Source of the DNA: Halobaculum sp. MBLA0143
Lineage (GTDB): Archaea; Halobacteriota; Halobacteria; Halobacteriales; Haloferacaceae
DNA length: 64,000 bases
Assembly: GCF_041361465.1 (NCBI RefSeq)
Contig: NZ_JBGKAC010000001.1
Coordinates: forward strand, 2,604,001-2,668,000
Direction of reading: 5' to 3'
Below the pieces are notes generated by a model, which worked only from the letters and a program-made list of their open reading frames with translations, did not search any database and had not been told where the DNA came from. Numbering within the stretch: position 1 is the stretch's first letter; each line of letters begins with the position of its first letter. Of the stretch, positions 1 to 64,000 are shown one piece after another. A program made the translations under genes and the position numbers.

Positions 1-402
1 CGTGTCGCCCGCGAGTTCCTGGAGAGTCGTGGAGAGTTCGCCCCCTCGTTCGTCCAGGCAGTGACGACTGCGGTCGAGGACCACTCCTACCAGGGGTCGG
101 TGTCGGATCTCTCGCTGGAGACTCAGTGTCTCGTGGAGGCGGACCTGCTCGACAAGGTGGGTGCCAACGGGACGGCGTTGATGCTGTTGCGGATGGGCTA
201 CGAGTCCCGGACGCACATGGACGCCGCGACGATGGTCGAACGGGTGTACCAGCGGGGCAAGCAACACGCCGCCCGGGTGGAGTCGGAGACGGGCACCTCC
301 ATCGCACACCGCCGACTGAAGCGAGTGCAGTGGTTCCGCGAGTGGCTGGAAGACGAAGTGACCGGGATGGAGGCGGAGGAGACTGAGGTGGAGACGCGCT
401 GA
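1..402 (+). CDS. HD-domain metal-dependent phosphohydrolase, C-terminal part
   Basis: The reading frame is open from base 1, so the gene begins outside the window and only its last 133 codons are visible. The segment has the back half of an HD-type phosphohydrolase domain: a DHSYQG stretch, then an acidic helix reading LVEADLLDKVGANG, which matches the late metal-binding Asp region of HD proteins ('ADkLda.Ga'). The C-terminus is helical and acidic. The first HD motif is upstream and unseen. Such proteins hydrolyse phosphate esters, often of nucleotides, in the cytoplasm; the substrate here is unknown. The internal GTG at 61 is not the natural start because the upstream codons continue the same domain. 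Confidence 0.75.
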   Translation, partial: RVAREFLESRGEFAPSFVQAVTTAVEDHSYQGSVSDLSLETQCLVEADLLDKVGANGTALMLLRMGYESRTHMDAATMVERVYQRGKQHAARVESETGTSIAHRRLKRVQWFREWLEDEVTGMEAEETEVETR

Positions 403-702
403 GACGAGAGCAGACCGGTTGAGTCGGCTCCACGTCTCGTCGGTAGTCGTACAGCGTAACACGGGCTCTCTCCGTCGTCCAGTCGACTCCACTGCCTGTG
501 TCAGCGAGGGACTCGTTCGGTAGTGTTGGGACCCCACAGAACGGCGACATCGGTGGCTCTGTGGCTGCGAGGGCGTCTGTAACAGTGTCGCCGACTCCAG
601 CCGGAACTGCTGACGCGAACCCGAGCGGATTCACTGCCGTCCGTCTGCCGTGTCCTCTCGGGGCTGCGACGTCCAACCTCCATCCCAGCCTACGTGACAG
701 CC

Positions 703-897
703 TCACTCGTCTACAATTCTAGTAGATACTACGAGAGCAACGAGCGTCCCGACGGTGGTTCCGATTACTTCTGCTTGTCCGATATCTAACACTGACCCTA
801 CAGACTGAAACAGAGCGAAGAGTGCTACCGATACAGCACCAACAGACAGTAGTTTCGACGACGAGACTTCCACGTTCACTAGTCGTCTTCCCGACAC
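703..897 (-). CDS. Small hypothetical membrane protein
   Basis: A 64-codon frame encodes a basic N-terminus followed by two hydrophobic stretches (LLSVGAVSVALFALF and VIGTTVGTLVALVV) and ends VSTRIVDE. It would make a small double-pass membrane protein. A GTG (NVEVSSS...) inside the frame is an alternative start. I recognise no family. It lies alone in the roughly 600-base gap between the HD-domain gene and egsA; the remainder of that gap (403-702 and 898-1010) shows nothing I can call. The hydrophobic pattern and lower GC argue for a real but rapidly evolving gene. Confidence 0.4.
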   Translation of the reverse strand: MSGRRLVNVEVSSSKLLSVGAVSVALFALFQSVGSVLDIGQAEVIGTTVGTLVALVVSTRIVDE

Positions 898-1010
898 AGA
901 GTCCTTCTGATTCGACTACCGTCGACTGTAGCTACTACACCCCCGACTCTCAGCTGACAGACACAACGCGGACGGACAACCATTTCAACGGAGCCGGCCC
1001 ACAGGCGGGT

Positions 1011-2057
1011 ATGACAGACAAGTCGCGGTGGATCAAGCTGCCGCGGAACGTCCTCGTCGGCCACGGGATGCTCGACGAGGTCGGCGACGCGGTCGGCGAA
1101 CTCGGACTCGGCGGAGAGGCGTTGCTCGTCACCAGTCCCACGCCCGACGAACTGGCGGGCGACCGGCTCCGGGCCCAGTTCGACGACGCGACCACTGTCG
1201 TCGTCGAGACGGCCGGCTACGACGCGATCGAGCGCGTCACCCGGACGGCCGAGGAAGTCGAGCCCGCGTACCTCGTCGCGCTCGGCGGGGGGAAGGCGAT
1301 CGACGTTGCGAAGATGGCCGCCGAGGAGGTGGGCCGCGGGTTCGTCTCCGTCCCGACCGCCGCGAGCCACGACGGCATCGTCTCCGGGCGGTCGTCGATT
1401 CCCGAGGGGAAGACCCGCCACTCCGTCGCCGCCGACCCGCCGTTGGCGGTCGTCGCCGACACGGAACTCATGGCACAGGCGCCCTGGCGGCTCACGACCG
1501 CCGGCTGTGCCGACATCATCTCCAACTACACCGCGGTGAAAGACTGGCGGCTCGCCCACCGGTTGAAGGGCGCCCGCTACAGCGAGTACGCCGGCGCGCT
1601 CTCGGAGATGACCGCCGAGATGCTGGTCGGCAACGCCGACTCCATCAAGGAGGGGCTGGTGGAGTCCGCCTGGCTCGTCTCGAAGGCGCTCGTCTCCTCG
1701 GGCGTCGCCATGTCCATCGCCGGCTCCTCGCGCCCGGCTTCGGGCGCCGAACACCTCTTCTCGCACCAACTCGACCGGATCGCCCCGGAGCCCGCGCTCC
1801 ACGGCCACCAGGTCGGCGTCGGTGCGATCGTGATCGAGTACCTCCACACCGGCGAGGACGGCGGCTGGCAGCTGATCCGGGACGCACTGGAGGAGATCGG
1901 CGCACCGACGACTGCCGACGAGCTCGGCGTGTCGACGGAGGTGGTCGTGGAGGCGCTGGCGACCGCCCACGAGATCCGGGACCGCTACACGATCCTCGGC
2001 GACGGGATGGAGCCGAGCGCGGTCCGGGAGGTGGCGACGTACACCGGCGTGATCTGA
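1011..2057 (+). CDS. egsA: NAD(P)-dependent glycerol-1-phosphate dehydrogenase
   Basis: This 348-residue protein reduces dihydroxyacetone phosphate to sn-glycerol-1-phosphate, the step that fixes the stereochemistry of archaeal membrane lipids. Family signatures are the nucleotide-binding LGGGKAIDVAK (about residues 91-101), the PTAASHDGI segment (115-123) that supplies a metal-ligand Asp, and the later His-containing SGAEHLFSHQLD and LHGHQVGVGA segments. The length fits the archaeal family. The frame stays open upstream to 822, but I chose the ATG at 1011 because MTDKSRWIKLPRNVLVG is the typical family N-terminus and the upstream codons look non-coding. The product is cytoplasmic. The downstream neighbours are convergent and unrelated. 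Confidence 0.95.
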   Translation: MTDKSRWIKLPRNVLVGHGMLDEVGDAVGELGLGGEALLVTSPTPDELAGDRLRAQFDDATTVVVETAGYDAIERVTRTAEEVEPAYLVALGGGKAIDVAKMAAEEVGRGFVSVPTAASHDGIVSGRSSIPEGKTRHSVAADPPLAVVADTELMAQAPWRLTTAGCADIISNYTAVKDWRLAHRLKGARYSEYAGALSEMTAEMLVGNADSIKEGLVESAWLVSKALVSSGVAMSIAGSSRPASGAEHLFSHQLDRIAPEPALHGHQVGVGAIVIEYLHTGEDGGWQLIRDALEEIGAPTTADELGVSTEVVVEALATAHEIRDRYTILGDGMEPSAVREVATYTGVI

Positions 2058-2129
2058 CGCCGTCGGCGTCGGCGAAGGGGGCTGGTCCGCCCGGCCGGGG
2101 TCGTTCCCGACAGACTCGGCCGGGCGCGA

Positions 2130-2789
2130 TCACTCCCGCCGGAGTCGCCCGATTCGACCGTCCAGCGACGGGTGTCTGGACAGCCGGCCGCCGTCGGCGA
2201 GGTGGCCGGCGGCGGCGAGCCGAGAGAGCGCGCTCGCCAAGCACTCCCCGCTGGCACGAGTACGAGCGAAGGCGTCGGCGTCGAACTCCGTCCAGCGAGC
2301 GGCCGCGAGCGACAGCGCCACCGTCGGGACGAGCAGACCGACGCCGACGAGAAACTCCGAGCCGGGGGCCAGCCGCGCGCCGGCGACCCACGCGAGCGCG
2401 AATCCCACGGGCACACCCAGTCGAACGGGGACGTGACGACGCGCGAGGTGGCCGTACTCGTGGCAGGCGACAGCAGCCACCTCTTCGGGGTCGAGCTCCC
2501 GGCACAGTGCCGTCGTGACGAACACACGACCCACCCGTGGGGAGAGTCCGGCCGCGAACGCGCCGACGGTGTCGCCGGCCGCGAGCAGCCGGACCCGCTC
2601 CGGGGGCACTCCGGCGGCGGCGAGCTGTCGACGCTGGGGCGGCGTCGGCGCCCGAGTCCGGTTCGTTCGGGCGACGACCGCCGGCGCGAGTGCGGCGCCG
2701 GCGACCCCGCAGACGACGACGAGCCACAGCTCCCACCAGGTCTCGATCACCGCGGCGGCGGCCGCGAACTCCGCCGGGGGTAATGTCAC
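2130..2789 (-). CDS. M48 family membrane zinc metalloprotease (HtpX-like)
   Basis: With a GTG start at 2789 the product has 219 residues: an N-terminal transmembrane helix (about residues 16-40), a zinc-binding HEYGH motif at residues 110-114, two further hydrophobic segments and a downstream TEFDADAFA that gives the third ligand (ExxxD). This is the M48 peptidase plan used in membrane protein quality control. The frame is open upstream to 2939, but that part is Arg-rich shadow of the NUDIX gene. The start lies about 40 bases after the NUDIX stop codon on the same strand, so the two genes are probably co-transcribed. The substrate is unknown. Confidence 0.85.
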   Translation of the reverse strand: MTLPPAEFAAAAAVIETWWELWLVVVCGVAGAALAPAVVARTNRTRAPTPPQRRQLAAAGVPPERVRLLAAGDTVGAFAAGLSPRVGRVFVTTALCRELDPEEVAAVACHEYGHLARRHVPVRLGVPVGFALAWVAGARLAPGSEFLVGVGLLVPTVALSLAAARWTEFDADAFARTRASGECLASALSRLAAAGHLADGGRLSRHPSLDGRIGRLRRE

Positions 2790-2829
2790 GGAGCGTCGTA
2801 CGACCGACCCCCGTGTAGTTCTTTTGCCG

Positions 2830-3396
2830 TCACCGCTCGGGCGGTTCGATCGGGAACGACGCAACCGCGTCGTACCGCAACGGCGACGGGTGCTCGCGGA
2901 CCCACCGAGCGTCGTCGATCTCCGTCTCCGCCGGGTCAAGCGCCGTCGCGTCCGCTGGGTCGAACGCCGTGTCGTCGCCTGCCGGCACCGCGTCGAAGAC
3001 GACGACGAGCCGGTCGATCGGCGGCCGGTCGCCGTGGACGTGTCGCGCCCGTGTCGCCAGCCTGACGCCCGTGAGTTCGGGGTCGACGCCGGTCTCCTCG
3101 CGGGTCTCGCGGCGAGCCGTCGCCTCCAAGCGCTCGCCCGGCTCCTGTTTGCCCGCCGGCTCCGACCAGCCGTCGGCGTCGCGCTCGCGGACGACCAACG
3201 CCTCCGTGACGCCGTCGACGACCCGTCGGACCCACACGCCTGCGCCGCCGACAGTACCCGCCGCGGCCCGCTCGCGCGTCTGTTCGTACGTCTCGCGGTC
3301 GACGCACCACTCCGTGCGGCGGATTGGAACCTCGTCGTAGTCGTCTCGGAGGCGATCGAGGGTATTCTCGACTACCGCGCAGTACTGATCGGTCAT
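2830..3396 (-). CDS. NUDIX hydrolase
   Basis: A 188-residue protein with a complete Nudix box: a Gly (GKQEPGE), then RRETREETGV, matching GX5EX7REUXEEXGU. The preceding AGTVGGAGVWVRR and LVVRERDADGWSEPAG are the usual beta-strand lead-in. Nudix enzymes hydrolyse nucleoside diphosphate derivatives (NTPs, NADH, ADP-ribose and others); nothing here fixes the substrate. The N-terminal 50 residues (MTDQYCAVVENTLDRLRDDYDEV...) are an extension seen in haloarchaeal members as I remember them. It is the first gene of a likely two-gene unit with the M48 protease. About 220 bases of low-GC intergenic DNA with CRISPR-like repeats lie upstream. Confidence 0.9.
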   Translation of the reverse strand: MTDQYCAVVENTLDRLRDDYDEVPIRRTEWCVDRETYEQTRERAAAGTVGGAGVWVRRVVDGVTEALVVRERDADGWSEPAGKQEPGERLEATARRETREETGVDPELTGVRLATRARHVHGDRPPIDRLVVVFDAVPAGDDTAFDPADATALDPAETEIDDARWVREHPSPLRYDAVASFPIEPPER

Positions 3397-3517
3397 ATGC
3401 GATAACGGCGAAGATAGTAGTCATTAATTGACTCATTCAACTTCCCAGTCTGGCTTACAGCGAAGGATTTAATATGGTGTAAGCTCTAAGCTGAATTACG
3501 AGCCGGGAAAGAGAGTC

Positions 3518-3606
3518 AATGATCCCGCTAGACGGGGAATGAGCCTCTCGGCACTGGCCCTGCGGGAACGGCAGACGATGATCCCGCCAGACGGGGAATG
3601 AGACTG
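3518..3606. repeat. Two-copy CRISPR-like repeat with one spacer (remnant)
   Basis: Two near-identical units lie at 3520-3544 and 3579-3603. Over 25 bases they differ only at one T/C. The core ATCCCGCYAGACGGGGAA contains a short CCCG/CGGG stem. Similarity weakens outward to about 30 bases (3518-3547 and 3577-3606). The 34-base interval between them is unrelated sequence and the period is 59 bases. The core resembles the palindromic repeats of type I-E CRISPR arrays more than the usual haloarchaeal I-B repeat. No cas gene is present in the window. It could instead be a pair of stem-loop sites between the DUF3800 and NUDIX genes. Confidence 0.45.
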
Positions 3607-3620
3607 CCCGCACCGCAGCT

Positions 3621-4307
3621 TTACTGTAAACACAGATTTTCTAGTTTCTTGTGTGTCCCGTCGAACGTTTCACCGCTGTGTCTCTTGAACCGCGCGTTGG
3701 CTGCTACGTCCGCAAACTGTATCCCAGCGACTTTTTCGCTGTCCCAGATCTCGAACTCTATCTGTCGGTCAGAGACCTTCTCGGTGTTCTCAATCCGTTC
3801 TTTTGCGGTCTCCCACACCGATGCATCAAGTAACACTCGGACACGGTCTCTATCGACGTTCTGAAATTGACCGTGGTACAGGAGTGGATTCAACGCTGAA
3901 AGTAGAAGCATCGTGCGTATCGACTCCTCAACTGATGTGTTCCGACTGTTACTGTCAAGAACAGATCTAGCAAGGTCCGTATCTGTCCCACTAAAAGAGT
4001 ACGCAACGGGCGAGTCAAGCGGGAGTCTGGCGTCCGCAACCGTGCCACCGTTGTACACAGTGTGGCGTAGACACTCGAAAAGATAATCTAGACCATCTGG
4101 TGATAGGTCCTTTCCCTTGATTTCTTTTCTTCCTTCTGGTATGTACCCCATGGCTTCCAACTGTTCCTGAAGCGAGACTCGTGCCTCGCTCAGAGCTGCC
4201 CGTGGACCCTTTTCCGAGACGTACCAGCAAGCAGCAACTTCGAAGTGTTCATCACTGGTTATAGTACCGCTCTCGTCAACCGCAGCATAAAGATAATCAG
4301 TCGTCAT
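3621..4307 (-). CDS. DUF3800 domain protein (RNase H-like fold)
   Basis: A 228-residue protein with DUF3800 hallmarks: an N-terminal AAVDESGTI with the acidic DESG motif, a central conserved RVRVLLDAS strand and a C-terminal SEKVAGIQFADVAANA, where the family carries its last acidic residue (QxADxxA). The family has an RNase H-like fold, a predicted nuclease, and is often found in defence islands and mobile regions. The gene has lower GC and more A/T-ending codons than its neighbours, suggesting acquisition. The CRISPR-like repeat pair lies just past its 3' end. The neighbouring DUF420 gene diverges from it. Confidence 0.75.
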   Translation of the reverse strand: MTTDYLYAAVDESGTITSDEHFEVAACWYVSEKGPRAALSEARVSLQEQLEAMGYIPEGRKEIKGKDLSPDGLDYLFECLRHTVYNGGTVADARLPLDSPVAYSFSGTDTDLARSVLDSNSRNTSVEESIRTMLLLSALNPLLYHGQFQNVDRDRVRVLLDASVWETAKERIENTEKVSDRQIEFEIWDSEKVAGIQFADVAANARFKRHSGETFDGTHKKLENLCLQ

Positions 4308-4418
4308 GCTGTATCACTGTGTTCTTCTATGTGGTGAACGCGGGTGAGCATGAATAGACTTCCGGTACAACAGTAGAATATCCGAAGACGCAATACCGTC
4401 GACACACAAACCGTTCGT

Positions 4419-5054
4419 ATGGCAACAGCAGACGCGAGCGGCGCGCTCGCCAGGGTGAGACGGCACCCGAAGGCGACCGTCGCCGTCGTCTCCGTGATCG
4501 GCTACGTAGCCGTCATCGGCACGTTCGCGGGCGTGTTCCCGATTTTCCCGGAACTGACGAAGGGGCAGGTGAACCTCCTCAGCCACGCTATCGCCGTCGT
4601 CAACACCGTCGCCACGGCCTCGCTGGCGCTGGGGTGGTACTGGATCAGACAGAACGAGGTGCGGCGTCACGCCGCCGCGATGGTCACCTCCTTCGCCCTG
4701 ATCCTCGTGTTCCTCGTGCTCTACCTCCTGAAGGTGGGCGGTGGGCCGGGCGAAAAACAGATCCTCATCGAGTCGACGATGTTCCTCGGTGCGTACGCCG
4801 GGACCGTGAAGGCCGCCTACCTCGGGATGCTGGCGATCCACATCTTCCTGTCCGTGGTGTCCGTCCCCGTCGTCCTGTACGCGATCACGCTCGCGGCGAC
4901 CCACTCCGTCGAGGAACTCCGGTCGGAGACCCCACACCGGAAGGTCGGCCGTATCGCCGCCGGCTCCTGGCTCCTGTCGCTGTCGCTGGGCGTCGTGACG
5001 TACGTCCTGCTGAACTGGGTGTACACCTACGAGTTCGTCCAGGTGAGCTACTGA
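4419..5054 (+). CDS. DUF420 family integral membrane protein
   Basis: A 211-residue polytopic membrane protein with about five hydrophobic helices (AVVSVIGYVAVIGTFAGVF, LLSHAIAVVNTVATASLAL, SFALILVFLVLYLLKV, AYLGMLAIHIFLSVVSVPVV, WLLSLSLGVVTYVLL). The LSHAIAVVN and HIFLSVV segments with conserved His, and the HRKVGR loop before the last helix, are typical of DUF420, a family related to cytochrome-oxidase assembly proteins and often encoded near haem-copper oxidases. No oxidase genes lie nearby. The start ATG follows a low-GC intergenic stretch; the DUF3800 gene diverges on the other side. Confidence 0.8.
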   Translation: MATADASGALARVRRHPKATVAVVSVIGYVAVIGTFAGVFPIFPELTKGQVNLLSHAIAVVNTVATASLALGWYWIRQNEVRRHAAAMVTSFALILVFLVLYLLKVGGGPGEKQILIESTMFLGAYAGTVKAAYLGMLAIHIFLSVVSVPVVLYAITLAATHSVEELRSETPHRKVGRIAAGSWLLSLSLGVVTYVLLNWVYTYEFVQVSY

Positions 5055-5140
5055 GCAGCTACCCTATCGACGATACAATCGACACAGCTGGTCAGCGTGC
5101 CAATCCTGGAAACGGATTCAGCAAGCTCGACGACTCGGCG

Positions 5141-5386
5141 GCCGAGGTCAGCCTGAGTTTCGAGACCACACAGAGACGAGTCTACCAATTCCTGTTGTCG
5201 AACGCGGACCAGGCGTTCAGCTAATGCGAGATCACTGACGGCATCAGCACGTCGACCGGCAGTGTCGGACCGACACTTTCGAAGCTCGTCGACTGCGTGC
5301 TCGTCACCAACCGCAGTCACTACTGGACCGTTCCCGACACTGTCCGTGCCCCCCCGGCGGTCTGTCGTGTCGATCACGCCGTCTAG
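5141..5386 (+). pseudogene. Broken winged-helix (MarR-like) regulator
   Basis: Reading one + frame gives a recognisable winged-helix core interrupted by TAA at 5222-5224. Before the stop: QRRVYQFLLSNADQAFS. After it: EITDGISTSTGSVGPTLSKL, then VDCVLVTNRSHYWTVPD. That is helix 1, recognition helices and wing of small haloarchaeal MarR-like or antitoxin-type regulators, which typically read 'vy.fLl.n.d.af..rEI.d.t......v...L..L...glV..r..yW'. No convincing start exists and the frame ends at 5386. I read it as a decayed gene; a real regulator split by a sequencing error is the alternative. An overlapping minus-strand frame (5048-5536) has no family resemblance and was not called. Confidence 0.45.
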
Positions 5387-5554
5387 TATTGAGCTGAGTA
5401 GAATTGGCCCCTCTAGCGTGCAAGCGGGGGACCTGAATCGGTGGAGCTCACTGTAGCAGATTGGATCGTTCAGGACTGTGACCCCTACGCCACGTGCGAC
5501 GGATAGCCGTTCCACTACACAAGGTTTATCAATCATTACGCACTACACTAAACT

Positions 5555-5700
5555 GGTTCCAATCATCTACGGGAGGTGGCTTCGTTTCACTTCCCGGTTC
5601 AAATGTCACTAGATCCATCTACATCGTTGCCTTTTTTACAAAGTAGGATAATAATCTGTCAGGTGACGAGAGTCACCTAACCCGTCGGATGATTGGAACC
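5555..5700. repeat. Low-GC segment bounded by 13-bp inverted repeats
   Basis: A perfect 13-base inverted repeat brackets this segment: GGTTCCAATCATC at 5555-5567 and GATGATTGGAACC at 5688-5700. The 146 bases enclosed are A/T-rich (including a T-run near 5632) and contain a second small inverted repeat, AGGTGAC/GTCACCT, at about 5661-5677. No coding signal is seen inside. The layout resembles a tiny non-autonomous element or a pair of regulator sites, but no target-site duplication is obvious. Confidence 0.35.
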
Positions 5701-5805
5701 ATCTCGGCAGGTTGCGTCACAGCAGACATGGTGATGTGGGCGGTGACAACCGTCCTTCGGCTAGCGCTCATCGCCGTGGGGATGATGCAACTGAAGCGGG
5801 AGTAG
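5689..5805 (+). CDS. Possible 38-residue membrane peptide
   Basis: A short frame starting ATGATTGGA overlaps the right inverted repeat and encodes one hydrophobic helix (MWAVTTVLRLALIAVGMM) ending QLKRE. An internal ATG (MVMWAV) is an alternative start. Small single-helix proteins are common in haloarchaea but this one matches nothing I know. It lies next to the broken regulator and in low-GC DNA, so it could also be chance. The rest of the gap to 6038 holds nothing I can support. Confidence 0.25.
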   Translation: MIGTISAGCVTADMVMWAVTTVLRLALIAVGMMQLKRE

Positions 5806-6038
5806 TAGGTAACGAACCTTCCTATGGTAAACGGGGGTGGTAATGTGCCACCCTCCGTGAGAGGGATGGAGTTGGGATTCGGTTTCCCTGCGTCCGACGG
5901 GTCTACTCATTTACCATCATTAGAGACACAGTCTGCTCGCTCCTCAGTCGTCCACGAGCGAGTGAACCGGAGTCATCGGGGGGATCGTCGACCCCGCCTT
6001 CCCCCTCCCGAACGACTTTCTCCCGCGCGGCACACGGT

Positions 6039-7415
6039 GTGGGCGTGACAGACGACACCGACACGGCGGCCGACGGCGACGCGGTCGACGGCACAGCGGC
6101 GGTCGACGCGGACGCCCAGTGGATCGGCGAGACGTTCACCAGCGACGCCGGCTGGGATCACCTGGAGACGCTGGTCGACATCGGCAATCGGATGGCCGGC
6201 CAGTCGGGCGAACGCGAGGCGCTGGAGGCGACACGCGACGCGCTCGCGGACGCGGGCTGCCGCGACGCTCGGATCGAGGCGTTCGACGTGCAGGGCTGGG
6301 TGCGCGGCGACGCGAGCGTCGAGACGCCGAACGGCCCGCAGGAGTGTATCGCGCTGCCGCGCTCCCCCGCCGGGGAGGCGACGGGCGAACTCGTCGACGT
6401 GGGCGCCGGACTGCCGTCGGCGTTCGCGGAGACGGACCTGACCGGGAAGGTCGCGCTCGTGTCCACGACCGTGCCGGACTGGTACGACCGGTTCCTCCAC
6501 CGACGGGAGAAGTACTACCACGCGGTCGAGGCCGGCGCGGCGGCGTTCGTGTTCCGCAACCACGTCGAGGGCTGTCTCCCGCCGACGGGCTCCGTCGGGA
6601 CGAGCGAGGCACCGATCGGCGAGATCCCCGCCGTCGGCGTGTCGAAAGAGGTCGGTGCCAGACTCGCCCGTCGCGCGACCGGCGACGACGTGACCGTCTC
6701 TGTCGACTGCGAGACACCGACGGCCACGAGCGGCAACGCGACGGCCGTCCTCGGTCCCGACACGGACGAAGAGCTGCTCGTCACCTCTCACGCCGACGCC
6801 CACGACATCGCCGAGGGGGCGATGGACAACGGCGCCGGCACCGCGACGATCGTCGAGATCGCGAACGCGCTGACGCGCCGCGACGCCGACCTCGACACCC
6901 GCGTCCGGTTCGTCGCCTTCGGCGCCGAGGAGGTCGGGCTCGTCGGCTCCACCGTCGAGAGCCAGCGTGTCGACCGTGACCGGATCAAAGCCGTCGTCAA
7001 CGCCGACTCCAACGTGTTCGGTCGCACGCTCCAGCTGACGACCCACGGGTTCGACGAACTGGGAGCCGCGGCCGAGCGGGTCGCCGACCGGTTCGACCAC
7101 CCGATCGAGGTCGTCCCCGAACACGTCCCCCACAGCGACCACTGGCCGTTCGTCCGCCACGGCGTCCCGGGGTACATGATCAACGGCAGGACCGAGGGCC
7201 GCGGCCGCGGCTACGGCCACACGTTCGCCGACACGTTCGAGAAGCTGGAGGCGCGCAACCTCCGCGAACAGGCGATTCTGCTGACTGCGCTCGTGGCCGA
7301 TCTGGCGCGGTCGGAAGTGGAGATCGAGCGACGAGAAGAGTCCGCGATTGCGAGTGAACTGGAGGCGGCCGGGCAGGCCGAGGGGATGAAGATCACCGGC
7401 GACTGGCCGTACTGA
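6039..7415 (+). CDS. M28 family zinc aminopeptidase
   Basis: A 458-residue di-zinc peptidase. The M28 catalytic core shows in order: TSHADAHDIAEGAMDNGAGT (His and bridging Asp), RFVAFGAEEVGLVGS (catalytic and metal Glu pair), VVNADSNVFG (Asp) and HSDHWPFVRHGVPGYM (last His). A PA-like inserted region (about residues 85-215) precedes the catalytic half, as in many M28 exopeptidases. No signal peptide is visible, so a cytoplasmic role in peptide breakdown is likely. Start codons GTG at 6039 or 6045 are equally plausible; the acidic N-terminus (TDDTDTAADGD) is unstructured. The 3' end is followed by a repeat-rich non-coding stretch. Confidence 0.88.
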   Translation: MGVTDDTDTAADGDAVDGTAAVDADAQWIGETFTSDAGWDHLETLVDIGNRMAGQSGEREALEATRDALADAGCRDARIEAFDVQGWVRGDASVETPNGPQECIALPRSPAGEATGELVDVGAGLPSAFAETDLTGKVALVSTTVPDWYDRFLHRREKYYHAVEAGAAAFVFRNHVEGCLPPTGSVGTSEAPIGEIPAVGVSKEVGARLARRATGDDVTVSVDCETPTATSGNATAVLGPDTDEELLVTSHADAHDIAEGAMDNGAGTATIVEIANALTRRDADLDTRVRFVAFGAEEVGLVGSTVESQRVDRDRIKAVVNADSNVFGRTLQLTTHGFDELGAAAERVADRFDHPIEVVPEHVPHSDHWPFVRHGVPGYMINGRTEGRGRGYGHTFADTFEKLEARNLREQAILLTALVADLARSEVEIERREESAIASELEAAGQAEGMKITGDWPY

Positions 7416-7429
7416 TCGGTTTTATTACT

Positions 7430-7900
7430 CGCTTTCGAGTGGTGCGTTGTCGAGCGTTTTCGGATCACGAACGTCCCGAAAGCCCCGTTGTCAGTCGTTG
7501 GCTCTGCTGGATACGGGGACGCGAACAGCCTGAAAGCCCCGGCGGGCTCCGCTCGCGCGGCTCGCTGCGCTCCTCGCTTCGCTGCGGTGCTTGCGTCGCC
7601 GTGCTTCGCGGAGCCCGCCGCCCCTTTCAGCCCCACCCCGCACCGCAACCTCAATCCTCCCCAGCCTCCTGCGCTGCTCACTCCCTCACTCCGTTCGGTC
7701 GTTGCGCTGCTCGTCCCTCGCGCGTGCTTGCGCTCGCAGAACCGCGAGCGCTGCGCGCGCCCGGGGACACTGTCGATCCGAGCGTCTGCTCGTCGACAGT
7801 CCACGGGACGCGCGCGGCGGGCCTCGTGGCCCGCCGTGCGGGGAGGTGAGGGGGCACCTGCGGCGCTGACTGTCCACCCGAAGTCGCCCCCGTGAGCTCG
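7430..7900. repeat. Non-coding dispersed palindromic element, copy 1
   Basis: About 470 bases between the M28 gene and purQ show no coding logic but strong secondary structure. One arm at 7532-7552 (GAAAGCCCCGGCGGGCTCC onward) pairs with 7608-7628, with a perfect 12-bp GGCGGGCTCCGC stem. A second hairpin, GGCGGGCC-TCGT-GGCCCGCC, is at 7816-7835 and extends a few base pairs on each side. The block between them has the repeated gctcgctgcgctcctcgc style common between haloarchaeal genes. Modules GCCCGCCGCCCCTTTCAG, CCTCCCCAGCC and GAACCGCGAGC recur in diverged form near 57000-57200. Frames through it are open only because of composition. Confidence 0.5.
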
Positions 7901-7971
7901 CACCGAGCGCGACCCTTCGAGAAGTCTCGTCTCTGCGCCGATCCCGAGAGCCACCGAACCGAACGCCAACC

Positions 7972-8670
7972 CTACGCGAACGCCCGGAGCACACCCTGCC
8001 CGTCCGTGCCGCCGATATCGGGCAGCGTCGCCCGCTCTGGGTGCGGCATCGTCACCGCGACGGTGTCCCGCTCGCCCAGCACGCCCGCGACGTTGTCTCG
8101 CGAGCCGTTGGGGTTCGCGGCGTCCGTGACGCTCCCGTCCGGCTCGCAGTACCGGAACAGGACCCGGTTCTCCTCGGCGAGCCGCGCGGCGGTCTCGTCG
8201 TCGGCGACGAACCGCCCTTCCGCGTGAGCGATGGGCACCTCGATCACCTCGCCCGCGTCGTACGCGGCCGTCCACGGGGTGTCCGCCCGCTCCACCCGGA
8301 GGTGGACGTGCTCACACTGGAACCGGGCGGAGGCGTTCGTCGTGAACGCGCCGGCGACGAGCCCGGACTCCGCACCGACCTGCGCGCCGTTACACACCCC
8401 GAGGACGGGCACCCCGGCGGTCGCGGCCTCCTGCACCTCCGCGAGGATCGGCGTCCGGGCCGCGATGGCGCCCGCCCGGAGGTAGTCGCCGTAGGAGAAC
8501 CCTCCCGGGAGCACGACCCCGTCCAGATCCGTCGGTTCGTCGACGCCCGCGCCGGCCGCGAGCCCGTCGTCGTGCCAGACGAGCCGCGCGTCGACGCCCA
8601 GGTGCGACAGCGCCCGGACGGCGTCCCTGTCGCAGTTCGACCCGCCGAACTGGACGACCGCGACCGTCAC
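7972..8670 (-). CDS. purQ: Phosphoribosylformylglycinamidine synthase, glutaminase subunit PurQ
   Basis: A 232-residue class I glutamine amidotransferase that supplies ammonia to PurL in the fourth step of purine synthesis. It begins VTVAVVQFGGSNCDRD (GTG start) and carries LPGGFSYGDYLRAGAIA, the catalytic cysteine in VLGVCNGAQ, an IAHAEGRF strand and the C-terminal catalytic His/Glu in MPHPERA. The GTG start overlaps the purS stop by four bases (GTGA), which fixes it and implies translational coupling; the frame open to 9144 upstream is shadow. No purL is in the window. Confidence 0.96.
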   Translation of the reverse strand: MTVAVVQFGGSNCDRDAVRALSHLGVDARLVWHDDGLAAGAGVDEPTDLDGVVLPGGFSYGDYLRAGAIAARTPILAEVQEAATAGVPVLGVCNGAQVGAESGLVAGAFTTNASARFQCEHVHLRVERADTPWTAAYDAGEVIEVPIAHAEGRFVADDETAARLAEENRVLFRYCEPDGSVTDAANPNGSRDNVAGVLGERDTVAVTMPHPERATLPDIGGTDGQGVLRAFA

Positions 8671-8972
8671 TGGCCCGCCTCCGTGTCGGGAGTCTCCGCG
8701 TCGACGATCTCCTCTGCCGACTCCCGCTCGGTCACCTCGACCTCGTAGTCGTGGATCGTCGGGTTGGCCAGCAGTCGCTCGGCCATCTCCGCGGCGCGGT
8801 CGGCCGCGGCGTCGGCCGACGCCGCCTCTACGTCCACCTCGTAGCGGTCGGCCGACCGCAGCGTCTCCAGCTCGAAGCCGAGCCGTTCGAGCGCCTGCTG
8901 TGTCGTCTCCGCCTCCGGGTCCAACACGCCGGTCTTCGGCGCGACGGTGACAGTCGCCGTGTACGCGGTCAT
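8667..8972 (-). CDS. purS: Phosphoribosylformylglycinamidine synthase subunit PurS
   Basis: A 101-residue small subunit that bridges PurQ and PurL in the three-part FGAM synthase. It shows the family's opening AYTATVTVAPKTGVLDPEAETTQ (split here by TVTV strands), the LGFELETLRSADRYEVDVEA core and a C-terminal LLANPTIHDYEVEV. The C-terminal tail (ESAEEIVDAETPDTEAGQ) is an acidic extension. It is the first gene of a purSQ pair, overlapping purQ by four bases. The 220 bases upstream to the reductase gene contain a divergent promoter region and nothing else recognisable. Confidence 0.95.
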   Translation of the reverse strand: MTAYTATVTVAPKTGVLDPEAETTQQALERLGFELETLRSADRYEVDVEAASADAAADRAAEMAERLLANPTIHDYEVEVTERESAEEIVDAETPDTEAGQ

Positions 8973-9194
8973 CGCCCGAGATTGCGTGGTCGTGTGTGAA
9001 GTCGGTTACGGCTCGCCCCCGTCTGGACACGTTCGTGTATCTCCGTGTCGGGGGTGTCCCGGTCGCCGGTGGCACGACGGCTGGCGCCGTGGTCGTCGTC
9101 CGAGTCTGTGGACGACGTGGCTCGGGCGGAACCAGAAGTAACAACTGGAACCGGCCCGTGGACGGATACAGCGATAGATTCGCCTCCTCTCACC

Positions 9195-10448
9195 ATGTCC
9201 GAACAATACGATGTCGTGGTCGCCGGTGCCGGGCCAGCGGGTGGCCAGTGTGCCCGCGATCTCGCGGCGCGAAACTACGACGTACTGCTCCTCGAGGCCG
9301 AAGGCGAAGACGAGTTCCCGGCCGGCAGCAACAAGTCCACCGCCGGAACGTTCCCGTCCACCATGTCGTCGTTCGGCATCCCCGACGACGTCGTGATGAA
9401 CTACACCGACGACGTCGTCTTGGAGTCGCCGAACGACCACTACGTCCGTGAGCAGACGGGTGCGGTGCTGGAGTTCGCCGAGTACAAACAGTGGCTCGTC
9501 GCCGACGCCCGCGCAGACGGCGCCGACGTGCGGTTCGACGCCCGGGCGACGGAGCCGATCCGCGACAACGGTCGCGCGGTCGGTGTCCGGTACAACGGCA
9601 ACGAGGAGGTGTTCGCGGACGTGGTGATCGACGCCACCGGTCCCGCGGCGCCGCTGGCCCGCAAGCTCGACGTGTGCGACCTGGAACGCGAGCGCCAGGC
9701 GATCGGCGTGGAGTACGAGCTCCGCGGCATCGACGTGGACCACCCGGGGTACGCCGATCTGACGGACGCGATGATGCTCCGGCTGGACCACGACCTCGCC
9801 CCCGGCGGCTACTCGTGGGTGTTCCACACCGGCGGCGACGAGGCGAAGGTCGGCGTCTGTTACATCCAGAACCAGAGCCACCGCGAGAACGCCCGCGACG
9901 ACTTCCGGATCGACGACTACCTCCAGTACTGGATCGACGAGGACCCCCGTTTCGCGGACGCCGAACGGATCGAGGGGAAGCAACACCGCGGCTCCGCCCA
10001 CATCCAACGCCCCGACAAGCTGTCGACGGGCGGGTTCATGGCCATCGGCGACACCGTCCCGACCATCGACCCGCTGTGGGGCGAGGGGATCGCCAAGTGC
10101 ATGCGGTCGGCGCGCGCCGCGGCCGCGACCGTCGACAGCGCGCTCACCGGGGAGCCGGACACGTCCGCCGACAGAATGAGCGTCTACGACGACCTCTGGC
10201 ACTCCGACGTGGCGCCCAACGCCCGCAAGCGGCTCCTGATGACGGAACTACTGTATCGTGGCTCCAACGACCGGTACGACCGGCTGATGCGGGACCTGAA
10301 CCGCGCCGCGACCGACACCCTCCAGCGCGCGAACGAGGGGAGTGTCCGCGCCATGCTGAACCTACTCACGTTCGACGACGTGCCGCTCGTCGCTGGGCTG
10401 GCGCGTGACCTCCTGGACGACGCGATTCCGGGCGTCTCGTTGTCCTGA
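9195..10448 (+). CDS. Geranylgeranyl reductase family flavoprotein (archaeal lipid saturation)
   Basis: A 417-residue FAD enzyme of the geranylgeranyl reductase family, which saturates isoprenoid chains of archaeal ether lipids. The N-terminus [13 protein letters not shown] is the Rossmann FAD motif; [18 protein letters not shown] and [11 protein letters not shown] are the next FAD contacts; [19 protein letters not shown] near residue 285 is the second GD motif with the family's PxxGEG. The ATG at 9195 was chosen over earlier in-frame codons because the Rossmann strand begins immediately after it. CDP-archaeol synthase lies just downstream on the same strand, consistent with a lipid role. Exact substrate (archaeol precursor, menaquinone or both) is not determined. 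Confidence 0.9.
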
Positions 10449-10527
10449 TCGGCCGGTCGGTGGCCCGACGCGTCGCCCGTCGGCCGGAATCGCCGGAGAT
10501 TCAAACGCCGGCGCGAACGGCCTGTGT

Positions 10528-11070
10528 ATGCTGCTCTCGGTCGTCGCCGGCGCCCTGTGGGCGATGCTGCCCGCGTACGTCCCGAACAACGCCGCCGTGC
10601 TCGCCGGCGGCGGTCGCCCCATCGACGGCGGCCGAACGCTCGGTGACCGACGGCTGCTGGGCGACGGGAAGACGTGGCGCGGCACCGCCGCCGGAACGCT
10701 CGCGGGCGTCACACTGGCCGTCGGGCTGAACGCCGTCGCCGGCCTCGTCGGCGACGCCACGGGCGTCCGACTCCCGACGTTTCCGCTCGTCGCCGCGTTC
10801 GGGCTCTCCGTCGGCGCGATGGTCGGCGACGTGGCCGCCTCGTTCCTGAAGCGACGCAGCGGGCGACAGCGCGGGGCCGCCTTCCCCGGGCTCGACCAGT
10901 TGGACTTCGTCGTCGGTGCGCTCGTCTGCGGGTTCCTGTTGGCCCCGACGTGGTTCCGAGTGACGTTCACGCTCCCGCGGCTGGCTGTCGTCGCCGTCGC
11001 CACGCCCGCGCTCCACGTCGGGACGAACGTGGTCGCCTACCGACTCGGTCTGAAAGACGAGCCGTGGTAG
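10528..11070 (+). CDS. carS: CDP-archaeol synthase
   Basis: A 180-residue membrane enzyme that transfers CTP to digeranylgeranylglyceryl phosphate, giving CDP-archaeol, the branch point for polar lipid head groups. It has about five hydrophobic helices, an early [24 protein letters not shown] segment split by loops, [18 protein letters not shown] (the conserved GDGKTxRG), [15 protein letters not shown] and [13 protein letters not shown] (acidic active-site residues). These are CarS family hallmarks. It follows the geranylgeranyl reductase by 80 bases and the two probably form an ether-lipid operon. The stop is directly adjacent to the convergent surface-protein stop. Confidence 0.93.
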
Positions 11071-12540
11071 CTACCGCCGTCGTGCCAGTCCGACCGCCGC
11101 CAGGAGCGCCAGGAGCGCGACGACCGCGCCGAGCCCCGGCGTCGGCACGTCCGTCACCGTAGTCGGTTCGGGTGTCTGGGTCGGTGTCCGCGTCGCCACC
11201 GGCGTCGGCGTCGGTGTCGGTGTCGGAGTTGGCGTTGCCGTCGGCGTCGGTGTCGGTGTCGGTGTCGTCGACTGGACGACTACCTCGGTGTCGAACAGGT
11301 CGTCCGCGACCGGCGGCCGGATCGGACGGACGGTGAACCGGTCGCCCGGCTCGGACTCGGAGAGGTCGACGTCGAGCGTCCCCCGGACGCGGCCGTCGGG
11401 CCCGGTCGTCACCTCCTCCGACTTGATGAACAGCCGACTCGCGTCGTCCCTCGTCCGGACCAGCAGACGCAGGTCCGTCCCCGGCGCGAGGTTGGTCGTG
11501 GCGGTGAGCGTCGGCTCGTCCACCGACGGAACGGTCTCCGTGACCAGACGCGCCGACGGGGGCACGAGCGTCACGTTCCCCGTCGCCGTCGCGTTGCCCA
11601 TTCGGTCCGGAGCCGCTCCCGCCCGCATCGTCAGCGTCGTGTCGGCCGTCGGCTCCGCGAGCAGACGGGTCGTGTTCACGACGAGGTAGTGAGTGCCGTT
11701 CGCGCGGTCGGGGACGACGCGTGTGTTGTTCGTCCCGAGACGAGACTCGAGCGCCGTCTCGTCGTCGCCGGTCGCTCGGAGGTCGAACGTCAGACCCCCG
11801 GTCTCGACGGCCGCGAGGAACTGTGTCGTCGCGTTCTCCGTCGAGAACCCGGCCACGGTCGTGTTCTGAGTCGCCAGCACCCTGCCGACGACGGGGTCGT
11901 CGTACGCGACCACGAGCTGGTCGCCGTGTGCGACCGTCGTCGTCCGAGTCACCGCCGGGTCACACGACACTGGGGCTCGACAGTCGCTCGCGTTCGTCTG
12001 GAGCCCCGTCTGGATCGCCTCGCGGGTCGTCAGGTCGTCCGCGGCCGGGGCCGTCAGCGTCCGTAGTTCCGGGCTGCGTTCCTCGACGATGAACGCCGAG
12101 ATCGTCGGGTCGCCGTCTCCCCGGACGACCACGTCGTATGTGGCCGAGGTGAGAACGCGGGAGACCCCGTCCACCACCTTGAACGAGACCGCTTCGTCGT
12201 CGCCGACGACGGTGTAGGCGGCGGCGCCGTCCGGGCTCCGGTAGGTGTCGAACCGAACGGCCACCCGGCCGTCCCCGTCCGTGTCGTTCGCAACGAGGAC
12301 GACACGGTAGCCGGTGTTCGCGTCGCCAATCTCGAACCTGGCGGTGCCGTCGATGCCGGTCGCGGTGAACGTGGAGACGCCCCCGCGCTCCGTCACGTAC
12401 ATCTCCTGTGTGAGGTCGATGTCGCTCGCCGTCGAGTCGTCGTGGTCGCCGTGGGTGCCGACCGCGGGCGGGGCGACGAGAGCGAGCGAGAGCAGTACCA
12501 CTACCGCTGTCGAGACGAGTGCTCGTCGGGTGGAGGGCAC
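11071..12540 (-). CDS. Secreted surface protein with Thr/Pro stalk and PGF-CTERM-like anchor
   Basis: A 489-residue exported protein. It has an N-terminal signal peptide (LVSTAVVVLLSLALVAPPAVG), a body of beta-rich extracellular domain with many N-glycosylation sequons (NTT, NAT, NVT, NGT), a Thr-Pro repeat stalk around residues 425-465 and a C-terminal TPGLGAVVALLALLAAVGLARRR-type segment: short motif, hydrophobic helix, Arg cluster. This is the layout of archaeosortase (ArtA) substrates, although the usual PGF reads PGL here. Motifs such as VVLVANDTDGDG and FDTYRSPDG recall the haloarchaeal BGTF surface-glycoprotein family. It is probably lipid-anchored on the S-layer. The start ATG is at 12540. 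Confidence 0.8.
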   Translation of the reverse strand: MPSTRRALVSTAVVVLLSLALVAPPAVGTHGDHDDSTASDIDLTQEMYVTERGGVSTFTATGIDGTARFEIGDANTGYRVVLVANDTDGDGRVAVRFDTYRSPDGAAAYTVVGDDEAVSFKVVDGVSRVLTSATYDVVVRGDGDPTISAFIVEERSPELRTLTAPAADDLTTREAIQTGLQTNASDCRAPVSCDPAVTRTTTVAHGDQLVVAYDDPVVGRVLATQNTTVAGFSTENATTQFLAAVETGGLTFDLRATGDDETALESRLGTNNTRVVPDRANGTHYLVVNTTRLLAEPTADTTLTMRAGAAPDRMGNATATGNVTLVPPSARLVTETVPSVDEPTLTATTNLAPGTDLRLLVRTRDDASRLFIKSEEVTTGPDGRVRGTLDVDLSESEPGDRFTVRPIRPPVADDLFDTEVVVQSTTPTPTPTPTATPTPTPTPTPTPVATRTPTQTPEPTTVTDVPTPGLGAVVALLALLAAVGLARRR

Positions 12541-12704
12541 GAGGGCAGTACAGAAGTGGAGAGGATAAATCTTCTGTAGTCTGCCCTGGAGTTGGAGCCG
12601 TCTCGCCGACGGCGGGGACCGACGCTCGGGGGTCCGTCGGCGGCAGTCTCTCGTCTGATAACGGAACCGGCGCGTTTAACGCCACCGACGGTGGAGCGTG
12701 CGGT

Positions 12705-13238
12705 ATGGGGTCAGAAGAGCCGTTCGGCGACCGCGGGGACGAAGAGGAGCCGGACAACCTGTTCCAACGGTTCCGGACGACGTTCTCCCTCGTCGCGGTG
12801 GCGGCGTTGTTGGTCGCGGCCGCCGGCGCCGCGACGGTCGGTGGACTCGTCGCCTCCGGTGTCGGCGGCGAACCGCTCCAACGGCCGGCCGGCGACGCCT
12901 TCTCGTTTCGGGTGAACACCACACAGGAGGTCACGAGCCTGGAGATCGGCTACGCCGAGGGGTCGGTTCCGAACGTGGAACGGGTGTACGTCGTCAGCGG
13001 GACGGGTGAACGGATCGCCTGGACGGCCGCCAGCGCCGGAACGGGCGACGTCGCTCTGATCTCCGGCACCGAGAGCCCGATGCCGTGTCTCCGCGCCGGC
13101 AACACCTACCGAATCGTCTTCGAGGGCCGAGCCACCTCCGGTACGATCGCGGCCTACCAGCTGACAGAGGCGATCTCCTCGTCGAGCGGAGAGGCCTGCC
13201 GAGAGGCGAAGGCGGAGACGGAGACGCCGGGGTTCTGA
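12705..13238 (+). CDS. Hypothetical membrane-anchored extracellular protein
   Basis: A 177-residue protein with an acidic cytoplasmic N-terminus, a basic FQRFRTTF turn, one transmembrane helix ([25 protein letters not shown]) and a soluble outer domain of about 120 residues. The outer domain has the conserved-looking [16 protein letters not shown] and [15 protein letters not shown] strands and two cysteines (MPCLRAG, EACREA) that could pair. I recognise no named family. It diverges from the surface glycoprotein gene and sits 47 bases before pyrE on the same strand. A role at the cell surface is inferred from the topology only. Confidence 0.65.
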
Positions 13239-13285
13239 CGCCGCGGACCAGTAGCTTTTCGCCGTCGCACACACCGACTGTCCGT

Positions 13286-13804
13286 ATGGACACCACGCGA
13301 CTCGTGGGGGCGTTGACCGACGCGGACGCCGTCCGTTTCGGGGAGTTCGAACTCTCACACGGCGGGACGAGCGACTACTACGTCGACAAGTACCGGTTCG
13401 AGACGGATCCGACGGCGCTGTCGCTGATCGCCGAGGCGTTCGCCGAGCGACTGTCGGGTGAACACCTCGCGGGCGTTGCGCTGGGTGCGGTGCCGCTCGT
13501 CGCCGCGACCGCAGTCGAGACGGACACCCCGTACGTCGTCGTCCGCAAGTCCGCCAAGGAGTACGGCACCGGCAACCGGATCGAGGGCGAGCTCCCGGAC
13601 GGAGAGGTGGTGGTGCTGGAGGACGTTGCGACGACCGGCCAGTCGGCGTCGGACGCCGTCGAGGCGCTGCGAGCGGCCGGCGCGACCGTCGAGCGCGTCC
13701 TGGTCGTCGTCGACAGACAGGAGGGGGCGACGGAACGACTGGACGAGGCAGACGTGCGGCTGGAGTCGTTGCTCACCGCAGAGGAACTGCTGGCAGAGCG
13801 GTAG
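13286..13804 (+). CDS. pyrE: Orotate phosphoribosyltransferase
   Basis: A 172-residue enzyme that joins orotate to PRPP, making orotidine 5'-phosphate for UMP synthesis. It has the family [19 protein letters not shown] start (orotate-binding SxxxSxYYVD pattern), [28 protein letters not shown] and the PRPP-binding loop [14 protein letters not shown]. The ATG at 13286 puts the first helix in the expected place. It converges on citrate synthase, with only a few bases between stops. Confidence 0.95.
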
Positions 13805-13810
13805 CCGCCG

Positions 13811-14947
13811 TCAGCGCTCCTCGATCGGTACCCACTCGCGGTCCGTCTCGCCGACGTACCGTGCCCGCGGCCGGATCAGCCGATTGTCGTCGTACTGCTC
13901 CAACACGTGGGCGATCCACCCGCCGACCCGCGACAGCGCGAAGATCGGGGTGTAGATGTCGATGGGGATACCCATCTTGTAGTACGTCGAGGCGGAGTAG
14001 AAGTCGACGTTCGGGGCGAGCCCCTTCTCCTCGCGGATGTACTCCTCGATCTGGTGGGACATCTCGTACCACCGGGTGTCGCCGGCGGCCTCGCCCAGTT
14101 CCTGTGAGCGCTGGCCGAGGATCTTCGCCCGGGGGTCCTTCACGTCGTACACGCGGTGGCCGAAGCCGGCGACCCGACGGCCGTCCGCGAGCGCCTGTTC
14201 GACCCACTCGAGCGGGTCGCTGTCGGACTCGTCGATCTCCTTGAGCATCCGCATCACGTTGGCGTTGGCGCCGCCGTGGAGGCTGCCCGAGAGCGCGCCG
14301 ATGGCGCCCGTCACGGACGCGTGGAGGTCCGCCAGCGTCGAGGCCGTCACCATCCCGCCGAACGTGGAGGCGTTGAGGCCGTGATCGGCGTGGAGCACGA
14401 GCGCCTGGTCGAACACGTCGGCGGCCACGTCGTCCGGCTCCTCGCCGTTGAGCATGTACAGGAAGTTGGCGGCGTGGTCCAAGTCCTCACGGGGCGCGAC
14501 CGGATCGTCGCCGTCACGGGCGCGGGCGAACGTCGCCAGCGCCGTCGGGAGCTTGGCCGTGATCCGCCGACCCCGGGCGACGTTCGCCTCGGCGTCCGTC
14601 GGCTCCGCCTCGTGGTCGTCGTCGTACGCCGACAGCATCGACACGGTCGTCTGGAGCGCCGCCATCGGGTCGCCGTCCTGCTGGCCCAGTGTCGTGACTG
14701 CACTCGTCACTTCCGGCGGGAGGTCGCGGTCGGCCGCCATCGCGTTCCGGAACGACGACAGTTCGTCTGCCGTCGGAAGTTCGCCGTTCCACAGGAGGTA
14801 CAGCGTCTCCTCGTAGGAGGCGTGCTCCGCGAGGTCTTCGATGGGGTAGCCCCGGTAGACGAGTCGGCCCTCTGCACCGTCGATGTGACTCAGGCTCGAC
14901 TCGGCCACCAGAACACCCTCCAGTCCCCGCTTGAGTTCGTCGGACAT
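13811..14947 (-). CDS. citZ: Citrate synthase
   Basis: A 378-residue type II-like citrate synthase that condenses oxaloacetate and acetyl-CoA at the entry of the TCA cycle. Family marks include GVLVAESSLSHIDG, LVYRGYPIEDLA, LLWNGELPT, LHADHGLNASTF (first catalytic His), SLHGGANANVMRML (substrate His loop), VAGFGHRVYDVKDPRA (third catalytic His) and the C-terminal RPRARYVG. The start MSDELKRGLEGV at 14947 is preferred over the ATG nine codons earlier because it is the usual archaeal N-terminus. It is a monocistronic, cytoplasmic, highly conserved gene. The symbol follows common archaeal usage. Confidence 0.96.
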   Translation of the reverse strand: MSDELKRGLEGVLVAESSLSHIDGAEGRLVYRGYPIEDLAEHASYEETLYLLWNGELPTADELSSFRNAMAADRDLPPEVTSAVTTLGQQDGDPMAALQTTVSMLSAYDDDHEAEPTDAEANVARGRRITAKLPTALATFARARDGDDPVAPREDLDHAANFLYMLNGEEPDDVAADVFDQALVLHADHGLNASTFGGMVTASTLADLHASVTGAIGALSGSLHGGANANVMRMLKEIDESDSDPLEWVEQALADGRRVAGFGHRVYDVKDPRAKILGQRSQELGEAAGDTRWYEMSHQIEEYIREEKGLAPNVDFYSASTYYKMGIPIDIYTPIFALSRVGGWIAHVLEQYDDNRLIRPRARYVGETDREWVPIEER

Positions 14948-15126
14948 TGTCGACTCGTTCCCGAGGGCCGTCAAAAAGCGTTACCGTTCTCCGAGTCCGT
15001 TCCCGACACGCGTCGAATCGCAAGACGGCATCGTGACTGGACGGCTGCGACGGACTGCTATCGACCGGCGTACACAGCGAGAGTCGACGACTGTCGAATC
15101 CTCCACCGTCCGCCGAGCCCCGCCGT

Positions 15127-15300
15127 TCACTGAACTTCGTACACCGCCGGCCGACCGCCACACACCCCACACTGGTCCACATCCGCGGAGAGGTTCTGCC
15201 CGCAGTGGCGACACTCCCTGTGGACCGGGCCGACCGTCGTTCCCTCGTGGTCGGGCTGAGTCCCCGAGTCGCGTCCGAACGGTCCGAGTGACACACCCAT
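15127..15300 (-). CDS. Small two-CxxC zinc-ribbon protein
   Basis: A 57-residue protein starting MGVSLGPFGRDSG and carrying two knuckles, CRHCGQ and CGVCGG, separated by about a dozen residues. This is the plan of haloarchaeal CPxCG-type zinc-finger microproteins, several of which affect cell physiology in Haloferax. Its own partner is unknown. It lies alone between citrate synthase and TFB on the minus strand. I chose the ATG at 15300, which sits at the end of a run with no other in-frame start nearby; a much longer frame through it is a TFB shadow. Confidence 0.65.
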   Translation of the reverse strand: MGVSLGPFGRDSGTQPDHEGTTVGPVHRECRHCGQNLSADVDQCGVCGGRPAVYEVQ

Positions 15301-15449
15301 ACGTCGACGTGTGTGACGATATGTCATGAAAGTTCGCACAGTACTGATTTCCGACAGGAACGGAGTCGGCGTCGACACGGTCACCGGACCCCGGCCGGTC
15401 GAGTCACCGTAGCGATCACACCACCCGACGGCGGGAGTTTCGCGGCCGC

Positions 15450-16568
15450 TCAGCCGTCGACGCTCACCGGGACCTCGCCGCCGCCGTTGCGCGGGGTGGT
15501 CTCCTCGTTGGCTGCCGCCGTCTCCAACAGCTCCTGGTAGCGGTTGCGGATCGTCACCTCGGAGATATCCGTCACCTCGCTGACCTCCCGCTGAGTGAGG
15601 TCGGCGTTGGTGAGGACGCCGGCGGCGTACAGTGCCGCCGCGGCCAACCCGACCGGGGACTTCCCGGAGTGGACGGCCGCTTCCTTGCCGACGGTCAACA
15701 GCTCGCGGGCCCGGCGTTCCGTCTCGTCGGAGATGTCCAGCCTCGAGGCGAACCGCGGGAGGTACTCCGCCGGGTCGGCGGGCTGGACCTCGAGCTCCAG
15801 CTCCTTCACGATGTAGCGGTACGCCCGTTGGAACGTCTCCTCGTCCACGCGCGAGACGCGCGCCACCTCGTCGATGGAACGCGGGACGCCCGCCATCCGG
15901 GCGGCAGCGTGCAGCGACGCGGTGGCGATCCCCTCGATGGAACGGCCGGGGAGCAGATCGTCCTCCAGTGCCCGGCGGTAGATGACGGAGGCCGTCTCCC
16001 GGACGTTCTCCGGCAGCCCCAGCGCCGAGGCCATCCGCTCGATCTCGCCGAGCGCCTGCTTCAGGTTGCGTTCGCTGTGGTCGGAGGTGCGCAGCCGCTC
16101 GTTCCAGGTTCGCAGCCGTTGCATCTTCTGGCGCTGGCTCGACGACAGCGCGTTGCCGTAGGCGTCCTTGTCCTGCCAGCCGATGTTGGTGGACAGCCCC
16201 TGGTCGTGGAGCATCTTCGTCGTCGGAGCGCCGACACGCGACTTCTGGTCGCGCTCTGCGGAGTCGAACGCACGCCACTCCGGCCCGCGGTCGATCTCGT
16301 CTTCCTCCACGACGAGCCCGCAGTCGGCACACACCGTCTCGCCGTGGCGTTCGTCGTCGACGAGGCTCCCATCACACTCCGGACAGACCTCCGTTTCCTC
16401 GGACTCGTGTCGCTCCTCGCGTTCTCGGTCGCGGACGCGTTCTCCACCGTCGGTCAGTGTCTCCCCTCCGGGGACGCCACCACCACCCTCCTCGGGCCCG
16501 ATGTCGTCCATCTCGTCGTCGCTGCGGTACGTGCTATCCGTGTCTTTGGGTCGGGTGTGTCGTGTCAT
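15450..16568 (-). CDS. tfb: Transcription initiation factor TFB
   Basis: A 372-residue archaeal TFIIB. An acidic disordered N-terminus (about 60 residues) leads to the zinc ribbon CPECDGSLVDDERHGETVC-ADCG, the B-reader/linker (RGPEWRAFDSAERDQKSRVGAP, split by the EWR motif) and two cyclin-like repeats (about residues 165-350) that bind the BRE and TBP. The second repeat ends with the helix-turn-helix VSEVTDISEVTIRNRYQELL. Haloarchaea usually encode several TFBs with different promoter preferences. This one diverges from the terpene-synthase-like gene across 430 low-GC bases, and an inverted repeat lies just upstream of its start, so specialised or autoregulated expression is possible. Confidence 0.94.
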   Translation of the reverse strand: MTRHTRPKDTDSTYRSDDEMDDIGPEEGGGGVPGGETLTDGGERVRDREREERHESEETEVCPECDGSLVDDERHGETVCADCGLVVEEDEIDRGPEWRAFDSAERDQKSRVGAPTTKMLHDQGLSTNIGWQDKDAYGNALSSSQRQKMQRLRTWNERLRTSDHSERNLKQALGEIERMASALGLPENVRETASVIYRRALEDDLLPGRSIEGIATASLHAAARMAGVPRSIDEVARVSRVDEETFQRAYRYIVKELELEVQPADPAEYLPRFASRLDISDETERRARELLTVGKEAAVHSGKSPVGLAAAALYAAGVLTNADLTQREVSEVTDISEVTIRNRYQELLETAAANEETTPRNGGGEVPVSVDG

Positions 16569-16582
16569 GATTGAGTCGAACT

Positions 16583-16612
16583 GTACACGAACGAGAACGG
16601 TCTCGCGTGTAC
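16583..16612. promoter_or_regulatory. Inverted repeat just upstream of tfb
   Basis: GTACACG at 16583-16589 pairs with CGTGTAC at 16606-16612, and the inner CGAGA/TCTCG also pair around ACGG, giving a 30-base near-palindrome with a two-base bulge. It lies 15-44 bases upstream of the tfb start codon, where a promoter or short leader is expected. It may be an operator or an RNA hairpin in the leader. Confidence 0.45.
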
Positions 16613-16997
16613 TGTCTTCACCTGTTATTAGTCTTCAAAGTAAAAGAATGTGTCGTCGTACTCCCGATACCGTCTGTATCTCGTTACTCGATAGAGGACA
16701 CAACAGATCGAACGAACTCTTATGAATATAGCGGAACGAGTCCAGAGCCTCGATCTCCCCCGAGTGGCGTCGTCGCGCCGGAGGCGCGCGACATCCGCTC
16801 CGAGAAGCTCCGACAGGTGGCCCTCCCTTGAAAACAATCGAAATAGTATTATTTCTACATTAAAGTATAAAATTCCTTGCCAGACACATTGCTCAGTTGG
16901 GTTGGCCAGCGTTTATTACTTTAAAATTTGAATCTTAGATACGTTTCTCTGTTTTTGTCACGATAATATTAAGACAGAAGAGTCCGTCCGGGTTGGT
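16613..16997. promoter_or_regulatory. Low-GC divergent control region of tfb and the terpene-synthase-like gene
   Basis: This stretch is far richer in A and T than the flanking genes, particularly 16830-16980. For the + strand gene, TAATATT at about 16964-16970 is a TATA-like box some 30 bases before the ATG at 16998, followed by AAGACAG. For tfb, an AATAAC on the minus strand near 16625 is a possible TATA element. A short GC-rich block at 16745-16830 interrupts the region and looks like a fragment of foreign coding sequence, but no gene could be assigned. Confidence 0.45.
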
Positions 16998-18098
16998 ATG
17001 GCACAAGAGACCCCGCACACACAGAATCGTGGCGGTGATCCGGAGCCCATCGCGGAGGGAGCGACCATTCAGGTACCGGCGATGACGTCCATCGAGCGGC
17101 AGGCAGAGATGTCGGACCTCGGCCTCGATCTCGACGAGGCGACACAGGCAGAACGGCTCGAACGAGTTCGTGAGACGGAACTGTCCGACGAGATGCGCGA
17201 GATCGTTCAGGACGACGGTGTCCTGGGCGACCGCGACCTCCTCCTCTGGAAGTGGATCTACCACATCTTCGGCGAGCCGCTGACACTGGAGACAGTTTCC
17301 GAAGAACACTTCCAAGAGGCGCGGGAGGCTGCTTCGCTCGTCGCTATCTACATCACTCTCATCGACGACATCGGGGAGAAGCTGGGAGACCGAGAGACGT
17401 TCTGGGAGCTGTCGAAGGCAGCCTACCCGGGGGTCGAGCCCGACTGGGAGCGCGAGGACATCAACCGTGACTACGCGATCAGCACGAAGCGGGTGTGGGA
17501 GGCGTTGATGAACCGTATCGAGAACGCCCCCCGATCAGAGGAGTTCATGGAACCGTTGATGTTCAGTCTCAGACAGTCGATCCAGGGGATGGACTACGCG
17601 CGGCTGTCCGCAGACTACGCCTCGTTCATGAACCCGGAGGAGACGTGGTACTTCGAGACGCAGGCCATCGGGCTGTACCTCTTCTGGAACGTCGACCTGA
17701 TGTTCTCGCCGGAGTTCGATCACGACGACTACCAGGCGTTCCGGAGGGTCGCTTTCGAACTCCAGCACATGTGGCGGCTGGGCAACTGGATCATCACCTG
17801 GCACCGTGAGGTGTTCGAGCGAGACTACAGTGCCGGGATCATCGTCGAAGCGCTCCACCAGGGGATCATCGACGAGTCGGACCTCGACGCACTCGACGAG
17901 GGAGAGCTAGAGCCGGAAGAAGTCATCGAGAAGGTGGAGTCGGCGGGGTTCGTCGAACAGTTCATCTGGAACTGGAAACAACGCCGTGACCGAGTCAGAA
18001 GCCAGGACTTCGGGATGTCGTCGCTCGATAGCACGGAGATGGTGTCGAAGATGGAGTGGCTGATGCAGAGCCACTTCGCCACCGAAGGCCACCGTTGA
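16998..18098 (+). CDS. Class I terpene-synthase-like protein
   Basis: A 366-residue, almost entirely helical protein. It carries both metal-binding signatures of class I terpene cyclases: an Asp-rich motif IDDIGEKLGD (D123-D124, DDxxE form) and an NSE-type triad NWIITWHRE (N263, T267, E271; NxxxTxxxE). Their spacing of 140 residues is what bacterial terpene cyclases have. The helix before the triad (NPEETWYFETQAIG) sits where the diphosphate-sensing region should be, but the usual Arg there is not obvious. The C-terminus (FIWNWKQRRDR) is basic and aromatic. No prenyltransferase FARM/SARM pair is present, so it is not a GGPP synthase. Probable role: ionisation and cyclisation of FPP or GGPP, cytoplasmic. 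The two small paralogues and the P450 downstream suggest tailoring of the product. Activity is inferred only. Confidence 0.7.
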   Translation: MAQETPHTQNRGGDPEPIAEGATIQVPAMTSIERQAEMSDLGLDLDEATQAERLERVRETELSDEMREIVQDDGVLGDRDLLLWKWIYHIFGEPLTLETVSEEHFQEAREAASLVAIYITLIDDIGEKLGDRETFWELSKAAYPGVEPDWEREDINRDYAISTKRVWEALMNRIENAPRSEEFMEPLMFSLRQSIQGMDYARLSADYASFMNPEETWYFETQAIGLYLFWNVDLMFSPEFDHDDYQAFRRVAFELQHMWRLGNWIITWHREVFERDYSAGIIVEALHQGIIDESDLDALDEGELEPEEVIEKVESAGFVEQFIWNWKQRRDRVRSQDFGMSSLDSTEMVSKMEWLMQSHFATEGHR

Positions 18099-18143
18099 GT
18101 CGTTCTCATAACCCTCACATTCATATTTGAATTCCTCGAAAAG

Positions 18144-18152
18144 CTTATAAAC
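18144..18152 (+). promoter_or_regulatory. TATA box of the first paralogue gene
   Basis: CTTATAAAC is centred 28 bases before the ATG at 18176, the distance expected for a leaderless haloarchaeal transcript. It implies that this gene has its own promoter in addition to any read-through from the terpene-synthase-like gene. Confidence 0.55.
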
Positions 18153-18175
18153 AGCTATGGACACTGTGCCAGTGT

Positions 18176-18703
18176 ATGCCCGATCCAAGAATCAGTGGCG
18201 CGTACGTCGCCGCGTTCGTTCAGAGTGCGGGGGAGGTCTCTCCGGTGTTCGAAAAGAAGGCGAAAGAGACGCTGGCCGACAGGAACATCACTAATCCGGA
18301 CCCAGAGTCGTGGTACGATAACGAGAAGTTCGGCGAAGCGTTGTTCGAAATCGTCGACAAGGCGGGCGAGAAGACCGTCGCGCAGGCTGGCAAGGAGATG
18401 GTGGCGATCACCGAGGAAATCCTCGAACAGGACGAGATCGAGGCCGGGCTGGAGGTTCTTACCGCCCAACACGAGGAGATCCACGAGAGTCACACGGTGG
18501 CCGACGCTGGGATTCTCACGTACGAACAGCTCTCGCCGACGAGCTACCGCGTCGCCTCTGAAGGAGGATACGAGTACCCAGCGTCGCTGGTGAAAGGAGC
18601 CGCCGAGGAGACCGTCCGTCGAACCGGCGGCCCGAGTAGAGTCGACGTGTCGGACGTAGAGACGGAGTCGAACGAACCGTTCGCGTTCGAAGTCTCCTGG
18701 TAA
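18176..18703 (+). CDS. Small protein of unknown family, paralogue A of terpene cluster
   Basis: A 175-residue acidic protein with no signal peptide or membrane helix. It is clearly homologous to the next gene: shared YVAAFV-SAGEVS-VFEK near the start, an SWY motif near residue 46, a G-KT-AQAG helix, a QHE motif near residue 98, a YEYPASLVKG segment and the identical ending EVSW. The layout (helical first half with WY, then a strand-rich end finishing in an aromatic W strand) recalls V4R/haem-NO-binding-like small-molecule sensor domains, as I remember them, but I cannot place it in a family. Position between a terpene cyclase and a P450 suggests binding or carrying the terpenoid or a haem-type ligand. 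That is inference. Confidence 0.6.
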   Translation: MPDPRISGAYVAAFVQSAGEVSPVFEKKAKETLADRNITNPDPESWYDNEKFGEALFEIVDKAGEKTVAQAGKEMVAITEEILEQDEIEAGLEVLTAQHEEIHESHTVADAGILTYEQLSPTSYRVASEGGYEYPASLVKGAAEETVRRTGGPSRVDVSDVETESNEPFAFEVSW

Positions 18704-18730
18704 CCAGGCATCGAATATTCTCTCCTGGCC

Positions 18731-18748
18731 AAGATATATATACTGTCT
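18731..18748 (+). promoter_or_regulatory. TATA box and flanking CTGTCTA motif of paralogue B
   Basis: AAGATATATATACTGTCTA spans 18731-18749. The TATA core is centred 28 bases before the ATG at 18765, fitting a leaderless transcript. Nearly the same string (AAGATATATATCTGTCTA) occurs at 20592-20609 in front of the P450 gene, which is transcribed in the opposite direction. Confidence 0.6.
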
Positions 18749-18764
18749 ACATAGATAGGACACT

Positions 18765-19295
18765 ATGCCCGATGCTCAATTGAACGGGTTGTACGTCGCA
18801 GCATTTGTCGAGAGCGCGGGAGAAGTCTCCGCGGTCTTCGAGAAGCGTGCGATGCAAATGCTGACCGAAAACAACATCGACGACCTCGACGAGGACTCTT
18901 GGTACTACGCCGAGGACTTTGAGGAGGCGATGGTGGAGATCGAAGAACAGGTCGGCTCGATGACCACTCAGCAGGCAGGCGAGAAGATGATCGAGGTGAA
19001 CGAGCAGATCCCCGCGCAAGACTCCGCTCGTGACGGCTTCGACGTACTGAAAGAACAACACGAGTCGAGCTACCGAGGGTACTCCGTCGACGAGGTCGGC
19101 CAGTATCGAGTCGACCGACTGAGCGAAGACCACTTCTGCGTTGCGACATACGGCGGGTGGGGCTATCCAGAGGCGTTCACGAAGGGGCTGCTCAAGGGTG
19201 TGATCCAGGAGACGGAGGCGGGCGTCACGAACCCGGACTTGGATCCGACAGACACGGAAGGTGAGGAGGTCTTCGCGTACGAAGTTAGCTGGTGA
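18765..19295 (+). CDS. Small protein of unknown family, paralogue B of terpene cluster
   Basis: A 176-residue acidic protein homologous along its whole length to the preceding gene. Conserved points: LYVAAFVESAGEVSAVFEKR at the start, SWYYAEDF, GSMTTQQAGEKM, the LKEQHES motif, GWGYPEAFTKG and the EVSW end. Identity is moderate, so the duplication is old. It carries a single cysteine (HFCVATYGG) absent from paralogue A. It has its own strong TATA box, and its stop codon lies three bases from the stop of the convergent P450 gene. Retention of two copies in one cluster suggests a heteromer or two ligand specificities; there is no direct evidence for either. Confidence 0.6.
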   Translation: MPDAQLNGLYVAAFVESAGEVSAVFEKRAMQMLTENNIDDLDEDSWYYAEDFEEAMVEIEEQVGSMTTQQAGEKMIEVNEQIPAQDSARDGFDVLKEQHESSYRGYSVDEVGQYRVDRLSEDHFCVATYGGWGYPEAFTKGLLKGVIQETEAGVTNPDLDPTDTEGEEVFAYEVSW

Positions 19296-19298
19296 GAC

Positions 19299-20570
19299 TC
19301 ATCGCTGGGTGAACGACAGCTCAACGGGGCCGTCCGGTACTGCGGTCAGGCTGGCACGGAGGCCGAACGACTCCGTCACTCTGTCGAGGTCGTACGCTCG
19401 CAGAAGTGCGGCGACGACCAGTTTCGCTTCGGCCCGAGCGAACGTCTCGCCGAGACACCGTCGCGGACCCGCCCCGAACGGGAAGAAGGCGAACGACGGG
19501 CGGCCGGCTTCCTCACCGAACCGTTCCGGTCGGAACGCCTCTGGCTCGTCCCACCACCGTTCGTCACGGTGGACGACCCACTGAGGCAGGTACAGCAGCG
19601 CCCCCTCCGGAAGCGACCAACTACGGATCGTCACGGGCTGTCTCGTCCGCCTGAAGATCGTGTGAGACGGCGGGTACAGCCGGAGGGCCTCGTCGATCAC
19701 CTGTTCCGTGTAGTCCAACGCTTCGAGGTGTTCGGGACCTGGCTTCGCGTCGCCGACAACTGCCGTCACCTCCTCTCGGATCGCACGCGCAACGCGGCCG
19801 TGGTCCGCGAGCAGGAACAGCGTGTACGTAAGCGTCAGCGCTGTCGTCTCGTGGGCCGCGAACAGCATCGTAATCATCTCGTCGCGGATCCGTTCGTCCG
19901 TGTACCCCGCCTCGCTGTCCGGCCCCGCCGCGAGCAACGCCGACAGCATGTCGTCTCCCTCGCCGGTCTCTCGCTCCGCGATCATCTCCTCGATCCGATT
20001 GACGAGTTGTTCGCGTCCGGTCTCGTACCGTTGCTGGACGTCGTCCGACACTGGCCCCGCCGTCGACTCCTCGAGGAACCAATCGGTGATTGCGTCCGCG
20101 CCGGCCGCAATTCGACCGTCGTCGTCCTGCTCGTCGAACAGCGTCTCCAGCATCACCCGCAGTGTGAGGTCTGTCATCTTGTCGCGCACATCGACGACCC
20201 CTGTCTCCGGCAGTTCGGCCACTGCATCAGCCGTCAGATCACGGATCGTCTCCGCGTACGCCCGTACCCGGTCGGGTCGAAACGAAGACTGAAGTGTCCC
20301 GCGCTGTGCTCGCCACTGGTCGCCGGACGCAGAGACCACGCCGCCACCGAACACCTCGTCGAACCCCTCGAACTTCGTGTACTTGTCCTCTTCTCCGAAC
20401 AGGACTGTCTCGATATCGTCCGGGTGAAACAGCATGAACTGCTTCGTGTCTGGTGCGGAGACCTGGACCACATCACCCTCTTGTGCCCACTCCAGACGGC
20501 GCTCGAACGGATTCTCACTGTACTGCTGGAGCGTGCCGACCGTGGGGGGGAGTTCCGAATCCGATGACAT
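19299..20570 (-). CDS. Cytochrome P450
   Basis: A 423-residue soluble P450 with all diagnostic parts: the I-helix oxygen-activation motif AAHETT (residues 238-243), the K-helix ExxR as EALR (294-297), the PERF segment (FRPERFGEE, about 347-354) and the haem-thiolate loop FPFGAGPRRCLG with Cys372. There is no N-terminal membrane anchor, as in bacterial and archaeal enzymes; redox partners would be ferredoxin-type and are not encoded nearby. It converges on the paralogue B gene. Together with the terpene-synthase-like gene this makes oxidation of a terpene skeleton the most economical reading, though fatty acid or carotenoid substrates are possible. The ATG at 20570 is preceded at 28 bases by a TATA box. 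Confidence 0.92.
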   Translation of the reverse strand: MSSDSELPPTVGTLQQYSENPFERRLEWAQEGDVVQVSAPDTKQFMLFHPDDIETVLFGEEDKYTKFEGFDEVFGGGVVSASGDQWRAQRGTLQSSFRPDRVRAYAETIRDLTADAVAELPETGVVDVRDKMTDLTLRVMLETLFDEQDDDGRIAAGADAITDWFLEESTAGPVSDDVQQRYETGREQLVNRIEEMIAERETGEGDDMLSALLAAGPDSEAGYTDERIRDEMITMLFAAHETTALTLTYTLFLLADHGRVARAIREEVTAVVGDAKPGPEHLEALDYTEQVIDEALRLYPPSHTIFRRTRQPVTIRSWSLPEGALLYLPQWVVHRDERWWDEPEAFRPERFGEEAGRPSFAFFPFGAGPRRCLGETFARAEAKLVVAALLRAYDLDRVTESFGLRASLTAVPDGPVELSFTQR

Positions 20571-20591
20571 TCATGCGTAATTTGTTCTCAG

Positions 20592-20609
20592 AAGATATAT
20601 ATCTGTCTA
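20592..20609 (-). promoter_or_regulatory. P450 promoter with palindromic TATA element
   Basis: The 12-base perfect palindrome AGATATATATCT (20593-20604) is centred 28 bases upstream of the P450 ATG and is followed on the + strand by GTCTA. Because of the CTGTCTA flank, the whole 18-base string matches the promoter of paralogue B except for one extra base. A common regulator of both genes is plausible. Confidence 0.55.
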
Positions 20610-20659
20610 ATTCACGTACATTTATTACCAGACATCTCGGCGAGTGCATGGCCGTGTTC

Positions 20660-21478
20660 TCACCGGGGGTCGGCTTCGATCCGACAGTCACCCTCGTAGT
20701 CGACGGCCGCCACACTCTCGATTCCGTCGTCGCCACAGACCGGACAGTCCGGGTCGCGCTCGTACGGCACTGTCTCCGTCTCCAGGGTCGCCGCGTCGTA
20801 GAACAGCAGTCGCCCGACGAGCGGCTCGCCTTCGTCGATCAGGAGCTTCAACGCTTCCGTCGCCTGGATCGACCCGATCGTCCCGGGCAACACGCCTAGC
20901 ACCCCCGTCTCCGCACAGTTGGGCACCTCGCCCGGGTTCGGCGCTGACGGAAACAGACACCGGTAACACGGGCCGTCGGGGACGAGCGTGGTCGCCTGGC
21001 CTTCGAACTCGTAGATCGCGCCGTGAACGACCGGCAGCCCACGGAGCCGAGCGGCGTCGTTGAGGAGGTACCGGCTCCGGAAGTTGTCCGTCGCGTCGAC
21101 GACCACGTCGTAGTCGTCCAACAGATCGACCGTCTCCGGCCCGATGCGGGTCTCGTGTGGCTCGACGGCTACGTCCGGATTGAGCTCACGGACCGTCTCG
21201 GCGGCCGACTCGGCTTTCGGTCGGCCTACGTCGTCGTCTCCGTGGACGATCTGACGCTGGAGGTTCGACCGTTCGACCGTGTCGTCGTCCGCGATCCCCA
21301 GTCGGCCGACGCCGGCGGCCGCGAGGTACTGGAGCGCCGGCGAGCCGAGCCCGCCGGCGCCGACGACGAGCACGGCGGCGTCTAAGAGTGCCGCCTGACC
21401 CGCCGGACCGACACGCTCCATCACGACGTGGCGGCTGTACCGGTCGAGCTGTGTGGCGTCGAGCGAGAGATCCGTCAC
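20660..21478 (-). CDS. ubaA: E1-like ubiquitin/SAMP-activating enzyme
   Basis: A 272-residue MoeB/ThiF/UbaA-type adenylyltransferase. It has the Rossmann VVGAGGLGS motif (residues 40-46), DDDTVERSNLQRQ (ATP-binding Asp and Arg finger), VVDATDNFRSRYLLND, the zinc-binding pairs CYRCLF and CPVCGD and a CAETGVLGVLPG segment with the candidate catalytic Cys. In haloarchaea this single E1 activates SAMP proteins for both protein modification and sulfur transfer to tRNA and molybdopterin. It follows nadM on the same strand across three tandem hairpin units. The gene is upstream of, and divergent in function from, the P450 gene. Confidence 0.92.
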   Translation of the reverse strand: MTDLSLDATQLDRYSRHVVMERVGPAGQAALLDAAVLVVGAGGLGSPALQYLAAAGVGRLGIADDDTVERSNLQRQIVHGDDDVGRPKAESAAETVRELNPDVAVEPHETRIGPETVDLLDDYDVVVDATDNFRSRYLLNDAARLRGLPVVHGAIYEFEGQATTLVPDGPCYRCLFPSAPNPGEVPNCAETGVLGVLPGTIGSIQATEALKLLIDEGEPLVGRLLFYDAATLETETVPYERDPDCPVCGDDGIESVAAVDYEGDCRIEADPR

Positions 21479-21530
21479 GGCCCTGGCTCCGTGGTCGAGC
21501 CACCTAAGCCGTGCGGGCCGGGGTCACGGG

Positions 21531-21606
21531 GTCGTGCGAGCACGACTCGTCCATCCTCGTGCAGGCACGACTCACCCATCCAGTCGTGCAAGCACGACTC
21601 ATCCCC
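21531..21606. repeat. Three tandem palindromic units between nadM and ubaA
   Basis: Three units of 25-26 bases follow head to tail (starting 21531, about 21556 and 21582). Each contains the hairpin GTCGTGC-NN-GCACGAC (the middle one TCGTGC-AG-GCACGA). The loop bases and one or two outer bases vary while both arms are kept, which suggests selection for pairing. The third unit begins immediately after the nadM stop codon. There is no U-tract. They may be RNA processing or stabilising hairpins in a nadM-ubaA transcript, or protein sites. Confidence 0.6.
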
Positions 21607-22114
21607 CGTTGGCGTCCGTGTCGGCGACGGCCCGCATCCGGGCGACGCCGTCCACCTCTTCGATCACGTCCACGACCGGATCCGGGACGTGCGCTCGCCA
21701 GTCGTCGCCCGCGAGTATCCGGGAGCGCAGCTCCGTCCCCTCCAACACGTCGCGGTCGAACATCGGGGTGGTCCGGACCTCCACACCCGCCTCCCGGAAC
21801 AGTTGGACGACGAGCGGGTTGTTGGAGTAGGCCACCTCGAACTCCGGACACATCGACTGGACGTGACTCACCCACACGGCGTTGCGGTCCAGATCCTCGA
21901 TGGGGACGACGTAGGTCGCCACGTCGAACGCGGCGACGGCCTTGTTCACCATCATCACCCGTTCGCCGGCCGTGAACGGGTTGCGCGGGGTGTGTGAGTC
22001 GCCGGCCGAGCCGACCGCGAGGACGAGTTCGTCGACCTCCTCGGCGATCTCGGCGACCATCTGGTGGTGGCCGTCGTGGTACGGCTGGAAGCGACCGATG
22101 TAGAACCCCCGCAT
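21599..22114 (-). CDS. nadM: Nicotinamide-nucleotide adenylyltransferase (archaeal type)
   Basis: A 171-residue enzyme making NAD from NMN and ATP. It starts MRGFYIGRFQPYHDGHHQMV with the nucleotidylyl-transferase HxGH motif (H13-H16), and shows GSAGDSHTPRNPFTAGERV, the YVVPIEDL strand and the ISSTxxR-like TELRSRILAG near the C-terminus. The family start fixes the ATG at 22114. An 870-codon frame running upstream over the lonB gene on this strand is a shadow. The stop codon abuts the first of three hairpin repeats leading to ubaA. Confidence 0.94.
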   Translation of the reverse strand: MRGFYIGRFQPYHDGHHQMVAEIAEEVDELVLAVGSAGDSHTPRNPFTAGERVMMVNKAVAAFDVATYVVPIEDLDRNAVWVSHVQSMCPEFEVAYSNNPLVVQLFREAGVEVRTTPMFDRDVLEGTELRSRILAGDDWRAHVPDPVVDVIEEVDGVARMRAVADTDANGG

Positions 22115-22282
22115 CCTACCCTCGGGTTCTCGACCGTGATTTATAAGCCCGGCGAGACGCGCGCTGCGCGTCGTGATCGGGTGAGAGCGGCTCTCGCCGC
22201 CGTTTTTCGTCGGCGCCCGGGTGTTCGCCTCGGGAGAAAGTATATCAGTTCCTGGCCCCTCTCTCGGTGTACGGAACGTTCT

Positions 22283-24358
22283 ATGAGCAACGACAACGAC
22301 GACGGCCGGGAGGATCCCTACATCGTCGACGACCCCGCCGAGAACGGGGGCGGTGACTCGACTGTGGGCACCTCCAACACGCCCGCAGACGAGGACGCGG
22401 ACATCGAGGACCTCGGCAGCGACGTCGAGATCGACGCCGAGATCGACGAGGACGCGGAAGACGGGCTCCTCGGCGGTCTCCAGATCGACTCGACGGACGA
22501 CATCCGAGTCCCCGACAGACTGGTCGATCAGGTGATCGGCCAGGAACACGCTCGCGACGTGGTGATGAAGGCGGCCAAGCAGCGCCGTCACGTCATGATG
22601 ATCGGCTCGCCCGGAACCGGGAAGTCGATGCTCGCGAAGGCGATGTCGGAGCTCCTCCCTCCCGAGGAGCTGCAGGACGTGCTCGTGTACCACAACCCCG
22701 ACGACGGCAACAACCCCAAGGTGCGGACGGTGCCGTCGGGCAAGGGTGAACAGATCGTCGAGGCCCACAAAGAGGAGGCCCGCAAGCGCAACCAGATGCG
22801 GAGCTTCCTGATGTGGATCATCATCGCGGTCGTGCTCGGCTACGCGCTGATCGCGGTGGGCAACATCCTGCTGGGGATTCTCGCAGCCGGGATCATCTAC
22901 CTCGCCTTCCGTTACGGCTCTCGCGGTAGCGACTCCATGATCCCGAACCTGTTGGTCAACACCGCAGACACCACCACCGCTCCGTTCGAGGACGCCACGG
23001 GCGCCCACGCCGGTGCGCTGCTGGGCGACGTGCGTCACGACCCGTTCCAGTCCGGTGGGATGGAGACGCCGAGCCACGACCGTGTCGAGGCCGGCGCCAT
23101 CCACAAGGCCAACAAGGGCGTGTTGTTCGTCGACGAGATCAACACCCTCGACATCCGGTCCCAGCAGAAGCTGATGACCGCGATCCAGGAGGGTGAGTTC
23201 CAGATCACCGGTCAGTCCGAGCGGTCTTCGGGCGCGATGGTCCAGACGGAGCCCGTCCCGACGGACTTCGTGATGGTCGCGGCCGGGAACCTGGACGCGA
23301 TGGAGAACATGCACCCGGCGCTCCGCTCCCGGATCAAGGGGTACGGCTACGAGGTGTACATGGACGACACCATCGAGGACACCCCGGACATGCGCCGGAA
23401 GTACGCCCGGTTCGTCGCCCAGGAGGCCGACAAGGACGGCCGCCTGCCGGAGTTCGACCGCGGCGCCATCGAGGAGATCATCCTCGAGGCGCGCCGCCGC
23501 GCCGGGCGGAAGGGGCACCTCACGCTGGAGCTGCGGAACCTCGGCGGGCTCGTCCGTGTGGCGGGCGACATCGCCCGGTCCGAGGGTGCCGCGTTCGTCG
23601 GCCGCGAACACGTCCTGGAGGCGAAGGGGCGCTCGCGGTCGATCGAGCAACAGCTCGCAGACGACTACATCGAGCGTCGGAAGGACTACGAGCTCCAGGT
23701 CTCGGACGGCTACGAGGTCGGCCGAGTCAACGGGCTGGCCGTCATGGGTGAAGACTCCGGGATCATGCTGCCGGTGATGGGGGAGGTCACTCCCTCTCAC
23801 GGGCCGGGCGAAGTGATCGCCACCGGGAAGCTCCAGGAGATGGCCGAGGAGGCCGTGACGAACGTCTCCGCGATCATCAAGAAGTTCTCCGACGAGGACC
23901 TCTCGGAGAAGGACGTCCACATCCAGTTCGTCCAGACGGGCCAACAGGGTGTCGACGGTGACTCCGCGTCGATCACGGTTGCGACGGCCGTGATCTCGGC
24001 ACTGGAGGACGTCGGCGTCGACCAGAACCTGGCGATGACGGGCTCGCTGTCCGTCCGCGGCGACGTGCTCCCGGTCGGTGGGGTGACCCACAAGATCGAG
24101 GCCGCCGCCAAGTCCGGCTGCGACACGGTCATCATCCCGCAGGCGAACGAGCAGGACGTGATGATCGAGGAGGAGTACGAGGAGATGGTCGACATCGTCC
24201 CCGTCTCCCACATCTCCGAGGTGCTCGACGTGGCCTTAGAGGGCGAAGCGGAGAAGGACTCCCTCGTCGACCGCCTCAAGAACATCACCGGCTCCGCGCT
24301 GGAGGCCGCCGGCGACACGGGCGACGTGTCCGGTCCGTCCAGTCCGAGCCCGCAGTAG
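22283..24358 (+). CDS. lonB: Membrane-bound ATP-dependent Lon protease, archaeal LonB
   Basis: A 691-residue protease that degrades membrane-associated and regulatory proteins and is essential in Haloferax. Order of parts: acidic disordered N-terminus (1-70), AAA+ domain with Walker A GSPGTGKS (108-115), an inserted pair of transmembrane helices (about 172-212; SFLMWIIIAVVLGYAL, LLGILAAGIIYLAF), Walker B GVLFVDEIN, then the Lon proteolytic domain with catalytic Ser in GVDGDSASITVATA and catalytic Lys in GGVTHKIEAAAKSG. The two-helix insertion is specific to LonB. A TATA-like TATATCA at about 22250 lies upstream of the ATG at 22283. It is followed closely by a CPBP peptidase gene. Confidence 0.97.
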   Translation: MSNDNDDGREDPYIVDDPAENGGGDSTVGTSNTPADEDADIEDLGSDVEIDAEIDEDAEDGLLGGLQIDSTDDIRVPDRLVDQVIGQEHARDVVMKAAKQRRHVMMIGSPGTGKSMLAKAMSELLPPEELQDVLVYHNPDDGNNPKVRTVPSGKGEQIVEAHKEEARKRNQMRSFLMWIIIAVVLGYALIAVGNILLGILAAGIIYLAFRYGSRGSDSMIPNLLVNTADTTTAPFEDATGAHAGALLGDVRHDPFQSGGMETPSHDRVEAGAIHKANKGVLFVDEINTLDIRSQQKLMTAIQEGEFQITGQSERSSGAMVQTEPVPTDFVMVAAGNLDAMENMHPALRSRIKGYGYEVYMDDTIEDTPDMRRKYARFVAQEADKDGRLPEFDRGAIEEIILEARRRAGRKGHLTLELRNLGGLVRVAGDIARSEGAAFVGREHVLEAKGRSRSIEQQLADDYIERRKDYELQVSDGYEVGRVNGLAVMGEDSGIMLPVMGEVTPSHGPGEVIATGKLQEMAEEAVTNVSAIIKKFSDEDLSEKDVHIQFVQTGQQGVDGDSASITVATAVISALEDVGVDQNLAMTGSLSVRGDVLPVGGVTHKIEAAAKSGCDTVIIPQANEQDVMIEEEYEEMVDIVPVSHISEVLDVALEGEAEKDSLVDRLKNITGSALEAAGDTGDVSGPSSPSPQ

Positions 24359-24390
24359 TCTCTCCGTCTCTCTTTCTCGTGAGGTGACGC

Positions 24391-25719
24391 GTGGTACGCT
24401 GGACCGCCTTCGTCGGTGTCGTCTCCGTGCTCGTCGTGTTGCTGTTGGCGCTCACCCGCATGTCTGCGACGGCGGTGCGCGACACCGGCCCGGCGGCCGA
24501 CCCGGCCGGCGACGGTGAGAACGGGCTCCTCGACCCGTTGCCGTGGCGTGGAGGAGGAGACGACGGTCCGGCAGACCCCTTGTCCGGTCCGGGCGGGACT
24601 GAACGCACCACGCTCGACGAGTCGGACTACCCCTCGCCGCCGCCCGGTCGAGGGCCGACCGACGACGCCTCGAAGACGGCGGCGGACGATCGGGACCCTG
24701 CCTCGGAGTTTCCTATCTCCGGGACGGGCGAGGCCGTGCCGGGGGCCTCGGGCGACGACGAGACGGAGACACCGTCAGACCCGTCGGAGTCGTCGGAACC
24801 GAGTGTGCCGAGTCGGCCGCGAGAGCCGCTAGACCGGACGGACGAGCGGGACCGCTGGCAGGACGACGGGAACTCCGGCACGGATCGCTGGCAGGCACCG
24901 GAGGAGACGCCGGACGATCGCTGGGCACAGGGTCGCGGAGCGGAGCCGGACGCAGAGCAGGATTCGGCGGCCCCCGACGAGTCGGGCGAGACGGACAGTG
25001 CGCGCACTGCGGCACCCACGAGCGCGACCGGCGGTGTCGTCCCCGGCGGATTCGACACGGAACGCGTCGCGGACGGCGACGCGGTCGGCTTCGACCCGCC
25101 GTTGCCCTCGGAACGAGTCGACGAGGAGCTGTCGACCGGACTGTTGTTGGCGAACGTCGTCGGGTCACAGCTCCTGTTCGCCGGGCTGCTCGTCGCCGTC
25201 ACGCTGTGGGCCGGCGTCCCGGCGGCACCGCTCGGGCTGTCGCCGGTCGCGACGCCCGGGGCCGTGGCCGTCGGCGTCGTGTTCGGCCTGGCGCTGTGGG
25301 CCGCGAGCGAGTCCGGCGGCCGGATCGGCGCCCGATTCGGGGTCGACCCCGCCGAGGCGCTCCGGGGAGCGCTCGCGCCGACGAACCGTCGGGAGTGGTG
25401 GCTGTTGCTCGGCGGGGTGCTCCCGATCGTCGCCGCCTTCGAGGAGTTCCTCTTTCGAGCGGTCCTCGTCGGTGCCTTCGCCGCCGGCTTGGACGTGCCC
25501 GTGGCGGTCTTCGTCGTCGTCTCCTCCGTCGCCTTCGGGCTGGCTCACTCCGCACAGGGGACGGCCGGGATGGTCGTCTCCGGACTCTTGGGTGTCGTGC
25601 TGGCGACCGGGTTCGTCCTCACGGAGTCGTTCGCGGTCGTCGTGATCGCCCACTACCTCGTCAACGCCGTCGAGTTCGTCGTCCACGAGGGACCGGTGTC
25701 GTTGTTGCCCGCGGAGTGA
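24391..25719 (+). CDS. CPBP-family intramembrane protease with long disordered linker
   Basis: A 442-residue protein in two parts. One N-terminal helix (VGVVSVLVVLLLAL) is followed by about 200 residues of acidic, Pro/Ser-rich disordered sequence. The C-terminal 200 residues are a CPBP (CAAX-like, Abi) membrane domain with the catalytic EEFLFR (ExxxR), FGLAHSAQG and HYLVNAVEF motifs and six or so helices. CPBP proteins are glutamate intramembrane proteases. The start is GTG at 24391, 32 bases after lonB, so the pair is probably co-transcribed, linking two membrane proteases. The large linker is unusual. Its target is unknown. Confidence 0.85.
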   Translation: MVRWTAFVGVVSVLVVLLLALTRMSATAVRDTGPAADPAGDGENGLLDPLPWRGGGDDGPADPLSGPGGTERTTLDESDYPSPPPGRGPTDDASKTAADDRDPASEFPISGTGEAVPGASGDDETETPSDPSESSEPSVPSRPREPLDRTDERDRWQDDGNSGTDRWQAPEETPDDRWAQGRGAEPDAEQDSAAPDESGETDSARTAAPTSATGGVVPGGFDTERVADGDAVGFDPPLPSERVDEELSTGLLLANVVGSQLLFAGLLVAVTLWAGVPAAPLGLSPVATPGAVAVGVVFGLALWAASESGGRIGARFGVDPAEALRGALAPTNRREWWLLLGGVLPIVAAFEEFLFRAVLVGAFAAGLDVPVAVFVVVSSVAFGLAHSAQGTAGMVVSGLLGVVLATGFVLTESFAVVVIAHYLVNAVEFVVHEGPVSLLPAE

Positions 25720-25768
25720 GCGACGAGTCGAGCGCGACCGCGTCGAGGCGAGCCCCGCGGGCGACGGC

Positions 25769-28057
25769 TCACTCCGCGGTCGCCCGTTCGAGGTCGTCGA
25801 CGGCCCGGCCGAACACCGTCGCGGCGCGGCGGTACGCCGACGCCGCGGTCGGATCGACACCGAGCCTGTCGAACGCCGCGAGCGCGTCGTCGTGGCCGGT
25901 GTGGCGGAGGAACGCCCGGTAGTCGGCCGGCGAGAGGTCGCCGTCCGCGAGCCCCTCGACGGCTGCGGTCGCGCCGAGGACACCCAGAACGTACTGGTGA
26001 CCCGCGTAGGCGTCGCGGAGCCCGCCGCCGAGCCAGTCGCGGCCGTCGCGGTCCACGGGCGGTTCGACGACCGGGTCGAACCGCGCTGCGGCGCGGCGGT
26101 TCGCCTCGCGGGCCCGCTCCGGCGTGAGTTCGGTCCCGTCGGCGACGATCTCCGCGAGACGGTGGCCGAAGGCGGTGCTGCGGGCGTTCCGGTAGAGGTT
26201 GCCGCCCAGCAGTTCGACGCGTCGTTCGCGGGCGGCGTCGGCCAGCGACCCCTCGGTCTCCGTCAGGTGGTCCGCGAGCAGGAGTTCGTGGACGAGCGAG
26301 GGGACCTCCGAGACGGGGACGCGGTTACACGCGTACCGCGTCGGGCCGTCGGTGTGGTACGAGACGTTCAGGGCGTGGCCGAGCTCGTGTGCGAGGAAGA
26401 ACGTCGTCCGAACGTTCTCGCGAAAGTTCGCCAGCACGTACGGGCCGTCGTCCGGTGCGGCGGGACACACCGCCGGAATGTCCGTCCGTTTGTTCGCGGT
26501 CGGGAACGCGTCGACGCGCCGTTCGTCCAGCAGCCGTCTGACCCGAGCGACGTAGTCGTCGCCGAGCGGTTCCAGCGCGGCCAGGATGTGGTCGGTCGCC
26601 GTCTCGTACGACACTGTCGGGTCGGCGTCGACCAACGGGACACGGGTGTCCCACGGGCGGAGCGTGTCGACGCCGAGTCGGTCTCGCCGGAGTCGCCGGG
26701 CACGGTCGTACGGGTCTCGCTCGGCGACGACGGTCTCGACGAGCGTGTCATGGACCGACTCGGGGAGCCGGCTCCGGATCCCCGTCGGCGGGTACGACGC
26801 CGCGGCCAGCGAGTGCTCCCGGTGGGAGTCGTAGCCGCGGACGGTCGCGGTCGCACGGGCGGCTTTCAGCTTCTCGCCGACGGCCCGAGTGAGCGTGTGT
26901 TCGAACCGATCGAGTTCCGACCGGATCGTCTCGTACACCCGTCGTCGGTAGTCCCGGTCGGGGTTGCGGAGCTCGGTCTGGACGTTCCCGATCCGGAGCT
27001 CGACGTCGGTGCCGTCCGGTCGTTCGACGATCCCGGGATCGAGATCCTCGGTCGTCACCGCTCGGATCGTCCGTTTCGCCCCGCCGAGCGGCTCGTCGAC
27101 GGTCGCCATCGTCTCCTCGACGGCCGACTCGGGGGTGTGACGGCCCCGGCGGCGGAGACTCTCGGCGTACGGACGGTAGTCGGTGGGGATCGAGGCGGTC
27201 GTGTCGTTGGGCTCTGTACCGTCCGTGTCAGTACGCCGTTCGGCGTCGACTGCGTCGGCGAGCGTATCGAACCGCTCGTCGTCGACTGCGTCGGCGAGCG
27301 CGTCGAACTGCTCGTCGTCGACTGCGTCGGCGAGCGTATCGAACCGCTCGTCGTCGACTGCGTCGGCGAGCGCGTCGAACTGCTCGTCGTCGACTGCGTC
27401 GGCGAGCGTATCGAACCGCTCGTCGTCGACTGCGTCGGCGAGCGTATCGAACCGCTCGTCGTCGACTGCGTCGGCGAGCGTATCGAACCGCTCGTCGTCG
27501 ACTGCGTCGGCGAGCGTATCGAACCGCTCGTCGTCGACTGCGTCGGCGAGCGTATCGAACCGCTCGTCGTCGACTGCGTCGGCGAGCGTATCGAACCGCT
27601 CGTCGTCGACTGCGTCGGCGAGCGCGTCGAACCGCTCGTCGTCGAGAGAAGCGAGACGGCGGCAGGCCGCGGCGACGGCCGGGTCGAAGGCGGCGTCGAG
27701 GTCGCGGTTCGCGCGCCGGAGGTCGGTGGCCGCGTCCTCGTCCGTGTGGACGTAGCCGTACAGCGCGGCGTACAGTTGGAGGCTGGCCCGCTCGCGGTGG
27801 CAGGCGGCGGTGGCGTCGAGCAGTTCGCGCAGCGCGTCGGGTGACGCCGGGTCACGGCTCGCCGTCGTCTCGAGGTCCGCGACGCGCTCACGGAACGCCC
27901 CGGCGGCGCGGTGCCACGCCGCCGGGTCGTCGTAGAGGCGTGTCAGGTCGAAGCGGTACTCCGGGTCGATCTCGGCTCTGGCTGGGAGACTCACGTGTGT
28001 CTGTGGTGGGTGGCGGTCGGCGACTGTGCGGGTGCTCGTCGGCGTGGAGTCCGGCAC
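25769..28057 (-). CDS. pepF: M3 family oligoendopeptidase F with repeat-expanded linker
   Basis: A 762-residue M3 metallopeptidase that cleaves short peptides in the cytoplasm. The catalytic half is typical: AHELGHALN with zinc motif HELGH at residues 557-561, the FRENVRTTFF lead-in and a downstream Glu helix. The N-terminal half has the usual RFDLTRLYDDPAAW start. The oddity is residues 139-270, where a 12-residue unit DDERFDTLADAV is repeated eleven times (two copies read EQFDA). Typical PepF has about 600 residues, so the repeats explain most of the extra length. They should form a long charged helix. Several long frames on both strands here are shadows. Confidence 0.88.
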   Translation of the reverse strand: MPDSTPTSTRTVADRHPPQTHVSLPARAEIDPEYRFDLTRLYDDPAAWHRAAGAFRERVADLETTASRDPASPDALRELLDATAACHRERASLQLYAALYGYVHTDEDAATDLRRANRDLDAAFDPAVAAACRRLASLDDERFDALADAVDDERFDTLADAVDDERFDTLADAVDDERFDTLADAVDDERFDTLADAVDDERFDTLADAVDDERFDTLADAVDDEQFDALADAVDDERFDTLADAVDDEQFDALADAVDDERFDTLADAVDAERRTDTDGTEPNDTTASIPTDYRPYAESLRRRGRHTPESAVEETMATVDEPLGGAKRTIRAVTTEDLDPGIVERPDGTDVELRIGNVQTELRNPDRDYRRRVYETIRSELDRFEHTLTRAVGEKLKAARATATVRGYDSHREHSLAAASYPPTGIRSRLPESVHDTLVETVVAERDPYDRARRLRRDRLGVDTLRPWDTRVPLVDADPTVSYETATDHILAALEPLGDDYVARVRRLLDERRVDAFPTANKRTDIPAVCPAAPDDGPYVLANFRENVRTTFFLAHELGHALNVSYHTDGPTRYACNRVPVSEVPSLVHELLLADHLTETEGSLADAARERRVELLGGNLYRNARSTAFGHRLAEIVADGTELTPERAREANRRAAARFDPVVEPPVDRDGRDWLGGGLRDAYAGHQYVLGVLGATAAVEGLADGDLSPADYRAFLRHTGHDDALAAFDRLGVDPTAASAYRRAATVFGRAVDDLERATAE
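27248..27643. repeat. Eleven 36-bp tandem repeats inside pepF
   Basis: Eleven head-to-tail 36-base units, in phase with the codons, occupy exactly 396 bases. Variation is tiny: units differ at only two or three positions (GTATCGAACC versus GCGTCGAACT), and two variant units are separated by one standard unit, as if blocks were copied. Such homogeneity implies recent expansion by slippage or unequal exchange. The unit length keeps the reading frame in all copy numbers. Confidence 0.95.
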
Positions 28058-28284
28058 ACCGCGGTCTGCCCGGGGTGGGACGGCGACGAGCGGGTCGTGG
28101 ACGGGAGTCGTCCGGAGAAGTCAGCGGGTCATCGGTCGCCTGCCGTTACTCCCGTTCGCATGGGCAGACTACGTGAAACCACCGGCCGCGTGCACCACCT
28201 TCACACACTAGCAGCGCGTCGCCGCGTCGCCCTCGCCGCACACCTCCGCACCACTTTAGCCTCCGCGGCCCGTCTGTCCCGTCG

Positions 28285-28542
28285 ATGGCGAATCTCACGC
28301 TGTACGAACTGGAGGGCTGTCCGTACTGTGAAAAGGTGAAGAACAAGCTGTCGGCGTTGGAGTTGGAGTACGACTCCGAGATGGTGCCGCGCTCGCACGG
28401 CGAACGCACCGAGGTAGAGGAGATCAGCGGTCAGACCGGCGTCCCCGTGCTCGTCGATCCCGAACACGACGTCGACGGCATGCCGGAGTCGGACGACATC
28501 GTTGCGTATCTGGAAGAGACGTACGGCAGCGGCGCGGCCTGA
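28285..28542 (+). CDS. Glutaredoxin-like thiol oxidoreductase
   Basis: An 85-residue thioredoxin-fold protein with the dithiol active site CPYC (residues 12-15) in LYELEGCPYCEKVK, the cis-Pro segment TGVPVLVDP and the C-terminal SDDIVAYLEETYG helix of glutaredoxin/GST N-domain proteins. In haloarchaea, which use gamma-glutamylcysteine rather than glutathione, such proteins handle disulfides in the cytoplasm. It diverges from pepF and precedes the OLD nuclease gene by 70 bases, with a TATA-like stretch between them suggesting separate transcription. Confidence 0.9.
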   Translation: MANLTLYELEGCPYCEKVKNKLSALELEYDSEMVPRSHGERTEVEEISGQTGVPVLVDPEHDVDGMPESDDIVAYLEETYGSGAA

Positions 28543-28613
28543 TAGCAGACCGGAAGGCGTTCGGTTATAGCTACTGGCAATATTTTTAATACTGTGGCAA
28601 GCACCGGCTAGCT

Positions 28614-30635
28614 GTGCAACTGGAGGAAGTTCGCGTCAGGGGGTTCCGGAACATCGAGGACTCGGGCTGGGTCGACGTTCACGAGGACGTGACGACGCTG
28701 GTCGGAAAGAACGAGAGCGGGAAGACGTCGTTTCTGGAGGCGGTCGGGCGGCTGTCTGACACCGACGAGATCGAGGACGACGACATCAACAACCAGATGG
28801 AGGATGTCGGCGACTCGTTTCCTGTCGTCCAAGCGAAGTTCTCGGGGAGTGCAGACGGGGTCCCTGAGAGTGTCGGGACCCACGAAGGCATGGTCTACAA
28901 ACGGAAGGACGGACGCATCCGAGTGACAGATAACCTCGGTATCGACGGGAACAGAGTCGTCCTGTTGGAGGATCCGATTCGGTACGTCGAAGACCGTTTC
29001 GGCGCATCTCACAGTGACGTGCAAGAGGAGTCGCAGATCGTCGGTGTCAACGAGTCGGACCTTCCCTCACGGTATGACGATTTCAGTAACGATCCTGACT
29101 CAAAAGATATTTTTGATACTATAGAATCAATCGTAGACTCAACTACGATCTCAGGGGTCGAAGAGGCCCTCAGCAGCATCCGAGGGTTTCTCGACGACAA
29201 CGAACCGACGATCATCTCGATCAGAGACGTTCTGCCCGACCTCGTCTACTCAACAGATATCGACACGATCTCTAACAGCTGTGGCCGAAAATCTCTCAGC
29301 GAGGAACAAAACGCCCCGTTTCGACGGCTGCTCACACTCGGAGGAGTCGACCATCGAAGCTACCACCAACTGGACAAGACAACACGGCTCAGCCAGCGAG
29401 AGAACGCGCAAGAAGAGATCAGAGAGCGGTTCAACAGCTTCTGGAATCAGAAGTCAATTGGAATTGGCATACAGTACTCCGAGAAAGACGACGAGTTCCT
29501 GCTGATGATTAAGGACACCGAGCTTCTGGACCGCGATTCTGGAGAGCTCCGTGAGTTGGATCGCTCACTCACCGAGCCCTCGAAACGGAGTCGTGGATTT
29601 CGGTGGTTTCTCTCGTTCTTCGTCGATCAGGTCACTCGGGAGAACGGTGTCGACGAGACCGACGACACAGTGTACCTGATCGACGACCCGGCGGTCTACC
29701 TCCACCCCGAAGGGAAGAAGAACTGGCTCGACACCATCGAGGACCTGACTGACGACGCGCAGTTCCTCTACTCGTCACACTCCCCGTTCCTGATCGACGA
29801 GACACGTCCCGACCGGATCAGGATCGTCGAGGATCGTCCTGGAGACCGAACGCAGGTCACCGACGAGATCTTCCAGGGGGACAGTGAGACGTTGGAGCCA
29901 CTCCGGCACACGCTCGGGATCGGTCTCGGTGACTCGCCGTTCGTCAACCGGCGGAAGATCCTGGTCGAGGGACCGTCAGACTACTTCATTCTCACCGGTG
30001 TCCTGAACTATCTTGACGAACACGAAGATGACACACCGCTCTCGGCCGAGGAAGTGACGTTGTACCCGGTCGGTGGTGCCGACGAGATGCCAGACGCCGG
30101 GGACTGGATGCGCTCGGAGGAGTTCGCGTTCGTGTTCCTCCTCGACAAAGATCAAAAAGGTAAGGATGTCGAAGATGACATCGAAGAGCACGGTTTACTC
30201 GACGAGAGACGGGTGTTCTTTCTGGAACACGAGCGGGCCAAGAACTCGTTCAACGTCGAGATCGAGGACATGTTCCACCCGAAGTTCTACGTCGACTGTG
30301 TCAACGAGGTGTACGGTCGAGAGGAGGTCCGTGAGACGATAGAGGACTCCAACGACGGTCCCGACGATCTCTCTAATCTCGAATCGATCAGCGTCACCGA
30401 AGCAGACGAAGAAGGGTGGCTCCTCGACGGCGAACAGGAGTACAAGGGGATGAAGATCGTCACGAAGATCGAAGATGCGTTCGCCGAGCAGGGGTACAGT
30501 GATCTCGATCTCGACAAGGTCCGTGTGGCGAAGAACGTTCAAACCAAGCTTCAGAACGGCGACGGCTTCCGTGAGGAGAACGTGAGTGCGTTCAAAGGCA
30601 TCCTCGGTCGGATGCACGGCGTCCTGTACGACTGA
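28614..30635 (+). CDS. Solitary OLD-family ATPase/TOPRIM nuclease
   Basis: A 673-residue protein: an ABC/SMC-like ATPase split by a long insertion, then a TOPRIM nuclease. Seen are Walker A VGKNESGKTSF (residues 31-40), the signature-like RSRGFRWFLSFF, Walker B VYLIDDPAVYLHPEGK, a switch His (YSSHSPFL) and TOPRIM residues ILVEGPSDYF and FVFLLDKDQKG. This is the architecture of OLD nucleases, including GajA of the Gabija anti-phage system. No GajB-like UvrD helicase follows: the next gene is a convergent ABC exporter. It therefore looks like a stand-alone class 1 OLD, possibly a defence or repair gene. Codon use is more A/T-rich than its neighbours. It starts with GTG. Confidence 0.88.
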   Translation: MQLEEVRVRGFRNIEDSGWVDVHEDVTTLVGKNESGKTSFLEAVGRLSDTDEIEDDDINNQMEDVGDSFPVVQAKFSGSADGVPESVGTHEGMVYKRKDGRIRVTDNLGIDGNRVVLLEDPIRYVEDRFGASHSDVQEESQIVGVNESDLPSRYDDFSNDPDSKDIFDTIESIVDSTTISGVEEALSSIRGFLDDNEPTIISIRDVLPDLVYSTDIDTISNSCGRKSLSEEQNAPFRRLLTLGGVDHRSYHQLDKTTRLSQRENAQEEIRERFNSFWNQKSIGIGIQYSEKDDEFLLMIKDTELLDRDSGELRELDRSLTEPSKRSRGFRWFLSFFVDQVTRENGVDETDDTVYLIDDPAVYLHPEGKKNWLDTIEDLTDDAQFLYSSHSPFLIDETRPDRIRIVEDRPGDRTQVTDEIFQGDSETLEPLRHTLGIGLGDSPFVNRRKILVEGPSDYFILTGVLNYLDEHEDDTPLSAEEVTLYPVGGADEMPDAGDWMRSEEFAFVFLLDKDQKGKDVEDDIEEHGLLDERRVFFLEHERAKNSFNVEIEDMFHPKFYVDCVNEVYGREEVRETIEDSNDGPDDLSNLESISVTEADEEGWLLDGEQEYKGMKIVTKIEDAFAEQGYSDLDLDKVRVAKNVQTKLQNGDGFREENVSAFKGILGRMHGVLYD

Positions 30636-30644
30636 ACGGCCCTC

Positions 30645-32678
30645 TCAGTCGTCGTCGGACAGCGTCTCCGCCCGGCGTTCCCGTGCCTGTTCCAAGAACG
30701 CCGACGGCAGCGACTCGATCTCGCCGGCCTGGACGCCCCACAGCTTCGCGTACAGCCCGTCCGCGGTCAGTAGTTCCTCGTGACCGCCGCGCTCGACGAT
30801 CCGGCCGTCCTCCAACACGAGGATGCGGTCGGCGTCCTTGATCGTGGACAGTCGGTGAGCGATCACGAACGTCGTGCGGTCGGCCGCGAGGCGGTCGAGC
30901 GACCGTTGGATCAGCAGTTCCGTCTCCGTGTCGACGGCGGAGGTGGCCTCGTCTAAGATCAGGATCTCGGGGTCCTGGAGCACCGTCCGAGCGATAGAGA
31001 GGCGCTGCCGTTGGCCGCCGGAGAGCTTCACGCCGCGCTCGCCGATTCGGGTGTCGTAGCCGTCCGGGAGGTTCCGGACGAACTCGTCGGCCTCGGCCGC
31101 CTCACACGCCGCGACGACGGCCTCGCGGTCGGCGTCGAACCGGCCGTACCGGACGTTGTCCGCGACGGAGCCGTCGAACAGGAACGTGTCCTGCGAGACG
31201 TACCCCAGCGAGGACCGGAGCGACGCCGTCTCGATCTCCCGCACGTCGTGGCCGTCGATCCGGATCGCCCCCTCGTCCACGTCGTACAGCCGGAGCAGCA
31301 GCTTGACCAGCGTCGACTTTCCGGCGCCGGTCGGGCCGACGAACGCCACCGTCTCCCCGGGCTCGGCGACGAAGTCGACCCCGTCGATCACGGGGTCCTC
31401 TTCGGCGGACTCGTCGGGGCCGGCCGCGTCTCCCGCGGCGGCCGCCACGCCGCCGTCGGCCCACGCCGCGTCTCCGTCGTCGGCGGTCGTCGGCGCGCCG
31501 GGGTCGCCGTCCTCGTAGCCGAACGTCACGTCGTCGTACGAGACGCGGCCCACGGGGTCCGTCAGCGTCACGTCGCCGTCGCCGTCCGTGATCCGGCGGG
31601 GCACGTCCTGGAGCCCGAACACGCGCTCGCTGGAGGCCTTGGCGTTCTGGTAGGAGTCGACGATGTTCGACACCTCCGCCAGCGGCGCGGTGAACCGCTG
31701 GGTCAAGAAGAGGAAGGTGACGAACTGGCCGGCCGACAGCGTCCCGGTGAGCGGGCCGGGCGCGGTGCCGGTGGTGAGCCACAGCCCGCCGACCAGGAAC
31801 GTCGTGGCGAAGGCGAGCCCGGCGAACAGCTCCATCCCCGGACGGTAGACGTAGTTGAGCTTCAACACCGCCATCGTGTCCCGGAAGTACGAGAAGGAGG
31901 CGTCCCGGACCCGGTCCGTCTCGTACGACTCCGTCCCGGAGGTCTTCACGAGCTGCATCCCGCCGAGCGCGTTCTCCAGCCGAGTGTTGAGGTTGCCGAC
32001 GGACTCCCGTTGGTCCGTGTACCGCGGCTCGACGGCCCGCATGAACCACCAGGTGAACCCCACCATCAACGGGACGGCGACGAGCGTCAGCGCCGCCAAC
32101 TGCGGGTTCTCCGTGAACAGGACGAGCGCGATCCCGAGCACCATCACGCCCAGCCGGACGCTGTTCTGGAGCGCGTTGTCGAGGAACCGCTCCAGGTTGG
32201 TGGCGTCGTTGTTGAGGACGGACATCACCTCTCCCGTCTGTTTCCCGTCGAAGAACCACATGTCGAGTGACTGCATCTTCTCGAACGACTCCACCCGGAC
32301 GGCGTGCATCACTCGGTGTGCGAAGTTGTTGGCGGCGACGCCGTAGATCCAGGTGAACACCGCCGTCGCCAGGAACGACCCGACGATCAGCGTCACCGAC
32401 AGCCAGAACTGCGCTGCGTCCGTCCCGGGGACGAACCGATCCGGGAGAAACAACAGGTCGTACCCCGCCCGGTCCAAGAAGACCGCGTCGATCGCGACCC
32501 CGAGGACGATCGGCGGGACGAGACTCGTCGCCCGCGCGAACACGTTCGCGATCATCCCCCCGACGAGCCAGTGGAGCTCGGGGGTGCCGTACTCTCGAAA
32601 CAGTCGTCGCAACGGGGCGTCGACTCGGTCGCGGTACTCTTCGAAGACACTCTCCTCGTCGTCCGCTGCCGTTCCCAT
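30645..32678 (-). CDS. ABC-type multidrug/lipid exporter, fused membrane and ATPase domains
   Basis: A 677-residue half-transporter of the MsbA/Sav1866 type. The first 330 residues form the six-helix exporter domain; the ATPase follows with Walker A VGPTGAGKST, Q-loop YVSQDTFLF, signature LSGGQRQR, Walker B ILILDEATS and switch AHRLSTIKDAD. A disordered acidic insertion (GAPTTADDGDAAWADGG and onward) separates the first beta-strand of the ATPase from the rest. It would work as a homodimer, exporting drugs or lipids. I chose ATG at 32678 (MGTAADDEES); the frame continues upstream to 32915 through a repeat region that is probably untranslated. Confidence 0.93.
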   Translation of the reverse strand: MGTAADDEESVFEEYRDRVDAPLRRLFREYGTPELHWLVGGMIANVFARATSLVPPIVLGVAIDAVFLDRAGYDLLFLPDRFVPGTDAAQFWLSVTLIVGSFLATAVFTWIYGVAANNFAHRVMHAVRVESFEKMQSLDMWFFDGKQTGEVMSVLNNDATNLERFLDNALQNSVRLGVMVLGIALVLFTENPQLAALTLVAVPLMVGFTWWFMRAVEPRYTDQRESVGNLNTRLENALGGMQLVKTSGTESYETDRVRDASFSYFRDTMAVLKLNYVYRPGMELFAGLAFATTFLVGGLWLTTGTAPGPLTGTLSAGQFVTFLFLTQRFTAPLAEVSNIVDSYQNAKASSERVFGLQDVPRRITDGDGDVTLTDPVGRVSYDDVTFGYEDGDPGAPTTADDGDAAWADGGVAAAAGDAAGPDESAEEDPVIDGVDFVAEPGETVAFVGPTGAGKSTLVKLLLRLYDVDEGAIRIDGHDVREIETASLRSSLGYVSQDTFLFDGSVADNVRYGRFDADREAVVAACEAAEADEFVRNLPDGYDTRIGERGVKLSGGQRQRLSIARTVLQDPEILILDEATSAVDTETELLIQRSLDRLAADRTTFVIAHRLSTIKDADRILVLEDGRIVERGGHEELLTADGLYAKLWGVQAGEIESLPSAFLEQARERRAETLSDDD

Positions 32679-32802
32679 CGACTGTATCTGGCTCCGCTGC
32701 CGTTTCACCGTTCGGGTCGGACACAGCCGTGCCTCTTCTGACCGCCCGTGGCGTCGCGGTCGGCGGCGCTCCCCACGCGGCCCGGCCACTGCCGAGGCCG
32801 AC

Positions 32803-32896
32803 TCCACCCGAAACGAGCGGCAGCCTCGTTCCACCAGAAACGGAGAGTCGAGTCGGTCCACTCGAAACGGACGTGGCGTGCGGTCCACCCGAAACG
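32803..32896. repeat. Four 27-bp spaced direct repeats upstream of the exporter
   Basis: The core TCCACYCGAAACG starts at 32803, 32830, 32857 and 32884: an exact 27-base period, four copies, with the 13-14 base core conserved (one copy reads CCACCAGAAACGG) and the 13-base spacers different. Conserved cores with variable spacers look like iteron-type protein sites rather than slippage. They lie 125-220 bases upstream of the exporter start. Confidence 0.7.
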
Positions 32897-32970
32897 ACCC
32901 CCAGAAGTTTGACACGTTCCGGAGACGGCAGAGAGTGCTGTCCGGGGGGCTGACCGCCGTCTGCGGGCGG

Positions 32971-33054
32971 CTACAGCAGCGTGACGGCGTACGCCAGCGA
33001 CGACCCCAACATCAGTAACACGAGGACGATGGAGATGATCTTCTGTCGGTCCAC
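32971..33054 (-). CDS. Possible 27-residue membrane peptide
   Basis: A short minus-strand frame from GTG at 33054 encodes a basic start (DRQKIIS) and a single hydrophobic helix (IVLVLLMLGSSLAYAVTLL). The same frame is open further upstream to another GTG. Composition and pattern match other tiny haloarchaeal membrane peptides, but I know no family. It lies between pheT and the exporter on the same strand and between two repeat arrays. Confidence 0.35.
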   Translation of the reverse strand: MDRQKIISIVLVLLMLGSSLAYAVTLL

Positions 33055-33083
33055 AGGCGCAGGCAACGGCCACACACTGAAAT

Positions 33084-33164
33084 GTGTCCGGGTCGCCGGC
33101 CGTCACCGAACCGTGTCCGGGTCGCCGGCCGTCACCGAACCGTGTCCGGGTCGCCGGCCGTCAC
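33084..33164. repeat. Three 29-bp tandem repeats at the pheT 3' end
   Basis: GTGTCCGGGTCGCCGGCC begins units at 33084, 33113 and 33142; units one and two are identical over 29 bases and the third stops after 23 bases, overlapping the pheT stop codon at 33161-33163. Each contains the palindrome GCCGGC. The identity of the copies implies recent duplication. The array would lie in the 3' untranslated part of the pheT transcript. Confidence 0.75.
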
Positions 33165-35059
33165 TCCGACAGCGCGGCGAGGTCGAACTCGAAGCCGGCG
33201 ACGGGCAGTTCCAGGTCGTGGTTCACGAGTACCTCCGGGTGGAGCTCGCCGATCACGCCCGCCTGCTGGCCGTCGACTACGACCCGTGCAGTCCGGCCGT
33301 CGATGAACGACGGGTGGTCCGTCGCGGGCGTCGCCAGGTCCGCGTCGACGGCGTCACACAGCGCCTGGAGCCGTGCTTTGGCGTCCTCGTAGCTGGCGTC
33401 CGTCCGGGCGAGCACGGCCGCGACGTGACGCGTCTCCGCGACGTTCGTCGGCTCCGTCTCGTCCTCGTGGGCGACGAACCCGACCTCTGCCACGTCTTGG
33501 GGGTACGCCCGGTGGGTGTTGTTCTCCAGCAGCTGGAGCAACGACGGCAGCGCCCAGGTCCGTAGCTGGGTGTACGCTTCGCTGTACGGCGACGTGATCT
33601 CCGCGGCCGGCTCCGCGCCGAAGGCGTCGACGTCCGGACTCGGGTCCAGGCCGAACAGTTCGTAGTTCCGTTCCGGCGCCGTCATGTGGAAGTTCAGCGC
33701 CTCCTCGAATCCGAGCCCGACGAGCGTCGTCCGGACGGCGTTCTCCAGCCGCGACCGCTCGTGACGGCCGCCGACCGTGCCCACGTCCGGCAGCGTCGGC
33801 TCCAGTTCGCCGAAGCCGTACGCCCGCCCGACGTCGTCGACGAGGTCCATCGGGTGGAGCACGTCCACTCGGTACGGCGGCACGGTCACGTCGTACACCG
33901 TCTCCTCGCCCAGCGAGTAGGCGGCGTCCAGCCCGGATCGCTCGAACAGGTCGACGACCTCGTCTGGCTCCAGGTCGACACCGAGGGTGGACTCGATCTG
34001 TTCGTGTGAGACGGACTTCTCGTCGGTCGAGAGGTTCGGCCGGAGCAGTTCCGGCCCGTACTCCTCCGGGTGGGTCGCCCCGTCGGCGTACTCCACGCGC
34101 ACGTCCTCCAGCTGCCCGCCCCGGGCGACGAGGGCGTAACAGATCACGGTACACATCCGGTCGATGGTCCACTGGTCCGTCCCGGTCAGCTCGACGAACA
34201 GGTCACGGGAGTTCGTCGTCACCTCCGTCCGTTGGCCGTTGATCACCGGCGGGAACGAGAACAGCCCACGGTCGTCGTAGATCGCGGGGTACCGGTCGTA
34301 GTCGGCGACCAACTCCGCGTACGTCTCGCCGGTCGGGTGGTCCGCGAGCACGTCCGCCGGCGTCGCGCCGGTGTCGCCGACCGCCATCGCCTCGTGGTCC
34401 AACGGGACGAACCGGTCGCCGTCCGGCTCGATCCCGCGGTAGGTGATCGACTTCTGGGGCGCGCGAGCGGTCGTCTCCTCGGTCTGCTTGGGCTCTACGT
34501 CCCGTGTCGTCACCGTCGGCGCCTCGATTGGGTCCTCGTCGGCCGGGTCCCGTTCCCCGTCGTCCGTCGAGGTCGGCTCCGTGTCGTCGACGCCGGCGCC
34601 GACGGGCTGTTCACCCTTCAGCATCGTCAGATCGTGGATCCCGATCGCGCCCTTCGCGCGTTCGCGGCCCATCGTTGCGTGGAGCTTCTCCTGGAGCTGG
34701 ATCAGCGACTCCAGGGCCGCGTCGTCCAGGTCCACCCCGCGGACGACCGCGCCGGTGACGTACGGCCGCTCGTCCGGGACGGTCGCCTCCACCTCGATCA
34801 CCCAGTCGGCGTCGTTCGTCTCCGGGACGTGCACGCCGCGGGCGTCGCCGTACTGGTAGCGGAGCGACCGCGCGACTCCTTCCACCGAGAGACGGTCGAG
34901 TCGGTCGGGAGCGAACTCGAACTGGAGGGCCCCCTCGTCCGTCTCCCCCTCGTACTCCAGGCCGAGTTCGAACAGGTCCTCGCGGAACTCCTCGTCCGTC
35001 TTCTCCTCGTGGCCGGTCAGCGCTCGCAGTTCGTCCGTGTCGATGTCTACGACTGGCAT
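33161..35059 (-). CDS. pheT: Phenylalanyl-tRNA synthetase beta subunit
   Basis: A 632-residue archaeal-type beta subunit that pairs with PheS to charge tRNA-Phe. It shows the N-terminal MPVVDIDTDEL, the B3/B4 editing-type segment (YDDRGLFSFPPVINGQRT, split by the FPPVING motif), the B5 domain (DLEPDEVVDLFERSGLDA) and a C-terminal catalytic-like domain with GRAYGFGELEP and GFEEALNFHMT. A disordered acidic insertion is visible around residues 155-200 (TEPTSTDDGERDPADED). It lies 64 bases downstream of pheS on the same strand. The stop codon falls within a tandem repeat array. Confidence 0.96.
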   Translation of the reverse strand: MPVVDIDTDELRALTGHEEKTDEEFREDLFELGLEYEGETDEGALQFEFAPDRLDRLSVEGVARSLRYQYGDARGVHVPETNDADWVIEVEATVPDERPYVTGAVVRGVDLDDAALESLIQLQEKLHATMGRERAKGAIGIHDLTMLKGEQPVGAGVDDTEPTSTDDGERDPADEDPIEAPTVTTRDVEPKQTEETTARAPQKSITYRGIEPDGDRFVPLDHEAMAVGDTGATPADVLADHPTGETYAELVADYDRYPAIYDDRGLFSFPPVINGQRTEVTTNSRDLFVELTGTDQWTIDRMCTVICYALVARGGQLEDVRVEYADGATHPEEYGPELLRPNLSTDEKSVSHEQIESTLGVDLEPDEVVDLFERSGLDAAYSLGEETVYDVTVPPYRVDVLHPMDLVDDVGRAYGFGELEPTLPDVGTVGGRHERSRLENAVRTTLVGLGFEEALNFHMTAPERNYELFGLDPSPDVDAFGAEPAAEITSPYSEAYTQLRTWALPSLLQLLENNTHRAYPQDVAEVGFVAHEDETEPTNVAETRHVAAVLARTDASYEDAKARLQALCDAVDADLATPATDHPSFIDGRTARVVVDGQQAGVIGELHPEVLVNHDLELPVAGFEFDLAALSE

Positions 35060-35123
35060 TCTGTGACCTCCATCTCCATCTCCGTCTCCGTCGGTCGGGT
35101 CGCGTCGGTCGTCGCTCGATCCA

Positions 35124-36644
35124 TCAGTACGGCACCTCCGCGTTCCGCAGGAACTCCAGGTCCGCGAGCGTCCCGTGGAGGTCGCGGATGTCCTCGGCGC
35201 CCGTGGCCAGCATCGCCAGCCGTTCCAGAGCGAGCCCCCAGGCCATCACGTCGCCGTCGACACCCAACGGCGACAACACCTCCTCGCGGAAGATCCCGGA
35301 GTTGCCGATCTCGATCAGTTCGCCCGTCTCCGGGTGTTCGCCGAACAGCTCGAAGCTCGGTTCCGTGTACGGGTTGTAGTGGGGCTTGAACTGCACGTCC
35401 GTGATGCCGAACTGGCGGTAGAACTCCTCGAAGGTGCCCATCAGATCCCGGACGGACAGCTCGTCGGCCAACACCCACCCCTCGATCTGGAAGAACTCCA
35501 GGAGGTGGGTGGCGTCTAAGGTGTCGTTGCGGTACACCTTCTCGACGGAGAAGTAACGCTGTGGCGGGTCGACGTCCTCGCCGGCCACCCCCGAGAGGTA
35601 CCGCATCGACAGCGACGTCGTGTGTCCTCGCAGCGCGACGGACCGCGCGAACGACTCACTCCACGGGGAGTGGTAGCCGTCGCCGTCCTCGCCGACACCG
35701 TCGCGGTGGGCCGACCCCACCCGGTCGATCAGCTCCTGTGGAATCTCTTCGGCCGGCCCCACGTCCAGCGCGAACCGATCCCAGTGGGTCCGAGCCGGGT
35801 GGTCCTGGGGCATGAACAGGCAGTCGTTGATCCAGAAGTCCGCGTCCGCGTGTGGGCCGTCCATCTCCTGGAACCCCATCCCGACGAGCACGTCCTTCAC
35901 GCGGTCGGCGTACGACCGCAGAACGTGTCTCCGGCCGCCCTGTGTCTCCGGGGCGTCCGCCTCTACGTCGTACTCCGTGAACTCGACGTCCTCCCACTCG
36001 CCGGAGGTGAGCAGTTCCGGCGTGAGCCGATCCACCGTCTCGGCCGCCTCGACGCCCGTCATCAGCGCGTCGACACCGTCGTCGGTGAGCCGAATCTCTC
36101 GGGTCGTGCTGCTGTCGACTTCGGCGAGTCCGCGGGACTCCAGTCGGTCGTAGACGTTGTCGATCTTTTCGGGTTCGACTCTCGTCACTGGCTTCTCTGC
36201 GAGTTCTGCGAGCCGTTCGGTCTCACGGCCCATGTCGTCTGGATCGTACTCTGCGGCAGCAGTGATCTGACCGTCCTCGATTTCACCACAGCCCTTGCGG
36301 CTGTAGTTGGCGAGCGCAATGTCGACCTCCGGGCCACCGAGGTCCGCCTCGCCGATTGCTCGACCCATCTCAACCGGCTCACCGTCACTCAGTCGGGCGA
36401 CAGCCCTGTAGAGTCGAATCTCTGGAAGCCCATCTTCCACGTACTGGCGTCCCTCGTCGGTGATGCTGACGTGCTGTACCCTCCGTTCGTTGATCTCGAC
36501 CAGACCGTGGTCGCGGAGTTCGAACGCCGCCTGTGTGATCGACTGTCCATCGAAGCCTGTCTCCTCTGCGAGATCCTCGACAGACTGCCAGTCGTTCGCA
36601 CTGACTGTGTTCAGCAGTTCGACCTGTTTTTCTGGAAGTTTCAT
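35124..36644 (-). CDS. pheS: Phenylalanyl-tRNA synthetase alpha subunit, mosaic
   Basis: A 506-residue alpha subunit. The N-terminal third is the tRNA-binding winged-helix set (MKLPEKQVELL... onward); the catalytic class II domain follows with motif 2 DATHLLEFFQIEGWVL and motif 3 GLALERLAML. The ATG at 36644 matches the family start; longer upstream frames are not needed. Oddity: codons from 36644 to about 36100 are much richer in A/T endings (AAA CTT CCA GAA) than the rest of the gene, and a second, GC-rich N-terminal fragment of pheS lies immediately upstream. I infer that the 5' part was replaced by recombination with foreign DNA while the catalytic part is native. pheT follows at 64 bases. 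Confidence 0.93.
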   Translation of the reverse strand: MKLPEKQVELLNTVSANDWQSVEDLAEETGFDGQSITQAAFELRDHGLVEINERRVQHVSITDEGRQYVEDGLPEIRLYRAVARLSDGEPVEMGRAIGEADLGGPEVDIALANYSRKGCGEIEDGQITAAAEYDPDDMGRETERLAELAEKPVTRVEPEKIDNVYDRLESRGLAEVDSSTTREIRLTDDGVDALMTGVEAAETVDRLTPELLTSGEWEDVEFTEYDVEADAPETQGGRRHVLRSYADRVKDVLVGMGFQEMDGPHADADFWINDCLFMPQDHPARTHWDRFALDVGPAEEIPQELIDRVGSAHRDGVGEDGDGYHSPWSESFARSVALRGHTTSLSMRYLSGVAGEDVDPPQRYFSVEKVYRNDTLDATHLLEFFQIEGWVLADELSVRDLMGTFEEFYRQFGITDVQFKPHYNPYTEPSFELFGEHPETGELIEIGNSGIFREEVLSPLGVDGDVMAWGLALERLAMLATGAEDIRDLHGTLADLEFLRNAEVPY

Positions 36645-36669
36645 CTCTTGGAGTCTCTCTGTTGTCTCG

Positions 36670-37194
36670 TCAGTTAGCAGTTCGGTGACGGTGCGTTCGT
36701 CGAGCGTTGTCGAGCCAAAGGGTTGGTGACTGACCCACCGCCGCGTTCGCATCCGTGTAGTCTAAATAGCTACAGGCACCAGCACGGTACGAGGGCGAGC
36801 GGTCAAGTGGACGACATTGCGCCAACCTTCCAGACGAACTCTGTCGAGGTTGAAGTGCCAGGCTGATGTCCACCTCGTCGCCCTCCAGTCCGGACGCGCC
36901 GACGACCTGTCCCATCGGCGCGGACTCGTCGGCCGCGCCGGCGTCGACGGCGGCGTGGTACAGTTGTACTTCCGGAAGCGTGCCGTCGGCGTAGTCGCGC
37001 CCCTCGGCGGTGAGCGCCACCGTCTCCGTCGTCGTCTCGCTGACGGCGACGAACCCCTCGTCTCCGAGTTCGAACGCCGCCTGCGTCACCGTCTCTGGTT
37101 TCTCGCCGAGCTCTGCGGCGAGGTCGTCGATTCCCCTCGCTTCCGTCGCGCTTGCCGTCTCCAACAGCGCGACCTGTCTCTCCGGTAGTTGCAT
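36670..37194 (-). pseudogene. Truncated native-type pheS N-terminus
   Basis: The first about 113 codons (37194 down to about 36856) encode a good PheS winged-helix start: MQLPERQVALLE, DDLAAELGEKPETVTQAAFE, GTLPEVQLYHAAVDAGA and GDEVDISLA. This parallels intact PheS (MKLPEKQVELLN, PEIRLYRAVA, PEVDIALA). After that the sequence diverges and runs into unrelated codons up to the region just before intact pheS. Its codon use is GC-rich like the host. It seems to be the original 5' end of pheS, displaced when a foreign 5' end took its place. A free-standing RNA-binding protein is possible but less likely. Confidence 0.7.
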
Positions 37195-37212
37195 CTGAGT
37201 GTCGTGGTGTGT

Positions 37213-37331
37213 GTCGCGTCGTCAGTTAGCGGTTCCGGGACGGAGCCGTCTGTCCGCCCGTCGCGTCGGTCGGTTTCCCGCGGGCCGTCGCGTCGGCGGC
37301 GGCGCCGCGGTCCACCGGCCTCAGACGCGAC
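37213..37331 (-). promoter_or_regulatory. Attenuator-like region with alternative pairing 8-mers
   Basis: On the minus strand, GTCGCGTC forms the last codons of the Phe-rich short ORF (37324-37331). Its exact complement GACGCGAC follows three times, at 37287-37294, 37260-37267 and 37213-37220, the last close to the start codon of the truncated pheS copy. Any one can pair with the ORF end, so mutually exclusive hairpins are possible depending on ribosome position. The GTCGCGTC at the ORF end and the copy near the pheS start are also kept in the decayed second locus near 38200-38290. Confidence 0.45.
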
Positions 37332-37401
37332 CGAAGAAGAACCCGGCGTCGCCGCTGGCCTGCTCGCGGGCGGTGCCGTCGGTGGCGAGTCCGGGTGCCA
37401 T
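37321..37401 (-). CDS. Phe-rich short upstream ORF (possible pheS leader peptide)
   Basis: A 26-codon ORF, ATG at 37401 and TGA at 37321-37323, starts MAPGLATDGTAREQASG and ends DAGFFFGRV. Three consecutive TTC codons six residues before the end are what a Phe-sensing leader peptide would have, as in bacterial pheM. It lies about 125 bases upstream of the truncated pheS copy, on the same strand. A decayed relative (MALGRPTDGTTREQASAE, then SFS in place of FFF) precedes the second pheS fragment, showing that this ORF was part of the ancestral pheS 5' region. Leader function is inference; chance Phe codons are the alternative. Confidence 0.5.
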   Translation of the reverse strand: MAPGLATDGTAREQASGDAGFFFGRV

Positions 37402-37455
37402 GTGTGGCTGTGACGCCGGCCGCGGCAAAAAACTGTCGTGGGCTCGCCACCGACT

Positions 37456-37896
37456 CTACCGTGCCGCGAGCCACGCCTCCGCCTCGTCGCGGCTGTCGGT
37501 GACGGTGCGCTCGATGTCGTCGCCTTCGGTCGCCTCCATGACGTTGTCGACGGACATCGCCGCGACGACGGACTCCGGGTAGACGACCGCGAGGTGTTCT
37601 AGCCCCACCTCCTCCGCCCGCGGCGCCCAGTCGGTGAACGACCACTCCTGGTCCTCCTGGTCGAGTGTCCCCATCTCGCGGGAGTCGCCGAGCATCTTGA
37701 TCGCGTTCCGCTCTCGAGCCAACTCGATAGCCGCGTCCATCGCCTCGCGGAACGGATCGTCGGAGACGAATCCCTCCCACTCCAGCACTACACTGTCCAA
37801 CGTCTCGTCGTAGTACACCTCGACCGCGTCCCCCTGGTAGTACGGTATGCACGTGAGACAACGTCTAGCAAGAAAAAGGAGTAACGGATTTGCCAA
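37456..37896 (-). CDS. STAS/SpoIIAA-like domain protein
   Basis: A 146-residue protein whose body matches the SpoIIAA-like (STAS/SEC14) fold: a strand pair VEVYYDETLDSVVLEWEGF, a helix FREAMDAAIELARER, the strand KMLGDSREMG, then EDQEWSFTDWAPRA and GLEHLAVVYPESVVAAMSV. Bacterial homologues begin just before the first strand, so the odd, hydrophobic first 18 residues (MANPLLLFLARRCLTC) may be a misplaced start; no better in-frame start exists nearby. Function is unknown; such proteins may bind small ligands or act in signalling. It is embedded between two pheS-derived fragments. A T-run at 37427-37432 downstream probably terminates it. Confidence 0.65.
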   Translation of the reverse strand: MANPLLLFLARRCLTCIPYYQGDAVEVYYDETLDSVVLEWEGFVSDDPFREAMDAAIELARERNAIKMLGDSREMGTLDQEDQEWSFTDWAPRAEEVGLEHLAVVYPESVVAAMSVDNVMEATEGDDIERTVTDSRDEAEAWLAAR

Positions 37897-37994
37897 TCTG
37901 ACGCTTCGGTCACGAGAGTCGGCGGTCCGTCCGCCGGCCCCGAGTCCGTCGGGCAGTCACGACGCAGTGGGCCGTGGTGCGCACGGGAGTGCCG

Positions 37995-38157
37995 TCACGC
38001 GAACTCGCGGACGGACTCGAGCTTCCCCTCGCGGGTCGCCCTCCCGCGTCACCGTCGCCGGTTTCTTGTCGAGCCCCGCCGCGAGGTTATCGGTTCGGTT
38101 CGTCTCGGTTGCGTTATCCGTCCCCAAGGACGCAACCCGTCTCTCCGGTAGCTGCAT
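37995..38157 (-). pseudogene. Second pheS 5' fragment fused to a rio2 3' end
   Basis: From ATG at 38157 about 32 codons resemble the PheS start (MQLPERRVASL, NLAAGLDKKPATVT). Then a one-base shift leads into TREGKLESVREFA and a stop at 37995-37997, which copies the end of rio2 (GAFESVREFA). Twenty-seven bases at 37994-38020 are identical to 39695-39721, the true rio2 3' end. The piece is therefore a junction of two gene fragments left by recombination, without its own function. Confidence 0.7.
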
Positions 38158-38354
38158 GTGACTGTCGGGTGTCTGTCGCGTCGTCGGTTAGCGGGTCCGG
38201 GACGGAACCGTCCGTCGTGTGTGAGGCCAGCGGACCGCTGTGGGTCGCCGCCGCGACCCCCGGCGAGAGATCGACCGACGCGACGAGAGAAAGACCCGGT
38301 CTCGGCGCTGGCCTGCTCGCGGGTGGTGCCGTCAGTGGGGCGTCCGAGCGCCAT
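38158..38354 (-). other. Decayed copy of the pheS leader region
   Basis: Starting at the ATG complement at 38354, this stretch aligns with 37195-37401: MALGRPTDGTTREQASAE matches the leader ORF start, CGTCGCGTC is kept, and the segment just before the pheS fragment (CGCTAACCGACGACGCGAC) matches CGCTAACTGACGACGCGAC upstream of copy one. The Phe triplet has become Ser-Phe-Ser and the stop codon is lost. The first 40 bases of the gap to the regulator gene (38355-38395) hold nothing else. Confidence 0.6.
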
Positions 38355-38395
38355 GTGTGTCCGTGGCGGCCGATTCAGGACGCAGTCGCAGGCGT

Positions 38396-38836
38396 TCACT
38401 CTCGGTCCGGGCGTGGCGCGTCCGCGTACCGCTCAATCTCCGGTGTTGTCTCTAGTCGCTCGTACATCTCCCCTAGCGTTCCCTCCGCGCCGAGGAGGTC
38501 GAACCGCTCTAGCAGCTCCCGTCCCGTGTCCGTGAGCCCGTAGAAGCGGTACGGGAGGTCCCGGGTTCGTTCGCTCTCTGGGAGCGTGACTGTCTCGACG
38601 AGATCGTTCTCGATCAGGGTGTCGAGGTGCTCGCGGATCGTGCTACGGCTCTTAGTTGGGTTGACGTAGTCGAACTCCCGGAGCGTCGGTAGCTGCTCGG
38701 GGTGCGAGAGGATGTTCTGGACGAGGACGAATCTCGTCTCCTGAGTGAGGACGTTGACTCGTACTCTCGTCGATTGTATGTCCTCGTCTCTTCCATCCAT
38801 CGAAACGGGTTCGTTTGGTTTCGTGCTGTGTGACAT
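38396..38836 (-). CDS. Winged-helix transcriptional regulator
   Basis: A 146-residue DNA-binding protein of a common haloarchaeal type: VNVLTQETRFVLVQNILSHP, LPTLREFDYVNPTKSRSTIREHLDTLI (recognition helix STIREHL), wing DLPYRFYGLTDTGRELLERF and a C-terminal helix TLGEMYERLETTPEIERY. Relatives are often found near insertion sequences and proviruses. A 36-bp near-palindrome lies about 110 bases upstream of its start and could be its operator. The TIR/SLOG-like gene diverges from it, so the two share the intergenic region. It has medium GC and no effector domain. Confidence 0.82.
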   Translation of the reverse strand: MSHSTKPNEPVSMDGRDEDIQSTRVRVNVLTQETRFVLVQNILSHPEQLPTLREFDYVNPTKSRSTIREHLDTLIENDLVETVTLPESERTRDLPYRFYGLTDTGRELLERFDLLGAEGTLGEMYERLETTPEIERYADAPRPDRE

Positions 38837-38944
38837 CTTAGACTCTTACTACGATCTTGCTTGTCAGTGAGTACAACCGGCGGAGTTCGATCCAGCCCCG
38901 TCGTACACACGTCAGTCTGTTCGCGTTGCTTCTCTGCCTCTGTA

Positions 38945-38980
38945 GTTCACGAGTGGCCGGTCGACCGGCCACCCGTGAAC
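38945..38980. promoter_or_regulatory. 36-bp near-perfect palindrome
   Basis: Two 18-base arms meet without a loop: GTTCACGAGTGGCCGGTC and GACCGGCCACCCGTGAAC, with a single mismatch (A against G position). It lies between the divergent regulator and TIR/SLOG-like genes. An operator, a recombination site or a cruciform-forming element are all possible. Confidence 0.65.
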
Positions 38981-39040
38981 TGGCAGGTCCTCTGCTGTAT
39001 ACAGATACGTATCCAAGCAAGTATAGTCTTTTCGGCCTGA

Positions 39041-39084
39041 ACCACATCGGTTCACACCGATGTGGTCGTAAGCCACTTAAATCC
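39041..39084 (+). promoter_or_regulatory. Hairpin operator candidate and TATA box of the TIR/SLOG-like gene
   Basis: A perfect 11-base inverted repeat, ACCACATCGGT at 39041-39051 and ACCGATGTGGT at 39056-39066 with a TCAC spacer, lies directly upstream of a TATA-like CTTAAATCC (39076-39084). The TATA is centred about 26 bases before the ATG at 39105, fitting a leaderless transcript. Dyad symmetry next to the BRE/TATA suggests an activator or repressor site. Confidence 0.6.
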
Positions 39085-39104
39085 GACTCTCCTATCACTG
39101 CGAC

Positions 39105-39674
39105 ATGACGGACACAAACTCTTTAGACGTGAAAGAACGAGCGCGAGAGCACTCGACGGGCGAACTGACTCCGAGCGAGTACGAGGCGCTCAATCACTAC
39201 CGGGCGGATTGGGCGGACGTAGCTGCCACGGCCGAACACCGAGTGTTCGTTCTCGGGAGCTTCGCAGAAGATGATGTCCGCCGTGTAAACGAGGTGAAAG
39301 AGTACGTGAACCAGCGAGCTGGCGATGGGCTGGTCGCGTACAGAATGGACGACTTCGTTCAGACCGAACAACAGCAGCTGAACGCCCTATTGAAGTTCAA
39401 ACTGCTGGCGGACGACTCCGACCAGATTGTCCTCGTCTGTGAACACGACAGAGGAGGTCAAGTGGTAGAGCAGGTGCTGCTGGTGGAGTCGAGCGCCTAC
39501 CGAAACAAGACTCACATCTTGAAGCGACGTTATCCCGACGAAGAGGAGAAAGAGCACTACAGTTGGATGCAGTCGAACGGAGTGTTCGAGGTTTTTTCTC
39601 GCCACGGTCACGTCCACGAGTGGCGGTCTCCAGAGGCGTTCTCTGAGACAGTCGAGCTACTCTTCGATAGCTAA
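39105..39674 (+). CDS. TIR/SLOG-like nucleotide-binding protein (tentative)
   Basis: A 189-residue soluble protein. After a charged N-terminal helix it shows HRVFVLGSFAEDD (strand and loop), a helix VNEVKEYVNQ, GLVAYRMDDF, LLKFKLLADDSDQIVLVCEHD and GGQVVEQVLLVES with a conserved-looking Glu. The alternation of strands and helices and the position of this Glu resemble TIR or nucleoside-deoxyribosyltransferase/SLOG-like domains that sense or cleave nucleotides, and some of these act in defence. I cannot assign it more firmly. Medium-GC codons, a private promoter with inverted repeat and a divergent regulator suggest an accessory stress or defence gene. Confidence 0.5.
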   Translation: MTDTNSLDVKERAREHSTGELTPSEYEALNHYRADWADVAATAEHRVFVLGSFAEDDVRRVNEVKEYVNQRAGDGLVAYRMDDFVQTEQQQLNALLKFKLLADDSDQIVLVCEHDRGGQVVEQVLLVESSAYRNKTHILKRRYPDEEEKEHYSWMQSNGVFEVFSRHGHVHEWRSPEAFSETVELLFDS

Positions 39675-39695
39675 CCTCCGACGGGAGCCTCAGTG

Positions 39696-40601
39696 TCACG
39701 CGAACTCGCGGACGGACTCGAACGCACCGTCCCGAATCGCCTGCGCGACCGCCCGCTCGTCGACCGCGGGCGTCTCGTTGGGGTACTTCCGGGCGAAGTA
39801 CCCGATCAGGTTCTCCACGTCCCGATCCAGCAGTTCGCCGGCGTTCTCGTGGTCGGTGTCGACGGACTGTGGCCAGTCGAAGATCACGACGCCGTCCTCG
39901 CCGACGGCGACGTTGTACTCCGAGAGGTCGGCGTGGACGTAGCCGGCGCGGTAGGCGGTGGCGACCTCGCGGAGGATCAGATCCAACACGCCGACGACCT
40001 GTTGTGACTCCAGACGGGCGTCCGCCAGCTCCGGCCCGGGCAGCTTCTCCATGACGATGGCGTGGCGGTTGTGGTCGATCGGCCGCGGGACGGACACGTC
40101 CGGGTACAGCGTCTCCAGCGTCTCGTGTTCTCGTTCGGCCGCCTTCCGGGCGGTGTACAGCCAGGAGACGTGGTCGCGGTCGGCGGTGTAGTCGCGGGAC
40201 TCCATCACCTCCCGGAAGTTGGTGTACCCCTCGCGGTGGAACTTCAGCGCGAACGAACGGTACGACGACACCTCGTACACGTCCGACTCCTTGCCGACGC
40301 CGAGCGGGGCGCCGACCCCCTCGACAGTGTCGCGCTCGGCGAACGTGTGGAGCGCGAGCGCGTCGTACCCCTCGAAGGCGAGTCGGTAGCCGTCGTACTG
40401 GATCGTCTTCCCCTCGACGAGGTCGCGGTCGCTACAACGGTCGAGCCTGTACGCCGTCTCCTCGTCCGTGAGACCGGCGAACTCCGGCAGCTTCTCGCGG
40501 GCGACCCACTCCGAGAACCGCATCCCCTGCTCGACGCCCGAGAGGAGGTAGAAGTCCTCCGTCTCGAGTTCGCGGACGACGCCGGCGACGTTCTCGACCA
40601 T
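39696..40601 (-). CDS. rio2: RIO2 serine/threonine kinase
   Basis: A 301-residue atypical kinase required for small-subunit ribosome maturation. It has the N-terminal winged helix (YLLSGVEQGMRFSEWVA, LPEFAGLTDEE), P-loop-like GVGKESDVYE, catalytic Lys in FALKFHREG, hinge IVMEKLPG, catalytic loop VHADLSEYNV and metal Asp in VIFDWPQSVD. These are RIO2 hallmarks. The last 27 bases are duplicated at 37994-38020. It diverges from the histidine kinase gene across about 100 bases. Confidence 0.95.
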   Translation of the reverse strand: MVENVAGVVRELETEDFYLLSGVEQGMRFSEWVAREKLPEFAGLTDEETAYRLDRCSDRDLVEGKTIQYDGYRLAFEGYDALALHTFAERDTVEGVGAPLGVGKESDVYEVSSYRSFALKFHREGYTNFREVMESRDYTADRDHVSWLYTARKAAEREHETLETLYPDVSVPRPIDHNRHAIVMEKLPGPELADARLESQQVVGVLDLILREVATAYRAGYVHADLSEYNVAVGEDGVVIFDWPQSVDTDHENAGELLDRDVENLIGYFARKYPNETPAVDERAVAQAIRDGAFESVREFA

Positions 40602-40702
40602 ACCGACGGTCGGCGGTCGAGCGGGAAAAGCGTCGCGTCGTCGGAGCGTAGCAGCGTTCTTCGATTGAAATAAGTTGCTCCAGTCGTACTGTATGTGTAC
40701 TC

Positions 40703-42358
40703 ATGCTGTCCCCGTCGGGAGCGTACACGACGGCGACGTTTCTGGCCGCGGGGGTGTCGTTGGCGGTCGCGGCGCGCGTGTACGGTCGTCGGGAGCCGTA
40801 CGCGGAGTCGTTCGTCGGGCTGATGATCGCTATCGCCGCCTGGTCCGGGCTGTACGGCGTCCAGCTGCTCGTGTCCGGGTTGGCGACGCGGCTCTCCGTG
40901 TTCCGAGTGATCGCGGTCGTCGGGGCGACGGTCCCGACGCTGTGGCTGTGGTTCACCGTCCAGTACACTGGCGCCGACTGGCTCGCCGACGCTCGTGAGG
41001 TGTTGCTCCTGGAGCCGGCTGTGTTCGTCGTGGCCGTCGTGACCAACCCCGCCCACGGGCTCGTCTGGGGGAGTCCGCGACTCGCCGTCGACACCGGCGT
41101 CACGTCGCTCATCGTCACGTTCGGGCCGGGGTTCCTCCTGCACGCGACGTACTCGTACCTCCTCGTCGCCGTCGGGCTCGTTCTCGTCGCTCGTGTCGCC
41201 GTCACCGGCCCGGTCGTCTCCGCTCGACAGTCCGCGCTCCTGATGCTCGGAGCGGTTCCGCCGTTCGTCGTCAACGTCGTCGAACTGCTCGTCGGTGGGC
41301 CGATTCCGGTCGACACGACGCCGTTCGCGTTCGTCGTCACCGGCGTCGTCTGGGGGCTGGCGTTGTTCCAGTTCGACCTCCTGCGCCGGACCGCCCCGGC
41401 ACGGCGCCAGGCACTCGAGGGTGTCGACAGCGGGTTGATCGTCACGGACGAGACGGGGGAGGTGGTCGAGATCGACGAACTCGCTCGCCGGGTGTTCGAC
41501 GGGGAGCCGACGGTCGGCGACAGTCTCCGACCGACGGTGGCAGACGGGGGCGACGGCGGCCTGCGGGGGCTCGACGGCGGCGACCGGACGGCAGTGATCG
41601 ACGACCGTCGGCGCGTGTTCGACACGACCGTCGAACCGTTGTCGGATCACCGCGGTCGGACGACTGGCTACGCCGTCGTCGTCCACGACGTGACGGCGCG
41701 GCACGCCTCGCGGAAGCGCTTGGAGGTAGCGAACAGGGTGTTGCGGCACAACCTCTCGAACGACCTCAACGTCGTCGTCGGCTACGCCAACCACGTCACC
41801 ACACGGAGTGACGACTCGGAGGTACGAGAGGCAGCGACGAAGATCCACGCCGCCGCGACGGGTCTGTTGGAGACGAGTGAGAAGGCCCGGGTGCTCGTGA
41901 ACTCCGAGACGAGCACCACCGACCCGGTCGCGGTCGAGCTGACGGAGCCGACCCGTCGTGTCGTCGAACAGTTCGAGTCGGTCGCCGACGTGCGTCTCTC
42001 CGTCACGGACGCGACCGCGACGGTCGAGAGCCGTCGAGACTACCGTACCGCGCTGTCGAATCTCGTCGAGAACGCGGTCGAACACCACGACGGCGACCCG
42101 ACCGTGTGGGTCGAGGTGACGACCGACACGGACGCCGACGAGGTGGTCGTGGCCGTCGCCGACGACGGGCCGGGCGTCCCGGACACGGACCGGCTCGCCG
42201 TCGTGCGCGGCACCGAGACCCCGTTGGAACACGCCAGCGGGCTCGGACTCTGGATCGCTCGGTGGACGGCGACGGCCGTCGGCGGCGAACTGTCGATCTC
42301 GGACCGCGAGCCGCGGGGAACGCGGGTGGAACTCCGGCTGCCGAGCGCAGAGTCGTGA
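40703..42358 (+). CDS. Membrane sensor histidine kinase
   Basis: A 551-residue kinase: an N-terminal seven-helix membrane sensor (about residues 5-225, the histidine-kinase 7TM type), a PAS-like domain (LEGVDSGLIVTDETGEVVEID), a dimerisation helix with the phospho-acceptor His in VLRHNLSNDLNVV and a GHKL ATPase with NLVENAVEHH (N box), VADDGPGVPD (G1) and GLGLWIARW (G2). No response regulator is adjacent, as is usual for haloarchaeal orphan kinases. The ligand sensed by the 7TM part is unknown. The ATG at 40703 places the first helix directly after the start. Confidence 0.92.
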   Translation: MLSPSGAYTTATFLAAGVSLAVAARVYGRREPYAESFVGLMIAIAAWSGLYGVQLLVSGLATRLSVFRVIAVVGATVPTLWLWFTVQYTGADWLADAREVLLLEPAVFVVAVVTNPAHGLVWGSPRLAVDTGVTSLIVTFGPGFLLHATYSYLLVAVGLVLVARVAVTGPVVSARQSALLMLGAVPPFVVNVVELLVGGPIPVDTTPFAFVVTGVVWGLALFQFDLLRRTAPARRQALEGVDSGLIVTDETGEVVEIDELARRVFDGEPTVGDSLRPTVADGGDGGLRGLDGGDRTAVIDDRRRVFDTTVEPLSDHRGRTTGYAVVVHDVTARHASRKRLEVANRVLRHNLSNDLNVVVGYANHVTTRSDDSEVREAATKIHAAATGLLETSEKARVLVNSETSTTDPVAVELTEPTRRVVEQFESVADVRLSVTDATATVESRRDYRTALSNLVENAVEHHDGDPTVWVEVTTDTDADEVVVAVADDGPGVPDTDRLAVVRGTETPLEHASGLGLWIARWTATAVGGELSISDREPRGTRVELRLPSAES

Positions 42359-42572
42359 CGCGACACGTCGAGTGGGCCACTGCCACACTCTGTTCGAAGT
42401 TCGGTGGCTGCCGAGTACTCCGATTCGGTGGAACGGTGACTGTGCGAACGCCGGCGGCTGCGGATGCGTTCGCGGCCACTCTCACTGAGTACTGAGCGTT
42501 CAGTGTTCCCCGCTGACCCCCTCACTGAGAGACTAGAGAAGAAATTTACCACAGAGCGTTCGTGTCGAGCGT

Positions 42573-42956
42573 ATGAGGTACGATCTGCCGGGTGTACTCG
42601 GAGCACTCGTCTGCACCGGACTTCTGTGTGTGGCTAGTGTTGTGTTCTCCCCTCTGGCGTACACATTACAGACAGCTCTGGTGCTCGTTACGGTTGCTTT
42701 TTTCAGTACGCTCTCTTTCGGGAGGGGCGGGGTCGAGCTGCTATCGACAGCGACGGCTGTCGTGTACGCCACGTTACTCTGCCTCTCCGTCGGTGCCGGC
42801 ATCGCAGAGCAGGTGACGGCGGTGGACGTGAGTTCGTTCCTCGGGGGACCGCTGAGTGCGGGGGCGTTTTTGTTGTACCTCGCGTGTGTGTACGCGGTCG
42901 TGGCCCGGCGGCTCAACCCCGACGACGGAGCCGGCTCGGTCGCCGGCCGCAGTTGA
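42573..42956 (+). CDS. Hypothetical four-helix membrane protein
   Basis: A 127-residue protein with four hydrophobic helices (VLGALVCTGLLCVASVVF, LQTALVLVTVAFFSTL, LLSTATAVVYATLLCLSVG, AGAFLLYLACVYAVVA) and a polar tail. I know no family. The gene follows a 214-base gap after the kinase gene that shows only a TATA-like AAATTTAC near 42543, and precedes the ligase gene by a few bases, suggesting co-transcription. Confidence 0.6.
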   Translation: MRYDLPGVLGALVCTGLLCVASVVFSPLAYTLQTALVLVTVAFFSTLSFGRGGVELLSTATAVVYATLLCLSVGAGIAEQVTAVDVSSFLGGPLSAGAFLLYLACVYAVVARRLNPDDGAGSVAGRS

Positions 42957-42983
42957 CTTGTGTGGCGCCGTCCGAGACCGGTC

Positions 42984-43844
42984 GTGACGACCGACACGGA
43001 CACCGACCGAGCGGCCCCCGGCCCGTTGGCCGACCGCGACTGGCGGCTGATCCGCGAGGAGGCCCGCGACGGCCCGACACAGATGGCCTTAGACGAGGTC
43101 GCCGCCGAGACCGCCGCCGCGGGTGGCCCCCGCACCGTCAGGCTGTACCGCTGGGAGCCCTCCTGTCTCTCCTTGGGGCGCCACCAAGACCCCGGCAGCG
43201 TCGACTGGGACGCCTGTCGCGCGGCCGGCGTCGACGTGACCCGGCGGCCGACCGGCGGCGGCGGCATCTACCACGACAACTTCGGCGACGTGTCCTACTC
43301 GGTGATCGCACCCGCGGACGAGCTGCCGGGCGACCTGATGGAGTCGTACCACCTCCTGTGTGAGCCAGTGCTGGCTGCGCTGCGGGCGCTCGGTGTCGAC
43401 GCCGACTACGCCGGAAGCGAACGGCCGACGATCCACCAGCCCGCCTGTTACCTCCGCGGGCTGAACCCCGCCCACGACGTTGTGAGCGACGGCGGCGCCG
43501 GTCGAAAGATCGCCGGCAACGCTCAACACCGTCAGCGCGAGGCGGTCGTCCAGCACGGGTCGATCTCCTTCGCGGTCGACGCCTCGGCGCACCTCGCTTG
43601 TTTCGCCGCGCCGGAGACGACGGCGACGGCGTTCCGCGACCGCGTCGCCGGCCTCGACGAACTCACCGACGCCGACCGGGCGACCGTCGTCGAACGGCTG
43701 GAGACGACACTCGCGGACTGGGCAGGAGGCGCCCCGGCAGGCGAGTGGACGGACGCAGAACTCGACCGCGCGGCGACGTTGGTCGACGAGAAGTACGGCC
43801 ACGACGACTGGGTGCGGGCGGACCCGCGGGAGCTGCGAGGGTAG
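42984..43844 (+). CDS. Lipoate/octanoyl-protein ligase family protein
   Basis: About 286 residues of the biotin/lipoate protein-ligase (BPL_LplA_LipB) fold. Motifs: QMALDEVAAE, RLYRWEPSCLSLGRHQ, DVTRRPTGGGGIYHDN (the RRxxGGGxVxH acyl-AMP motif) and RKIAGNAQHRQREAVVQHGSI (conserved Lys and QHGS). It would attach lipoate or octanoate to acyltransferase or GcvH proteins. The start may be GTG at 42984 or GTG at 42960, with the shorter form preferred because the extra residues are Arg-rich and do not belong to the fold. A C-terminal extension resembles the accessory domain. The preceding membrane-protein gene ends about 28 bases earlier. Confidence 0.85.
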   Translation: MTTDTDTDRAAPGPLADRDWRLIREEARDGPTQMALDEVAAETAAAGGPRTVRLYRWEPSCLSLGRHQDPGSVDWDACRAAGVDVTRRPTGGGGIYHDNFGDVSYSVIAPADELPGDLMESYHLLCEPVLAALRALGVDADYAGSERPTIHQPACYLRGLNPAHDVVSDGGAGRKIAGNAQHRQREAVVQHGSISFAVDASAHLACFAAPETTATAFRDRVAGLDELTDADRATVVERLETTLADWAGGAPAGEWTDAELDRAATLVDEKYGHDDWVRADPRELRG

Positions 43845-43949
43845 CGACGCCGGCGCGTCTCGCCGGTCGTCGGACTCTGTCCGTGCGAGCGGCGAGACGG
43901 TCGGGCGTGCGACGCTACGAACCGACTCACCGAGATACCGAGTGACACG

Positions 43950-44132
43950 ATGGAGACACGCGCTCGACTCGCACTGATCGGACTCTGTCTCGTCACGCTC
44001 GTCGTGATGGGGACCGCGTACGCGCTCGGAGAGACCGGCGCGTACTGGTGGCCGCGGCTGGCCGTGACAGTCGGATCGCTCGGCTTACTGTCGGGTGACT
44101 CCCTCTGGCGACGCTGGACCGGGGTCGAGTGA
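43950..44132 (+). CDS. Small two-helix membrane protein
   Basis: A 60-residue protein with two hydrophobic helices (LALIGLCLVTLVVMGTAYAL and RLAVTVGSLGLLSG) and a basic-aromatic end. The ATG at 43950 follows ...GATACCGAGTGACACG. Its compact pattern suggests a true gene, but I recognise no family. It lies between the ligase gene and the convergent amphi-Trp gene. Confidence 0.5.
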   Translation: METRARLALIGLCLVTLVVMGTAYALGETGAYWWPRLAVTVGSLGLLSGDSLWRRWTGVE

Positions 44133-44207
44133 CGACAGACGGCAGTCACCGTGTCGTGGCCGTGCTCACGGCCTGCGTGTGGCCGAGCGGCAGGATCGTG
44201 GAGACGA

Positions 44208-44480
44208 CTACTCGACTTCCAGCTCCTCGTTGGACCCCTCCTCCGACCAGCCGAGTTCGAGCCCGACGTTCAGTTCCTTCGATCCGTCCTGTGGGCCGTC
44301 GCGTTCCACCGCCACGCCGAACCGCGGGCGGACGGGCGGCTCCAGCGTGACGGCGTCCTCGCCGGCCTGTAGCGTGATCGGCGTCCCGTTCTCCAGGTTG
44401 TCGGCGATGGTCCGGAGGATGGTCGCCACGTCTGCACGTCGTCGCTCGTTCTCGACCTCGAACACGACTTCTTCTGACAT
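44208..44480 (-). CDS. Amphi-Trp domain protein
   Basis: A 90-residue protein of the amphi-Trp family: EEVVFEVENERRRADVATIL at the start, LENGTPITLQAGEDAVTLEPP in the middle and the ELNVGLELGWSEE signature with the Trp on an amphipathic strand near the end. The family is widespread in haloarchaea, small and cytoplasmic, with no known biochemical role. It is a single gene, convergent with the small membrane protein gene. Confidence 0.88.
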   Translation of the reverse strand: MSEEVVFEVENERRRADVATILRTIADNLENGTPITLQAGEDAVTLEPPVRPRFGVAVERDGPQDGSKELNVGLELGWSEEGSNEELEVE

Positions 44481-44670
44481 ACACGGACGCTACGCGCTCC
44501 AGGGAAGTAAATTCGTGTGTCGCTACAGTTTGTAACGAGACCGTGAGACGACGGGAACACGGACGTCGCCGCCGCTGGACGGGCAGACTCGTCACGTCGG
44601 CGTCGGCCGGCCACCGCCCCGGACCGCCGACACCGACGCGACTTTAGCACGCGCGACCCCACTGTCGTCC

Positions 44671-45504
44671 GTGACAGTCAACATCGGCGCACACACCTCC
44701 ATCGCCGGCGGCGCGGACAACGCCGTCGACGAGCAGGCGGAGATCGGCGGCAACTGCGGACAGATCTTCAGCCACAGCCCGCAGGTGTGGCAGGACCCGA
44801 ACATCGAGGACGACGAGGCAGAGCGGTTCCGGGCCGCCTCCACGGACCACGACATCGGGCCGTGGGTGATCCACTCCTCGTACCTCGTCAACCTCTGTAC
44901 GCCGAAAGACGATCTCCGGGCCAAGAGCATCGACTCCATGCAGAAGGAGGTCGACGCCGCAGCCAAGCTGGGAGTCGACTACGTCAACGTCCACCTCGGC
45001 GCCCACACCGGTGCCGGCGTCGAGCAGGGGCTGGACAACGCCGCGAGCGCGCTGGACGAACTGGACGTGCCCGACGAGGTGACGGTGCTCGTCGAGTCCG
45101 ACGCCGGCTCCGGCACGAAGCTGGGCGGCGAGTTCGACCACCTCGCGGCCGTCCACGACCGGACGGACCTGGAGATCGGCTTCTGTCTCGACACCGCTCA
45201 CGTATTCGCGGCCGGCTACGACCTGTCGACGCCGGCCGCCGTCGACGAGACGGTCGCCGCCTTCGACGAGACCGTCGGGCTCGAACACCTCCACTGTCTC
45301 CACCTCAACGACTCCAAACACGAGTGCGGGACGAACAAGGACGAACACGCCCACCTCGGCGACGGTCACATCGGCGACGCCGGCGTCGATCGGATCGTCA
45401 ACCACCCAGACCTCCGAGAACTGCCGTTCGTGTTGGAGACCCCCACCGAGGACGGGCGTAGCTTCGCGTGGAACGTAGAGCGCGTCCGGGAGCTGCGGGC
45501 GTAG
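44671..45504 (+). CDS. nfo: Endonuclease IV (AP endonuclease)
   Basis: A 277-residue TIM-barrel enzyme cutting DNA 5' to abasic sites in base-excision repair. The three-zinc site residues are in [55 protein letters not shown] (split by the DSK and HxHLG motifs) and [10 protein letters not shown]. The N-terminus ([14 protein letters not shown]) fixes the GTG start at 44671. Length fits the family exactly. It precedes a CPBP peptidase gene by 40 bases on the same strand. Confidence 0.96.
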
Positions 45505-45544
45505 ACCGCCGGAGCTTTGCCGTACGGCCGGTCACGGTCTTCTC

Positions 45545-46264
45545 GTGTCACTCGCCACCACGGTGTACGCGGCACTGGCGCTGCTCGGGACCGTCGCGGT
45601 CGTGTTCGTCGTCCAGACCGCAGACGAGGGAGAGATAACCGCCAGCGACCTCGGTCCGCCGCGGGCGGTCGCTCGTGGGTTCCTCGAGACCTCGCTCCCG
45701 CCGCTCTCGGTGCTCGCCGCCGTCACGGCCGTCGGGGTCGTCGTCGGCGACCTGGACCTGGGGACGCTCGGACTCGGGCCGGCGGCGCGCACCCCCGCCG
45801 CGGTCGCCGCCGGGCTCGGGCTCGGCGCCGGGATGTCGGTGCTGGCGATCGTCCAGGTCTGGCTGCTCGGCCGGCTAGGTGTCTCGGTCGAAGACACCGC
45901 CGCGAGCGTGTACCCCGACAGCTACGCCGGGCTGGGGTGGTACACCGTCGGCTACGCCGGCCAGTCGACGATGGAGGAGGCGCTCTTCCGCGCCGGGCTC
46001 GTCGGCGCCGTCCCGGCCGTGATCCCCGTTTCGCCGCCGCTCGCGGTCGTACTCGGGGCCGTCGCCTTCGGGCTGGCACACGCCGACCGCGCCCCGGGCG
46101 GGGTCGTGGTCACGGCGACGACCGGACTCGTCTACGGCGTCGGCTTCCTCCTCTTCGGGCTCCCGGCGGTCGCCGTCGGCCACACTTTCCAGAACCTCGT
46201 CGACGCCACGAACAAGCGATTCCGCGCCGACAGCGACCGCTTCACGACGCCGGGCGAGGAGTGA
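45545..46264 (+). CDS. CPBP-family intramembrane glutamic protease
   Basis: A 239-residue membrane protein with about six helices and the CPBP catalytic motifs: MEEALFRAGL (EExxxR), FGLAHADRA (FxxxH) and GHTFQNLVDATNKRF (HxxxN). It belongs to the CAAX/Abi protease clan; substrates are unknown. It starts with GTG at 45545 (VSLATTVYAAL). Its last 23 bases overlap the 3' end of the convergent pilin-like gene. Confidence 0.88.
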   Translation: MSLATTVYAALALLGTVAVVFVVQTADEGEITASDLGPPRAVARGFLETSLPPLSVLAAVTAVGVVVGDLDLGTLGLGPAARTPAAVAAGLGLGAGMSVLAIVQVWLLGRLGVSVEDTAASVYPDSYAGLGWYTVGYAGQSTMEEALFRAGLVGAVPAVIPVSPPLAVVLGAVAFGLAHADRAPGGVVVTATTGLVYGVGFLLFGLPAVAVGHTFQNLVDATNKRFRADSDRFTTPGEE

Positions 46265-46811
46265 CCGTCGTCCCGGCCGCTGTCTCGAACACTCGCACGA
46301 CGGTCGTCCGCCCGCTCGGACCGACGACGCGCACCTCGAGCGCGACCGCGACGACGTACGCCTCTCCGGCGCGCTCCTGGAGCACGACCCCGTCACGGGC
46401 GACACAGTCGCCGAACTGTCGGTTCGGGCCGCCGGGACAGGAGGCGTCGGCCCACGACGCGGCGACGGTCGCGTTGCGTCGCACGCGCACGGAGACGCCT
46501 CGATCCAGCCGTGCGGTCTCGATCCCGCGGCGGTCCGGGCGGAGCGTCCGGTCGAACGCGGAGCGCGTCGCCGTCCGGTTCGTCCAGTCGTCGCCCGCGA
46601 CGGCCCGGGAGGCGTTGCCGACGGCACGCGCCAGCGCGCGGACGACGCGATCCGTCTCGTGGCCCGGCTCCGTTCGAGCGGCGACGTCCGGGTGGGCACC
46701 CAACTGGAGGTACGCGAACACGACCGGGAGCAACGCTAACGCCGCCAGCGCTGCCGCGAGTACGACGAGCTGGCCACGGTCGGCTCCGGCGTGACGAGTC
46801 ACGCGTACCAC
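46242..46811 (-). CDS. Pilin-like protein 5 of the pilus operon
   Basis: A 189-residue protein with the type IV pilin pattern: a short basic leader ending RGQ and a long hydrophobic helix (LVVLAAALAALALLPVVFAYLQLG), then an extracellular domain with one likely disulfide (SCPGGPNRQFGDC) and several Asn sequons. It is the last gene of a seven-gene operon and its start overlaps the previous gene by 13 bases. It probably forms a minor pilin or pseudopilin. The family is haloarchaea-specific as I remember it (DUF726x series). Confidence 0.7.
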   Translation of the reverse strand: MVRVTRHAGADRGQLVVLAAALAALALLPVVFAYLQLGAHPDVAARTEPGHETDRVVRALARAVGNASRAVAGDDWTNRTATRSAFDRTLRPDRRGIETARLDRGVSVRVRRNATVAASWADASCPGGPNRQFGDCVARDGVVLQERAGEAYVVAVALEVRVVGPSGRTTVVRVFETAAGTTVTPRPAS

Positions 46812-47206
46812 ACCTGGATCACCACCGGTCCGTGTCGGGTCGGTACCGTCGCCCGACCGGTCGCCGTCGCCCGCGGGATCGGGTCGCCGACGACGCCGTG
46901 CGGTGTTCGGAGTCGAAACTGGAGGTTGTCACCGAGGGTGGCCGCGACGCGCCGGCGGAGCGCTCCCCGTTCCCGCTCGAACGCCGCCCGCGAGGCAGCG
47001 ACCTCGGTCAGCCGGCTGCGGTCGGCGTGTCGCGGCGGCGCCCCGGTCAACACCGTCGCGGCGTCGCCGGCGTAGGCGTCGAGCTGTGTCTCGTCCGTCG
47101 ACGGCGTCGGGAGACTCGCGCCGAACCCGCCCGCGACGGCGAGCAACAGCAACACGCCGACCCCGGCCTCGACGACCGACAGCGACAGCTGCCCGCGGTC
47201 AGGCAC
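46799..47206 (-). CDS. Pilin-like protein 4 of the pilus operon
   Basis: A 135-residue protein opening PDRGQLSLSVVEAGVGVLLLLAVAGGFG: a very short leader, the RGQ processing-type site and an alpha-helical pilin stem. The rest is a small beta-rich domain ending VVIQVWYA. It overlaps both neighbours (8 bases with the previous gene, 13 with the next), implying translational coupling. Peptidase cleavage before Q or at the G-Q bond is expected by analogy with archaeal prepilins. Confidence 0.7.
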   Translation of the reverse strand: MPDRGQLSLSVVEAGVGVLLLLAVAGGFGASLPTPSTDETQLDAYAGDAATVLTGAPPRHADRSRLTEVAASRAAFERERGALRRRVAATLGDNLQFRLRTPHGVVGDPIPRATATGRATVPTRHGPVVIQVWYA

Positions 47207-47852
47207 CGACGGTCACCTCCAGGCGTGCCTTCCGAGTCCGAGTCGGGAACGTCGTCACGGTGACGGTACCGGTGCCGGCGAAGTTCACGCGCAGCGTCGC
47301 CCGTCGGCTGACGGCGACGGTCGCCGTCCCCCGGAGTCCGTCGGGGCGTGCCAACACGAGCCGGCCGTCGACGCGCACCCGGGTGACGGACGCGTTCCGG
47401 AAGTCGAATCGGATTCGATCCGTCCGCCGGGGGAAGACGAGCCCGGCCGCCGCCGGCACCGACCGCGTCCGGGGAGTGGTCGTCGCCACCGTGACGATCC
47501 GGCGGTGTGTCGGGCCGACGGGGTCGCCCCGGACCGCGAGCACGGTGTCGTCCAGTTCGACCCGGACGGCGCGGTCGCGCAGCGCCGGGACGCTCGCCGT
47601 GACGGCAGCGGTGTCCAGGTCGGCGACCGCGTCGGCGTCGAGGACGTTCGGCCGGACGGCGAGCGGGCCGTCGGCGGCGACGAGTCGCCCGGCCGTGGCG
47701 ACGGCGGCGTGGCGCGCCCCGGCAGGTCGGTCGGCGCCGGCGAAGGCGGCGTCCGCGAGCGCGAGCGTCCCCGTGACGGCGGCGACGACGAGCAGGACGG
47801 CCACCCCGAGCGCGAGGAGGTTCGCCTGGCCGCGGGCACGAGACGGAGTCAC
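47199..47852 (-). CDS. Pilin-like protein 3 of the pilus operon
   Basis: A 217-residue protein (GTG start at 47852, TPSRARGQANLLALGVAV) with a basic leader, RGQ site and hydrophobic stem, then a periplasmic-type domain of beta-strands with a C-terminal FAGTGTVTVTTFPTRT segment. The start overlaps the previous stop by four bases (GTGA), which settles it against the longer frame to 48101. It is likely a structural or minor pilin of the same filament. Confidence 0.7.
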   Translation of the reverse strand: MTPSRARGQANLLALGVAVLLVVAAVTGTLALADAAFAGADRPAGARHAAVATAGRLVAADGPLAVRPNVLDADAVADLDTAAVTASVPALRDRAVRVELDDTVLAVRGDPVGPTHRRIVTVATTTPRTRSVPAAAGLVFPRRTDRIRFDFRNASVTRVRVDGRLVLARPDGLRGTATVAVSRRATLRVNFAGTGTVTVTTFPTRTRKARLEVTVGA

Positions 47853-48316
47853 GCCACACCCCCGGACTGGAGTCGGACGACGACGCCGTCGTCGTGTGTT
47901 TCGACGACGACGACGGTGTGATCGGTGCTGTGCCAGGTCCCCGTCACGCGGTGGACCCGGTCGGGGACGACCACGGTCACTCCGACGGTTACTGCCGGGT
48001 TCGGGTGGACGAGCCGGAGTCGCCCGTCGTCGGCGACGACGCGGTACGGCTTGCCGCGGAGCCGCGACGGCAGCGGCACCCGTCGGCGAACCGACACCCA
48101 ACGGCCCGGCGGCGGCACCGCGCGCTCGACACGCGTCGCCGCCGCCGTCAGGTGTCGCTGTGCGAGCTCCCGGCCGGCCCGGTCGCGGTACTCCGGCACC
48201 GCGCTGCCACCGAGTGTCGCCGTCAGCCCGCCGACGAGTAAGACGACGATTCCGACCTCCAGCAGCTTGCCGACTGTCGGCGTCACGGCCCGCGTCCGCC
48301 CCTCTCCGTCAGACAC
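47849..48316 (-). CDS. Pilin-like protein 2 of the pilus operon
   Basis: A 155-residue protein (GTG start at 48316, SDGEGRTRAVTPTVGKLLEVG) with an N-terminal hydrophobic stem IVVLLVGGLTATLGG followed by PEYRDRAGRELAQRHLTAAATRVE, an amphipathic helix typical of pseudopilins, and a strand-rich end. No RGQ motif occurs here; VGK/LLE could be the processing site. It overlaps its neighbours by 8 and 4 bases. Confidence 0.65.
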   Translation of the reverse strand: MSDGEGRTRAVTPTVGKLLEVGIVVLLVGGLTATLGGSAVPEYRDRAGRELAQRHLTAAATRVERAVPPPGRWVSVRRRVPLPSRLRGKPYRVVADDGRLRLVHPNPAVTVGVTVVVPDRVHRVTGTWHSTDHTVVVVETHDDGVVVRLQSGGVA

Positions 48317-49109
48317 GTTCCACCTCCAGCCCGAGCCGGTGGACGACGAACACGACGCGACGGTCGGCGACGTGGACGACCACGCTCGGGACGCCGTCGT
48401 CGTCGAAGTCACGTCGCGACACGGAGCCGACGCGAGCGAGGGCGTCGGCGACGGCCGCCGGCGTCGCGGTCTCGACGGCGACACGCCAGTCTCCGGTCGG
48501 GTGTCGTGTCGCCTCGTGTGAGACGTTCGTCCGGAGTCGGAGCCGCGTTCGCGGTGCGTCGGGAACGCCGCCGACGGCGAGCGAGACGCCGGCGGAGTCT
48601 GCGGGGGCACCCAGCGCCGCGACGCCGACGACGAGACTGCCGGCCGCGCGCCGCAGCCGTGGCGGCCGGACGACCGTCGCCACACCCGGCGGCCCACGGA
48701 CGACCCCGCCGGCGACGGCGGCGACCCGGGTGTCCCCGTTCCGGTACACGAACGCGTCCGTCCGTAGCCGTCGGACCGTCCCGGTGTCGTTCAACAGTCT
48801 GACCGTCCGCGGGACGGTCTCCAGACGGCCAGCGGCGAGTTCGACGGTTGCCGTGTGGCTGCCGGTGACCCGCCTGGGTTGGATCGCGTCCACGACCGCA
48901 CCGGCGACGCGGCGTTCTCGGACCTCCGCCGTGCCAGCGTCGACGGTGGTGGCGACGGCGGCCGTCAGTCCGCCGAGGCTGACGACCGTCACGGCCACGA
49001 GGAGCGCCACGCCGACGACGTGTGACTGTCCGCGGCCGTGTCGGGGCTGTCGGCGGCCGGGAGGGCAGTGACGTGTCGTGCGGCCGTCGGGGCGACGCCG
49101 TCGGGTCAC
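48309..49109 (-). CDS. Pilin-like protein 1 of the pilus operon
   Basis: A 266-residue protein (GTG start at 49109, overlapping the TadC-like stop by four bases). The leader is basic (GRRQPRHGRGQ) and the stem SHVVGVALLVAVTVVSLGGLTAAV resembles archaeal archaellin/pilin starts of the 'PVIGVVLLVAVTV' kind. The larger outer domain contains Asn sequons and a C-terminal VVVHVADRRVVFVV. It may be the main pilin of the system. Confidence 0.7.
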   Translation of the reverse strand: MTRRRRPDGRTTRHCPPGRRQPRHGRGQSHVVGVALLVAVTVVSLGGLTAAVATTVDAGTAEVRERRVAGAVVDAIQPRRVTGSHTATVELAAGRLETVPRTVRLLNDTGTVRRLRTDAFVYRNGDTRVAAVAGGVVRGPPGVATVVRPPRLRRAAGSLVVGVAALGAPADSAGVSLAVGGVPDAPRTRLRLRTNVSHEATRHPTGDWRVAVETATPAAVADALARVGSVSRRDFDDDGVPSVVVHVADRRVVFVVHRLGLEVERV

Positions 49110-50947
49110 GCGACCACCTCGAAGGCGACGGCGGCGATCCCGACGAGCAACCCGGAGTGGAGCAGCGCGGCGAACGGTCCTCGGTCGGCGGCGCCGGCGA
49201 ACCACCCGGACGCGAGCACGGTGGCCTGCGTGACGAGGTAGAACCGCCGCCGGGCGCGCGCCGGATCGACGGCGTTCGGGTCGAGCGTGACGCTGCCGGC
49301 GTCCGAGGCCGCAGACAACTGTGTGAAGCTGTCCAACACCTGTGTCGTGATCGCCAGGACGATCCCGACGACCAACAGCGCCGTCGTCCAGCCGACGACG
49401 ACGTACACGAGCATACTCGACCGTAGCGCGCGTTTCTCGTGGTACAGCCGGCTCACCTCCGTCTGGAGCGTCTCGAAAACGGCTTCGGAGTCGCTGCCGG
49501 CGTCCAGCGCACCGGTGACGAGTCCGACGCTCCGGGCCGCGAGCGGTGTCCCGACGCGGTCGACGAACCGATCCAACGCCGCCGTCCGGAGGTCCGTCTC
49601 TCGGCGACCGCCGTGGACGAGGTTGAACGCGAGGTCGTCGACGTCGGGAGCGAGTGGGCCCAGTTCCACCTCGCGGGCGACTCGTTCGACCGCCTCCGGC
49701 AGCGGTCGCCCGAGACCGACGTGTCCGGAGACGGCGTGGACGAAGTCTTTGATCTCTCGGTCCTTGGCGTCGTCCAGTCGGGCGCGGCGGAGTCCGACGA
49801 GCCCGACCGGGACGGCGAACGCGACGTACCACGCCAACGCCGTGTCCAGCGGCGTGAGCCCGACCGACCACGCGAGACCGGCGACCGCGAGGCTGGGTGT
49901 CGTCCAGACGGCCGCGGCGCTGGCCGGATTGGTCGTCGCCGTCGCCAGGACGGTCCGCGGACGGTCCGGGAGACCGTGGGAGACACGGCTGTCTGTCGGC
50001 CGGAGTCGCTCGACGGCTACGGCGGCCGCGACGCCGACCGCGACGACGAACCCGGCTGCGCCGACGGTGACGAGTGTCCGTCGTGTCACCGGACCCACGG
50101 GGGTGGTGACCGGCTCCGACAGCGACGGCGCGAGCACGCTCACCACTGTCAGGACGACGACGAGCAACGCCGGCAACACGAGCGTGACGACGAACAGCTC
50201 CGCCAGCAGTTCCATCAGGTCGGCGTTGCGCTCGCTGGCCCGCTCGCGGCGCCGGCCCAGCACTCGGCTCTCCAGCCGGAGGTAGTTGGAGAGGGCGTCG
50301 TCACCCTGTGTCGCGTGTTCACGGAACTTCAGCAGGAACGGGGACAACGCCTCCCGGGAGGGGGTGTCGCGAGCGACGCGACCGAGCCCGCGCCGGAGGC
50401 TCCCGGTGAGCTCGGCCGTGTTGAGCGCTCGCCGGATGGAGCGGCCGGTCTCGCCGTAGGCGTCGCTCTCGGCGACGCGGCGGAGCATCGCCCGTGGGCC
50501 GTCGCTCCCGGACGAGAGTGCGTCGAGGTACCGCGCGACGCCGGGGAGCGAGCGTCTGATCCGAGTGCGTCTGGCCGTCGCCCGGGCACGGAGGTAGCCT
50601 CCGGCCGCGACGACCGTGAGTCGTTTGCTCCCGGTGGCGGCGGCCGCGACACCGACGGCCGCCGGCCAGCCGTCCGGCAGGGGGACCGCCGGCCAGCCGG
50701 GCGGAGCGACGGCAGTGACGACGGGCAGACAGCCGACCGCGACGGCGACGGCGACGACCCACGAGAGGCCGTACACCCGGGCGAGGAACACGTCGAAGCT
50801 GACGCCGGCGACGAGTCCGCGGTAGCGCGCTCGGTCGCCCGCGTGGCGGCTACCGTCCGCGTGACGGGCGAACAGCGCGTACAACGCTCGGTCGACCGCA
50901 CGGAGCCGTGTCGGCGTCGGCCGTGCCTCGCGGGGCGTGTCAGTCAT
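49106..50947 (-). CDS. Type II secretion F-family (TadC-like) pilus membrane platform
   Basis: A 613-residue polytopic membrane protein with two F-domain repeats, each helical bundle followed by membrane helices. Typical sequences: LPGVARYLDALSSGSDGPRAML, REHATQGDDALSNYLRLESRVLG, DREIKDFVHAVSGHVGLGRPLPEAVERV and LYHEKRALRSSMLVYVVVGW. In archaea this is the membrane partner (TadC/FlaJ-like) of the secretion ATPase for pilus assembly. The ATG at 50947 overlaps the ATPase stop by eight bases. Its stop overlaps the start of the first pilin-like gene. Confidence 0.88.
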   Translation of the reverse strand: MTDTPREARPTPTRLRAVDRALYALFARHADGSRHAGDRARYRGLVAGVSFDVFLARVYGLSWVVAVAVAVGCLPVVTAVAPPGWPAVPLPDGWPAAVGVAAAATGSKRLTVVAAGGYLRARATARRTRIRRSLPGVARYLDALSSGSDGPRAMLRRVAESDAYGETGRSIRRALNTAELTGSLRRGLGRVARDTPSREALSPFLLKFREHATQGDDALSNYLRLESRVLGRRRERASERNADLMELLAELFVVTLVLPALLVVVLTVVSVLAPSLSEPVTTPVGPVTRRTLVTVGAAGFVVAVGVAAAVAVERLRPTDSRVSHGLPDRPRTVLATATTNPASAAAVWTTPSLAVAGLAWSVGLTPLDTALAWYVAFAVPVGLVGLRRARLDDAKDREIKDFVHAVSGHVGLGRPLPEAVERVAREVELGPLAPDVDDLAFNLVHGGRRETDLRTAALDRFVDRVGTPLAARSVGLVTGALDAGSDSEAVFETLQTEVSRLYHEKRALRSSMLVYVVVGWTTALLVVGIVLAITTQVLDSFTQLSAASDAGSVTLDPNAVDPARARRRFYLVTQATVLASGWFAGAADRGPFAALLHSGLLVGIAAVAFEVVA

Positions 50948-53327
50948 CGCCGACCCCCAGCCGTCCGGCGTGGCCCGCCCGGTGACCCCCGGGTCCCGTC
51001 GTCGGCTCGTCGGCACCGAACTCCGCCAGGAGGTCGAAGGTCGTCTGGAAGTCGGTCACACCCTCCTCGCGGAGGAACGTCACGTAACGGTGACGCCGGT
51101 GGAAGTCGGCCTCGACTTCGTCCAGCGTCCGGTCGGTCGCGTCGGCGAGCCGGTGGAACACCCGGTGGCGGAGTCGACGACGCGTGTCACCCAGCCGCGG
51201 GTGGTCGTAGGCGAACTCGAACTCGCCGTCCGGGGTGCGGCCGCCGACGCGGTTCCAGGCGACTCGCTCGTCACCCTTCTCCACGACGCCGCCGGCACCG
51301 CCACAGTCCGCGAACGCCCCGGGGTCGGCCGCCAACTCGACCGCCTCGCCGACGTACCGCTCCCCGTCGACACGCCGCGGGAACACGACCAAGTCGATCT
51401 CGCCGAGGAGGTACGCCGGCAGCCCACGCTCGATCACCCGGTTGACCAGCGTCGCCGGGTCCTCGGCGTGAGTCGTCCCGAGGACGCCGTGGCCGGTGTT
51501 AAGCGTCTCGCCGAACGTTTGGAAGGAGGCGTCGCTGTTGATCTCGGCGATCACTTCCACGTCGGGGTTGAGGTAGTTCGCCTCCGTCGTCAGATCCGCC
51601 ATCGACACCCGTTTGTACGACCGTTCGTGGTCGCGGGTGCTCAGCGACACCCCCGTCTCGTGTGGCAGTTCCACCTCGCGTGACCCCTCGTCGATGGAGA
51701 TCGGACGGTCGTCGAACGGGATGAACGGGACGTGAGCGTTGAGCAGCGTCGTCTTGCCGACGCCGGTCGGACCGGAGAACAACACGACTCCCCGGTGTTC
51801 GTACAACAGCCACAGCAGCGTCACGAGCTCCGTCGAGATCGTCCCGTCCTCGATCAGTTCGACCGGGGTCATCGGCTCTGCCGCCTGTTTCCGGACGGAG
51901 AGGTGTGGGCCGTCCTCCGAGACGACCGGGAGTGCGACCGCACACCGGACCGTCCCGTCGACGCCACGGAGATCCAGGTTCACCTTCGCGCTGGGAGTGG
52001 AGGCGTCCAGTTCCGTCCCGTCGCGGGCCGCCAGCTGTGTGACGACGTTGACGAACTGCGACTCCTCGTCGAACTGGAGGTTCGTCGGGACTCGTTCCGG
52101 CGTCGACCGCTCGGAGCGGGCGACCCCGCCGTCGCCGGCCGCTCTGTGTCCGGGGTCGGTGGCTGCGTCCGTCGTCACCGCGTCGTCACCGACCGTCGGC
52201 GGGTCGGGCGGCGACAGCACGGACGCCCGCGGGACGACCTTGACGCGTTCGCCGACACGATTGGCCTCCACGTCCTCCAACCGCTCGTCGCGCAGTGGAA
52301 CGGTGAGGATCCCCTCGCCGACGAAGTCCCGGAGGACGTAGTACACCAGGTCGTCCAGTCGGTCGCGTGCGTACCGGGAGTCGACGGGCGGGACGGCCAG
52401 GTCGTACTCCGACAGCGCCGTCCGGAGACGGTGGGCAGCCGTGTCCAGCCAGGCGCGGGTGTTGCGGGCGGTGAGTCGGCGAGAGAGGAACTGTCTGGCC
52501 CGACGGGCGACGAACTCGTAGCGGTCGTCGACGACGCCGGAGACGTCCGTCTCCCAGATTCGGTCCGTACACTCCTCGATCAGCGCCTCGTCACCCGGGA
52601 GCAACGGCGGCTCGCGGACTGCGTACCGCGTCGTGAAGCTGTCGTCCCCCAGGAGGTGGTCCCGGTACACTACCACCGGCACGTCGAAGCCCGCGAACGA
52701 CACCTCGTAGGCGGCCAGCCGCTCGGCGGCGACCCGGCCGGCGAACGCCGAGTGAGGCGAGAGCCCGGTCGCGGCCGGGGCGAACCGGTCCGTGTGGACG
52801 ACGAGCTCGCCGTCCGGGTCGGCGGCGTCGGCCACCCGGATCGAGTCGTCCAGCGCCAACGGCGTCGCGTCGCCCAACAACCGGAACTCCCGGAGCGCGT
52901 GGTAGTCGAGTCGTCGCCGCAGCGCCGGGCCGGCGTCGACGAGTCGGTCGATGGCCCGTTCGTACTTCGGCTCGAAGCCGGCGTCGGCCCGCTCGACCAC
53001 GCCGGCGCGCGTGAGCGGCCGACGGTGGGTGCCGCCGTCGAACCGTTCGGCGATCCGTTCGAACGCCGCCCGCCCGTCCGCACACAGCGCCGGCTCGCGG
53101 GTCTCGTACCGGAACGGCGCCCGACCGGTCGCCTCCGCCCGGCCGTCGGCGTCCGCCTCGTCGCGCACGTCCCTGACGGTCGCCACGACACCCGGCCGGA
53201 CGGCGTACTGTGCAACCACGTTCGGCGCGTACCACGCGCTCTGGTCGCCCGGCGGGGGCGGCGGCGGCACAGTCGGTCCCCCGTCCGTCGGCGGTGCGTC
53301 CGCGTCGCGCTGGCTCGTCTGTGACAC
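50940..53327 (-). CDS. Type II/IV secretion system ATPase for pilus assembly
   Basis: A 795-residue GspE/TadA/VirB11-type ATPase. The N-terminal 430 residues are a family-specific platform; the C-terminal motor has Walker A FSGPTGVGKTTLLNA, the Asp box (ISIDEGSREVELPHE), Walker B-like PDVEVIAEINSDASF and the His box TGHGVLGTTHAED. It powers pilin extraction and polymerisation with the TadC-like protein. It is the first gene of the seven-gene overlapping operon. The ATG at 53327 follows a low-GC ...TTTAAAT... near 53352 that is a good TATA box, 25-28 bases upstream. Confidence 0.93.
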   Translation of the reverse strand: MSQTSQRDADAPPTDGGPTVPPPPPPGDQSAWYAPNVVAQYAVRPGVVATVRDVRDEADADGRAEATGRAPFRYETREPALCADGRAAFERIAERFDGGTHRRPLTRAGVVERADAGFEPKYERAIDRLVDAGPALRRRLDYHALREFRLLGDATPLALDDSIRVADAADPDGELVVHTDRFAPAATGLSPHSAFAGRVAAERLAAYEVSFAGFDVPVVVYRDHLLGDDSFTTRYAVREPPLLPGDEALIEECTDRIWETDVSGVVDDRYEFVARRARQFLSRRLTARNTRAWLDTAAHRLRTALSEYDLAVPPVDSRYARDRLDDLVYYVLRDFVGEGILTVPLRDERLEDVEANRVGERVKVVPRASVLSPPDPPTVGDDAVTTDAATDPGHRAAGDGGVARSERSTPERVPTNLQFDEESQFVNVVTQLAARDGTELDASTPSAKVNLDLRGVDGTVRCAVALPVVSEDGPHLSVRKQAAEPMTPVELIEDGTISTELVTLLWLLYEHRGVVLFSGPTGVGKTTLLNAHVPFIPFDDRPISIDEGSREVELPHETGVSLSTRDHERSYKRVSMADLTTEANYLNPDVEVIAEINSDASFQTFGETLNTGHGVLGTTHAEDPATLVNRVIERGLPAYLLGEIDLVVFPRRVDGERYVGEAVELAADPGAFADCGGAGGVVEKGDERVAWNRVGGRTPDGEFEFAYDHPRLGDTRRRLRHRVFHRLADATDRTLDEVEADFHRRHRYVTFLREEGVTDFQTTFDLLAEFGADEPTTGPGGHRAGHAGRLGVGDD

Positions 53328-54003
53328 GGGGCGTCTGCCTCGGTTCCCGATTTAAATCTTCGTGCGCCGGGGTGGGTCGTCTAGCCACCGAGCAGTACCT
53401 GTCTGGTGGTTCTCCTCCGGCCGCGTGCAGTGAGTCGTGACACCGAGCACGGCCCCGGTGGACGCACTGACGATTCTCGTCGCAGTCGTCGCGCTGACGG
53501 CGGTGCGGCGCAGTTCGTCGAAGGCGTCTCGTCGTCTCGGAGACTTTCGATCTCCGGAGACCCCGAGGCTTCCCGTGGGTCGATCGGACACTCCCACTCG
53601 ACCATCGGCTCGATGTCCTCGAACGGTCGGGTGGGTCTGCTCGGCTCTCGGGACGCCGACCACTCGCGGACGACACGGAGACCCAAGCCGCAACCGTGTC
53701 CAACCTCCCGAGACGGGTGCTCGCGGTCCAAGGGCCCGTCGTAGGATGTCGTCTGTGGTCTCTGCTGCCGGGGCTGTAAATTGCTTACCGCGATACAGAA
53801 CTGCCGTCGTCGGCTCGGATCGTCCCGAGCGACCCGTCGTGCCCCCCGCTCGTCGTTCACCGCTGGCTGGCGGGCCAACGAGGTGAAGTGAGCGAACTCC
53901 TCGTCGGGCTCGACGCGGCAGTCGATCGAGCGGGTCCCGAACGGAGTAGCGGCCGACCACACGATCCGAAAGAGGTTACGACACGGTTGTACTACGTGGT
54001 CGT
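53328..54003. other. Long gap between the pilus operon and thiD, no confident gene
   Basis: Besides the pilus operon TATA box (ATTTAAATC, about 53349-53357) this 676-base stretch shows open frames on both strands but none with consistent codon bias or a known fold. A minus-strand piece around 53650-53700 reads GHGCGLGLRVVREW, which resembles the G2 box of a histidine kinase ATPase, so it may hold remnants of a kinase. A + strand frame from 53437 begins with a hydrophobic stretch but then becomes Arg/Pro-rich. I would call nothing here. Confidence 0.4.
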
Positions 54004-55206
54004 ATGCGAGAGACCGCACCAGACGACAGGCCGGTGGTGCTGACAGTCGCGGGCAGCGACTCCGGCGGCGGCGCCGGGGTCCAGGCGGACGTCGTCACCG
54101 CGACGGCGTGTGGCGCGTTCGCCACGAGCGTCGTCACCAGCGTCACGGCCCAGAACACCCGTGGGGTGGCGTCGACACACGTTCTCCCGGTCGCGGAGGT
54201 CCGGGCGCAGCTCGACGCCGTCTTCGACGACTTCGACGTGGCGGCCGTCAAGACCGGGATGCTCGCCACTGCCGAGATGGTGGAGCTCGTGACGGAGTAC
54301 GCCCGGGAGCGGGACGTGCCGTTCGTCGTCGACCCGGTGATGGTGGCCGCGTCGGGCGACCGCTTGTTGGACCCGGCCGCGGAGTCCGCCTACGAGACCC
54401 TGCTCGCCGAGTCGGCGGTCGTGACGCCGAACGCCGGCGAGGCGACGGTACTCACCGGCGTCAAGCCGGAGTCGGCCGACGACCTCCGACAGGTGGGTGA
54501 GGAGTTGGTGGCGTCCGGTGCCGACGCAGCGCTCGTCAAGGGCGGCCACGTCGAGACCGATCCCGTCCGAGACGTGCTCGTCCGGCGTGGCGACGACGAC
54601 ACCGAGACGGACACGTTCACCCACCCACGGGTGGACACGGACGCGACACACGGCTCCGGGTGCACCCTGTCGAGTGCGATCGCGGCGGAACTCGCGGGCG
54701 GCGCGACGACGACCGCGGCCGTCGACGCCGCGACCGACCGCCTCGCGCGGGCGGTGCGGTACCCCCTCGCGGTCGGTGACGGCCCCGGCGCGGTCAACCA
54801 CGCCGTCGAACTCCGGGACGAGGCGGCACGCGAGGCCACCCGGGAGACACTGACCGCCGTCCGCGAGTCGTCGGCGTTCCAGGCTGTCGGCGACCGAGTC
54901 GCCGCCGCGACGCCGTACGCGGAGACTGTCGACGACGTGGCGACAGTGACGGAGTCGGGCGTCGCGTTCGGCCGCGAGGAGTCGCTGTCGGAGACGCTGC
55001 TCGCGGTTCGTGAGGGCACACCGGCGACCCGCGTCGCCGTCGGGGTCACACCGGACGTCGACACGGGACAGTTGCGCGTCGCCGACGGTGTCGCCACGGT
55101 CGGGGCGGAGACGGAAGTCGTCGCGGTCTCGGACGGAGCCGGACCGGTCGTCCTGGCGCCCGACGGCGAGACGGCCCGCGAACGACTCGAACGGCTCGGG
55201 GACTAG
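54004..55206 (+). CDS. thiD: Hydroxymethylpyrimidine/phosphomethylpyrimidine kinase with ThiN-like tail
   Basis: A 400-residue thiamine-synthesis kinase. Residues 10-270 are a ThiD ribokinase fold: VLTVAGSDSGGGAGVQAD, AVKTGMLATAEMV, VVDPVMVAASGDRLL, LVKGGHVETD and the catalytic loop THGSGCTLSSAIAAEL. The last 120 residues (RESSAFQAVGDRVAAATPYA, SGVAFGREESLSETLLAVREG, TRVAVGVTPD) recall a shortened ThiN domain, which in archaea joins the pyrimidine and thiazole parts; several conserved ThiN positions seem missing, so activity of the tail is uncertain. The ATG at 54004 is preceded by a TACTACGTGGTC stretch. It converges on the CBS gene with a four-base overlap of stops. Confidence 0.9.
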   Translation: MRETAPDDRPVVLTVAGSDSGGGAGVQADVVTATACGAFATSVVTSVTAQNTRGVASTHVLPVAEVRAQLDAVFDDFDVAAVKTGMLATAEMVELVTEYARERDVPFVVDPVMVAASGDRLLDPAAESAYETLLAESAVVTPNAGEATVLTGVKPESADDLRQVGEELVASGADAALVKGGHVETDPVRDVLVRRGDDDTETDTFTHPRVDTDATHGSGCTLSSAIAAELAGGATTTAAVDAATDRLARAVRYPLAVGDGPGAVNHAVELRDEAAREATRETLTAVRESSAFQAVGDRVAAATPYAETVDDVATVTESGVAFGREESLSETLLAVREGTPATRVAVGVTPDVDTGQLRVADGVATVGAETEVVAVSDGAGPVVLAPDGETARERLERLGD

Positions 55207-55745
55207 CGGTCGTCCGTCGCGTTCGCGGAGTCGGCGTCGGGCCGCTCGGCGGTGTCGACCGCCTCCTCGGCGTCGGTGTGTTCGCTCGCCAACGGTTCGT
55301 CCGGGTCGAAGTCGACAGTGCCGGCTACCTCGCCGATCTCCTCGGCCAGGAGGACCACGATGTCCGACGGCGTGACGACACCGCGGAGTTCGCCGTCGGC
55401 GACGACCGGGAGACACCGCGCGCCGGTCTCGTCCAGTCGTCGGACCGCCTCGAACACCCCGGCGTCGGCCGAGATCGTCTCCACCCGGCAGTCGATCGCC
55501 GTCGCGGCCGTCGTCGCCGGGTCGCCCCCGGCCCGGACGAGCCGCACCACGTCCCGATCATCGACCACGCCCGCGACCCGGCGGTCGTCGGGGGAGTCGG
55601 GGGAGCCACCGGAGCCGCCGGAGCCGGCGCTCACGACGACGACGCTGTCGACGCCCGCCTCTGCCATTCGCCGTGAGGCAACCTGGACGGTGTCGGTCGT
55701 CGTCACCGTCGGCGTATCCGCCCGTGCGAACGCCAGTACTGTCAC
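55203..55745 (-). CDS. CBS-pair protein
   Basis: A 180-residue protein made of two CBS modules: TVTTTDTVQVASRRMAEAGVDSVVVV with RVAGVVDDRDVVRLV, and VETISADAGVFEAVRRLDET with LRGVVTPSDIVVLLAEE. A Gly/Ser/Asp-rich insertion (SAGSGGSGGSPDSPDD) interrupts the first module. CBS pairs bind adenosine nucleotides and regulate partner proteins; the partner is not evident. I chose GTG at 55745 (TVLAFARADTPTV) because the upstream frame to 55814 lies in promoter-like sequence. The acidic C-terminus is disordered. Confidence 0.85.
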   Translation of the reverse strand: MTVLAFARADTPTVTTTDTVQVASRRMAEAGVDSVVVVSAGSGGSGGSPDSPDDRRVAGVVDDRDVVRLVRAGGDPATTAATAIDCRVETISADAGVFEAVRRLDETGARCLPVVADGELRGVVTPSDIVVLLAEEIGEVAGTVDFDPDEPLASEHTDAEEAVDTAERPDADSANATDDR

Positions 55746-55824
55746 GACTGCTCGTTTCGACTCCAAGAGTGTGTAGGTACCGGCTACCGTCGGCCACACG
55801 TCGAGCCACTGCACCGTCGATCCC

Positions 55825-56850
55825 CTACGGCTCTACGTCCAACGGCACACTCCCGACCGTGTACCCTTGGACCCAACCGGACGGACGCACACGGAAGACG
55901 ACCGCCGGCCGGTGGCCGACGGCGGGCTGCTCGCCGTACAGCCGGTTCCAGTCGTCGTCGTGGAACGACGAGCAGTCGACGAACAGGGTGATGCCGCCGC
56001 CGTGGGCCGCCAGCTGGCCGTCCGTCTTCGTCCCGACGGTGTCGCGCAGCGCACGCAACGGGGAGTCTGCGCGGCGACGACTCGTCGGCACCGGGCGCGT
56101 CACCTCCACGAGCGCGGTCGTTCCCCCCTCGCGGTTCGCGCGGTAGTCGATGACGTGGTCCGTCGACACCTCGATCTCCGGCGTCAGGTCGTAGCCTGCC
56201 CGGGTCAACAGCCACGCGGCGTCGAACTCCCCCATCGTCGCCGTCATCCGCGTGCGGTCGAACTGCTGTGAGGTGCCCAGCTTCGCCGCCATCTCCTCGC
56301 GGTACGGGTCCAACACGCCCTCGGCGAGGAACGACTCGTAGAACGACAGCGCCTCCTCCCGGCTCGCGTCCGGGAACCCGGCCGCCGTCTCCCGGAAGAA
56401 CCGTCGTGTCGTCTCGGCGCCGTCCTTCGAACACAACACCGGCAGGAAGAACCACGACAGCGTCGGGTACGCCTCCAGCCACGGCTCCGCCTCGTGTAAC
56501 ACCGCCATCAGTTCCCGGTGGCCCCAGTCCGACACCGGCTCCGGCACCTCGGCGAAGCCGTACTTCTCCGTCCGCCACAGTTCGGGCGGGGTCTCCGTGT
56601 TCCCCAGCCAGTAGCCGCCCGGCCCGCCGCCCGTTCCCGTCGGCCCCGCGTCACCGTCCGTCCAACAGAACAACGCCATACTCCCGTCGTCCATGTCGAA
56701 CCGCCTGGCCTCGTAGCCGTCCGGGGGCGCGAACCACGGGTCTCCCGCCGTCGCGCCGAGGTTCTCGTCTAAGTTCGCGTACAGATCACGACGCACACGG
56801 TCGTGTGTCCAGTTGCCCGGTCTGTACCGGAATCGCAGGGGCGTCGCCAC
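55825..56850 (-). CDS. DUF5784 family protein
   Basis: A 341-residue haloarchaeal protein of unknown function: MATPLRFRYRPGNWTHDRVR, DPWFAPPDGYEARRFDMDDG, the GYWLGNTETPPELWRTEKYGF segment (split by the NTETP motif) and a nuclease-like C-terminal part with VIDYRANREGGTTALVEV and GGITLFVDCSSF. The order TDHVIDY...ALVEVTR resembles the core of restriction-endonuclease-like folds, which is only a suggestion. The family name is from memory. It is transcribed alone toward the CBS gene. Confidence 0.75.
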   Translation of the reverse strand: MATPLRFRYRPGNWTHDRVRRDLYANLDENLGATAGDPWFAPPDGYEARRFDMDDGSMALFCWTDGDAGPTGTGGGPGGYWLGNTETPPELWRTEKYGFAEVPEPVSDWGHRELMAVLHEAEPWLEAYPTLSWFFLPVLCSKDGAETTRRFFRETAAGFPDASREEALSFYESFLAEGVLDPYREEMAAKLGTSQQFDRTRMTATMGEFDAAWLLTRAGYDLTPEIEVSTDHVIDYRANREGGTTALVEVTRPVPTSRRRADSPLRALRDTVGTKTDGQLAAHGGGITLFVDCSSFHDDDWNRLYGEQPAVGHRPAVVFRVRPSGWVQGYTVGSVPLDVEP

Positions 56851-56959
56851 TGGGCTCCACTCGGGCGGCCTGCCGCTTGAACCCGTCGGCTGTTGTCAGT
56901 CGAGTCGTGGGCTCCGGTTCGGTGATCCGTCGGTCCGAGGTTCGTGTTCGGTGCAGGGA

Positions 56960-57240
56960 GTGACCGGTGGTGCGAGGACCCGGATATCGGGCCTGGCTCG
57001 GCGGGTGCGGGACCACAGCCGGCCCGAGAGCCCGGCGCCCGTTTCAGTTCTACCCCCCACGGCACCGCGACGCAGCCTCCGCTCGCAGCTCACCCCGTTC
57101 GCCGCTCGCAGTCGGTGCCTCCCCTCGGTCGGGCTCGGACCCCTCCCCAGCCGTCTCGTTCACGGCGCTCACTGTGCCCGTAGAACCGCGAGCACCGCGA
57201 ACCCCCCGGGACGAGCGTTCGCCCGAGCGCAGTCGTACAC
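56960..57240. repeat. Non-coding dispersed element, copy 2
   Basis: The gap between the DUF5784 and endonuclease V genes (56851-57272) contains modules shared with 7430-7900 in the same order: GCCCGGCGCCCGTTTCAG (57010-57050 region), CCCTCCCCAGCC (about 57140) and GTAGAACCGCGAGC (about 57180). The copies are diverged and the spacing differs. No coding signal is seen. I take both as members of a haloarchaeal intergenic repeat family. Confidence 0.4.
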
Positions 57241-57272
57241 GCCGTGTAGCTACAGAGTCGAAGGGAGAACCC

Positions 57273-58043
57273 TCAAAACGACGACTTCACGTCGTCGGCG
57301 AGAGCGTCGGCACGACGAGTCGGCTCGGGGAGCTTGTAGCCGTCACAGAGTCGTTCGACGAGGTCGGCGGCAGTCTCGGCCCCCACTCGGTGTCCGGGGC
57401 TGACGTACAGGGGGTTGACCACCGGACGGGCGTCGAACTGCCGGGTCTGGACGGCGTAGCCCAGCGTCGTCCCCTCGGGCGCGTCCACGTCGCCGTCGGC
57501 GGAGATGGGTGTGCGCCAGCCCGCCGGCTGGCCGTCGGGGTCGGCGCCGAGACTGCCACAGAGGAGGCTCTTGGCGACGCCGACGGCGGGCGCGTCGACG
57601 GCGACGCCGACGTGGGTCGCCAGCCCGGCCTGGCGGTAGTGGACGCGTCCGCTGCCGTCGAAGAGGTACAGATCCGGCTCGGTGTCGAGTTCGGACAACG
57701 CCGCGACGATCGGGCCGCCCTCCCGGAACGCCAACAGGCCAGGGACGTAGGGGATAGAGACGGGCGTGACGGCGTGGGTGCGTTCGACCACCTCCCGGCC
57801 GCGGGAGACGACGATCGCCGAGATCGCCCGGTCGTCGTGGAACGCCTGGTCGACGCCGGCGACGAGCGGGGGCTCCACGTCGCCAGCGACCGCGGGGTCG
57901 GAGCCGTCGACGACCGTCTCGGGGTCGAAGGCGAGGTGGTCGTCGAACAGCGCGGTCGCGGCGATCTCCGACTGGAGTCGCTCCATCGCCTCGCGGGAGG
58001 CGTCCGGGTCCGGCCGGAACCGGGGGCGCGTGACGTCGACCAC
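57273..58043 (-). CDS. nfi: Endonuclease V
   Basis: A 256-residue enzyme that nicks DNA (or RNA) one base 3' to deoxyinosine. Family residues: LVAGVDQAFHDDRAISAIVV (catalytic Asp), YVPGLLAFREGGPI (PYIPGLLSFRE-type motif), PDLYLFDGSGRVHYRQAGLATHVGV (split by the DGSGRxHxRxxGLAxHxGV motif; catalytic Asp) and GVAKSLLCG. The start GTG at 58043 lies one base after the rhomboid stop on the same strand, so the two are co-transcribed. The Gly/Ala/Pro-rich upstream frame to 58142 is rhomboid shadow. Confidence 0.93.
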   Translation of the reverse strand: MVDVTRPRFRPDPDASREAMERLQSEIAATALFDDHLAFDPETVVDGSDPAVAGDVEPPLVAGVDQAFHDDRAISAIVVSRGREVVERTHAVTPVSIPYVPGLLAFREGGPIVAALSELDTEPDLYLFDGSGRVHYRQAGLATHVGVAVDAPAVGVAKSLLCGSLGADPDGQPAGWRTPISADGDVDAPEGTTLGYAVQTRQFDARPVVNPLYVSPGHRVGAETAADLVERLCDGYKLPEPTRRADALADDVKSSF

Positions 58044-58044
58044 G

Positions 58045-59010
58045 CTAGAAGCGGCCGCCGGGGCCGCCGGGACCACCGGGGCCACCGGGACCGCCGCCGC
58101 CGCTACCGAGCCGGAGTTCCTCGGGGGCACGCTGCTCGCCACGGATGCGGGAGCCGTACGCGAGCCCGATGGCGAGCCCGGCCAGGTGCGCGAGGTGGGC
58201 GACGTTGCCGCCGCCGGCGAGACTGGAGAAGCCGGAGATCACGGAGAAGCCGGCGAAGCCGAAGGTGAGCAGCCACAGCGGGACGGGGAGGATGAAGTAG
58301 AGGTACACCTTCAGGTTCGGCCGGAGGACGGTCAACACGCCCATCACGGCCATGATCGCGCCGGAGGCACCGAGCACGCCCGCCGTGGTGCCCTGGAACG
58401 CACCCACGCCGATCTGGGCGAGCCCGGCGACGACGCCCGCGGCGACGAACAGGGCGGCGAACCGCTTGGAACCCAGCCGTCGCTCCACGACGGGCCCGAA
58501 GAAGTACAGCGCGATGCTGTTGAACGCGATGTGGGTGAAGCCGCCGTGTGAGAGAATCGACGTGAACCACGTCCAGACGAACTCCGGGTGCTGGGCCGTG
58601 AGGACGAACGACGCCCGCCACAACGGGTCACCGGGGAAGGGGCCCGAGGGGGCCGCAATGCCGACGAGCGGGTAGAGGACGTACTGGAAGACAAACACCA
58701 CCCACATCAGCCCGAGCACACTGTAGGTGACGTTGCCGCGGAAGTACCCCATGAGACCGCCGGTGTCGGTCGCGCCACGGATCGACGACCGGACGGAGTC
58801 GACCAGCCCGCCCGAGCTCGGCTGTGAGGACTCGGACAACGAGTCGTCGAACCCGGAGTCGAACACACCGTCCGGGTCGTCCCACTGGTCGTTCACGCCC
58901 GGACAGTCGTGATTCTCCGGGAGCCTGTGTTCCGCACAGAACGTCTGTCCGCAACGGTGACACTGGTACGGCAAGTTCTCGTACTCGCCGCACTCGTCAC
59001 ACTGAGCCAT
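58045..59010 (-). CDS. Rhomboid intramembrane serine protease with AN1-type zinc finger
   Basis: A 321-residue membrane protease. The N-terminus is an AN1-like zinc finger (CDECGEYENLPYQCHRCG, FCAEHRLPENHDCPG). After a disordered linker come six helices of a rhomboid domain: HGGFTHIAFNSIALYFFG (oxyanion-side His and Asn), GVLGASGAIMAV with the catalytic Ser and AHLAHLAGLAIGLAYG with the catalytic His. The C-terminus is Gly/Pro repeats. Haloarchaeal rhomboids with this finger affect S-layer glycosylation in Haloferax. It is the first gene of a pair with endonuclease V. Confidence 0.93.
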   Translation of the reverse strand: MAQCDECGEYENLPYQCHRCGQTFCAEHRLPENHDCPGVNDQWDDPDGVFDSGFDDSLSESSQPSSGGLVDSVRSSIRGATDTGGLMGYFRGNVTYSVLGLMWVVFVFQYVLYPLVGIAAPSGPFPGDPLWRASFVLTAQHPEFVWTWFTSILSHGGFTHIAFNSIALYFFGPVVERRLGSKRFAALFVAAGVVAGLAQIGVGAFQGTTAGVLGASGAIMAVMGVLTVLRPNLKVYLYFILPVPLWLLTFGFAGFSVISGFSSLAGGGNVAHLAHLAGLAIGLAYGSRIRGEQRAPEELRLGSGGGGPGGPGGPGGPGGRF

Positions 59011-59088
59011 TGTCCGAGTTAGTCGGGCGCGCCCTATAGCCCTTCGGCCTGCGTGCGCTCCCGAGAGGGACGGTCGTCGCCACGACGC

Positions 59089-59196
59089 CTACGTCTCGTC
59101 GTCTTCGTCCCCGTCGACCGTCGGCTCGAAGTTCGTCGGAACCACCGTCGGGTGGTCGACCCCCACCGCCGGACGCCCGGTGTCTCTGGTTGCCAT
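59089..59196 (-). CDS. Small acidic protein, 35 residues
   Basis: From ATG at 59196 this encodes MATRDTGRPAVGVDHPTVVP, then TNFEPTVDGDEDDET and a stop. The balanced, acidic composition and the FEP motif look like a genuine haloarchaeal microprotein, and it lies in a 290-base gap between rhomboid and pyrophosphatase genes on their strand. I know no function. A TATA-like AAGACATTACCC sits about 30 bases upstream of the start. Confidence 0.45.
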   Translation of the reverse strand: MATRDTGRPAVGVDHPTVVPTNFEPTVDGDEDDET

Positions 59197-59298
59197 GGCC
59201 GAACCTAACGCCTCCACCCGTAAGACATTACCCATGTGCATAACTCATCCGGCGAGGGGGTCGCTATGCGCCGTGAGAATACCGAGGGGTCGCCGGGC

Positions 59299-59832
59299 TC
59301 AGGCGAACTCCTCGTCGTACAGCTCCTGGGCGTGCTCGATGGCGTCGAGGGCGGCCTCGCGGTCCTCGAACCCCAGGGTCTCGACCTCTTTGCCCTCCTC
59401 TAAGTTCTTGTAGGTGCCGAAGAACTCCTCGATCTCGTCGAGCGTCTGCTGGGGCACGTCGTCGAGATCCTCGATGTGGTCGTACCGTGGGTCCTCGCTC
59501 GGGACGGCGATCACCTTGTCGTCCTTCTCGCCGTCGTCGTCCATCCCCATCAGCGCGACCGGGCGGGCCTCGATCACGCAACCGGGGAACGTCTGGTCTT
59601 CCACGAGCACGAGCACGTCGAACGGGTCGCCGTCGTCGTAGTACGACTGCGGGATGAACCCGTAGTCGGCGGGGTAGTGGACGTTCGAGTGGAGCACCCG
59701 GTCCAGCACCACGCCGGGCACGTCCTTGTCGTACTCGTACTTGTTCCGCTCACCCTTGAGACACTCCACGACCGCGTAGATCTGTTCGGGCGCGTCCGGA
59801 CCGGTCTCCAAGTCCTCCCAGAGGTTCGTCAT
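59299..59832 (-). CDS. ppa: Soluble inorganic pyrophosphatase
   Basis: A 177-residue family I pyrophosphatase that hydrolyses PPi to drive biosynthesis. The signature DDGDPFDVLVLVE holds three metal-binding Asp; VVECLKGERNKYEYDK and HSNVHYPADYGFIPQSY are substrate-binding, and DPRYDHIEDLDD and FFGTYKNLEEGKEV are typical later segments. ATG at 59832 gives the family start MTNLWEDLETGPDAP. It lies 38 bases downstream of the membrane-protein operon on the same strand, with its own gap. Confidence 0.96.
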   Translation of the reverse strand: MTNLWEDLETGPDAPEQIYAVVECLKGERNKYEYDKDVPGVVLDRVLHSNVHYPADYGFIPQSYYDDGDPFDVLVLVEDQTFPGCVIEARPVALMGMDDDGEKDDKVIAVPSEDPRYDHIEDLDDVPQQTLDEIEEFFGTYKNLEEGKEVETLGFEDREAALDAIEHAQELYDEEFA

Positions 59833-59870
59833 GCGACCCTCACCTTCGGCGAATTCCGTCAAAGTCCTTT

Positions 59871-60968
59871 CTATCCGCCGTCGTCGTCGCCGGCCGAACG
59901 CGTCCGGCCGTAGCGACGCCCGAGGTAGACGACCGCCGTCGGCACGGCGAACACCCAGCCGGTGACGGCGTACCACAGCGCCAACGGCTCCCAGGCCGCC
60001 TCCGACCGACGCACCGCCGTCGCGTCCGCGTACAGTGCCACCGGGAGCGCGACGAGCCGGAGGAACGCCGCGAGCGCCCCGGCCGCCAGCGCCGGCCCGC
60101 CGACGGCCACATCCACCGGGCGTGGGAGCGACATCGAGGCGGTCACGAACGCCTCTGCGCCCGCGAGCGACAGCAACGGCCCGCCGAGCGCCGTCCGGAC
60201 GAGTCGCACCGGGACGGGCAGCCCCGCGGCCCTCGTCGCGGCGCCGCCGGCGAGCGTGCCGGCAGCGACGGCGACCGCGACCACCGCCCACCAGTTCGAG
60301 GCGACACGCTGGCCCTCGTAGCGGAGTAGTCGCTCCCCGACCGGGAGCCGTGGGTTGCCGACGTGGCGGCTCCGTTGATAGAGGTAGTACAGGCAGGTGC
60401 CGGTGGTGAACACCACGGCCCCGAGGAGGTACCGACGGCGGTCAGGCGACCACCGGACGGCGTCCGTCTCGGCGACGAGTCGGGCGTCTCGCGACAGCGC
60501 CAACGGCACCACGACGAACCGGGTCACGGCCGCGGCGGCCGCGAGCCCGACGAGTCCGGCCGCGACCGGGAACGACACGGCCGCGGGGGCGAACCGAGCG
60601 GTCGCGTCCAGTGCCGCCACCGGCAGCGACCACGCCACGAGGAGCGCGACCGACACCAGAGTCGCTCGGGTCAACAGTCGCCACCAGTCTGCCCCCGTCG
60701 GGTCGCCGTCGCGCCAGGCCCGTGGCGGCGCCGGGACGGCGACCCCGTCGTCGTCGTGGGCAGACGCTGTCGGCGGCGGGTCGTCCGGCACGGCGTCCCA
60801 CCCGCCCAACGGCTCCGACTCTACGCGCGACAGTCCGACGCGCACCGACGACTCCGCCGTCTCGCTCGCGTCCGGCGTGTCGCCGTCCGCGAACCGCGTG
60901 ACCCACTGGAAGTCCGTCTCGTCGTCGGGCGCGTCCACGGGTACAGAGAGGGCCGACTCGTACTTCAA
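59871..60968 (-). CDS. Hypothetical polytopic membrane protein
   Basis: A 365-residue protein with a 95-residue acidic cytoplasmic N-terminus and about six to eight hydrophobic helices, including TLVSVALLVAWSLPVAALDA, AVSFPVAAGLVGLAAAAAV, YLLGAVVFTTGTCLYYLY, NWWAVVAVAVAAGTLAGG and PLALWYAVTGWVFAVPTAVV. The motif NPRLPVGERLLRYEGQRVASNWW is the most family-like part, but I cannot name it. It overlaps the preceding gene by four bases, placing it in a three-gene operon with the next membrane protein and the NAD(P)-binding protein. Confidence 0.65.
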   Translation of the reverse strand: MKYESALSVPVDAPDDETDFQWVTRFADGDTPDASETAESSVRVGLSRVESEPLGGWDAVPDDPPPTASAHDDDGVAVPAPPRAWRDGDPTGADWWRLLTRATLVSVALLVAWSLPVAALDATARFAPAAVSFPVAAGLVGLAAAAAVTRFVVVPLALSRDARLVAETDAVRWSPDRRRYLLGAVVFTTGTCLYYLYQRSRHVGNPRLPVGERLLRYEGQRVASNWWAVVAVAVAAGTLAGGAATRAAGLPVPVRLVRTALGGPLLSLAGAEAFVTASMSLPRPVDVAVGGPALAAGALAAFLRLVALPVALYADATAVRRSEAAWEPLALWYAVTGWVFAVPTAVVYLGRRYGRTRSAGDDDGG

Positions 60969-61849
60969 CCCCCGGCCGCAGCGGCGTTACGCAGCGACAG
61001 CGTCAGCGCCGCGCCGGAGACGACCGCCACCGCCAGGACGTGTCCGGTGACCGCGAGGAACAACACCGGGCGGTCCAACAGGAACGGCACGAGGAGCACC
61101 TGTGTGCCGGCGAACCCGACGTTCAACACGTCCAGCCGCCGGAACGTCGAGGCCGACTCCGCCGACCGCGCCAGCCGGATCTCCCGGTACAACGACACGA
61201 CGGCCGCCCACCAGGAGGTGCCGATCCGGTAACAGAGGTCCCACAGGACGAGCAACGTGAGGTACACCGCGACGATGGGCGGCTCCCGGCCGAACAACGC
61301 CTGCATAAGCGGTTCGTCGGCTGTCGTCACGGCCGCGGGCAGCAGGGTCGCGAGCGGCGACGGCTGGCCGACGAACTGCGGCTCGTACACGAACAGGTGT
61401 GTCAACAACGCGATGAACGCCAGCACCGCGAGCACGACCTCGATGCTGGAGCCGTACAGCAGCCGATAGTAACGCGGCGGCGCCTCCGCCGTCCGGCTGG
61501 CGTCCCCGAACTGGAGCATCAGGTAGCTCCCGACCGCGGCGACGCCGATGGCCGCCAGCCCCGGGACGACCGCGGTCCAGAGGTCGTACGCGACCGCGAC
61601 GACGAACACCGCGACCGTGAACACGCCCAACTGGAGCGCGATCGCCGGGCCGCCGGCCAGGTTCGCCGCCGGCAGTGCGCTCACGATGCTCTCGTACACC
61701 CAGGCGTCGCCGAACGACGGCTCGTCGGTCGGGTCCCGCGCCGGCTCCCCTCGTGCCGGGCGACTGTCTACCCGGGCGTGGCCGGGGCCACCGTCGGCCG
61801 ACGCCGGCTGCTCCCCGTCCGGCTCCGCCGCGACGGTGTCCTCGTTCAC
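60965..61849 (-). CDS. Hypothetical membrane protein (haloarchaeal conserved type)
   Basis: A 294-residue protein. Residues 1-45 are acidic and disordered; then FGDAWVYESIVSALPAANLAG and six or seven helices (ALQLGVFTVAVFVVAVAYDL, VPGLAAIGVAAVGSYLML, SSIEVVLAVLAFIALLTHLF, VYLTLLVLWDLCYRIG, LLVPFLLDRPVLFLAVTG). The LWDLCYRIGTSWWAAVVSLYR loop with conserved aromatic residues suggests a specific family, which I recall only as a DUF. Start and stop overlap its two operon neighbours by four bases each. Confidence 0.65.
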   Translation of the reverse strand: MNEDTVAAEPDGEQPASADGGPGHARVDSRPARGEPARDPTDEPSFGDAWVYESIVSALPAANLAGGPAIALQLGVFTVAVFVVAVAYDLWTAVVPGLAAIGVAAVGSYLMLQFGDASRTAEAPPRYYRLLYGSSIEVVLAVLAFIALLTHLFVYEPQFVGQPSPLATLLPAAVTTADEPLMQALFGREPPIVAVYLTLLVLWDLCYRIGTSWWAAVVSLYREIRLARSAESASTFRRLDVLNVGFAGTQVLLVPFLLDRPVLFLAVTGHVLAVAVVSGAALTLSLRNAAAAGG

Positions 61850-62838
61850 GCCTCCGCTCCCTCCTGACCGGGCTCGCTCGCCCGTTCCTCGACGCCGTCG
61901 GCCGTCGACCCCCCGTCCGTCGGCGACGGTGCGTCGACGCGTCGTGTCCGGCCGGCCCGCGCCGCCAGCGCCCGCCGAACGGACTCGTCGAACGGCGTGA
62001 GCTCCGGGGCGACGTGGTCGCGGATGGAGTCGTCACGGACGACGACCGGGTTGCGCAGCCCGTCCACGAGCGGTCGGACGATGGTCGACGGCACGTCCGT
62101 GACGAGGCTCACCCACCCCGAGGAGAGCTTCGGCGTCAACACGGGCACGGGGAAGACCAACAGGTGCCCGCCGATCGTCTCGCGGGTGCGTCGCAGCATC
62201 TCTCGGTAGGTGAGCACGTCCGGGCCGCCGATCTCGTACGTCTCGCCCGCGGTCTCGGGCTCTCCCAACACCCCGACGAGGTAGTCGACGGCGTCGTCGA
62301 CGTAGATCGGCTGACACTCCGTGTCCACCCACCGCGGTGTCACCATCACCGGCAGCCGAGAGGCCAACTGTCGCACCATACGCCAGGAGACGCCGCCCTC
62401 GCCGACCAGAATGCCGGCGCGCAACACCGTCACGGACGGCTCCCCGTCCGCGAGGAGGTACTCCACCTCGCGACGCGACTGGAGGTGTTCCGAGAGGTCG
62501 TCGTCGTCGTCGCCCAACCCACCGAGGTAGATCACTCGGTCGATTCCGGCGTCGCCGGCCGCCTGGGTGAAGTACCGGGCGGCCCGGCGGTCCCGTTCGG
62601 CGAAGTCGTCGCCCGCGTCCATCGAGTGGACGAGGTAGTACGCTGCGTCCTGGCCGGCGAGCGCGTCGTCGAACGATCCAGGCTCCAACAGGTCACCCTC
62701 GGCGACCGACACCCCGTCGGGGGCGTCGTAGCTCGCCGCGTCCCGCGTCAGCGCCGTCACGTCGTGGCCCGCGTCACGGAGCGCCGGCACGAGCCGACTC
62801 CCGACGAACCCCGTCGCTCCTGTGACGAGTACGTCCAT
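61846..62838 (-). CDS. NAD(P)-binding atypical SDR (NDUFA9-like)
   Basis: A 330-residue extended short-chain dehydrogenase-like protein. MDVLVTGATGFVGSRLVPAL is the Rossmann GxxGxxG; AEGDLLEPGSF, YYLVHSM (where the SDR Ser should be), VIYLGGLGDD and VLRAGILVGEGGVSW follow, and the rest resembles NDUFA9/UDP-glucose epimerase-like proteins. The canonical YxxxK pair is not present, so it may be a non-catalytic NAD(P) sensor. The ATG at 62838 is preferred over one 13 codons earlier. It is the first gene of the overlapping three-gene operon. Confidence 0.88.
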   Translation of the reverse strand: MDVLVTGATGFVGSRLVPALRDAGHDVTALTRDAASYDAPDGVSVAEGDLLEPGSFDDALAGQDAAYYLVHSMDAGDDFAERDRRAARYFTQAAGDAGIDRVIYLGGLGDDDDDLSEHLQSRREVEYLLADGEPSVTVLRAGILVGEGGVSWRMVRQLASRLPVMVTPRWVDTECQPIYVDDAVDYLVGVLGEPETAGETYEIGGPDVLTYREMLRRTRETIGGHLLVFPVPVLTPKLSSGWVSLVTDVPSTIVRPLVDGLRNPVVVRDDSIRDHVAPELTPFDESVRRALAARAGRTRRVDAPSPTDGGSTADGVEERASEPGQEGAEA

Positions 62839-63019
62839 ACGCGCCGTTGGCGTGCCACGGGGATAACGATTGGCCACGGAATCTCACACACGAGAGGGCG
62901 GGACCGGAAGTTCGGCGAACGACCTCGACTGGGGGAGAACGGCTCCCCCCGAGAACGGGCACCCGTGTAGCGAGAGTGGGCTTCGAACGGCGAGGAGACG
63001 AGCACGACGGGCCACGACC

Positions 63020-64000
63020 TCACCGCACCGCGTACACTCCCCCTCGCTCGTCGTCTGCCGGAGCCGTCGACTCACAGACGACGATTGCGTCCGTCGACGC
63101 GACGAGCGGCGACACGGTGTCCGAGGGCAACCGTTCGGGCGTGATCGGCACCGCTGGCTGCGACGGACCGACCGCGACGCCCGGTCGACTGCGAGCAGGC
63201 GTGTCTCTGTTCCGGACTCGGAGGCGAGAACGTACGCACACGACGGGGTGAGCAGTGGACGCGACGGTCTCGCGTCCCCGACCGTCGTCCGCCACTGCTC
63301 GCGTCCGGTCGCCGCGTCGCGGACGAGGACCGTTCTTCCGGGCGTCGCACTCCACAGTCGTCCGTCGTCGACGGCGGGCAGCGACTCCCCGGTCGCGTCC
63401 CGCGTCCACAGACGCTCGCCGCGGCGAGTGAACGACGCGAGTGTCCCCTCGGTCGACAGCGTGTACACCCGTTCGTCGCCGACGACCGGCGGCTGTCGGC
63501 AGGGGCCGGTGTTCCCGCGCCACCGGACCGTCCCGTTCGTCGGGTCGAACGCGACGAGCGAGTCGGTGTCGTACTCGACCGTCCGGACGCCACACAGGAG
63601 TCGCTCGTCTCCCGCGAGCTTCGAGACGGTGTACTCGAACTGGCTCCCGTCGGCGAAGTTCTCCGTCTTCCAACGGCGTCGGCCGTCGCGCGGGTCGAGG
63701 CCGAACAACGTGTGACCGGAGGTGGTACAGACGAGTCCACCCGCGAGCGTCGGGTACTCCCCGTCCGTGTACCGCCAGCAGAGACCGCCGTCGCGGGCTC
63801 GAACGCGGCGACGCCGTCGCCCAGCGAGCAGATCACGCTGTCGCCGACCGCTAGCAACGGACTCTCTCCGTTCTCGACGACCCAGCTCTCGTCTCCGAGT
63901 GTCGTCCCGACGATACCGCGGACCGAGCCCGCCGGCGCATCGGAGACGTCGAGCCGACCGCCGGCCACCGAGTAGACGACTCGGTCGCCCGACGCGATGA
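63020..64000 (-). pseudogene. PQQ-type beta-propeller protein, 3' part, with two frameshifts
   Basis: The coding signal continues from the window edge through three successive frames: 64000 to about 63800 (VVYSVAGGRLDVSDA, SVICSLGDGVAAFEP), about 63797 to 63180 (CWRYTDGEYPTLAGG, TLFGLDPRDGRRRWKTE, LVAFDPTNGTVRWRG, VRDAATGREQWRTT) and about 63175 to 63020 (VAVGPSQPAVPITPERL, ending ERGGVYAVR, TGA). Repeats of 'aldp.tG...W' are the PQQ-like quinoprotein propeller blades. Both jumps fit loss of a single base. The gene is either a recent pseudogene or carries sequencing errors; it extends past the window. Such proteins are usually extracellular or membrane-anchored. Confidence 0.75.

Follow-up and report, generated by a model that had tools for sequence, protein, structure and literature searches.

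Genes of the locus and their setting

The window, a stretch of 64,000 nucleotides from the 3.58 Mb, two-contig genome of a haloarchaeon, carries a 366-residue ORF (hereafter TS), two small proteins, a cytochrome P450 and a transcription factor paralogue, arranged as follows:

Upstream side, together with tfb: citrate synthase gene, named by reading its translation and not by a profile search
15450–16568, minus strand: tfb, encoding a paralogue of transcription factor B (TFIIB-type); it diverges from TS and lies 430 bp upstream of it
16719–16997, plus strand: intergenic stretch upstream of TS, AT-rich in parts, noted on reading the sequence; likely location of a putative TS promoter
16998–18098, plus strand: terpene-synthase-like ORF (TS), 366 aa, with DDIGE at 123–127, N263/T267/E271 and D276
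18176–18703, plus strand: small protein 1, with 175 residues and a predicted H-NOX fold that lacks the heme motif
18765–19295, plus strand: small protein 2, a 176-residue paralogue of the one before it
19299–20570, minus strand: cytochrome P450, 423 aa, with the full set of catalytic motifs and running convergently towards small protein 2
Past the P450: MoeB/ThiF-type E1 gene, nicotinamide-nucleotide adenylyltransferase and lon, likewise named from their translations and not by a profile search

The genes reported in the first-pass annotation are all present. The 366-residue ORF contains D123/D124 (in IDDIGE) and, 140 residues further on, the N263/T267/E271 triad. The two small proteins are homologous (175 and 176 aa, 42% identical), and the P450 that abuts them by its 3' end is intact, as it matches PF00067 at 1.5e-69 and keeps the ExxR motif (EALR at 294, with E294), the FGAGPRRCLG Cys heme loop at 365 and the I-helix AHETT. 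The stop codons of the P450 and small protein 2 are 3 bp apart.

The GC content of TS (60.7%), the small proteins (60.6 and 58.8%) and the P450 (64.5%) lies below that of the window (67.9%), which had been taken as a sign of acquisition. The GC drop was confirmed, but recent horizontal gain was rejected as its explanation, since two congeners, G345 and G173, have a syntenic locus in which the drop is similar but milder. Both have kept the order tfb-TS-small protein, which argues against recent acquisition, and between congeners third-position changes predominate, as expected of constrained coding genes. Elsewhere in the window, positions 3001–6000 and 28001–31000 are equally low in GC (0.58–0.60). 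The window tfb clusters with the TFB-like neighbours of TS in G345, G173 and a further haloarchaeon, G002; the latter neighbour matches PF00382 at 3.3e-36, and in G002 a small protein adjoins TS as well. In the TS tree, the window clade (100/100 support) consists of the genus together with G002, G121 and G114. The last three span two families, which suggests that TS has moved between haloarchaea.

The 366-residue protein and its family

Taken alone, the window TS had no significant Pfam match, no terpene-synthase model at E ≤ 10, no NCBIfam match, nothing significant from PADLOC and no relative by sequence among the solved structures in the PDB. Its relatives, however, match terpene-synthase models. 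PF19086 (Terpene_syn_C_2) matches 13 of 23 TS family members, with a best value of 3.9e-8, and Terpene_synth_C matches seven of the 23. Two of ten members tested singly exceed the curated PF19086 cut-off over nearly the full profile, and more than 40 relatives lie above this cut-off across both motifs. The relatives that match have about 30–40% identity. A whole-genome search with the same profile placed 50 of 391 genomes above the cut-off, mostly through TS family members and usually over profile positions 3–180 of 199, and none of 14 control genomes. The terpene-synthase reading of 16998–18098 in the first-pass annotation is thus borne out by homology, but not by the window protein itself.

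The family is wider than that annotation had seen. Homology searches found members in 118 of 391 Halobacteria genomes and in 38 of 86 genera, and a phylum-wide profile search added members in non-halobacterial families, several of whose genomes are methanogens as judged by the presence of mcrA. In an alignment of 91 family members, taken from haloarchaea and from elsewhere in their phylum, D123, D124, N263, E271 and D276 are identical throughout, position 127 is always E or D and position 267 always T or S. Because these positions are invariant in all 91 sequences, the D-rich and NTE motifs are not a product of chance, and the invariance of the metal-binding residues points to catalysis. The conserved residues peculiar to the family include R249, R260, D233 and D276. 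A diphosphate-sensor Arg about 46 residues before the Asn of the NSE motif is common in bacterial and fungal enzymes, where it is a secondary feature and not universal. At the matching distance before N263, the 91-sequence alignment shows no conserved Arg, and the window TS has W at position 217; from 132 to 262, conservation of basic residues is limited to R179, R249 and R260.

The AlphaFold model of the window TS was built from an input alignment of two sequences only and is poor (pLDDT 42.6, pTM 0.34); in its helix pattern a long helix holds the DD close to its end, and N263 falls within another helix. The top Foldseek matches of this model were almost all prenyl or terpene synthases, at E 0.1–1 with low TM-scores and none significant, and the best PDB matches were farnesyl and geranylgeranyl diphosphate synthases and a plant sesquiterpene synthase. 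These matches were discounted as proof because of the low confidence of the model. A profile-profile comparison used a thin template, consisting of pentalenene synthase (sequence identical to 1PS1) and four haloarchaeal synthases of bacterial type. The alignment covered 207 columns with both metal motifs in register and scored 22.4, compared with a decoy mean of 15.6 (SD 3.5, maximum 27.1), which is about 2 SD above the decoys; one decoy outscored the template, over 27 columns only. This comparison is only suggestive.

The same data bear on the question whether the protein is a cyclase at all. A protein with the class I fold could instead be a prenyl diphosphate phosphatase or resemble a prenyltransferase, and yield a linear prenol or a prenylated compound. 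In favour of this, both metal motifs are kept while the canonical diphosphate-sensor Arg is not, and the nearest folds of the poor model are mostly FPP synthases. However, the second motif, NxxxTxxxE, is of the terpene-cyclase type and not the second DDxxD of prenyltransferases, and the relatives match terpene-synthase models; we consider a non-cyclase unlikely. Since the model is poor and the sensor Arg is absent, we use the label 'class I terpene-synthase-like' and do not present the protein as a proven member. With this reservation, the core claim of a terpene-synthase-like enzyme is well supported by the data on the family. The most likely identity of the 366-residue protein is that of a class I terpene-synthase-type enzyme, from an archaeal family that is large, divergent and hitherto unannotated.

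Several members deserve separate mention. A very divergent branch (branch length 2.7) comprises L166, L167, L171 and L172 (genomes G679, G523, G677 and G661) and has the motifs VDD(S)xD and NxxNTWKxE; two of its four genomes were checked for mcrA and both were positive. Genome G262 has two family genes in tandem (L131:7826-10208), and in G075 a 505-residue ORF (L129:7263-8777) combines a response-regulator receiver, HalX and a full TS-like domain with intact metal motifs. G182 (L152) and G230 (L153, L154) each encode two clear terpene synthases of bacterial type (PF19086 matches down to 1e-49), whose N-terminal extension on reading resembles an SRPBCC domain. Relatives of TS also occur on plasmids, where all six records found call them 'hypothetical protein' and one overlaps a second annotated gene; none was found in the viral contigs searched.

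The P450, the small proteins and a possible pathway

The P450 has as its top NCBIfam models pentalenene oxygenase and albaflavenone monooxygenase, with scores far below the equivalog cut-offs. The first-pass annotation had proposed that the locus makes and oxidises a cyclic terpenoid, a claim that can be examined through the conservation of the neighbourhood. The proposal is borne out only in part. Within the genus, the linkage stands for the window and G173. In G173 a P450 that is 54% identical to that of the window follows TS and the small protein, while the contig of G345 stops just after the second small protein. Outside the genus, the linkage was found at only three of 78 TS loci (P450 within about 8 kb), and the small proteins of the proposed cluster have a predicted H-NOX fold. 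The P450 and TS could be unrelated neighbours, with the P450 associated with the small H-NOX-fold proteins or with neither them nor TS, which would leave the claim for TS unaffected. This would agree with the low count outside the genus and with the frequency of P450s in haloarchaea (342 of 391 genomes). It would also agree with a second contig of G345, which lacks TS but has another P450 of this kind and a further small-protein paralogue in convergent orientation, although this contig ends about 170 bp beyond. Against it, G173 retains the order TS-small protein-P450 despite considerable divergence (69% identity for TS, and the lower value given above for the P450). We rate the chance that the two are unrelated as somewhat below even, and it is only within the genus that tailoring of the TS product by the P450 is plausible.

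The AlphaFold model of small protein 1 is confident (pLDDT 88.8) and matched H-NOX domains in a Foldseek search of the PDB (best 3nvr, E 5.8e-6, TM 0.66), and the best PDB profile match was a heme NO-binding protein (E 0.028). A function as heme H-NOX proteins was nevertheless rejected, because the 28-member alignment of the family (A4) contains no invariant His and no YxSxR and the family has no Pfam HNOB match. DUF2378 matches three members, and the family (18176–19295 and paralogues) has a remote kinship to DUF2378. Eight copies were found in the host genome and at least one copy in 104 of 391 genomes, mostly away from synthases. The small proteins are therefore confidently predicted to have an H-NOX fold without heme ligands and to belong to a multi-copy, scattered family of haloarchaeal paralogues. 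With this fold and eight copies in the genome, they were rejected as terpenoid enzymes and probably do not catalyse a step of the pathway; judging from the model, they may bind a ligand, possibly the product of TS.

The following scheme would combine these elements. TS would bind FPP or GGPP via Mg2+, which D123/D124 (together with E127) and N263/T267/E271 would coordinate. If TS has the class I fold and activity, the diphosphate would then be ionised and a terpene, cyclic or rearranged, set free. In the genus, the adjoining P450 would plausibly hydroxylate this product, as their adjacency suggests. From their position and fold, the two heme-less H-NOX-fold proteins could plausibly be carriers or sensors that bind some hydrophobic ligand, which may be the TS product. 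As a whole, a class I terpene-synthase-type enzyme with plausible P450 and H-NOX-fold partners in the genus is, in our judgement, a likely explanation of the locus and the best one.

Regulatory neighbours and comparison with known systems

Outside the genus, TS adjoins BAT/HTH_10 or HalOD1 regulators more often than a P450. At 81 TS loci, with domains checked in one representative per neighbour cluster, a BAT/PAS/GAF/HTH_10 regulator was near the TS family gene in 26 cases (about a third) and a HalOD1 protein in 20 (about a quarter). This could imply that the family is itself a sensor or regulator that uses the terpene-synthase fold to bind isoprenoid diphosphates and report isoprenoid status. 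Such a role would suit the regulators and histidine kinases adjoining many homologues, the one response regulator-HalX-synthase fusion and the tfb next to TS in the window. It seems very unlikely to us, however, as regulators of the BAT/HTH_10 and HalOD1 types are plentiful in haloarchaeal genomes anyway and the wholly invariant metal-binding residues argue for an enzyme. The terpene-synthase-type enzyme, which we prefer, could also be part of an archaeal terpenoid signalling module. Its product (with that of the P450 in the genus) would be read by the heme-less H-NOX-fold proteins, which would act via dedicated transcription factors, namely tfb in the window and BAT/HTH_10 or response-regulator partners elsewhere; we regard this joint reading as speculative and unlikely.

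To our knowledge, there is hardly any record of class I terpene cyclisation from archaea, and the known archaeal terpenoids are lipids and carotenoids. A 2023 survey found that, beyond halocin and bacterioruberin, no archaeal cluster was confidently tied to a secondary metabolite (PMC10105419). The title of Samusevich et al. (bioRxiv 2024.01.29.577750, cited in PMC12797696) states terpenoid biosynthesis in archaea, and the archaeal synthases of that work may include the present family. Our literature search found nothing on a locus combining TS, H-NOX-fold proteins and a P450. A divergent terpene-synthase-like family in about 30% of the sampled haloarchaea and in some methanogens would open a little-mapped area of archaeal secondary metabolism, and its ties to H-NOX-fold proteins and regulators make it possible to test for a role in signalling in haloarchaea that are amenable to genetics.

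Compared with the synthases of PF19086, e.g. pentalenene synthase (1PS1), TS has in common the DDxx(E/D) and N-x3-T/S-x3-E motifs at class I spacing and a helical secondary structure, and many of its relatives lie above the curated cut-off. It differs in that the window protein escapes Pfam, has NW in place of the usual ND and lacks the canonical diphosphate-sensor Arg. The small proteins share the predicted fold of the H-NOX heme nitric oxide/oxygen-binding domain, but not its conserved proximal His, YxSxR or HNOB match. Lastly, bacterial terpene clusters of the pentalenolactone and albaflavenone type pair a cyclase with a P450. The two genes of the present locus differ from these in being convergent, so that they form no operon, and in being linked in one genus only. 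Likewise, however, a cyclase-like gene and a P450 are neighbours, and the models that best fit this P450 are those of the corresponding bacterial oxygenases, for pentalenene and albaflavenone.
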